36,048 bases of DNA, taken from contig JAQIWT010000103.1 in assembly GCA_034696485.1 (NCBI GenBank), positions 1 to 36,048 of the forward strand, given 5' to 3'. This DNA comes from Isohypsibius dastychi (Eukaryota > Tardigrada > Eutardigrada > Parachela > Isohypsibiidae). Positions 1 to 36,048 of this stretch are shown in pieces. The translations under genes and the position numbers were made by a program. Position 1 is the first letter of the stretch. Each line of letters begins with the position of its first letter. The notes beneath the pieces are model-generated. The model was given only the letters and a program-made list of their open reading frames with translations. It made no database searches and was not told where the DNA came from.

Positions 1-397
1 CTTTTAAACACAGTCCAATGCATCCAGCCAATTCGTGGTGATCATTCATTCGAGTCGTTTGGGCAAGGCAAGGCTAGTTAGCACCAGTCGCCTAACGATA
101 CGGAGCGTTCAAAGTCCTGCCCGCAAACTCCAGAGAGAGAGAGGACTTACCGGTGCCTGTATGTATATCGAGCGAGCAACCTAAAATCAACGCGAAGTCG
201 TCAACGTCACCCTCACAAAGCAGGTGGCACCTCCTTCTTTGACGATTATATCCCTGCTGGGAGTAGCGAAACAAAACAATATCCCTTGGGACGCTTGACA
301 CCGCTCGGTTACTCTACTGCGCGCGACGGGAGAATTCGGAATTATATGCAGCAGCAAACTCAAGAAAGGTATATCAGTAAGAGATAGATTTGGAAGA
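1..397. other. 5' flank of the window, no supported gene
   Basis: This stretch lies upstream of the CRAL-TRIO gene and presumably holds its promoter and 5' UTR. A short GA-rich run sits near 131-144. A 69-codon minus-strand open frame exists (92-301) but shows no recognisable domain, so I do not call it. Confidence 0.5.
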
Positions 398-1852
398 ATG
401 GGGCGTGCGTTGTATTACATAAGTTGCTTTACAGCTCTCTTTGGGATGACCATGGTTCTACCTCATCCTACCGTACAATTCGTTGCCACAGTGGTCACTC
501 TTGTATTTCCTTTGTTTTGCCGATTCGTTTTGAGGAAGACTGAGTTTGAAGAGGCGGATAAGATGGCGATGAAACGCGATACCCGAGCATTTGCCGTTGC
601 ATTGGTTGGAATGTTGACGCTGTCGGAGTTGCTTCTAAAAAGGGATTCAGAACTCAAGCATCGCATGGAACTTCTTGCATGTATTATTGTGAGCAACTCA
701 TCGCTTCTAACTTTGAGGAAAGGGAAACCTAGGAGGCAATTAATTTTGGAAAGCTCAGAAAGTTCCGATGTTCAGAGTGATGTACGTCCCCCGTCTGCAA
801 TCCAGAACTTAGATGCATCTGACGCGACGGGAGAGTTTAGCATTAACAAGGAAGTTACTTTGCTGGAAATGACTGAGGTGCAGTCTGCGATGAATACATC
901 GGATCCGTCAACCATGCTCGTCGAAGATGGTAATGGACGAAATCAACCCCTAACGGATAAAGAGGTGCAGCTCATTGCGACCCTTCATAAAAAGGTAATC
1001 GAGAAGAATACGCCGAAGTACGCCAAGGAGGGCGTGGAAAAGGAGCTTACTGACTATTGTGATTTCGAAAGTTGCCGTCGTGTACTGGTTGCCAGAGGCT
1101 GGTCCATGAACAAAGCTCAAAATCAGCTACAAGAGACGATTGATTGGCGACTGCAGAACAAACCATGGCTCTTCCATTTCAAAGACTCACCAATTTGCAA
1201 GAAAAATCCCTATGCGTTCACATTAAGAATAGCAGGCTTCGACCAAGATAAAAGGCCGATTCTCTTCACCACATTCCAACATGCGCTTGATAGGTTCCAT
1301 GTCGAAAGCAACGTGGAGCATTTCCAGCTTCTGCTTGAGGAGGCCAGACGTATCATTGCCCAGCGCTTTCGGAAGCGCGAAACGACCAAGGCTAATCAAG
1401 TTCAGTGGATATTGGTTATTGACTTTGTTGGTTTTAGCGTAAGGGACACAAATCCCTATACCGCGTATTTAGCAACAAAGCTCATGCTTTTGTATCCAGA
1501 GATGTTAAATAGAGTGCTCCTGGTTGATGCGCCCTTACTATTCTCGGGGGTATGGAACATGATTCAGAGCGTGATTGACGATAGGGTTCGTTCAAAAGTC
1601 GCTTTCACGTCACTTAATAAAATTAAAGCAAAATTTGCGGCACCATTAGGCGATGAGGCCGTCGACTGGATTGAGGGCGAGATACGTTCCAGCAGGGCAC
1701 ATAAATCGAGTCAAGGAAAGAGGGCGTATTGGCAAGTTCAAAGCGATGGTCAAGATTCTCGAGGAATCTCTTCATATTTAAGCTCGCCGTATTACGTTGA
1801 AACACCTGGTGATGCTTGGGTTAAAGCGCAACAGGCAGTGAGTGATTCTTAG
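398..1852 (+). CDS. Membrane-anchored CRAL-TRIO (Sec14-like) lipid-transfer protein
   Basis: 484 aa, starting at an ATG with no better in-frame alternative. Hydrophobic segments near residues 4-22, 26-44 and 66-80 suggest N-terminal membrane anchoring. A low-complexity Ser/Asp-rich linker follows to about residue 180. A CRAL-TRIO N-terminal helical region lies near 215-255 (VARGWSMNKA, then IDWRLQ). The lipid-binding CRAL-TRIO domain spans about 270-425, with DKRPILF, a WILVIDFVGFS core strand, YPEMLNRVLLVDAP and a following helix that matches the Sec14 gate region. The family binds and exchanges phospholipids or other hydrophobic ligands at membranes; the ligand here cannot be predicted. N-terminal membrane helices are unusual because Sec14 proteins are mostly soluble. 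The stop lies 40 bases from the stop of the convergent DapB-like gene, so their 3' UTRs must overlap. Confidence 0.85.
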   Translation: MGRALYYISCFTALFGMTMVLPHPTVQFVATVVTLVFPLFCRFVLRKTEFEEADKMAMKRDTRAFAVALVGMLTLSELLLKRDSELKHRMELLACIIVSNSSLLTLRKGKPRRQLILESSESSDVQSDVRPPSAIQNLDASDATGEFSINKEVTLLEMTEVQSAMNTSDPSTMLVEDGNGRNQPLTDKEVQLIATLHKKVIEKNTPKYAKEGVEKELTDYCDFESCRRVLVARGWSMNKAQNQLQETIDWRLQNKPWLFHFKDSPICKKNPYAFTLRIAGFDQDKRPILFTTFQHALDRFHVESNVEHFQLLLEEARRIIAQRFRKRETTKANQVQWILVIDFVGFSVRDTNPYTAYLATKLMLLYPEMLNRVLLVDAPLLFSGVWNMIQSVIDDRVRSKVAFTSLNKIKAKFAAPLGDEAVDWIEGEIRSSRAHKSSQGKRAYWQVQSDGQDSRGISSYLSSPYYVETPGDAWVKAQQAVSDS

Positions 1853-1892
1853 ATGTGTTATTGAACAGAGTTTAAATCTCATGTTATTACAT

Positions 1893-2687
1893 TCAAAGCA
1901 TCATCAACGGAGCACGTCGTGCCACATCAACCATACTATAAACACGGGCGGGAATATCAGGTTGTTGAGCCTGGAATGCAAGAAATTGGATAGCATCAGC
2001 CATTCCATCAGCAAATTCTTCCGGACCGACACTACGCTTGAATGAGAAGGCGGTCGTTCCTTTTCCATCTTTGAATGCAAACTCCTGCTCAGCATGACCC
2101 TCGAGGATCTTCATCTGTTTGTTATCGCTTTTCTCTTGATGGAAGCTTTTGTCCAGCAAATCGTTAAACGAGTGGAGAAGGTGACGCGACGCGGTCATGC
2201 CGTCTCCAACCAATTCGAAGCCCCGAAAAAGGCCAGGAAAGCGACGGCCGTACTCTCGCATGATGGCATCAAAGGCTACGGAATGCTTGTTGAAATCGTC
2301 AGAAATCACTGCAAGCTGCTTGGTACGTGCATTCATATCGATACGCGTTTTGTGGTCAGCAGCTTGCATTACAAATGGTACACCGCATGCGTTGTACAAC
2401 TCGACATTTTCGGGTCGATTGGAAACGTCGGCGACGATAGGAAAGCGATTTTCGCGTTTAGTCTCGTCGACCTCGGCGCGCAGTTGCTCCTTTAATTTAC
2501 TGTCGTCTGCTTTGTACATTCGAAGCTTTCCAATTTGGGGAATGTCAAGGGAGTCCTTGTCAAAATCACTGGAGGCAATGCCAAACTTTGAAAGACTCAT
2601 ACCACGCTTTTTGCAAGTTTGGGCCACCTGAGACGCGACTCGAGCAGGAAACCCTGCGACAATAACACTGATTAGCTCCCGCTTCAT
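1893..2687 (-). CDS. DapB-like (dihydrodipicolinate reductase family) protein with degenerate active site
   Basis: 264 aa, ATG start. The match to the plant/algal type of 4-hydroxy-tetrahydrodipicolinate reductase runs end to end: a beta-strand and glycine turn at 7-20 (VIVAGFPARVAS), CGVPFVMQ at 101-108, QLAVISDDFNKHSVAF at 124-139, FPGLFRGFELV at 150-160, the FSFKRSVGPEEFADGMADAIQFLA segment near 215-237, and a C-terminal RVYSMVDV at 248-255. The family uses NAD(P)H in lysine biosynthesis. Several hallmark residues are missing: the nucleotide-binding GxxGxxG is GFPARVA, the GTTG turn is QAAD, and the catalytic His/Lys with SGT loop is replaced around 162-173. No transit peptide precedes the fold, whereas plant DapB enzymes are plastid-targeted. 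I infer a diverged paralogue that may not catalyse the usual reaction. The fold assignment is fairly sure, the function is not. Confidence 0.7.
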   Translation of the reverse strand: MKRELISVIVAGFPARVASQVAQTCKKRGMSLSKFGIASSDFDKDSLDIPQIGKLRMYKADDSKLKEQLRAEVDETKRENRFPIVADVSNRPENVELYNACGVPFVMQAADHKTRIDMNARTKQLAVISDDFNKHSVAFDAIMREYGRRFPGLFRGFELVGDGMTASRHLLHSFNDLLDKSFHQEKSDNKQMKILEGHAEQEFAFKDGKGTTAFSFKRSVGPEEFADGMADAIQFLAFQAQQPDIPARVYSMVDVARRAPLMML

Positions 2688-3440
2688 TTTTTGAATCTTG
2701 ATGAGATGGAAGAGTATTGCGGTTGAGAAATGCCCAATTTAATTTGAATTGATGTATCTTTCGCGAGATAATGTAGCGTGAATGCGCGGTAAAAGTCGAA
2801 ATATGTGCATTAGTGAACTGTTTTTAAAACGCAATAAGGCGCAATAAATCTATTGGCTGTGAGTTTAGGATAGATAATGCTCTTATTATTGAACTGCACA
2901 TTTTGTTTTCGGCGACGAGGGACGACCCACCAACATGATGTGTATGTATGTTAAGCGCAAGTGCAGGTGTATCAGGTTGGGGGTAATCGACGCAAGTGTG
3001 ATTCTGATTGTGAATGGAGGGAGACCACAGCCACACATACGATCCCTTGTGCAATCGTAATATCAGTTTACGAACACGTGATGATGCTGGTGAAACGGTA
3101 CAGCAGATCTTCTTGCGCACGTTGCGTGATCATCATCATCATGGATCATCATTATCCAAGTCCAATCCTACTATGCAAAGTCAAGGACGATAGCTTTTGA
3201 AAAATATTTTCAGATTTTATTTTAGTCCACAACAAATAACATACGATTGCGGCTTGCGGGCTTTGAATAATCTGCATATATGCACCAAAAATAAAACCTC
3301 TCTAGATATGAGCCACACCCTACCTTTACTGGTAAAGGGAGAGTCAACAGACAGACAGTCGTCCAATCGCGGTAGCAAATTTTCCTCGGGTACAAACTTG
3401 TACTAGGAGAGGTGTGGTTGGCAGGCAAAATATTGAGAAA
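2688..3440. other. Intergenic region between DapB-like gene and small basic protein gene
   Basis: This 753-base divergent spacer is presumed to hold promoters for both flanking genes. It has a short ATC/CAT repeat near 3128-3150. I see no coding signal with conserved features, tRNA or mobile element. Confidence 0.5.
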
Positions 3441-3686
3441 ATGAGCTCAGTCGAAACGTTTTTTGACAAGATGATCAACTCCGTCTTCTTCGGGTCAAAT
3501 CTTCGGAGACGCAAATCGTTGGAAAAGTTGAGGGAGAAGCGCAACTCGAGGTTGGAAGAGGTGTATGGACTGAGCAGCAAACGGAACTCATTCGAGAAGC
3601 ACCCTTTCGATGGGAAACGTGTTGATCGAAACGCTCGGAACACACTTAACAAGGAACCTTCGGATGAACCTGTGCAGCCGCTGTGA
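3441..3686 (+). CDS. Small basic hypothetical protein
   Basis: 81 aa from the ATG at 3441. I do not recognise a family. The protein is highly charged and basic in its middle (RRRKSLEKLREKRNSRLEEVYG), predicted helical, with two R/K-x-x-S contexts (RRKS, KRNS) that could be basophilic kinase sites. The N-terminus (ETFFDKMINSVFFG) forms a short amphipathic helix. It is convergent with the AlkB gene, with 209 bases between stops. Charged composition and a clean ATG make it a plausible gene, but a chance frame cannot be excluded. It could also be one exon of a larger gene. Confidence 0.4.
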   Translation: MSSVETFFDKMINSVFFGSNLRRRKSLEKLREKRNSRLEEVYGLSSKRNSFEKHPFDGKRVDRNARNTLNKEPSDEPVQPL

Positions 3687-3895
3687 GCATTTTGGAACAA
3701 TTTTGGCAGCTGACTTTGCGTAAGTCCACCGTTGACGGCAGCGGCATAAGCCCAAAACCTTTATTATCTCTGCTCTAGGTCGTGGTATTGAACGATATAT
3801 TGCAAAGAGCGTAAATGGAAGCCAGCGTATTCAACCAGATCTATTATTGAGCCACTTTTGAACCTGGAAAATATTAAACATGTAACATTTATAAC

Positions 3896-4936
3896 TCAAG
3901 CCAATTTCTCCTGGCCTCCAACCTTTGCTGGAATGCTAAACCCCACAGGCTCACTTTGTTGCCGAAAATTGATACTTATTCGCTTTGGTCCTAGAAGATC
4001 ATCATGAGAAATTGCGTGTGTGTAGTCGTATCTTGCCGATCGGCTCATAACGGAGGCGCTCAATCTTGGGAGCAATACCCTATAAGGTTCAGCAGCCGAG
4101 TTTGGTCGACGAAACGTCATGACACAATCACTCATAAGACTAACGTTACAGATAATCTCACCGGAAAGTTTACGGTCGTCGAAATGGGGCGTCAGGAAGT
4201 GTTCTTCTGATTTGACGTATCGGTTAGCATTGCACTCGTTGGGCCACCAAGCGGATAATGGAGGGTACTGCTCGAACCTTTTGACGAGGAACATTAGGAA
4301 TTCGGGTAGGTCCTGTTCCCCTTGCTCGGCGTCCGGATACCGAGTTTTCGGCTTAGCTGCTCCATAATCTATTCGAATACCCCAGTTTTTCATATCGCAT
4401 TTACCATTTCGCTTGCTTAACTTCCACTCTCCTGAGCCCTCGAGAATCGATACAAGAGATGCTTCTTCTTCCTCAGTCACAAAGTTTCTCAATAACACCA
4501 GGCCTGGCGGCTTGCGCTGGGTATCTGAATCCGGAGAGATCTCCCTAGGCACGTAGGTTCGCGATGCGCACGCTTTTTCCAAATGAAAATCTAGAGCAGT
4601 CACGAGTACCTTATGCAAGCAACCAGGGCATGTGATATATTTATGTGATTCAATGGATCTTTCGGACACGAGTTGATGCTCTGCAGACGCGGATGACATA
4701 TGAACTTCTGCGTCTTTCACGGTTGCAGATGTCAAGTCTCGTTTTTGGGAGGCTTGACGCTCAAAGAGACTGGCCAGAAATATTCGAGGTTTTTTAATTG
4801 TAGTCTGTGCACCATCCAAGCGCGATGAGCAAGCAAAGGATAGGTGAAAGTTAAGTTTCTCCAGTGACGTTTGAGTCTTATTGCACGCGGGGCAGACAAC
4901 GATCGAGTCTGATGCGGTGCTAGCTCCTGTCGACAT
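3896..4936 (-). CDS. AlkB-family 2-oxoglutarate/Fe(II) dioxygenase with two N-terminal zinc fingers
   Basis: 346 aa from the ATG at 4936. The frame stays open 30 codons further to a GTG at 5026, with AG acceptor-like sites in that stretch, so an upstream exon is possible. Two C2HC fingers of UBZ4-like spacing precede the enzyme: C15/C18/H31/C36 and C103/C106/H118/C123, each ending in an HL-x-x-AC turn. The AlkB domain runs about 145-327. It includes the NANRY strand, the iron-binding HxD at H251/D253, a distal His at H307 and a C-terminal R319-ISINF-R325 matching the RxNxTxR 2-oxoglutarate motif with substitutions. The family oxidatively demethylates nucleic acids or proteins. The overall look is closest to the ALKBH4-like group. 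The substrate is unknown, and the fingers may bind ubiquitin or nucleic acid. It is head-to-head with RFC3. Confidence 0.85.
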   Translation of the reverse strand: MSTGASTASDSIVVCPACNKTQTSLEKLNFHLSFACSSRLDGAQTTIKKPRIFLASLFERQASQKRDLTSATVKDAEVHMSSASAEHQLVSERSIESHKYITCPGCLHKVLVTALDFHLEKACASRTYVPREISPDSDTQRKPPGLVLLRNFVTEEEEASLVSILEGSGEWKLSKRNGKCDMKNWGIRIDYGAAKPKTRYPDAEQGEQDLPEFLMFLVKRFEQYPPLSAWWPNECNANRYVKSEEHFLTPHFDDRKLSGEIICNVSLMSDCVMTFRRPNSAAEPYRVLLPRLSASVMSRSARYDYTHAISHDDLLGPKRISINFRQQSEPVGFSIPAKVGGQEKLA

Positions 4937-5372
4937 CCTCTTCTCTTTCAATTTCGTTCTCCAAGATTCCGCGTTTGTGTGAGCAGCCAAACCTGAAAAT
5001 CTGCAACCTGCCAAAACACATGACACAATCCCTTAAGCTAGCGCCAGACTCCGACCATGGTCAAAGGACGGATCAGAAAAACTCTGAAAAATAAAATTCA
5101 ACTTCGTCTTTCTACTGTGTGTCCATCACTTCGCAATGTTCTTTGTGTGATGAGCACAGTATTATATTGTGTGATTTCATTCATTTCAACAATTTCAAAG
5201 TGACCTCTAGGCTCTACGGATCAAGTACGATCCTCATTCGTGGTAAATTTGAAAATTTGAAAACGACAAGAGACGAACGAGCGGTGATTCCTTGAAAGCC
5301 ATTGAGAATTGAATAACATATCATATTTGTTTTCATCCAATTTCGTTTCTCTGAAAGTATCCTCACAGGAAA
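4937..5372. promoter_or_regulatory. Divergent promoter region, AlkB-like / RFC3
   Basis: 436 bases separate the two start codons of these head-to-head genes, so both promoters and 5' UTRs must lie here. Both genes act, or may act, in DNA maintenance, so co-regulation is possible but unproven. No clear TATA box was picked out. Confidence 0.45.
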
Positions 5373-6449
5373 ATGCCGCTCTGGTGCGACAAACAGCGTC
5401 CGAAGACGCTCAGGGACCTTGACTTCCACCCCGACCTCACAAACAGGCTCCAGAAGATTGCACAGACGACTGATCTTCCTCATCTCTTGTTTTATGGACC
5501 GTCCGGAGCAGGAAAGAAAACGAGAATATTCTGCTTGCTACGAGAGATCTTCGGACCTGGCGTGGAGAGAATGCGCGTTGAAAGGAAATCCTTCAAAGCG
5601 ACCAGTGCAAAGACTGTTGAGATCACAGCCCTTGGGAGCAACTATCATTTGGAAATGAACCCATCTGATGTCGGTATGTACGATCGTGTTGTTGTCCAAG
5701 AGATTATCAAGGAGATTGCTGCATCTCAGTCCGTTGCAGCCACGACGGAGGACTCAAGACCGTTTAAGGTGGTGGTCTTGATGGAGGCTGATCAACTGAC
5801 CAAACAGGCTCAGCACGGTCTTCGCCGAACTATGGAAAAGTATGCATCAACGTGCCGGATCATTCTTTGCTGCGAGAGCTTGAGCAGAATCATTGAGCCT
5901 ATCCGCAGTCGATGTTTGGCAATTCGAGTTCCCGCACCGAGCGGAGATGAAACTGCGACGCTTGTGGGAGCAATTTGCCGTTCGGAAGGCGTCACAATTT
6001 CCCCGGCCTTTGCATCAAATGTCGCGCTTCACTCTAAGCGGAATCTTAGACGAGCACTTTTGATGGCCGAAGCAAGCAAAGTTCAGGCTGGTCCTGTCGC
6101 GAATCTAGGTGACCAGACTCCAATCCAGTTGCCGGATTGGGAGCGCTACGTGGAACTCATTGCTCGAGAAATTACCAACTCGCAAACGCCTCAAGTCTTG
6201 CTTGATACTCGAGCAAAGCTTTATGAATTGTTGGCAAATTGCATTCCGCCAGAGATTATCCTGAAAACTCTCGTAGCGGAGTTATCTAAAAAACTGGACG
6301 ACGAGCTCAAGTTCCAAGTCACACACTGGGCTGCGTTTTACCAGGCGCGCTTGGTTTCGCAGGGCCAGAAGGCAATATATCACCTTGAAGCGTTTGTCGC
6401 CAAATTCTTGACCTTGTACAAGGAATTTTTAATCAGTCTTTTTTCTTAA
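5373..6449 (+). CDS. RFC3: Replication factor C subunit 3 (clamp-loader small subunit)
   Basis: 358 aa, close to the usual ~355. Replication factor C opens and loads the PCNA sliding clamp at primer-template junctions in the nucleus. Visible features are the N-terminal LWCDKQRPKTL box; Walker A GPSGAGKKT at 42-50; an RFC3-type degenerate Walker B (VVVLMEADQLT) in place of the DEAD box of other subunits; the SRC motif in EPIRSRCLAIRVPAP that supplies the arginine finger to the neighbouring subunit; and a C-terminal helical collar region with HWAAFYQARLVSQGQKAIYHLEAFVAKF. This pattern distinguishes it from RFC2/4/5. The start ATG is followed directly by the conserved N-terminal box, which supports it. 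It is a single exon with no visible defects. Confidence 0.95.
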   Translation: MPLWCDKQRPKTLRDLDFHPDLTNRLQKIAQTTDLPHLLFYGPSGAGKKTRIFCLLREIFGPGVERMRVERKSFKATSAKTVEITALGSNYHLEMNPSDVGMYDRVVVQEIIKEIAASQSVAATTEDSRPFKVVVLMEADQLTKQAQHGLRRTMEKYASTCRIILCCESLSRIIEPIRSRCLAIRVPAPSGDETATLVGAICRSEGVTISPAFASNVALHSKRNLRRALLMAEASKVQAGPVANLGDQTPIQLPDWERYVELIAREITNSQTPQVLLDTRAKLYELLANCIPPEIILKTLVAELSKKLDDELKFQVTHWAAFYQARLVSQGQKAIYHLEAFVAKFLTLYKEFLISLFS

Positions 6450-6526
6450 TAAGTGGAAACCCTGGCTCACAATAATACAATTTATAAGATAATCTATGTC
6501 AATAGGCAGCTGCATGAAAACGTAGA

Positions 6527-7603
6527 TCACTGACCTTCGGATTGAACTACAGTCTTGTTTTCTAGGGTCTTGAAGCTGCTTGTAGGAGACGTCAAACTCG
6601 CATGATTCACGGCAACCGCTACCGCCTTCTCTGAGCTGTTTTGACTATGCTTTTGCTTTGGTCTAGATCGGGTGGCCAAGTAAGCAAAAGTATTTGCAGA
6701 TGTCTCAATGCTCATCATGCACAAAATAAAGATCCAGCTCAAATCAATCACGCCTATCGCACTTAGTAGATGTGCTAGAAAAGTGATATTGCCGAGGATA
6801 AACCAAACTAGCTGACTGGTCCTCATAATCTTAATGGCATGTCGTAGCTTGTTCGACGTGGATCCACCTTCGATATTATGTCCACAAATCCGTGTTGCTT
6901 TGACAAGCCTTTCAAGATGATACATGAGAGTGATGTACAGGAATAATGCGAATGCGCCGACTAGACCAAATGTGATCTTGGCCCACCAGAGTTCATAAGG
7001 AAAAATTAAACCGGGAATCAATGCAATGATCACACCGAGCGCAAGACTTAGACCCATAAGTGAAAGTAAAACATGTAACGGAGAGTCGAGTTTATTAAGC
7101 ATACTGAGTCCTGACTCAGCAGCCTTGCTTAACTCAATCTTGCCCTCTCTAGGCGAGGATCGATCATCACTGCGACTGTCCGGTGACTGCACCAAGGCCA
7201 AAGGAATGAGACGACGACCAAGGCTGATGTACTTCTTCACATGGAACGAGCAATAGGCCCCCCAGAACAATGCACTGAACGCGTATAAGACTGTTCCGCC
7301 GCCATTAGCTGCTGATGCCACGTTGGACCCAACAAGGGCAATTGTGAGAATATAGCATAGAATCACCACCGTCAGAATCGCTGGAACAATGGGCCGGCGC
7401 TTGATAAAGCTACGAGTCTTTTTCATTTCATAGCTTCGGTTGAGCCAAAATCTCCAAATTTGGGTAACCACGAGAGCTTTGATTAAAGCAAAACTGAGAA
7501 GAACTACAAAGAATGCAGCCAACGGTACCTCGCAACGCTTCTCCGGATGTGGCCGGATCCAATTATCCGTTGCCCAGCCTCCCGGGCAGCCTGTCGTATC
7601 CAT
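6527..7603 (-). CDS. Seven-transmembrane-helix protein of unknown function
   Basis: 358 aa, ATG start. Seven hydrophobic segments are visible, near residues 27-50, 74-95, 103-121, 178-201, 206-227, 263-283 and 285-308. They are separated by short basic loops (for example KKTRSFIKRR) and a Ser/Asp/Arg-rich loop near 145-165. The N-terminus has no cleavable signal but carries two cysteines (C6, C24) that could face the outside. The C-terminus is polar and Ser-rich. This topology is that of a GPCR-like or TOM1-like membrane protein, but I see no diagnostic motif of either, so it stays unassigned. It is convergent with RFC3, with 77 bases between stops. Confidence 0.7.
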   Translation of the reverse strand: MDTTGCPGGWATDNWIRPHPEKRCEVPLAAFFVVLLSFALIKALVVTQIWRFWLNRSYEMKKTRSFIKRRPIVPAILTVVILCYILTIALVGSNVASAANGGGTVLYAFSALFWGAYCSFHVKKYISLGRRLIPLALVQSPDSRSDDRSSPREGKIELSKAAESGLSMLNKLDSPLHVLLSLMGLSLALGVIIALIPGLIFPYELWWAKITFGLVGAFALFLYITLMYHLERLVKATRICGHNIEGGSTSNKLRHAIKIMRTSQLVWFILGNITFLAHLLSAIGVIDLSWIFILCMMSIETSANTFAYLATRSRPKQKHSQNSSEKAVAVAVNHASLTSPTSSFKTLENKTVVQSEGQ

Positions 7604-9412
7604 TTCCCTTTGTTCTGCGACTGTTTTTGACTACGCCTTCTTATTTCTAATTACTCAGACAGAAGAGCGTTCCCTTCAAAGTTAGGGCGCGACCGCTGTT
7701 CCGGCACTTTTTCTTGTTGCGTGTGTTCTGTGTTTAATTAGATAATAGGAGTTATGGCTTGTGGGAAACGGGTGCGGGGTTGAAAGAAATGACCGATGAA
7801 TATTCTATGATGTGATATTGGGGTATTTTTTAAAATATTGAATGATTGTGAGGAATCCTTTTGCCTTTTGTCGGTGACAATGTAGAATTCTTCCAGCATC
7901 AGATAATATTATTCTTTTCCCTAAACAAGGATAAAAACATACTTCGCATGCAACTATAGACCCGAGAGCCGAGAGAACGCATCTTGCTCAATAATAATAA
8001 TTTTTATCTTTACACTGTCGAGCGAGAGAGAGCTTGATATTACTCGTAGAACGCAAACGACATGCTGATGGTTTTCGTGCGTTGCGCATCTTCGCGAACA
8101 ATCGAGCGTTTCATCGCGGCGCTCTTGCGTCTTGAGTCTTGATTTCAAGCTTCATCACTGTTTACTGCCTTGTCTTGTCACGGCTGTTTCCGGAGCCATT
8201 CTAGAGTATCCCTCTCTTTCTCCAAAACGCCAGGGTCGACCGCAAGGGAATGATTTGTAATAAGCAAATTCCTAGAACCTAGAAGAAACTAGAATAAAAA
8301 TAAAATTACGAGTATATAGACATGATGACATAGAGACACAACAGATGACATAACCACCTAACCTATATCCGTTCTCCTATCCTCATCCTCTATTCTCTTC
8401 TATAAATTCTAATATGTATCATCACAACTAACGTCATTGTTTATTGGTGGGCCGCAGGGACAGATTTATTACTTGGCCTAGTTGGTTGTAGCTGTCTGCC
8501 TCATTGACAAGCGAAGCAAAAAGCATCAAGAAGCAACTTGAAATAGGCAATTACCAAAATGCTGATCAATTCGCCTTTTGATCCAATAATGTAGCTTTCT
8601 AATAAACTATCTATGCAATGGTGGGTAAAATAAAATGACAATATAAATTACATATAATAAACTGAGAAAGCGATTACATGCACGATTACTCATATTATAC
8701 TGATAATTGTGTGTATAGCGAGAGGGAGAGGATATTTCATATTTGTGAGCCTAAAATTTGCTCCTCTTCCTCACTTGAGCTCGTGCCACTACTACTACAT
8801 AGCATCGCAGGCAGGGGCGAAGCAGCATGATCGGACTACGATGAGTTACTATAGTAGTCATGAACATGAACAACAGTTGGGAAGTGGCGCGAAAGAGAAC
8901 CGGAATGAATTCTCAAAAAACCAAAAACAGGGATTTTATACCGACAGAGATTCACAACCAAGAAGGACATTGGCAGTATGCTGTTGTTCGAAGGCTGCGT
9001 GATCGCATGTTGATCGGAAAGTGGTAACGCAGGGTATACGAAGGAACAAGGTCCAACTCAAGTGTTTACTGAACAGAGAGCGTCACGAGGCAACACAACG
9101 GTGGCAAGGTCCTAGAAGTCTGCGTGCGCCTAATAGGGTGATCTTGAAGTGTGACCTGTACGGAATTGCTTAGTTGAGGTTACTAAGGCAGCAAGACTTT
9201 GCTTGGACTTTTGAAACGATTGAGCCGGTCGGTCGAACTCTTCCTGACACAGATTGGGCACAAAGAAGCGGTGGAGGAAGCAGAATAAAGGTTTAATCAG
9301 AGAGGAGATCGTTGTCCGGGCTGCTTAACGTAATTCCAAAAGCAAGAATAGCAGAACTAGTTCTCGAAAAAATCTCTCTCGGCTGATTAGAGCGCTATTT
9401 TATTTGTCTACG
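7604..9412. other. Long gene-poor spacer (1.8 kb)
   Basis: No supported gene. The sequence is AT-rich with short simple repeats (ATA near 7991, GA near 8021). A 53-codon ATG frame at 8840-9001, rich in polar residues and ending in a Cys-Cys-Cys stretch, could be a micro-protein or an exon but has no recognisable domain. The left part should hold the promoter of the seven-helix protein and the right part that of the UBX protein. I found no tRNA-like B box in a foldable context. Confidence 0.45.
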
Positions 9413-10462
9413 ATGGGGAACTTATCTACAGCGTCGTCATCCGAGCAAGCCTCATCGATGCAGACTTTGGTCGATATGGGTTTCACCGCCGATCAAGTTG
9501 CTATCGCATTACAAGCATCTGGGAATAACCTCGATGCTGCTTTGGATATGTTAGTGGAACAACGCGCCACAGAAGAGCGTCTTAGAAGAGCTTCTGCAGC
9601 AGAGAGTCGAATATCGAATCGAAGTTTTGGAACCAAGCCGGTGGCTACAGTTCCAGCTGTACCACGGTCGGTTCCAGCTGTACAGCGGTCGCAGCCCATT
9701 GCAGCGGTAAAACCAGCAACCAGATCCGTTGCCACGGCCGCACAACCATGTTACTTAGAGGCATTGGGAAAAATTGCCGATAGACCTTTGGCAATAGACA
9801 CTTTGGTATACGTTTTGAGGACCATCAAGGAGAATCCGAATGAACCCAAGTACAGATCAATCAAGATGACAAACTCGCGATTCAAAGAGACTTTCGGAGC
9901 GGAGGCACGAACCCAAGCCGTTTGCGAGGAGATCTTACGCAAGGTGGGCTTTGAGGTTGCGGGAGAATGGTTATCACTTCCTCCAAATTTTAGTAGGACA
10001 AACCTCGATAATTCGCTAGAGGCATTGAATGAGATTCAGCGTAGCAGTGTATACATGGCCACGAAAAGAATTTTGGAATTTGAGAAGGTAATGGAGGCAT
10101 CGCGTGCAACTGCAGATGCCGAGGAGCTCGAGCGAAGAGCCAAATATGCTGCTAAGTTGCCTCTTGTGCCTCCGGAAGGTGCAGCTGGTACCACCCGAGT
10201 GACCGTAATTATCAACGAAGGTGCGCCTCCGTTGACGAGACGGTTTGCTTCAGACGATAATCTTCTCGATGTGGTTCATTGGATCGGCTCTGAACGGTCT
10301 GTCGTCTGTAGTAAACTGCTGGACGGCGATTGGATTCTGGTGGACGAAACTATGTTGCAGAAGAAACCCTTGGATTTTATTGGTGCTTCTGGTCAAAAGT
10401 CATTATATGCACTGGGTCTTTGGCCCAGTGCGACGCTCCATATACGCCTGAGGCCCTCGTGA
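9413..10462 (+). CDS. UBA-PUB-UBX domain protein, UBXN6 (UBXD1)-like p97/Cdc48 cofactor
   Basis: 349 aa from the ATG at 9413 (a TTG three codons upstream is not preferred). A UBA domain at about 16-50 contains the MGF loop (LVDMGFTADQVAIALQ). A low-complexity VPAV(P/Q)RS linker follows. A PUB domain at about 110-200 includes RTIKENPNEPKYRSIK and ILRKVGFE. A UBX-like beta-grasp domain occupies about 262-349. PUB and UBX both bind the AAA ATPase p97/Cdc48, at its C-terminal tail and N-domain respectively, and UBA binds ubiquitin. PUB plus UBX matches UBXN6/UBXD1, a p97 cofactor in endolysosomal and ER degradation. The added UBA differs from animal UBXN6. The N-terminus MGNLST fits an N-myristoylation signal. 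It probably acts in the cytosol or on membranes. Confidence 0.85.
   Translation: MGNLSTASSSEQASSMQTLVDMGFTADQVAIALQASGNNLDAALDMLVEQRATEERLRRASAAESRISNRSFGTKPVATVPAVPRSVPAVQRSQPIAAVKPATRSVATAAQPCYLEALGKIADRPLAIDTLVYVLRTIKENPNEPKYRSIKMTNSRFKETFGAEARTQAVCEEILRKVGFEVAGEWLSLPPNFSRTNLDNSLEALNEIQRSSVYMATKRILEFEKVMEASRATADAEELERRAKYAAKLPLVPPEGAAGTTRVTVIINEGAPPLTRRFASDDNLLDVVHWIGSERSVVCSKLLDGDWILVDETMLQKKPLDFIGASGQKSLYALGLWPSATLHIRLRPS
9650..9691 (+). repeat. 21-bp tandem repeat inside the UBX-protein gene
   Basis: Two adjacent 21-base units (9650-9670 and 9671-9691) differ at two bases and encode VPAVPRS and VPAVQRS. The repeat is in frame, so it only lengthens the linker between UBA and PUB. It probably arose by recent slippage. 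Confidence 0.85.
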
Positions 10463-10816
10463 TATCGAATTGTAAAATGACCGTACTGTGTTTTCATTGA
10501 AAGCGTGATTGCATGTCATTTTGCGTCGTTAATTACATGACAACATGAGCTACGCTCTAAAGCTCAAAACTAGGCAGTGAAAATATGTTCATTTGAAGAA
10601 GGGAGGGATGACTGGGACTGCCAAGAAAACGGTCTCGTCGAATATACGACCTCCGATGTACGTACGAGCACCGGTTCTTTCTGGACTGAGCGCAGTTTCC
10701 TGCAAAATCCAATTTTCGCAAGAAGTCATATCCTGCGGGGAAGGAATTATTCTCGAGTACATAGCACTTTAAGAAAAACGTCAGACACTCACACTGATTA
10801 TTTGTGCTAAGCAATC
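10463..10816. other. Intergenic spacer between UBX-like and PD-(D/E)XK-like genes
   Basis: 354 bases holding the 3' end of the UBX gene and presumably the promoter of the next gene. Short open frames on both strands are not supported. Nothing else is seen. Confidence 0.5.
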
Positions 10817-11782
10817 ATGAGTGCGAATATGAAGACCTGGTTATTCTCGTGTTTATTGGGGAAACCTTGTTTAGCCCATAGCACGTTGAAGAGTCGAGAG
10901 GATGGTGCCGTTGTGGTTGTGGTTGACCCTACTACACCTTGGGCAAACCACTTGTCTCATCAGTCACAAGTGATGGCACAAGGGTGCGCCGAGGAGGGAG
11001 TCCCCTATTCACCGGATAGAGCCAACAGACGAGAGGATGGTGCCGTCGTTTTTGTCGGTGACCCTACTCCTTGGGCAAACCTATGGACTCTCCAGCCACA
11101 AATGATTGTGCAGCAGGAGTGCGTCGGGAAAGGCGTTTTACACAATGATCTATCGCGTACCCAGGTAGAATATCACTTGACTGAAATCTCAAGCAGTGCC
11201 GACATTGACATTTGGAAGGCCGACGCGAGTAACAAGCAGGGCTTCCTGGAAGAGGATTTTGCGCTGAAGTCTCTGAGTTACGGTAAGCATCCTCTAGATC
11301 GGTTGATGTTGCAACTACATCAAAAGGGTGCTCAAGCCCATCAAGTGAAAGAAACGCGACATAAATCGATAGTTGGCCATAACATCGCGATGGAGTTTTT
11401 CCAAGATGAACTTGGCATGACCTTACTTAGCCACGAGGAAAGGTTTTTCATTCCTGAAATGTATGAGCCTGATATGATATTTTCATGGAAGCGGGCTGAA
11501 GGTCATGTTATCTCCGTTTTCTGCGAGGTTAAACAACATCCGCCATACAACAGCGGTTCCCAGTCACGGAAAAACTATAAACAGCAACGAAATGGCAAAT
11601 TGAAAAAGCTCCGGCAACAGTGTGAAAGGGGATACGAGCTACTTGGTCATGATTCTTGTTGCTTTGTTGGTTTATTCCAAGAGCAAGCTCATCTGAGAGT
11701 TATTATTTGCTTAGGGGACAGTTCTCAGGTATTACTACATCAATTAGCGACGCTCGGACGACGATATGGGCGACATACATAA
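10817..11782 (+). CDS. Orphan protein with PD-(D/E)XK nuclease-like motif and duplicated N-terminal segment
   Basis: 321 aa, ATG start; I do not recognise a named family. The C-terminal half shows a plausible PD-(D/E)XK nuclease core: an N-terminal helix with Glu193 (NIAMEFFQDEL), P218-D219 at the start of a beta strand (EPDMIFSW), then E237-V-K239 at the end of the next strand (ISVFCEVK). A basic helix (RKNYKQQRNGKLKKLRQQ) and a hydrophobic strand (LRVIICLG) follow. That order fits the fold seen in restriction, repair and transposon nucleases. The N-terminal third contains two copies of a 45-residue segment (REDGAVV...DPT...PWAN). No conserved transposon ends flank it. It may be a lineage-specific nuclease, a degenerate element-derived protein, or a non-catalytic member. 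The nuclease assignment rests on motif spacing only. Confidence 0.5.
   Translation: MSANMKTWLFSCLLGKPCLAHSTLKSREDGAVVVVVDPTTPWANHLSHQSQVMAQGCAEEGVPYSPDRANRREDGAVVFVGDPTPWANLWTLQPQMIVQQECVGKGVLHNDLSRTQVEYHLTEISSSADIDIWKADASNKQGFLEEDFALKSLSYGKHPLDRLMLQLHQKGAQAHQVKETRHKSIVGHNIAMEFFQDELGMTLLSHEERFFIPEMYEPDMIFSWKRAEGHVISVFCEVKQHPPYNSGSQSRKNYKQQRNGKLKKLRQQCERGYELLGHDSCCFVGLFQEQAHLRVIICLGDSSQVLLHQLATLGRRYGRHT
10895..11164 (+). repeat. Imperfect 135-bp tandem duplication within the PD-(D/E)XK-like gene
   Basis: A unit beginning CGAGAGGATGGTGCCG at 10895 recurs at 11030, exactly 135 bases later. The first ~55 bases of the two units are very similar (REDGAVV, DPT, PWAN), and the rest are more diverged with a 3-base indel. 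The duplication keeps frame, adding 45 codons. Confidence 0.8.
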
Positions 11783-12066
11783 TCGTTCTGCTTGCTCAAG
11801 GATGACGTGGAGAGTGATATTTAAAACTCCAGAAGCTACCTGCATGTTGCATTGCATACCCGTACGTGCAAAAGACTTGAATGCTTAATGAGACATATTA
11901 GCTTTAAAAGCAACATTCTAGCTTGACTTATTTTAACCCACCGCTATTTTTCGACCTTAGAGATTGGCTTTTGAAAAGCGAACGTTGTGTGGAATCGATT
12001 CACGTCCAAGATTATTAATTCCGTGCCGCAAGTTGAAACAAGGATGTAGTTACACCACAGGTACAA

Positions 12067-12957
12067 TCATAGCAATTGAGAAGCAGATTTGGATGCGGCC
12101 ATGGACATTTCATGATATGGATGGATTGGGGGCTGGACAGGTTCAACGTATGTTGCGGTGGGCTCCAGTGGATACGACCTGTTAGGATCAAAGCCCATCG
12201 GCCCGTCCAAATCACCGCAAGCGACGAATCGGACTATTGATCTTCTTGGGCCGGTCATTGCCTGTGCTTCGCCATAGCTCAAAGCTTGGAGAGGTTGATC
12301 GAAGGAGGGCTGATATCCGTCCGGCATATGAAACCCCTGACATACGATGAAGGCTTCTGCACTTGATATGCGACTACTCAATGGCTTGGCTACAACTACG
12401 TTTCTGAAGAAAATTTCGAACTGTGCATATAACAGTGTCACGTCTTTCCCTCGGAAAATCTTTGCCACAAAGGTGCCGTCCTCCTCCAGGAGGAATGTGG
12501 AAAGATTGAGGGCTGCCAGCAGCAATTGAGCTTGAACGAACTCGTCCATGTCGTGCAAGCCCGTGACATCTGGAGCACCATCTGAGACCACAAGTTGAGC
12601 CTTTCCGCCTCCAAACGCTCGAACGACTTGCTCTGCAGTGTCTTTCGATGTAATATCGCCTCGTAAAATTCTCACACCAGGAATTGGCGTCATCTCCTGC
12701 AGATCCACGGCCACGATCCTTGCGGGTTTTGTGATATCTTCCGCCTTGTCTTCGCCCTCTTTCCAAAGTCTACTAGATAATACCTGGCTCCATGAGCCCG
12801 GAGCAGCACATAGATCCACTGCTCTGACGACTTTCTCATTCAGCAGATCAAATTCCTCATCGAGTTGGAGCAGCTTGTAGGCTGAGCGCGCACGCCATCC
12901 CTCCTGCTTCGCCTTGCGATAGAAGATGTCACGTCGGTCCTTTGCGAATTTACCCAT
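12067..12957 (-). CDS. TRM7: tRNA (Nm32/Nm34) 2'-O-ribose methyltransferase, TRM7/FTSJ1 type
   Basis: 296 aa, ATG start, close to the usual ~310. TRM7/FTSJ1 methylates the ribose of anticodon-loop positions 32 and 34 with SAM in the cytoplasm, using partner proteins. The RrmJ/FtsJ tetrad is intact: K28 (ARSAYKLLQLDE), D126 (VVSDGAPDVTG), K166 (FVAKIFRGKD) and E201 (SSAEAFIVCQGF). The SAM-binding motif is AVDLCAAPGSWSQVL at 46-60, and IVAVDLQEM at 81-89 gives the acidic ribose-binding residue. The N-terminus MGKFAKDRRDIFYRKAKQEGW is characteristic of the TRM7 subfamily rather than the mitochondrial MRM2 or the rRNA methylase SPB1. The extended C-terminus (after residue 210) contains the DLDGPMGFDPNRSYPL segment typical of eukaryotic TRM7. 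It is convergent with the PD-(D/E)XK-like gene. Confidence 0.95.
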   Translation of the reverse strand: MGKFAKDRRDIFYRKAKQEGWRARSAYKLLQLDEEFDLLNEKVVRAVDLCAAPGSWSQVLSSRLWKEGEDKAEDITKPARIVAVDLQEMTPIPGVRILRGDITSKDTAEQVVRAFGGGKAQLVVSDGAPDVTGLHDMDEFVQAQLLLAALNLSTFLLEEDGTFVAKIFRGKDVTLLYAQFEIFFRNVVVAKPLSSRISSAEAFIVCQGFHMPDGYQPSFDQPLQALSYGEAQAMTGPRRSIVRFVACGDLDGPMGFDPNRSYPLEPTATYVEPVQPPIHPYHEMSMAASKSASQLL

Positions 12958-13790
12958 TTTCGTTATGAATCAGCTCCGCACTCGGCTAGAACTCGCCTGA
13001 CTGGTTCCAGTGAGCGGTTGGCTGAGTAGAAAGGACTTCTGGGCCTTTCTCACGTGCTAATTGATGTATTTCCAACACCAAAAATAATAGAAGCAACAAT
13101 TTTGGAATAAATCTCTTGATCTATCTCTCAATCTGGTGGCAAGTTTGAGGAATCAGCCTGAGCTCTCTCGCTTGGAAACCGTTCGAGTTCCGCCAAAACA
13201 CGAGGGAATCAGACGTCCTGGTCGGCAGACTATACTTCTATTGTTTCTGTTTTTAAAAGTAGAGTCGATGACCGTTCAATCAATTTTTGTGACTCGTTGA
13301 GGACAGGAAGCATCGCGATTGGTATGGCGTATAATCGTACGTGAATGTAGCGTAGAGTGAGTGAGCGAGAGAATGATATCAAATATTCCTTGTTATACCC
13401 TCGTCCACATCCGCATTTGCTATGTGACCCACGATAATATAATTGGGTGACGTTAAAGAAAGTTATCGGTGAACAACAATTGAGATTATTTAAATTGATT
13501 GATTCTATAGGGATCGCCTTTCTGCGCCCCCATGGAAGTGACATCGGAGCCTATACATACTGGAGAGACCGGGAATGAACACGAATCATTCGATCATCCT
13601 CAACCCCGGTAGATACATCACAAAAAGCTTATAATTCACGTCAACAAGAACACCGGCCACCGACCTTTATCAAGCTAGGCTCGTAAGTGTCGATGATTTC
13701 TGAGAAGTGCACGGGATTGTTTACAGTCGTTACATATCGGTCACAGGATTATATATGAATTTCGAATGGAATATCAAAGGATTCTAAAAG
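12958..13790. other. Intergenic spacer upstream of TRM7 (833 bp)
   Basis: This region should contain the TRM7 promoter (left side) and the 3' UTR of the next minus-strand gene (right side). A 104-codon minus-strand frame at 13230-13544 lacks any recognisable feature and was not called. No RNA gene or repeat is seen. Confidence 0.5.
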
Positions 13791-14240
13791 TCACTCGGTC
13801 TTGGCTGTCGCTGGGGCTCGGGGCGATGGAGCAGGTTTCGGTGGGCCAACCCACGTCATGAGCTCTTCGTCCGTCAACCTCATGGCATTCACACTAGAGA
13901 AGTACAATAATAGGAACACAACGATACCAAGTCCACCATAGCCCAACGCAAGCGGCGCAGCAGCAAGACACGTGAAGCCATATGGTTTTGTTTCAGATAG
14001 TTTTGCAATGGCTTTGACTAGACCGTTTGTGTTGTCTGGCAAAACCTGAGGAGCTCCGAGTCGTCTCCGGATAGCGATGGCAGCAAATAAAATCCCACCT
14101 GCGAACAGGTAAACGGCGATGACTGAGTGCAATCCCGAACTAGCTCCGAAGATATTAACCAAGCCGAACAGAATCATTGATAGAGATGCAGCGGCTTCCA
14201 ACGGGAAGAACCTCCTGAACGGAACTGTCGACTCTGCCAT
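13791..14240 (-). CDS. Small multi-pass membrane protein of unknown function
   Basis: 149 aa from the ATG at 14240 (the TTG two codons upstream is unlikely). Hydrophobic segments are at about 11-30, 36-56 and 87-113, with a possible split of the last into two. The C-terminal tail is short, polar and Pro/Ala-rich (PPKPAPSPRAPATAK). No signal peptide cleavage site is evident. The size and three-helix topology resemble small mitochondrial, ER or plastid membrane proteins, but I see no family motif. It is the downstream member of a run of minus-strand genes, each with its own large upstream spacer. Confidence 0.6.
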   Translation of the reverse strand: MAESTVPFRRFFPLEAAASLSMILFGLVNIFGASSGLHSVIAVYLFAGGILFAAIAIRRRLGAPQVLPDNTNGLVKAIAKLSETKPYGFTCLAAAPLALGYGGLGIVVFLLLYFSSVNAMRLTDEELMTWVGPPKPAPSPRAPATAKTE

Positions 14241-14719
14241 TTTCAACTCTCCGCCTCCAACCCGCGTCAGACCCTCAACAGGCTTTGCTCACACCCAGAC
14301 TACGTTCACCTATCGACAAGAACCCAGTGATCAAAACGAAAGAAAGGTGTCTGCCTCGCTTGGTTTCTCTGGTAACTGTTCGCGTTTCACAATTCTGTAG
14401 CGTTCCCTCTGATACCTGCACTGAAACAATGCTTGCCGAGACACCAAAGGCTCCGACTATCCCAAATGTATCAGACTGAACGTGCTCTGAATGAGTGATG
14501 ATTCCCCTGGGGCGTGATCCAATAAAACTTTTGTCGGTCGTGAAAACGTTTGTTTGTGTTCAAGCTTGCCGAAGGATGTCGACGAAACGAACTTCTCCAT
14601 GTTTATACAAGTTGTAGATTTTATGCACGATGAGAGACATGGAAATAAGGAACATATCATATCCTATACACATCAGGCAAAAACATGCAGGTCTACGTAA
14701 GATTGTGAAGCCTCATTCG
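14241..14719. other. Intergenic spacer between small membrane protein and RING-protein genes
   Basis: 479 bases between two co-oriented minus-strand genes: the promoter of the small membrane protein and the 3' UTR of the RING gene. Open frames on the plus strand here show no domain features. Nothing else is seen. Confidence 0.5.
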
Positions 14720-15724
14720 TTAATCCGTACCCTCTCCGGTCGCATTTGCGCGAGTCAATACCCCCACAGTCCAGATGGCGCGACATCCTGCACAAGACAA
14801 TCGCATGTCATCGTCGCAAGTTGGAGGGATCCTGGTGAATGTGGTGCATCTGGGACATTTTGCCCATTTTGACTCCTGATGCTTATCATTCAAGTATGCT
14901 AGCTGGGCCTTCATCCAATATAAAAGACCGTCGTATCCATCCTCACCGTCACCCTGTAAACTATCGGGGAAGAAAGGTTTTGCTTCGTTAAGTGTAGGAA
15001 TGTTAATCAAAAACGAAAGGAGAGATCGCATGATCCGTTCTATTCGTTCTCTTAAGTCAACGCATTCGAGTCCGTCTGATATTATCGAGTCATTCAGGAC
15101 CCAGTCGTCGTTCTCGTTTTCCTTCCCTCGACACATAGGGCACGTTCCCCTCCCCTCGCCGACGAGCCACTCGATTTCACAAACTTTACAAAGTCCATGC
15201 GAACAAGACAAGACTGTATCAATTTTGCGGTCCATGCAGATTGGACATGACTCTTCATCGTCCTCAACTTGACTTCGCCGCCTAGGATCTGGGAGGATCT
15301 TTTGCTTTAGCAAAGCATACGCGGTGCACATCTCATGCAGGGCACTGTGGATGTAGAGGAACCCCGCCAAAGTAGTAACTCTAGATAATCCTTCTGGGAC
15401 GGTTCCACCATGGAAATGTATAACAACGATTTGCGTTATGGGCATCAACATGAGAAGTAATTCAGTCTTTTGCTTTCCGAGATCCCTTGTCTCAAAATCG
15501 AGATTCAAACCACTTAGACATTCCTCGACGATTGCACTAGGCGGTGGACTCGAGAGGGCCTGGCTTACAATTTTCCTCATTCTGGTATCGTTGCCGTTAA
15601 GGGCGATCAGCCGCCACATCCCTCGGACTTGCCTGTCGAGCCGAGGTGCGACACCTTCCATGCGATCCACCATGGCCTTGAGCGGCCTAACAACAGGAAC
15701 CGCGAGACTTGTTGTTTGACCCAT
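14720..15724 (-). CDS. RING-finger E3 ubiquitin ligase, RNF141-like
   Basis: 334 aa from the ATG at 15724 (the upstream TTG at 15739 is not preferred). A C3HC4 RING spans 160-198: C160, C163, C174, H176, C179, C182, C195, C198. It is followed by the acidic DDWVLND segment, which matches the RNF141 (ZNF230) RING and its flank. The N-terminus MGQTTS fits the N-myristoylation consensus; RNF141 also begins MGQ. RING proteins recruit E2 enzymes to ubiquitinate substrates, and a myristoylated form would act at membranes. Unlike animal RNF141, whose RING is near the C-terminus, this protein continues 135 residues and carries a second Cys pair set (C290/C293 and C311/C314), a possible zinc ribbon. 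Substrates are unknown. Confidence 0.8.
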   Translation of the reverse strand: MGQTTSLAVPVVRPLKAMVDRMEGVAPRLDRQVRGMWRLIALNGNDTRMRKIVSQALSSPPPSAIVEECLSGLNLDFETRDLGKQKTELLLMLMPITQIVVIHFHGGTVPEGLSRVTTLAGFLYIHSALHEMCTAYALLKQKILPDPRRRSQVEDDEESCPICMDRKIDTVLSCSHGLCKVCEIEWLVGEGRGTCPMCRGKENENDDWVLNDSIISDGLECVDLRERIERIMRSLLSFLINIPTLNEAKPFFPDSLQGDGEDGYDGLLYWMKAQLAYLNDKHQESKWAKCPRCTTFTRIPPTCDDDMRLSCAGCRAIWTVGVLTRANATGEGTD

Positions 15725-16390
15725 CTTTCGATTCGCCAATCATGTCGTCGCGGCTGTGTTCCATGCCAGGCCACTGCAGAGACCGAAGTTTCGCTCCGCC
15801 ACAAGTATCAAGTTCTTTACAAAAGTAATTTAAGAGACAGCTAAGATATCATTAATGTGGAATACCACCTTAACTTTTATCTTCTCAGCTCGATATGATA
15901 GTTTTGAGAGAAGTTGCGAGTTCTTGTCTGCTGTGGACTGCCCAAGTTCCAGGAAAAGTTGTGCGTCGCTAGGCCGAAGCAGGTCCAAAAAGCGAAATAA
16001 AATAAGTGAAACACAACATAAACCTAGTGGCTTGAAAGATTGTTGTACATGTTTATATTGATTTTGCCGAAAATAGATTCGATTGTCTCTCCAAGACTTG
16101 AAGAGGTCAGAAAGAAGGAGCGTGGTGACTTGGTTCTCTCGTGTTATGTAAGGACAAAGGCGACATGATCACATGCATCAGATACCTTTCGATCAGTATT
16201 CAAAATCGCTTCGAAAAGTTTAACATGCAGTCAATCACAGAGGGTCTTCCCACAAAGACTTAGACGTTCGCTTCAAAAGTTCTATGGCATCCAGCGAGCG
16301 AACTCACCATCAAGTCATGTTGCAGCTATTAAGGGTCCTACTTTCCGCAGATTGCTAAAAATTGCTCGGTCATTCAAAATTGAGTATAAA
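15725..16390. other. Intergenic spacer between RING and sulfotransferase-like genes
   Basis: 666 bases between two minus-strand genes: the RING-gene promoter on the left, the sulfotransferase 3' UTR on the right. Short plus-strand frames are not supported. No RNA gene is seen. Confidence 0.5.
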
Positions 16391-17830
16391 TCATGCCTCA
16401 GAGGTCCTTCCACCAATGCTCAGAAATGCTTCGAACATTCTTTGGTTTGGACATTCACTAGTCGGCGCACATTGCAGAATGGACAATCCTGAGTCGTCCG
16501 CCAGAAAGCCTGTCACGAGCGATTCAACATCAAGGGTCACTACATCATCGCCGTACTGTTTTCTAACCAAAGCTTCGCAATTATTGTCATTTGAGCACTC
16601 AATCAGATCCCACCCAGGAAGTGAGCGCTGGTTATTTGGACTTAGCGATGCAACAAAATTCCTCGAAGTATCGAAGCATGTTAGAGACCTATGAAGAACT
16701 TTAAGGCTATTGTCAACCGACGGCAAAGGTGACTGTAGACGAACATAGTATACCTTCGCCTCTTCGAAAATTATCGGGACCCATTCGGGTTTTGGTTGAG
16801 TTAGCACTTGTCGTATGGACCCTTCTAGATCATTATGAAGAAGATTGCGACTCAGAGCCAAGCCTTGTGAGGACAGGATGTCATAGTCGCGTAGCGGTAG
16901 GTTATCTATTGTTGTCTTCCAGGAGGTCATCTTTTTAGCATGTTTCTTAGACCAATCACCCGGAATGTTCATAGAGGACACGTCAAGAGAGCGATCCGAT
17001 CTAACTGCACGTAGTACACTGCGTGCGAGATCGACCGTAGCTTTTAATGGATCAAGTGCAAAGTCCTCATGTTTTGAAAGGATTACTTTTGCACCGGTGG
17101 AGCTACACGACTTGAGCGGGGTCCATGTATACTGCTCCCAAAGTGATCCCCATTGCTTCAAGGTGAGAAAAGACCCGGCCGAATTGTAATCCGCAAGGAA
17201 TCGATATGCCGATTCCAGAGGATCTCTCACGAGGAGAATGCACACCACTTCTGTGTCACCTTTTCTCAGAGCCTGATCCAACCACACTTGAGTGGTTAGA
17301 GACATTCGCGGATCTTTCACGATCGTCACTTGATCGGCGGGAGTTCTTGAGATCAAGTCACTCAAAATAGCATCCACATCGCTAGCCAAATCTGTGCTCT
17401 TTTCAGGGTGCTTTGCTAAGTCTGTCCCATATCCCAGCCAAGAATACAAGTGCTTGGATCGGGAATTATGCATCCATCTCGTCCTGTCAAAGTATTTCTG
17501 ATTCGCTTTTACCGCTTTGCGTAATTCCCAGTATTTCATGTCATTATCGCGTCGGATGAGAAGCTCTTCGCGCTCCCCCGCGAAAAATGCTCCAGTGGAT
17601 ACAAGAAGCTTCGTGGCAACGGATGTCATTGAATGATGCATGCCCAGTACGTAAACAAGTTTGTGTTTCTTTGGTATCCTGCCGGCATCCTCGACATCCA
17701 TAAACTGTCGTAGACCAAGGAAGGAAAGTGCGAACCCTGCCCCGAGGATCAGAACAAGTAATATCACAGGCCTAGCCCATCCCGACCTGGATCCTCTCGA
17801 TCGCACGAGCGGTCTTGTTCGCCCAAACAT
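16391..17830 (-). CDS. Type II membrane sulfotransferase-like protein (Golgi-type)
   Basis: 479 aa, ATG start. A short basic cytosolic tail (RTRPLVRSRGSRSGWAR) precedes a single signal-anchor helix at about 20-40, the topology of Golgi carbohydrate sulfotransferases. The lumenal domain opens with a beta-strand and loop YVLGMHHSMTSVATKLL (60-76), which aligns with the 5'-phosphosulfate-binding GMxRSGTS loop. TIVKDPRMSL and LLVRDPLESAYRF follow, the latter resembling the 3'-phosphate-binding strand with its downstream Ser/Arg. The expected reaction is transfer of sulfate from PAPS to a glycan or protein, for instance the sulfated polysaccharides common in algae. The PSB loop is atypical (HHSMTS where RSGTS is usual), so activity is uncertain. 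The last ~120 residues are unassigned. Confidence 0.65.
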   Translation of the reverse strand: MFGRTRPLVRSRGSRSGWARPVILLVLILGAGFALSFLGLRQFMDVEDAGRIPKKHKLVYVLGMHHSMTSVATKLLVSTGAFFAGEREELLIRRDNDMKYWELRKAVKANQKYFDRTRWMHNSRSKHLYSWLGYGTDLAKHPEKSTDLASDVDAILSDLISRTPADQVTIVKDPRMSLTTQVWLDQALRKGDTEVVCILLVRDPLESAYRFLADYNSAGSFLTLKQWGSLWEQYTWTPLKSCSSTGAKVILSKHEDFALDPLKATVDLARSVLRAVRSDRSLDVSSMNIPGDWSKKHAKKMTSWKTTIDNLPLRDYDILSSQGLALSRNLLHNDLEGSIRQVLTQPKPEWVPIIFEEAKVYYVRLQSPLPSVDNSLKVLHRSLTCFDTSRNFVASLSPNNQRSLPGWDLIECSNDNNCEALVRKQYGDDVVTLDVESLVTGFLADDSGLSILQCAPTSECPNQRMFEAFLSIGGRTSEA

Positions 17831-18901
17831 TCTATTTTTTTAGTTTTTGAGAAACTATTTTCTTGATATCTATTCTTGTGGCGGGATTCACTGGAGTGGT
17901 CTATAGCAGTCAGAAACATCGGTAGCCCCAAACCGTAATCTTTTGTTGTAACAGAGAAGAGATGTCTTTCGCCTTGCTGGGACATAGCAAGTTTGAGTAC
18001 GCCAACCTTGCTCTAGGGACTAAACGGAGATCGATTCCATCAACAACCGTCCCCTTTCGGGAGTCAATCAACTAGCTTGTTCTCGCAATCCGCGGCAAAA
18101 GCTGCACCGTGGTTCACCCACTAGCTCTACTACACCCCGGGTCATCCCACTCCGACGTTTCGATTTGTTTGTATTCAGTCGCGGCGTTCCTTTTGAGTTA
18201 CAATCTGTCGCGTCCACCGAAACCCAAAGCAGGTCTCTCCCAACTAACAACCACTCATTCAAGCTGCATGTTCCTTAACCACTGCGTTTGTTCTCGAAAG
18301 TTGCAAATTTAGACGAACGAGAGATCGACCGAACTTGTGGACGAAACCACGTCCAGAAACTCGCCTATCAGATCAAACGGGGCTCCCCTTTCGTCTCGGT
18401 CCAACCGACCCTTATCTTTTTCTAAAAATATGTTTGTTTCCTAAAAGGACAAATTATCTCAGCTAAACTTATTCGATTACACAGCAGCCCCTTATCCAGA
18501 CACGGTCGGTCGGAGAGACTTTGGCCAGGTCCCTCCTTGTCACACTCGTCAACGTTGACGAGTCAGGGAGCACACCAGAATTAAAAGGAAATTATTAAAG
18601 TTTGCTTTCTTAATTTTAGGCGGCACGACCATAAACACACCATCAACTTGGTTGGTGTACGTTCGCAAGTACAAGCTGGCTCTGGGGGGAAAGATACGTT
18701 TTACCGCTCGCACAAAAAAAGCCCTTCAAGCTGTCAAAACGAAGGAAGGCACAAAGGCTACAGCTTTTTGCTGCAGATTTATCTGAAGGATAGATTGGGA
18801 GGATTCAACAGGAAGTTGATCTGATCTTGATTGAGCTGGGAGGCCGAGCGAGCTGAGCCCGAACGTTGTATCTTTGGGTTCGACCGAGCAAATCACAAAA
18901 A
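17831..18901. other. Divergent spacer between sulfotransferase-like and AP-2 sigma genes
   Basis: 1.07 kb without a supported gene. It should hold both promoters. It includes a perfect 20-bp palindrome (listed separately) and a weak hairpin at 18758-18776. Short frames on both strands lack features. Confidence 0.5.
18544..18563. promoter_or_regulatory. Perfect 20-bp palindrome with TGACG half-sites
   Basis: ACTCGTCAACGTTGACGAGT equals its own reverse complement over all 20 bases. It contains two inverted TGACG cores, the half-site used by many bZIP/CREB-type dimeric factors, and two TTGAC cores. It lies about 340 bases upstream of the AP-2 sigma start codon. The palindrome is seen directly; its role as a dimeric transcription-factor site is inference. 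Confidence 0.45.
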
Positions 18902-19468
18902 ATGGTATGCAACTTCCTCAATTGTCGCTGAAAGTTCGCACACTGACGGTAGCTTTCCCTCCTCTTGATAGATTCACTTCTTTGTCGTGCAAAATCTGCG
19001 TGAGTGCCCAGCCTATGATAGAGCTTATCAAGCGAAAATGGACTAATCCCAAGAGCAGAGGGCTTGACAAGGTTCAGCAAATGGTTTACAAACGAGGATG
19101 ACGCAGAGGTACGCAAGGCGGAAGGGGATGTGCATCGATTGACTGGATTCCGTGGAGATGAAATGACAAACGCGATGTCGTTCACTGTGGGCAAGAGAAC
19201 GTGCAAGTTGCTCTACAGGAGATATGCTGCCCTTATATTTGCGATGGCGGTCGACGTGGACGACAACGAGCTTGCCTTTCTTGAAAGTATCCATCTGTTC
19301 GTCGAGATTCTCGATTCATACTTCAAGAACGTTTGCGAACTTGACATAGTTTTCAACTTCCATAAAATGTTGGCGATCGTTGATGAATTTTACCTGGCCG
19401 GCGAAATGCAGGAGACCAGCAAGGATGCGATCCTGCAAAGGATACGAGAAAACGAAAAGCTAGACTAG
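18902..19468 (+). CDS. AP2S1: AP-2 adaptor complex sigma subunit (three exons)
   Basis: Spliced CDS: 18902-18904, 18972-18999 and 19056-19468, giving 147 aa (the family has ~142). Joining them yields MIHFFVVQN, then TRFSKWF, which reproduces the canonical sigma N-terminus (MIRFxLIQN..TRLxKWY). YRRYAALIFAMAVDVDDNELAFLESIH, NVCELDIVFNF and VDEFYLAGEMQETS follow. VDVxDN, LAGE and ETS favour AP-2 over AP-1 sigma. The subunit sits in the core of the clathrin adaptor at the plasma membrane, where it binds acidic dileucine cargo signals with alpha. The first coding exon is the start codon alone, and the second is 28 bases. Reading the third exon alone would wrongly start at a TTG and lose the N-terminus. 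Confidence 0.9.
18905..18971 (+). other. Intron 1 of AP-2 sigma gene (67 nt)
   Basis: Begins GTATGC immediately after the ATG and ends TTGATAG. A CACTGAC branch-like element lies about 30 bases before the acceptor, followed by a pyrimidine-rich run. Removal restores the conserved N-terminal strand. Confidence 0.85.
19000..19055 (+). other. Intron 2 of AP-2 sigma gene (56 nt)
   Basis: Begins GTGAGT and ends CCCAAGAG. GACTAAT lies about 15 bases before the end as a branch-like element. Splicing at the AG at 19054-19055, rather than the AG at 19052-19053, keeps frame and gives a Pro at the junction. Confidence 0.8.
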
Positions 19469-19796
19469 ATTAGCCTGGTTTTGTTTCGCCGTGACTTGTT
19501 TCAATGTTAAGAATTAAATGTGTGCTTCAACTTGCAAGGACTATTTGACATGGCCTTTGCGGGGGGAGGATTCTGTAACCCATGACGTGATCCTTGAACA
19601 AAGACAGTGGTTAGCACTCTTCATATGTACTTTAATCTATGATGGACCTTATTGGGCGCTAACTTAAAAAAAAGATAGAGGTAGATACAGACGCAGATAT
19701 ATGTTTTACGAGACCAATTGAAACCTTGGGCTCCTCGCATATGCTTCGAAGAAGTAATTTGAAACATTGAATACAGTGTCGCTGAAGATTGCCAAC
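19469..19796. other. Convergent 3' spacer, AP-2 sigma / zinc-finger gene
   Basis: 328 bases shared by the 3' ends of two convergent genes. A T-rich and A-rich mix is compatible with cleavage and polyadenylation signals on both strands. No other feature is seen. Confidence 0.5.
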
Positions 19797-20600
19797 TCAT
19801 CCGTCAAGTGTAAGATCAACAATTTCAGTCGTTGCCTTTGTAGGCGCCTGCGAGGAAGATGACGATTGCACACTGGTTCGCAACGGTCCATCTGAAGGCG
19901 GCAAACTCGAAGACTCAATTTGAATCGCGGGTGCTGGCAAGGCCTCCTTCGACGGCGATCCAGCCAATGTCTTCAAAGAAGGTGGTTTATTCAGAGTAAC
20001 GGGTTTGGGTTTGGCATAGAGTTCCTTTAAGACCGAATAGGGTATTGGAAGCACAAACGCTTTGCCGATCAGTTGCTTAAGCAGGATATGCCCTTTTGAA
20101 GGCACCGCCAGATCCACGAAAGCACCGCATCTCCCCCCAATCTTGGTCCAAGCTTCTTGTCGCTCGAGCTTGCAAACATTATCGTAAACAATGCATGATT
20201 TCTTGTTTTTGAGACGGTTAATTATAGTGTCCCGTGTCGAGCGCACTTCGTCTGAGTTTGTCGAGAGACGATATAATACTACGTCGCATACGCTTTCAAG
20301 ATTTCGGCGAATCTCATTGAGGATTGGACCCATAATCTCGCCCATCACAACAAGTAAACGAGCCCTTTCACCAGACAACGTAACGTTTTCCATCGCCAAG
20401 GATGAAGCGGGCTTAATAGCCTTCTTTGTCGGCTCAGCAAATTCTTCCTCGACATCATCCCCGGCTTCTTCTTCAGTAAGACCCGGTTTGGGTTTTGCGC
20501 AAACACCACATCTTTTGAAGTTTTCCTTGTTAAGCCTGTAAGTACATTCAGGACATTCCCAGCGATTTTCGGGCACCTTCGCCGTCCCTCCTATAGGCAT
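19797..20600 (-). CDS. RanBP2-type zinc-finger protein with C-terminal SUMO-interacting motif
   Basis: 267 aa, ATG start. The N-terminus holds a RanBP2/NZF-like zinc ribbon with W14, C16, C19, C31 and C34 (WECPECTYRL, then RCGVCAKPKPG). Such ribbons bind ubiquitin, Ran or RNA. A Glu-rich acidic linker follows at 41-56. Residues about 75-205 form a predicted alpha/beta domain (ARLLVVMGEI, VCDVVLYRLS, CIVYDNVCKLERQEAW) that I cannot assign. The tail (205-258) is Ser/Pro-rich and disordered. The protein ends EIVDLTLDG, a hydrophobic-acidic pattern (IVDLTL at 260-265) typical of SUMO-interacting motifs. A zinc ribbon plus a terminal SIM suggests a ubiquitin/SUMO reader or ligase adaptor, perhaps nuclear. 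This is inference; no catalytic motif is seen. Confidence 0.65.
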   Translation of the reverse strand: MPIGGTAKVPENRWECPECTYRLNKENFKRCGVCAKPKPGLTEEEAGDDVEEEFAEPTKKAIKPASSLAMENVTLSGERARLLVVMGEIMGPILNEIRRNLESVCDVVLYRLSTNSDEVRSTRDTIINRLKNKKSCIVYDNVCKLERQEAWTKIGGRCGAFVDLAVPSKGHILLKQLIGKAFVLPIPYSVLKELYAKPKPVTLNKPPSLKTLAGSPSKEALPAPAIQIESSSLPPSDGPLRTSVQSSSSSQAPTKATTEIVDLTLDG

Positions 20601-21291
20601 TTTTGTACCGATTTGTAGCCTGAAGGTTCTCCTATATCATTCGTACTAGGATTGAAGTTATTAGGTTAGGAGCACGTCTTAGAGTCAACACCGAGTCACG
20701 TTTCCCAAATTAAGCATATGTATGCACTGAAAGGCGTTTTTGATGATATATAGCATCACGAAAATGAATCCGAAGAGTCCCTTCTCTGGCTTTCCGAGAT
20801 AGGGCACCGGGGCCTAAAACGTCGGGTGGTGTTTGAACTCGACTAACCTGCGCCTTCGCATTCACCTCGAGAACCCAGTTTCGCTTTCAAGTCTCAACCG
20901 TTATTAACCAATATAGTCTCTTTACCGAAAACTTGAAACAAGTTACTCGCTCGATAGCTGATGAATCGCACCAAACGACTAAAAGAATAATTGATGAAAG
21001 AAAGAAATATGAAGCAGAGAATTTTAAACTGTTTTTAAATTTTTGAACTCTCGTGCCTCGTGTCTAGTTCATCGTAAGCAAATTTGAATTGTAAACCACG
21101 AACGAGAGGAGTGAATTTGACAACCACAAATATATATATAATGCTTCAACCTTCTCTTGTCTGCGAAGACATAAGACGAGCTTGCCAACGCGCAACGTGA
21201 CGCGAAGATCCGACTACGCTGCTACCTTTCGTGCGTTGCTGAAAGCCGCGAGAAACAAGCCTTGTGAACCATCTTTGGACAAATTTGAAAA
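20601..21291. promoter_or_regulatory. Divergent promoter region, zinc-finger gene / SMP protein 1
   Basis: 691 bases between divergent start codons. A TATA-like run (TATATATATA at 21131-21140) lies about 150 bases upstream of the SMP1 ATG and may be its core promoter. No gene is seen inside. Confidence 0.45.
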
Positions 21292-21528
21292 ATGTCTGGA
21301 AGGTCAATGGATGGAGAGGCCGCGCGCCGAATCATGAGTGCGGAGTATGCTAAGAACGGATGCATTCAAGCAGGATCCTTCGCGGCACGAGCACAGTCTG
21401 CGGCACAACGCAACATGAACGCGGGGCAGGTCCCAGATTGGTCGGCAAGTGCCCAAAGTGGAATGTCCAAGGGTTCCGGCGGATCTATGCGCGGTTCGGG
21501 GACTGGCGGTAACAGGCCCAAGAACTAA
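21292..21528 (+). CDS. Small SMP-like (seed maturation / LEA-type) protein, copy 1
   Basis: 78 aa, ATG start. The core DGEAARRIMSAEYAKNG...GSFAARAQSAAQRN resembles the SMP domain of plant LEA (seed maturation) proteins, whose repeat reads roughly D-A-x-R-I-x-S-A-E ... G-x-x-A-A-x-A-Q-S-A-A-x-x-N. The tail is Ser/Gly-rich and disordered (GMSKGSGGSMRGSGTGG). Such hydrophilic small proteins are linked to desiccation or stress tolerance in plants and occur in other eukaryotes; the function here is inferred. A paralogue of nearly the same length lies 2.9 kb downstream in the same orientation, with a non-homologous gene between them. Third-position differences between the copies show both are under protein-level constraint. 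Confidence 0.8.
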   Translation: MSGRSMDGEAARRIMSAEYAKNGCIQAGSFAARAQSAAQRNMNAGQVPDWSASAQSGMSKGSGGSMRGSGTGGNRPKN

Positions 21529-22444
21529 TGTTCGTGCTTCTATTTGGATGGGATGAGATCACGTCTGAGGGCCACCTTTTGACTTTTCCATCGTCCAAAT
21601 AATTATGAATTGTCGACATTGCCGAATATCTTATGCAAATGAAACTATGTAACAAACGGAAGCCGCAACATGTGACCAGCTAATATCATAGTAACCATGA
21701 CAGAATTACTACTGTATCTGGGCCACAATACCGCAGTTGAGCTTCTCAATCTGAATACAATAGAAGGTCTGACGTGTCGTGCCTGACGCAAAGTACATAA
21801 GTATTGCATTATTTGATGATCCACCGATAACATTCCCACAATTACTAGAATATGTCATTTCTGCGCAAAGTCCGATATCTCCGCCACTCAGCGTCTTAGA
21901 GAGGCCTATCCGTTTGATGTACTATTGTGGATATCTCGCCAAGCATATGATTGATTATATTGGGGTGTTGAAATGTTGATTCATCACCCGCCTCCCCTAT
22001 ATCTCTGTGACCTAGGAGATATATCCTCCCGAAATATCTGTGACATATTGATTATATCATAGGATACTGTATACTGTTTATTATATTTAGAACGCCTGCA
22101 AATAATTTCCCAATTTGATGGGTTGAAAATATTGTAATTCGTGTGATTCTCGTATCGCTTGAACCTTCGAAGGTATGTTGGAGTGGACCATGGAGGTCGA
22201 AAAAGTCAAGTGAAATTCTCGATATTGTCGACTCTCAGCTAAAACACGGCTTCTGAAGGTCAAAAATCGACAGATTTCTACATTATACATTGTATAAGTC
22301 GTAGATCTCGCGCGCAACATTGCCTGTCATCAGATTATTACTGAAGAGACTTGGGAGGGGGCAGAAGTGAATTCTTATAGGGTGCCTTGTGCTAGCTTAC
22401 AAAACAATCTATTCCTAGGAGAACCGCCTCATCCACCAATCAAA
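21529..22444. other. AT-rich spacer between SMP copy 1 and the orphan helical gene
   Basis: 916 bases without a supported gene. Open frames on either strand are short and featureless. Several GATATAT/ATATC-type short runs occur near 22010-22070. No terminal inverted repeats or target duplications were recognised. Confidence 0.45.
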
Positions 22445-23572
22445 ATGTCGAAAAAGAAGAGAGTGAGAGAATCCGAGGAAAACTTGGACGAGACCATCCT
22501 GCATGAAGACAGCGATGACGAATGGTTGTTCATTTTCAGTTCTGAGGATGTTAAGATATTGCAAGAAACAAGTTTGCTCAATAAAGGTATAAAATTGGAC
22601 AAACTAACTTCAACCCGCGTTCGAGAGGTGTTGAAGAATCTGGGAAAGGAGTTGAAAGGGGTGGAGGAGGTCAAGGAGGAATTAAACAAGTATCGTGATT
22701 TGCTGAAACATTGGATACGCGTGGAGAAGAAATTATCAGAGTTGGAATCGATCTGGGCAGAATCCGAACAACATGCGAAGCGAAGGGTTGTAGTTGAAGC
22801 CTGTGGGTTGCTCGAGAACAACAAGGACCGTCTCATGGGCCTTTCTCGTCTAATTCGTTTTCAACGGGAGGTTGCGTTTATTCATGTAATGCCCAGTCAC
22901 AAGTTGGAATTGATCAACGTTAAAATGGAGAGTACATCCGAGGAGCACAAGCAAGTATTGAATACAGTTGTCGACATTTTAAAGACATCATTTCATGAAC
23001 AAACATGGAAATTTCAATCTCTTCAAGTGGACCTACTGAAGACACGATGGTTAGGACGTAAAGAACAACTGGAGATGGAGGATAGACTTGAGGCACGATG
23101 GAGCGAGACTGAAAAACAACTTGACACAGTAATGAAGGATCGCGACGAGATGAAGGAGAAGCTCTTGTACCGTCAGATCGTCAACATTCTTCAAGAGCGA
23201 ATTGCATTATCCGCTGGCGAAAAAAAAGTCGAGTCCTTCCGAGAGTATTATTATGCATGTGATAGGTTGGTCAATGGATCGAAATCAGCTAACGGTTGGA
23301 CAATGAGTGAGGACCAGGCACGACGATTCTTGATAACCTTGAGGCAAATCTTTCCGTCTAAAACGCTGGACACTTTTAAGGACTTGTTAAACGTGTTCGA
23401 AGAATTAGGGAAGATTGCATGGGAAGCTCGAGCGGATGCCCGTCTCATTGCACATAACGAGAAGTTGAGTGTAAAAGAAATACGAGACGACCTGGTTGAT
23501 GCTCTAGTACGAACAAGCAATGACAAGAGATTTGAAAATAAATTCTTATTGGAAGAAAGTACCAAGATATAA
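22445..23572 (+). CDS. Orphan helix-rich protein between the SMP copies
   Basis: 375 aa from the ATG at 22445 (the frame is open upstream to a GTG at 22367). I do not recognise a family. The N-terminus is basic (SKKKRVRE, a possible nuclear signal), then acidic (ESEENLDETILHEDSDDEW). The rest is Lys/Glu-rich and predicted mostly helical, with coiled-coil-like stretches around 65-110 (LGKELKGVEEVKEELNKYRDL) and 225-265 (LEMEDRLEARWSETEKQL). No Walker motif, zinc finger or transposase-like DDE pattern is visible. Codon bias towards A/T third positions seems stronger than in neighbouring housekeeping genes, a visual impression only. It could be a lineage-specific structural or nuclear protein. 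Confidence 0.6.
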   Translation: MSKKKRVRESEENLDETILHEDSDDEWLFIFSSEDVKILQETSLLNKGIKLDKLTSTRVREVLKNLGKELKGVEEVKEELNKYRDLLKHWIRVEKKLSELESIWAESEQHAKRRVVVEACGLLENNKDRLMGLSRLIRFQREVAFIHVMPSHKLELINVKMESTSEEHKQVLNTVVDILKTSFHEQTWKFQSLQVDLLKTRWLGRKEQLEMEDRLEARWSETEKQLDTVMKDRDEMKEKLLYRQIVNILQERIALSAGEKKVESFREYYYACDRLVNGSKSANGWTMSEDQARRFLITLRQIFPSKTLDTFKDLLNVFEELGKIAWEARADARLIAHNEKLSVKEIRDDLVDALVRTSNDKRFENKFLLEESTKI

Positions 23573-24199
23573 AACCATAAAGTTTATCGATCTAAGGATA
23601 TTTAAAATAAAAAAACACAGTTTACGAGACTCCTCCGTATTCAGTTGGTGAAAAGTGTGAAACGCGGAAAGAGTGTGTGGTTTGAGTACAGTGTTAATCC
23701 GCATTTAAGAGAAAGAGTTTAAGGTAAACCCCTTCCCCCTTTCAGCTCATAAAGGAGTGGGCGGGGTCCTCGTAAAAGCTCCAGCGCCACTGTCCATATC
23801 CACTTGGGCTAGGCAACTCGATAGGCGCCAGAGAATCAGCCCATGCAATCTTAACCTGCTTCTTATTTTAAGCTATCTCAAATGGCTTGATAGATCTTGT
23901 CATCTTTCTCGCCATACCTCCAGGATTTGATCTTTCTGATTGTTGCCGCCCGCGACGTTCCGCATAGCAACTTGAGCTTCCAGAATAAGTGTCAGGATCA
24001 TCACTGCCATAACAAAAGAGGTTTTAAACACACTTTCAAAAGCCGTATAGAGGATTTCTATTTTTGAAAATATATTAAAACTGGTGAGTTATCCTTCGCT
24101 CCCGTCCGGTTTCTTCGAGTTCTCAGTTACAAGACTTTCAGTCAGGAGAACGCAGTAAGGACTGACCAATTGCGACTTGGCCCATACTTACAGGTGAAA
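23573..24199. other. Spacer upstream of SMP copy 2
   Basis: 627 bases. A CAG at 24191-24193, directly before the GTGAAA leader of the SMP2 ATG, looks like a splice acceptor and could end a 5'-UTR intron, but the donor is unclear. No gene is seen. Confidence 0.4.
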
Positions 24200-24439
24200 A
24201 TGTCTGGAAGAACTCCTATGGATGGAGAGGCTGCTCGCCGAATCATGAGCGCCGAGTACGCGAACAACGGCAGAGTTGAAGCAGGTTCGTTTGCTTCTCG
24301 CGCGCAATCTGCGGCTCAACGCAACATGAACGCAGGCGAGGTACCCGGTTGGTCAGCCAGCGCCAATAGCGGAATGTCCAAAGGATCAGGCGGCGCCATG
24401 CGTGGTTCAGGTGGTGGCGGCGGTAAGTCCAAAAATTAG
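24200..24439 (+). CDS. Small SMP-like (seed maturation / LEA-type) protein, copy 2
   Basis: 79 aa from the ATG at 24200; the open frame continues upstream, but homology to copy 1 begins at this MSGR. The two proteins align along their whole length: MDGEAARRIMSAEYA, GSFASRAQSAAQRNMNAG, PGWSASANSGMSKGSGG. They share the SMP-type core and a Gly/Ser-rich tail. Differences cluster in the linker (NNGRVEAG against KNGCIQAG) and the tail. It is presumably a stress-associated hydrophilic protein. The tandem-like arrangement with an unrelated gene between suggests duplication followed by insertion, or duplication of a larger block with loss. A 5'-UTR intron ending at the CAG at 24191-24193 is possible. 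Confidence 0.8.
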   Translation: MSGRTPMDGEAARRIMSAEYANNGRVEAGSFASRAQSAAQRNMNAGEVPGWSASANSGMSKGSGGAMRGSGGGGGKSKN

Positions 24440-25477
24440 ATTAATCTCTAATATAAGGCACGCATCAATGTGACATATTGAATGTCAGTGATTGACAGGT
24501 ATGTAATGCGATATGTCTTGTTTCGTTTCAGTTGAGTACAGAGAAAACCTATAATTTCGTCTCTCTATAAGTACCTGAAGTCCATAAATAATCTCCTTAG
24601 AATCAAAATAGTGCTTCACTCCTGTACCCCAAGAAGGGTTCCGTATCGAATCTGAGCACACGACTGAACACGAAAAGCATTCGTTTTCAGGTGATAGATG
24701 TGTGAGGAAGCGTCAAATGGTTATTTTTAAAACGGCGATCTCAAAGCTGGGGGTAGTTTGCTTCCCCCGTACAGAATGGAGTCAAAACGATTTTGTATAT
24801 GTCGAGTGAATGCATTCCCCACTGAGCAAAAAAGCATATACAAGTATATATTGTGGTGCGAAAATGGCCCTAATTATACATACAATATTATATATCAAAG
24901 AAACAAGTTCGAACCTCAATGTAAATACATATATAGATTTCTGCAGTACCTTTGTATTGTTAAAAACGTATATATGCGATTTAATAGAATTTTTTATAAT
25001 GCGTTATATATAATAATATTTTGGATCAATTTTGGGACCTTTTGTAAAACATTACATTGGCATTGGCACCGGGAGAGCATAATAAGACCGTACGCCAATA
25101 CGAAGCGACACTTGGATTTGGGTTTGATGATGAGTGAGAACGCGCAACAAACAAACAAATTTCAAACCAACTTTTCACAACAATTCCTCATTATTATTAT
25201 TATTATTAGAAAGGAAGCCTCTCCTTCTGTATACTACATGAGCGGGAACGAGTCTCTTTGTCCTTCTTCTTCTTTGCTCTCATTATTAAGTCTGAAACTG
25301 AATGACGCGCGCAAGAAGTCGCGCGAGAGTTTGTCTCCGAGTCTGACACGCAGAGACTCGACGCACATGGTGAAACTGTTTAGAGACCATTCTCCCAAAG
25401 CAAGGATACGCGACACAGAGGAAGGGTTTGGGTGCGCGACTAGAAATCAAAACTACACAGAGTCGCCCACAGAGAGA
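24440..25477. other. AT-rich spacer upstream of RagC-like gene
   Basis: 1.04 kb, strongly AT-rich from about 24830 to 25030 with repeated TATATA runs, then a (TTA) microsatellite. The plus-strand frame of the RagC first exon is open back to 24758, but its translation is low-complexity until near 25470, so I treat it as leader. It presumably contains the promoter and 5' UTR. Confidence 0.45.
25191..25208. repeat. (TTA)6 microsatellite
   Basis: Six perfect TTA units, with an ACAA-type repeat about 35 bases upstream. It is simple-sequence DNA in the leader or promoter of the RagC-like gene. Confidence 0.9.
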
Positions 25478-26472
25478 ATGCCGATTCCCACGAGGGTTGT
25501 TCATGTCGTGGGACCTTCAAACGCGGGAAAGAGCTGGCTCAGGTCCGTTGTTTTTGAGAGGAGGTCACCGCTGGAGCTTATCTTAGAAAAGCGAGAAACC
25601 AAGTTGGTGGTGACCAAGCTACGCAGTACCGACTTTATCCACGTGGACGTCTGGGGTGAGTTGTGAGGCCGCGCAAATAAATTGCATTTAAGGTATCTAA
25701 CCACGACACAGACTGGCCAGAAGATTCAGGCGAATCTCAATTGAAGGAGAAGGCAGACGCAATTGTGTACGTGATTGATGCGCAAGAAGACTTCCGCAAG
25801 AGCGCAATACAAGAAATCTGCGCTACTTTCCAGAAGGCAAAGTCGTTAAATGAGAACGTAACTTTGCAGGTCTTCGTCAACAAAGTCGACGGTGATGCTT
25901 TCTCCTCAGAAGAGTTGCGCGTTGAAGTCCAGCAGGCGTTTGAGTCGCAGATTAGCCACGAAATGGCGAAAGATGAGGTTTCAATACACCTAACCAGCGC
26001 TTACAATCCTAGCGCGTACGAGGCGTGGTCGCTTGTACTTCTGAAACTTATCCCCAACCAGAGCGTGATTGTCGAGTTATTAGACGTCCTCGTTGACACT
26101 TGCAAGATGGAGAAAGCCTTCTTGTTTGATTCCAAGACGAGGCTGTATCTCGCTACCGACCATAATCCTGTTGATCACCAGACATTAAACCTTTGCGTTG
26201 ACTCGATTGACCTTGCCATAGGGTTTGAGTCCGTTTATGGACCAAGTGGTGATTGCTTTGAAAAAGAAAAAGGCACCATTAGTTCAAAGGTGCGGCTTAG
26301 CAACAATATTGTGCTTTTCACACAGCAGGTAGGGAAAAATCTTGCCCTTGTTTGCGTCTCAAGAAAGGAATCATGGTCCGAGCCCTGGCTTTTGGAGCGA
26401 AATCTCAACCTCTTTCGAGATGCCCTCGCTGAGGTCAAGAGTTACCGTGACCTTCTTGAAAATCCTATGTGA
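25478..26472 (+). CDS. RagC/Gtr2-type small GTPase (TORC1 nutrient signalling), two exons
   Basis: Spliced CDS: 25478-25655 and 25712-26472, 312 aa. Rag heterodimers (RagA/Gtr1 with RagC/Gtr2) recruit TORC1 to lysosomal or vacuolar membranes when amino acids are present. The P-loop GPSNAGKS is at 12-19. The junction reads DVWDWPED, aligning with the RagC IWDFPGQ switch II. IVYVIDAQEDF, the base-specificity loop NKVDG, LTSAYNPSAYEAWSLVLLKLIP and the roadblock domain segment MEKAFLFDSKTRLYLATDHNPVD are strongly RagC/D-like. Switch II lacks the PGQ residues and is about eight residues shorter than in RagC. The chosen ATG directly precedes the first strand. The frame is open further upstream, so a longer N-terminus cannot be excluded. 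It is convergent with importin-5. Confidence 0.88.
25656..25711 (+). other. Intron of RagC-like gene (56 nt)
   Basis: Begins GTGAGT and ends GACACAG, with TCTAACC about 15 bases before the acceptor as a branch-like element. Removal joins the DVW strand to DWPED and opens the rest of the GTPase; without splicing the frame ends two codons later. Confidence 0.88.
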
Positions 26473-26736
26473 TTTTGAACACTTGTTTATTTATTCAAAT
26501 GTTATCTTTAACGGTTGATGGCCATGTCACAAGCAACTTCCTCGGCCGCCCCTCTCTTCCCAAACTCATATCTGAGTATTCTCAAAACGCCTCGATTCCC
26601 TATATATAGTTCATCGGTACACCCAAGCGCATGAATATGGTTTGACCAGTGATTTGAATATTGTCTGATTTACAGAATGATAGCAAAATTAAAATCACAA
26701 ATACCTCGGGGACAAGCTTCACATCAAATCCTCTAA
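26473..26736. other. Convergent 3' spacer, RagC-like / importin-5
   Basis: 264 bases between two convergent stop codons, AT-rich, with A-rich stretches such as AGCAAAATTAAAATC near 26682. It probably holds both polyadenylation sites. No gene is seen. Confidence 0.5.
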
Positions 26737-29700
26737 TCACATTGACGCCAATTGCATCTTGACTTCATCATCGATATCTTCGGTGGGTAGACCCTGAATG
26801 GCGATCATGAGAGGTTGAGCACCCACTTGGGTCTTGATCTTGGCGACGATGGCAGGAATCTGTGCGAAGGTTACATCGTCGCAAAGTTCGATACTGTCGT
26901 CTTTGTGCAACTTGTGCTGTATAAGCTGAGCGCACGTGGTCAGCAACTGGGATTCGAATCCACTCGGAAGAGTTCCTTCCAAAGTGAGCTTGAAGAATAG
27001 ACCGTGTGCAAACTCGGCCTCAAGTGCATCGTTGAGTAACGGCATATTCTGCGCAAAGATTTTCAGCAGCTCGGCATGCTTTGAAGGATTGCGGACATAG
27101 AATTTGCCCAGAGCTGCTACGATGTTTTCAGTAGCAACGATCATGTCGTCGCTTTTGGCGTCTTTCACGGTAAGAGATCGGCCAAGCGCTCTGATAACAT
27201 CGTCCACCCAGTCGTCGGAGGTGATCTTTTGAGCAGCAACACCAAGGCCATAAGCAGCAACTTGTCTGAGCTTCGACTCTGACCTAAACAGCGCCTTTTT
27301 GAGGTTGGGGATCGATGCCTGAGCCACTCGTGCGTCATCGCCTCCAAACTCAAGTGCGTCTACGAAGCAACACAAGGCGTTGTGCGTAAGATTAACATCC
27401 CCATGCGTGTCGATGTCAAGGAATCCAACCATAAACGGCAAGACTGATTCCTGGAAGTGAGGCCATACTGTCACGGGATCATTCTTTAGTAGATAGCCAA
27501 GAGCATCGACCAAATCGGATGCGAGTGCCGTCTCATCTTCGACGATTTCCTCGCCAAAGGATTGGATGGCCTCTGCTTCAAAGCCCTGTACCTTGAGCTC
27601 GTCAAAACAGTTTGATCTCCGATGGAGCGAGCCAGAAACTGCGTTGATTAGCACTTGGATTATGTGAGGTGTGAGCTCTGTTGGTGGTTTGACTCGACCG
27701 TTGGTCAGATGGCATATACGGGTCATGCGCTCAAATGCGGCAGCAAAAGCGCTTCGGCGGTCAATTTCGTCGGGGGTGTATGGCGTTGGAGAGTCAAACG
27801 CGAGTCCACTAATCAGAGGCGTTCCAAGGGCTACCAGAGCTCTCACTGGGACCACGACTTCCTGGCATTCGCATGCTGCATTGAAAACACTTGCAGAGGC
27901 CTCAGCAGCTGCGACGTTGAGTCCTGCAGTGCAGGTTCGATCTGTGACGTTGGGAATGAGGGCGTTCACACAGTCGTCTAGGTATTGGGGTTTGATACAC
28001 CCTGCCTCGGCCAGAGCATCAATAAGCTGTAGAGCACTCTCTCGCAATTGAAAGGCGTAGATGTTAGCCGAGATCTCCAATTGGCCCACGCCGCGCAGTT
28101 TCGTAACCGCAGTTGCTTGGCCAGACTCCTCATCTTGCTCAACTCGCTCTTTGCTCTCGACGTTGCTGAGGTCTTCTGAAACCGAGATACCCAAGTCAGC
28201 CAAAGCGGCGCGACACACCAAGGGGAGAATATGTGGCATGAATGGCTCGAAGTCTGATTCCAATACAGCCGCGACTCTTTCGCAAAAATGAAACAATCCC
28301 TGAAGCTCGCTCGTTTCCTCCTTGGACGCAGCGGGTGCTAATGCATTCTGTTGTTGATGGCGACTTAAGAACCACCCAACAATATCAGTGGCATCCTTGG
28401 CGAAACATTCTTTCCCAACCGTCTCCGCGCAAGTCGCGACAAGAATCATCGCAGCCGTCTTTACCGCGCCATCTGTGGCGCTTTGAAGAGCAGATTTAAG
28501 TCCAGGAACGAGAACCGTGTAAAACTTGCCAAAGTCAGCCTTGGCCTGTGTCCCTAAGGCAGTGAGCGCCTCCATTGAGCGTTCTTGAATGGGGGGTTTA
28601 GACGTAGCCTGCAGAGTGGCGAGGAGTGCCGTCACAAGGCTGTTGAGGTAAGGTGTGATGGCGGCCTTTGGCACAACGACAACTTCCTCGTCGTTCTCCT
28701 GGTCGTCAATTGCCTCGCCAGACTTACGTGATGTACCACCGTAGAATTGGCAGATGCCCATGAGCACTGAACACTTAGTTGCGGTCGAATCACCGTTCGC
28801 GGATGTCAGTGTTGCTCCCAAGGCGGGCACGACCACTCCGTGCATGTTTTTGCGAATATCCTTGCCAGTCTTCTTAGATGCAGCTAACAGCGAGCAAAGA
28901 CAGCCAGCTGCGCTAAGGCGAACACGGGCATTAGAATCCTCGGCGACCATTTTACTCACACCGCTTACAATGTCGTTCAGGAATGGCTTCAACGGCTTCT
29001 CCAATGGCTGAGCGATGCAGGCTACAGTGGAAAGAGCAGCCACGCGAGACATCCACTCGGACGATGACAAGAGAGGCTTGACTTGTGCAAGTAAAAGCAT
29101 GAGGAAGTTACCAGCATCACTTGAGATGCCCGCGGAGCCGTGGGAGAGCTGCATCAGAGTGTCAAGTGATGCCCCGCGCAGACCACTTTGGGAGGTTCCG
29201 AGGATATCATCTTCGTCAGGGCATACGTCTTCATCAAAGTCAGCCTCGAAGTCTTCATCCTGGGTCTGAAGTTGCAGTGCGCATCGGATAATCCGAGTGG
29301 CAAACGCTGTGTCTTTGCTCGCACTGCTGCCTTTCCTAGCCATGATGGAACCCACCACGGTCATCGAGAGTGCACGGAGAGGAGCGGCGACTTGGGTGTT
29401 TTCGCAAATTTCGAGCAACATGTTGCAATTCTCGCCCAAAGACGCATCGAGAGCCCATCCGCACGTCTCAGCGAGAGTGACGAGCTGCTCCATGGCGGAT
29501 TCAATGGCACTTGCGTTGTCGTAGTTCGTTACAACCGCCCTAACAACGCTTCGGATAGCCAGGCCCGGGATGGCCGATGCAAATGTTTGAACAGATTGAA
29601 TTTGCCCGGCCTCGTTAGCCGCCATCACAAGCGCCACCGCAGTCTTCACAGCAGTCAGCTGAAGCTTGACGGGATAAGCATCACCAGCCGAGAAACATTG

Positions 29701-30159
29701 CTTGATCGCGGCCTCAAAGGGTGCGATAATGACCGGAGAAAACGCGAATTCTGCAAACGACTCTGCAAGCATGATCGCCTTTGCGCCTCCAGAATTTACA
29801 ATAGAGATGACTTGGTTGGTAAAGCCCTGAAGCGATGCACCTGGAATGGCCACGAAAGCTTTGATGATTTGACCATCATCGTGCTCGTTCTGCGATGTAG
29901 CCAACAGGTGTAGAAGTCGCTCCCCAATCGCAAGCTTTGCGCCTTCTTGGCTCCAAGGGCACTTGAGTGTCTGCCGCAACAGCACCAAGGCAAGCTGTCT
30001 ATCGGGCGGACTTGAATTGGGTTCGCACAAGGACGTCAACGCCTCTGCGAGCTCCTGAGGGCGTGTTCGTTGAAGATTCTTGTATTCTTCTTCGGCCCGA
30101 TTTCGCGCTTGTTGATCAGCCTGCGACAACAAGTACGGGAAGAACGAAAGCATTGCCAT
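26737..30159 (-). CDS. IPO5: Importin-5 / karyopherin beta-3 (Kap121-type) nuclear transport receptor
   Basis: 1140 aa, single exon, ATG start; the family is about 1,090-1,120. Importin-5 carries ribosomal proteins and histones through nuclear pores and releases them on binding Ran-GTP. The N-terminus shows an importin-beta type first HEAT region (ADQQARNRAEEEYKNLQ, then RQLALVLLRQTLKCPW). HEAT repeats continue throughout, for example WMSRVAALSTVACIAQPLEKPL and ARVRLSAAGCLCSLL. The acidic loop DEDFEADFDEDVCPDEDD, near residue 305, fits the conserved acidic segment of the family. In the C-terminal third, DALGYLLKNDPVTVWPHFQESVLPFMV and LRQVAAYGLGVAAQ are typical of IPO5. The many plus-strand open frames across this gene are antisense shadows. 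Its start is 157 bases from the end of AP-5 mu, which is co-oriented. Confidence 0.92.
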   Translation of the reverse strand: MAMLSFFPYLLSQADQQARNRAEEEYKNLQRTRPQELAEALTSLCEPNSSPPDRQLALVLLRQTLKCPWSQEGAKLAIGERLLHLLATSQNEHDDGQIIKAFVAIPGASLQGFTNQVISIVNSGGAKAIMLAESFAEFAFSPVIIAPFEAAIKQCFSAGDAYPVKLQLTAVKTAVALVMAANEAGQIQSVQTFASAIPGLAIRSVVRAVVTNYDNASAIESAMEQLVTLAETCGWALDASLGENCNMLLEICENTQVAAPLRALSMTVVGSIMARKGSSASKDTAFATRIIRCALQLQTQDEDFEADFDEDVCPDEDDILGTSQSGLRGASLDTLMQLSHGSAGISSDAGNFLMLLLAQVKPLLSSSEWMSRVAALSTVACIAQPLEKPLKPFLNDIVSGVSKMVAEDSNARVRLSAAGCLCSLLAASKKTGKDIRKNMHGVVVPALGATLTSANGDSTATKCSVLMGICQFYGGTSRKSGEAIDDQENDEEVVVVPKAAITPYLNSLVTALLATLQATSKPPIQERSMEALTALGTQAKADFGKFYTVLVPGLKSALQSATDGAVKTAAMILVATCAETVGKECFAKDATDIVGWFLSRHQQQNALAPAASKEETSELQGLFHFCERVAAVLESDFEPFMPHILPLVCRAALADLGISVSEDLSNVESKERVEQDEESGQATAVTKLRGVGQLEISANIYAFQLRESALQLIDALAEAGCIKPQYLDDCVNALIPNVTDRTCTAGLNVAAAEASASVFNAACECQEVVVPVRALVALGTPLISGLAFDSPTPYTPDEIDRRSAFAAAFERMTRICHLTNGRVKPPTELTPHIIQVLINAVSGSLHRRSNCFDELKVQGFEAEAIQSFGEEIVEDETALASDLVDALGYLLKNDPVTVWPHFQESVLPFMVGFLDIDTHGDVNLTHNALCCFVDALEFGGDDARVAQASIPNLKKALFRSESKLRQVAAYGLGVAAQKITSDDWVDDVIRALGRSLTVKDAKSDDMIVATENIVAALGKFYVRNPSKHAELLKIFAQNMPLLNDALEAEFAHGLFFKLTLEGTLPSGFESQLLTTCAQLIQHKLHKDDSIELCDDVTFAQIPAIVAKIKTQVGAQPLMIAIQGLPTEDIDDEVKMQLASM

Positions 30160-30316
30160 TCTCTACGAAGTTTCCCGGACGCTTTTTCTAATCTGAGAAT
30201 TAAACTATCAAATAACAGTGAATAAACCTCTTCAAATGGAGAAAACTCGGTTCGGTAACAAATTTGAATTTTTCAAAAAATGTCGTAACTGAGGAAATAC
30301 TATCGTAAATATATTT

Positions 30317-31810
30317 TCAGTCAAGAGGGCTTCCCGCCGTATGAGAGAGTAATCCAACATGCTTCTGATAAAATGACGGGAGGTTGATTCCTTCGGGACT
30401 TTCTCCAAAGGAGTTCCAAGTCGCTATCAAGCCACTCTCCACAACAGTTGAGCCTATTGACGAGGCGAATTGCTTGGACGCATCGATTGCCGTTGTTGGC
30501 GCCGGCTCAAGGCGAATGCCTGAAACTCCTACATGCTTCCCAATCGACATCTTGAAGTCCAAAAATGCGCACGATGTTTCACCAACAAGTTTCAGACAGG
30601 ACGTCTCTGATGAGGAGCTAGGGGCACGGCAGGTCATCGTTCCGGAGAGCACATAGCTAGTTTCCGAAGTAAAGGCTTTGCTTCCCAAGTCCCACCTTAA
30701 GAGTGATGATTGATCAAAAATAGTTCCAATTGGAACCTGTAGCTTGCTGGTCACAAGGACACTATTTTCTGGCAAAATCATACTGAAAGTACATTTGGTG
30801 ACCTCAATGTCGCGAGATACCCTTGCCAAGGTATCTGCAAGTTCGAGTTTTGCAAGGATTTGGTATTGGAAGAATCCATCCGGTGTCACAAGAGCCTTGC
30901 GCAGTCGATAGATAATTGTAAAAGGGTTCTTTTGTAGACTTGGGACATTAGGCATCTCAGTGGCTGGCTGAGCGTCACCAATATTTATTCGCCGATTCGC
31001 TTGACCCTCGTGTATGCTTAGTCTGCATAAATCCCATGTTATCGAGTCTTGCTCGGGGAATGGTGGAGGTGGAACAAACAAAACCTCGACTTGAGCGCCA
31101 CTTTGCTCAAGATTTTGAAGACTTTCGTGAATGGATATAATCCTGGATACAGAGGCAGGGAAGACCTTAATTTTCACATCCATAGGCGACTTTAGTCGAC
31201 TCAAGCACTTAATAGTAACCAGTACATCGAGTGAGGGATCGTCAGCATGGGAAGAAGTGGAAGCGTCAGAAAGCTGATGGTCGATGTAAGATACATACTC
31301 AACCAATGAGACTTGAACGTCGGGTAAGCGTAACGCTGATGATGCTACGGATTTCAAATCCGGATCTCGTTTGAGGGCCCCAGGATAGAAACTTGGAAGT
31401 GCCCTACTTTGCAAAGCACGAAGATCACTTGGAAGAAAGTCTTGGAACAGGACGGAAGATTGCAAAGTGACTGGGCTTCCGAAAGGTAGTGCAATAGCAA
31501 TAAGCCGCAAGATTCTCTCTCGCCTATATTCTGACGCCGCGGTATCGATGAAGATTTCTCCCATACAGTTGCCCAGCTCAAGTAGAAAGCGACCTCCGAC
31601 CACGGAGTCACCCTTGAAGAAATCTGCACGAAGTCGAACACATCCTTTTTTGACCGGCACTGTCCGTTCGATTGTACCGGGTGTTATCCCGTCCTTTCTG
31701 GCTCGCAGCTCCACCGTGGGGAATTTCCTGGAGCAGATTCGCTTGAAGATATCGTCCTGCGTTTCTCTCCACTCTACGACAAGTGAGGTTATCGCGCAGA
31801 CTGCACTCAT
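30317..31810 (-). CDS. AP5M1: AP-5 adaptor complex mu subunit (AP5M1/MUDENG)
   Basis: 497 aa from the ATG at 31810; the frame is open upstream to a GTG at 31870, but the human AP-5 mu N-terminus begins at the equivalent Met. CSRKFPTVELRAR (26-38) matches the AP-5 mu FSRRYPTVExRAR signature. The C-terminal half is a mu-homology domain: FTIIYRLRKAL, SSLLRWDLGSKAF, VLSGTMTC, GETSCAFLDFKMS and SGIRLEP, then WNSF near the end as in human AP5M1. AP-5 is a late-endosomal/lysosomal coat that works with SPG11/SPG15 rather than clathrin to retrieve cargo to the Golgi. It is patchily retained among eukaryotes, so its presence here implies zeta, beta-5 and sigma-5 subunits elsewhere. It is divergent from the small TM gene. 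Confidence 0.85.
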   Translation of the reverse strand: MSAVCAITSLVVEWRETQDDIFKRICSRKFPTVELRARKDGITPGTIERTVPVKKGCVRLRADFFKGDSVVGGRFLLELGNCMGEIFIDTAASEYRRERILRLIAIALPFGSPVTLQSSVLFQDFLPSDLRALQSRALPSFYPGALKRDPDLKSVASSALRLPDVQVSLVEYVSYIDHQLSDASTSSHADDPSLDVLVTIKCLSRLKSPMDVKIKVFPASVSRIISIHESLQNLEQSGAQVEVLFVPPPPFPEQDSITWDLCRLSIHEGQANRRINIGDAQPATEMPNVPSLQKNPFTIIYRLRKALVTPDGFFQYQILAKLELADTLARVSRDIEVTKCTFSMILPENSVLVTSKLQVPIGTIFDQSSLLRWDLGSKAFTSETSYVLSGTMTCRAPSSSSETSCLKLVGETSCAFLDFKMSIGKHVGVSGIRLEPAPTTAIDASKQFASSIGSTVVESGLIATWNSFGESPEGINLPSFYQKHVGLLSHTAGSPLD

Positions 31811-32321
31811 TCCCCCTAGTCTGAGATCCCCAACACAAGATCCGGAATGTGAAGGATAAATGATGCACACAATGCGAGGTTGCTGTCTGTCAAGGGATCC
31901 AATTCTGCTAGCTGGATCGTCTTCAAGTTCGCGCTTCGCTGATCGCTGCCTGTCTGAACACGCTCGTATCTCGTCCCTTGATTACGAGAGACTCGACTCG
32001 AGCAAGGGAGAGTGAATGTGTGACAGTATAATTGAATGATTTATCGATCATCAGATGTTACTATTCCAGCCAAGCAAATAAAATCAATCGCGATCTGAAC
32101 AATTATTGATATCAAAATATAAAAGCTGTGCGGTGTTCAAGGCGCGATAGCCAGGACCAAATAAAGGCCACGACGCGACTATTTACATCTGGTTGATCGC
32201 CGGAAGAGTGTTCGAGAAGGGCGACCTGGATGGACCTGTGTTCTTTCTCTTCTTCGTTTAAAATACTCGCGACTTCAAAACCTACTTTGTTTCGTCCTTG
32301 AGTTCTTTGCAAACGACGGTC
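31811..32321. promoter_or_regulatory. Divergent promoter region, AP-5 mu / small TM protein
   Basis: 511 bases between divergent starts. Overlapping short frames are not supported. A/T-rich runs near 32040-32130 are plausible promoter DNA. No repeat or RNA gene is seen. Confidence 0.45.
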
Positions 32322-32603
32322 ATGGTGAAGTCTCCAGCTCAACAAGACGCGAGAGACGAGGCGATGAAAGGAATACTAGCCAGGGCTCCTAGACGGAGTG
32401 TGGCTCTCAGTATAGTCGCTGTCAGCGCGCTCTTGTACATGAGCGAAAAAAGGTTACACGTGGCAAAATTCTTGCTCCCATCCATAATTTTTATCTTACT
32501 CTTGATACTGCTGGCGTACTCACTCGAGTCAAACAACTGGAGCATAGGGTCCTTCCGGCGCATCAGGAGAGTAAGCGATGGAGAATCAAACGTACAGGAA
32601 TAA
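32322..32603 (+). CDS. Small two-helix membrane protein of unknown function
   Basis: 93 aa from the ATG at 32322 (the frame is open upstream to a TTG). It has a short polar N-terminus, an Arg-rich turn (RAPRRS), a first hydrophobic segment at about 31-44 and a strong second one at about 53-72 (AKFLLPSIIFILLLILLAYSL), then a basic tail (RRIRRVSDGES). The topology is a hairpin or a single anchor with a short re-entrant helix. I do not recognise the family. The stop lies 56 bases from the stop of the convergent HDAC-like gene, so 3' UTRs overlap. Confidence 0.55.
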   Translation: MVKSPAQQDARDEAMKGILARAPRRSVALSIVAVSALLYMSEKRLHVAKFLLPSIIFILLLILLAYSLESNNWSIGSFRRIRRVSDGESNVQE

Positions 32604-32659
32604 ACCTGTTAGTATCAAATACTTTCTAGAAGTTACATCTTAACGATTCCTGTCTCTGC

Positions 32660-33907
32660 CTACATAGTTTGTCCATTGTAAAGTGCAGACAATCGACTTG
32701 TCGCCTTCGCATCCAATTTCGAAAGCTTTTCCTGTAAAGAATTGGTGTCGCCATTAGCTAACTTTCGAGCGGGGACGTCAAGCACATATTGATCGAGAGA
32801 AAAGTGCTCTCGAAATTCGCAGTCCTCCGGGATTGTTTTCCCGATTAGATCGATCCCCTGAAGCTTTGCGGTTGCCGCGCACCAGGCCTTGGCGGCAACA
32901 TCCATCTGCCTCGCTGGGCCTCCCAATAGTAGCGTAGGAAGTCCAAGTGCGCTAACAATATCAATAATTTGCAAGTAGCCCTTTAGACTCATGTTAAGAT
33001 CATCGTCCTCAGTGCCGGCTAGAACTGATGGCGAACACACACATATCACCACTTGCGGATTGAATGCCGCCTTAATTTTCATAAGCTGCGAGCCAAAAAA
33101 CTTAACGAAGATCTCGTCGGTAAAGGCGCCGGGATCGAGTGGAAAGTTAAGGTTGGTATTTACCCCGGCTCCGTAACCAGCATCGTCTTCGTGTCCAGTA
33201 GTCGACTTCGAACTGTGAAACGAAACAGTGAAAACATCCCGACTCGTATAAAACGCCTCCTCGACTCCCACCGCATGATGCAGATCGAAAGATATATGTA
33301 GTGCTTGTCGGTATACCAGATGAAGTGCCAAAGTGGCGAGAACAGAGTCGTTCACGAAACAACCTCCTACGGCACATGCCTTCCTTGAGCGTGCATGACC
33401 TCCATACCAATTTACTGCGATTCGCCTTCGCCCCTCGACCAACTCCTGGGCGCCGGCCAGGGACCCTGTAGCGATCAGCCTCAGATACGCATACATTCCA
33501 GGAAACACTGCATTCTCCTCGTCTGACGGTGTGCCTAGCTGGAAGACGTTCAACTTCTCCTTAACCAGTTCGTCCTCAGATTTTGCCCGTTTTGCCTGCC
33601 GGTCGTCATCATACGCCCAAAGCTCGGAAGTCACTTGGAGCATCCCCAAGTAGTTGTCTGCATGGAATTGTCCTAGATCAGTTCGCGAGGCTAGAATTTT
33701 CGGCGAATATTCCACTTTGATATCAAAAGCCTTGCACAGGGCATTGCACAATTTTGCTCTAAACGGTTTGTAGCTCGTCGAAGTGCATTGGTACAAGGCG
33801 ATCTCGGACAAGTGGAAGGAGAAAACACCGTCTTGGTGAGGTGGGGTCGTTGATGTCGGCTGCTGGGCAATAACAACGCCGGTGTCTTGGGGATGCATGG
33901 TAATCAT
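32660..33907 (-). CDS. Class I histone-deacetylase-like protein lacking catalytic residues (pseudo-HDAC)
   Basis: 415 aa, ATG start (a second Met at residue 4). Homology to class I HDACs covers the whole arginase-like fold: YSPKILASRTDLGQFHADNYLGML (68-91), FPGMYAYLRLIATGSLAGAQ, IAVNWYGG (163-170), CFVNDSVLATL, FDLHHAVGVEEAFYTSRDVFTVSFH (207-231), NMSLKGYLQIID and PTLLLGG (324-330). Catalytic features are altered. The His-His dyad of GGLHHAKK is GGHARSRK (169-176). The first potassium-site Asp is S206. Zinc ligands D208 and H210 remain, but the third (Asp of the GSDSL loop) is gone in CVCSPSVLAG (289-298), and the transition-state Tyr of GGGGY is replaced in GGPARQM. No deacetylase activity is expected. 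It may bind acetyl-lysine peptides or act as a scaffold in a corepressor complex. Confidence 0.85.
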   Translation of the reverse strand: MITMHPQDTGVVIAQQPTSTTPPHQDGVFSFHLSEIALYQCTSTSYKPFRAKLCNALCKAFDIKVEYSPKILASRTDLGQFHADNYLGMLQVTSELWAYDDDRQAKRAKSEDELVKEKLNVFQLGTPSDEENAVFPGMYAYLRLIATGSLAGAQELVEGRRRIAVNWYGGHARSRKACAVGGCFVNDSVLATLALHLVYRQALHISFDLHHAVGVEEAFYTSRDVFTVSFHSSKSTTGHEDDAGYGAGVNTNLNFPLDPGAFTDEIFVKFFGSQLMKIKAAFNPQVVICVCSPSVLAGTEDDDLNMSLKGYLQIIDIVSALGLPTLLLGGPARQMDVAAKAWCAATAKLQGIDLIGKTIPEDCEFREHFSLDQYVLDVPARKLANGDTNSLQEKLSKLDAKATSRLSALYNGQTM

Positions 33908-34390
33908 TCTGGCTGAGCGGGAGTCGAAATTCTCTCAAAACACAACTTGAATTCAGGCGCGCTCGTTTCGACGTCGTCAAGACCTTCCCCGAATCCTGTT
34001 CGACTTTGAGGAGACAACTTAATCGCCAGCAGCAGCCCCCTCACGCGGAGACCAAACGAACCAACTACACCACTTTACTTTTGGAACAGTAGATTTGTGG
34101 ATTTTTATTTATTCTTCGTGTTTGTGTTTTCATCAACAACCTGATCGAGTTCGGATTTCTACGCGTATAATGCGTTCATACAGGCATCCGATCGTGGCTC
34201 TGAGTGCAACGATCGGGATCACTCGTTCATCGACCTCGGCGAAGTCGAATCAAAAAATCAAAAACTCGAATCTCACAAGCTAGGTGTTGAAAAGCGAATC
34301 GTACGGTTGTTTCAAACTCGCTCGTCCTCACGTGACTCCGGGAGAGAACTGCCGTATCTTGGCGTCGAAACTGGGACACAGCTTTGAAAA
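33908..34390. promoter_or_regulatory. Divergent promoter region, HDAC-like / SF3B3
   Basis: 483 bases between divergent start codons, which must carry both promoters and 5' UTRs. Short frames are not supported. No TATA motif stands out. Confidence 0.45.
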
Positions 34391-36048
34391 ATGACAACAA
34401 ACTTCTGCCTGTATCATCTCACACTGCAGCCGCCGACTGCGGTGACCTCCGCTGTTGTGGGAAGCTTTTCCGCGGCCGATAGACATGAGTTCGTTGTTGC
34501 CAGGGGAAATTTCCTCGAGGTTTTGCGCAGAGACGCGGCGACATCGCTTTTGCGGACTGTACATAGGGAAGCGTGCTTTGGTTCAATAAGGGCCTTATCG
34601 TCTGTAAGAATAACCGGACAGAGCAGAGATCTCTTGGTTGTAACCAGCGACTCAGGTAGATTATCCGTGCTTAAGTTCGGCGCCAATGGCTTTGAGAAGT
34701 TATACTGCGACACATATGGTAAAACCGGAATCAGACGAGCGGTTCCTGGTGAGTACATGGCCACAGATCCTGCCGGACGCGCTGTGATGATAGCGGCGAT
34801 AGAGAAGGACAAATTTGTATTTGCAATCAACCGAGACTCTGATGACCAGTTGTTTGTATCGAGTCCCCTGGAGGCCCACAAATACGCGTCCATAACTTTT
34901 GCTCTGGTCGGACTTGACGTCGGATACGACAATCCCATGTTTGCTGCAATTGAGACAGTATATGATGACGAAGAGGAGGGTAAAAAGCTGATCGTTTTCT
35001 ACGAAGTAGACCTTGGGCTGAACCATGTGGTGCGCAAATGGTCGAAACCTGTGAGCGACTCTGCAAACTTCCTCATTGCTGTACCCAATGCGGGCGTCGT
35101 GGTGTGTTCCTCTGAAGGCCTTGAATACGTTAAACCTAACGAACCCACGTTGAAGATTGCCATTCCTAAGCGATCGTGGGATGATCCGGCGAGAGATGCC
35201 ATTGTGATTGCGTCCACTTTCTTTAAAAAGGATGATATTTTCTTCGCCATCTTGCAAACTGAGCGCGGCGACTTGTTCAAGTTATCTTTAGATTCTTCGG
35301 CAGGGAAGGTTGGTGGATTGGTTCTTAAATACTTTGACTCCGTTGCAGCAGCAAATGCAATGTGCTTATCAAAGGACGGCTTCTTGTTCGTTGGAAGCGA
35401 GTTTGGCAATCATGAATTATACCAGGTCGTTGCCGTTGGGGATCTCGACGGCGACAAGAGCATAGAGATCAAATCGAATTCTGATAAGCTTCCAACTTCT
35501 CCGGCAACATTCGAGCCGCGCAATGAGGTTCTCAACCTGTCCATTTTCGATATCAGACCTTCGCTCTCTCCAATTGTTGCCATGCGCGTGGCAGACCTCG
35601 CAAGGGATTCGGGTGTCAATCAAGTCTACGCTTTGTGCGGCCGAGCAGAGAAATCGACGCTAAGGACGCTGAGGCAAGGTTTAGGAGTCATGGAAGCTGG
35701 AAATATTAGGTTTGCGTCAAACAAAAACGAGATAAATCGAGGAGTTTGGACTGTTCGCCATGCCATAACGAAAGAGGAACGATACATCCTCATTGCTCAA
35801 AAGGATTCTACGAAGATCTTCAGCGTCCGGACGGAGCCGGGTCAAACTGAATCAGACGCAAGTCGAGATGTAATCGCCGAGGATACGACAACGAACAACA
35901 TATTTGTGCGGGACCAGCCCACAATCAGCGCCGGGGCTTGGGGAAAGGGATCTGAAATGATTCAGGTGACAACTTCGGGATGGCGAAGGATTAACTACGA
36001 GACAAAGGCGGTCGTCTCTCATTACACCGCCCCCTCCCCGAGGAGAGT
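34391..36048 (+). CDS. SF3B3: Splicing factor 3B subunit 3 (SF3B3/RSE1), 5' part
   Basis: Open from the ATG at 34391 to the window edge, with no stop; 552 codons visible of an expected ~1,200. SF3B3 is a beta-propeller scaffold of the U2 snRNP SF3b complex, which binds the intron branch region. The N-terminus (FCLYHLTLQPPTAVTSAVVGSFS, EFVVARGNFLEVLRRD) matches the family. So do DLLVVTSDSGRLSVLKF, GEYMATDPAGRAVMIAAIEKDKFVF, LVGLDVGYDNPMFAAIE, FYEVDLGLNHVVRKWS, FLFVGSEFGNHELYQV, YALCGRAEKSTLRTLRQGL and GVWTVRHAIT. The visible part covers the first propeller and part of the second, with no frameshift and no intron. The minus-strand open frames here are shadows. Its presence fits a genome that still splices a few short introns. 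Confidence 0.95.
   Translation, partial: MTTNFCLYHLTLQPPTAVTSAVVGSFSAADRHEFVVARGNFLEVLRRDAATSLLRTVHREACFGSIRALSSVRITGQSRDLLVVTSDSGRLSVLKFGANGFEKLYCDTYGKTGIRRAVPGEYMATDPAGRAVMIAAIEKDKFVFAINRDSDDQLFVSSPLEAHKYASITFALVGLDVGYDNPMFAAIETVYDDEEEGKKLIVFYEVDLGLNHVVRKWSKPVSDSANFLIAVPNAGVVVCSSEGLEYVKPNEPTLKIAIPKRSWDDPARDAIVIASTFFKKDDIFFAILQTERGDLFKLSLDSSAGKVGGLVLKYFDSVAAANAMCLSKDGFLFVGSEFGNHELYQVVAVGDLDGDKSIEIKSNSDKLPTSPATFEPRNEVLNLSIFDIRPSLSPIVAMRVADLARDSGVNQVYALCGRAEKSTLRTLRQGLGVMEAGNIRFASNKNEINRGVWTVRHAITKEERYILIAQKDSTKIFSVRTEPGQTESDASRDVIAEDTTTNNIFVRDQPTISAGAWGKGSEMIQVTTSGWRRINYETKAVVSHYTAPSPRR

Follow-up and report, generated by a model that had tools for sequence, protein, structure and literature searches.

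Introduction

The non-enzymatic roles of class I histone deacetylases (HDACs) are difficult to disentangle from catalysis. Where a lineage keeps both an active class I HDAC and a naturally dead class I-like one, simple removal of the latter gene would allow the structural role to be tested. Dead HDAC domains as such are already known: the available text of PMC5454378 describes the C-terminal pseudo-deacetylase domain of HDAC10 as an HDAC fold without the conserved zinc ligands and catalytic residues and with no known catalytic function. Among class I complexes, SIN3L of S. pombe is described as holding two Clr6 copies, one of which is blocked by Rxt2 and is possibly a structural scaffold only (PMC10115800, in part), and Rpd3L is described as likewise asymmetric, with a distal Rpd3 copy that can be activated (PMC13183676, in part). 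Inactive HDAC2 still enters its complexes in the mouse, lowers their activity and behaves as a dominant negative, according to the available portion of PMC4719423. Here we describe a class I-like pseudo-HDAC gene found in a 36,048-nucleotide stretch of DNA (the window), together with its relatives and the other HDAC genes of the same genome.

Results and Discussion

A dismantled class I-like HDAC gene

The gene is an uninterrupted reading frame that needs no intron (Table 1), and its product is a single-domain protein without a second, active deacetylase domain fused to it. PF00850 matches residues 52-347 with an E value of 3.1e-35, which identifies an HDAC domain. Among the best 60 of 133 distinct sequences, the solved structures nearest to the protein by sequence are those of clr6, RPD3 and HDAC1/2, followed by HDAC8. 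An AlphaFold2 model (pLDDT 89.4, pTM 0.89) superposes on class I HDACs, which are its best structural matches. The first-pass annotation of the window had described a class I relative with its fold kept; the domain match, the confident model and the class I proteins at the top of both the sequence and structure matches agree with that description, and the HDAC fold appears from the model to be retained.

Residues are given here in HDAC1 numbering, the reference being identical to 4bkx_B over residues 1-392. We take D264, D176 and H178 to be zinc ligands, H140 and H141 the general base, D174 a potassium-site residue, F150 and L271 tunnel residues, and R306 and R270 inositol-phosphate residues. 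In enzymes the roles of F150, Y303, D99 and L271 are to line the tunnel, to close it or to hold the substrate. The window protein carries replacements at six of the nine catalytic or metal positions (H140 by A172, H141 by R173, D174 by S206, D181 by V213, D264 by S294 and Y303 by R333), while D176 (D208), H178 (H210) and H179 are kept. Further replacements are F150 by G182, D99 by E131, L271 by D301, R270 by E300 and R306 by D336. Neither the zinc ligands of a class I enzyme as a full set (D176, H178 and D264 together) nor its general-base histidine pair with Tyr303 is present.

Both general-base histidines, one zinc ligand (the third, D264), a potassium-site Asp (D174) and the catalytic Tyr had already been read as replaced, and alignment to HDAC1 upholds every one of these entries; the list was incomplete, with D181, F150, D99, L271, R270 and R306 missing. 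That the window holds a dismantled HDAC gene is confirmed. From the known mechanism, a site that lacks D264, Tyr303 and both histidines is expected to be unable to hydrolyse acetyl-lysine, and the window protein is predicted to be catalytically inactive.

Table 1. Coordinates of the pseudo-HDAC gene in the window and of its altered or clade-specific segments (residue numbers are those of the window protein).
Feature	Position	Strand	Remarks
Class I-like pseudo-HDAC gene, 415-aa ORF	32660..33907	-	ATG 33907, TAG 32660, no internal stop
Clade motif TDLGQFHADNY, residues 76-86	33650..33682	-	D77, G79, Q80 invariant in 16/16 clade members; at the HDAC1 E63 surface
GGHARSRK for GGLHHAKK, residues 169-176	33380..33403	-	Both general-base histidines gone
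Gly182 for tunnel Phe150	33362..33364	-	Gly in 16/16 clade members
SFDLHHAV for DIDIHHGD, residues 206-213	33269..33292	-	Potassium-site D174, D181 gone; zinc ligands D176, H178 retained
CSPS for HDAC1 CGSD, residues 291-294	33026..33037	-	Zinc ligand D264 is Ser
GGPARQ for GGGGYT, residues 329-334	32906..32923	-	Catalytic Tyr303 is Arg

The adjoining gene on the opposite strand (34391-36046, +) is open at the window end, encodes RSE1/DDB1/CPSF1 beta-propeller domains (E 4e-82) and runs away from the pseudo-HDAC gene. Elsewhere in the window we noted a Rag/Gtr1-type GTPase (24758-26472, +; E 3e-29 on 25741-26469), seemingly spread across two ORFs and perhaps split by an intron, and a 401-aa ORF (22367-23572, +) with only a sub-threshold match to MCU, the mitochondrial calcium uniporter (E 9e-4).

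Relatives sharing the same losses

Protein searches, which scored word-sharing candidates only, gathered at least 126 proteins including that of the window. At least four of the nine positions are replaced in 26 of these 126, one of which (P0041) is a fragment; owing to the restriction of the searches to word-sharing candidates this count is no frequency. The window protein belongs to a clade of 16 rows (P0001-P0009, P0011, P0020, P0028 and P0050-P0053), supported at 97/99 in a 64-row tree with the catalytic segments removed and at 99/97 in a 47-row tree holding 11 of the 16 members. Additional removal of the shared motif region described below leaves these 16 rows as one clade in the 64-row tree, at 89/86 and below the starred level. 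The 64-row trees comprise 25 dead rows, 33 chosen canonical rows, the genome's own class I HDAC and five outgroup rows, with P0041 and the rest of the 126 omitted; from the 47-row tree P0009, P0011, P0020, P0028 and P0051, which are long or awkward, and nine other dead rows were omitted. A smaller comparison that included the genome's class I HDAC used 43 of 45 proteins, the fragments P0037 and P0041 being dropped. Warnings attach to the 64-row trees for the long rows P0009, P0044 and P0125, for the joined long branches of the outgroup and for odd composition in ten rows, and the window row has a terminal branch of 1.04 in the tree without catalytic segments.

The nearest relative, P0002, is 50% identical to the window protein across 94% of its length. 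Other members include P0050, the "Histone deacetylase" of the labyrinthulomycete stramenopile Hondaea fermentalgiana, and three transcriptome-labelled sequences (P0008, P0052 and P0053), of which P0052 bears the code MMETSP1348. Such cases are a warning that database entries named "histone deacetylase", that of Hondaea for example, can be non-enzymes. P0020 (BASA81_008305), filed under Batrachochytrium salamandrivorans, sits on a very long branch within the clade, a placement that may reflect contamination, transfer or a long-branch artefact.

None of the 16 members has H140, D174, D264 or Y303 (two rows are gapped at D264). D99 and R306 are likewise absent from all 16, F150 is Gly throughout, and L271 is found in P0051 only, with two rows gapped. 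H178 is kept in the window protein alone, D176 in nine members and H141 in seven; H179, S197 and R34 are retained in all 16 and C151 in 14. R270 is Arg in 11 of the 16 and Glu in the window protein.

The clade also carries a motif of its own. All 16 members have DxGQxH, which is absent from the other 110 proteins gathered, and 15 of them have the longer TDxGQxH, the exception being P0009. The motif combined with the absence of H140, D174, D264 and Y303 fits the window protein as it does all 16 rows, the clade being drawn from the same sequences. Six changes relative to HDAC1 are fixed in the whole clade (E63D, T65G, K66Q, F109Y, Q111R and F150G), and the first three make the motif. The E63 region of HDAC1 is assigned to the ELM2-N contact in the available text of PMC12448893.

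Conservation was compared over HDAC1 positions 8-377 (370 positions) between the 16 clade rows and 33 canonical rows, which were picked for intact motifs, so that their conservation at these motifs is by choice. The same residue is conserved in both groups (at least 85%) at 46 positions. At another 50 the canonical rows are conserved (at least 90%) but the clade is not (its commonest residue lies below 60%), and a further 15 are conserved in the clade (at least 85%) and less so, or as another residue, in the canonical rows. Many of the 50 canonical-only positions appear to belong to the active site, tunnel or rim.

Origin and the other HDAC genes of the genome

The genome assembly (30.4 Mb, 1648 contigs) has PF00850 matches on five contigs, that of the window included. 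A search for a separate catalytic class I HDAC had been advised in the first-pass annotation, and such a gene is present on contig C69: it is complete, has the canonical residues, and its gene model contains three GT-AG introns. The genes on C517 and C185 appear class II-like and that on C41 class IV-like, with motifs judged by eye. The intact class I HDAC (C69:1-4500) groups with rows some of which are named Hos2 or HDAC3, at 98/94 in the 64-row tree and at 85/93, not starred, in the 47-row tree. The assembly is fragmented; an Rpd3/HDAC1-type enzyme was not seen in it, and no complete canonical class I HDAC other than the C69 gene was seen. A SIN3 gene with a Sin3 co-repressor domain lies on C131 and an ELM2 gene on C1256.

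With the window protein as query against 126 targets, made up of the intact HDAC and 125 proteins, the top eleven matches all belong to the clade and the intact HDAC ranks 85th. In pairwise phmmer comparisons from the other side, ten of the 15 other clade members score higher against the spliced intact class I HDAC of the genome than against the window protein, among them the Hondaea protein (241 against 193 bits) and, nearly tied, P0009 (174 against 172 bits); P0002, P0003, P0004, P0020 and P0028 are nearer to the window protein. A slow active enzyme beside a fast dead one would give such scores, so the kinship of the window and Hondaea proteins rests on the trees and the motif and not on best hits. 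The window ORF is the top genomic match of the Hondaea protein (E 1e-55), but the intact gene is split by introns and outscores it once spliced, so this best match is no evidence of orthology.

Placement of the clade inside an Rpd3-like or a Hos2-like group was rejected in neither case (AU p 0.289 and 0.411, respectively, in the 47-row tree), and the class II and IV proteins of the genome are absent from the trees. A single origin of all 25 dead rows has a support of only 47/32 in the best 64-row tree, so separate losses are possible; the nine other dead rows need two label changes in the 64-row tree without the motif. The gene is unlikely to have arisen recently by retrocopying of the class I HDAC gene of this genome, since identity to that protein is 31% and 37% in two matched pieces and the window protein has other dead proteins as its nearest relatives. 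A pattern search for viral relatives matched 46 stretches, none of which encodes a relative by tblastn.

Two further lineages of dead HDACs were seen. P0023, P0031, P0033 and P0034 (100/100) have Gly at D264 and have lost H140 and D174, and they keep the tunnel residues F150, F205, L271 and Y303; this lineage is a better candidate for an acetyl-lysine reader than the window gene, judging by these residues. The other lineage consists of P0017, P0048, P0049, P0035 and P0036 (100/100), with D264 changed to Ser or Gly and F150 to Gly; P0036 retains H140, H141 and H178.

Retention and possible function

A decaying gene or sequencing artefact could account for the long end branch of the window row (1.04), but we find this barely credible. 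The reading frame is intact, the same positions are lost in 15 other sequences, and codon-position GC (0.567, 0.409 and 0.524) falls within the span of values of seven neighbouring genes. A neutral simulation, which starts from the window sequence and applies substitutions only, ignoring insertions and deletions, left 1 of 400 copies stop-free at 0.15-0.2 changes per site per branch and 2 of 200 at 0.1; at 0.15 and 0.2 the copies have a mean pair identity of 0.54 and 0.45 and gained 5.5 and 7.0 stops on average, respectively. This simulation speaks against decay, and selection probably maintains the gene. With the ORF open over its whole length and the same positions missing in 15 relatives, a sequencing error or a splice variant is unlikely. 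Since relatives elsewhere, including a thraustochytrid, are also without the chemical centre, the gene appears to be kept for a non-enzymatic protein rather than broken, and the earlier preference for a retained pseudoenzyme over a decaying gene holds up on the intact ORF, the shared losses and the simulation.

We consider it probable that this retained, dead class I HDAC relative works by protein contact and serves a chromatin complex as a structural or regulatory subunit. The fold would have been kept while the zinc site, the proton-transfer histidines, the Tyr and the substrate tunnel were dismantled, and the DxGQ surface specific to the clade would serve to contact a partner, with the genome's active class I HDAC perhaps acting beside it. 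A nuclear site, membership in a complex and the existence of a partner are presumed here. The SIN3 and ELM2 genes of the genome favour this reading, and SIN3L, Rpd3L and inactive HDAC2 offer precedents for it; the loss of R306 in all 16 members and the Glu at R270 in the window protein speak against carrying those precedents over directly. K31, R270 and R306, which we take as the list of inositol-phosphate or positive-pocket residues, are not kept as a set, the window protein having K47, E300 and D336. At the HDAC1 docking residues Y48, E63, K126, L161, Y166, Y333 and Y336 (listed in the available part of PMC12448893) it has K64, D77, E158, L193, V198, F365 and H368, a weak comparison because several of these positions vary in active enzymes too. 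Y48, for example, is Tyr in 16 of the 33 canonical rows, and the intact HDAC of the genome differs at Y48, K126 and Y336. With R306 lost and a new invariant motif in the E63 region, the partner may be new or may bind there.

Other roles for the same protein can be weighed against these residues. It could be a negative regulator that shares the partners of the active class I HDAC, by competition or by pairing, and lowers its activity, as the active-looking enzyme in the same genome and the dominant-negative HDAC2 of mouse complexes (PMC4719423, in part) would allow; the loss of R306 throughout the clade and the changes at several docking positions, though these are variable among active enzymes, make this role rather unlikely in our view. 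The first-pass annotation had suggested two possible roles, a complex scaffold and an acetyl-lysine reader. In a reader the dead pocket would hold an acetylated or otherwise acylated tail uncut. The retained fold and the conservation of H179, S197, R34 and mostly C151 are in keeping with such a reader, but it is less likely with the tunnel residues gone (F150 is Gly in every member, D99 and Y303 occur in none, and L271 only in P0051), and the idea is weakened to a doubtful one. Still less probable, and in our opinion very improbable, is a neofunctionalized enzyme performing other chemistry in the same barrel: the window protein has two zinc ligands (D208 and H210) and H179 is invariant in the clade, but H178 is found in just one member and D176 in nine, and we recognized no new invariant set of metal ligands in the 15 clade-only positions.

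Comparison with known systems

Among the open papers listed by our literature searches we found no report of a free-standing family of dead class I-like HDACs in these protists, and other papers could hold one. The words "inactive" and "active site" are not used in the available text of an oomycete HDAC survey (PMC5112689). Trypanosome DAC2 and DAC4 were considered as a precedent for dead HDACs and set aside, as the accessible portions of the literature on them do not call them dead.

A likeness from outside the family is the prozyme of Trypanosoma brucei, a dead paralogue in a functional complex with its active counterpart according to the available text of PMC5201418; the enzyme there, AdoMet decarboxylase, is unrelated, and any such pairing of the window protein would be hypothetical. 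Within the family, the class I HDACs (Rpd3/HDAC1/2, Hos2/HDAC3 and HDAC8) share with the window protein the whole fold, the 46 commonly conserved positions of 370 and the best sequence and structure matches. It differs from them in having no general base, D264, Tyr303, tunnel residues or R306. The class IIb pseudo-domain of HDAC10 resembles it as an HDAC fold lacking a catalytic centre, but that domain is C-terminal, lies beside an active domain and is without the active-site helices and loops, as described in part of PMC5454378, whereas the window protein is free-standing and has a nearly full-length class I fold.

Also comparable are Clr6' in SIN3L of S. pombe and the distal Rpd3 in Rpd3L, each a class I copy whose enzyme site is not open within its complex (PMC10115800 and PMC13183676, in part). 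The window protein and its clade could represent a dead class I HDAC subunit that is both old and dedicated, present at least in the organism of the window and in a labyrinthulomycete stramenopile, amounting to a hard-wired version of the blocked copy with the DxGQ surface in place of the inositol-phosphate dock; we regard this as a speculative reading that is more apt to be wrong than right. According to the same partial sources, Clr6' and the distal Rpd3 are ordinary enzymes, blocked by Rxt2 and unlockable in Rpd3L, whereas in the window protein the centre itself is gone.
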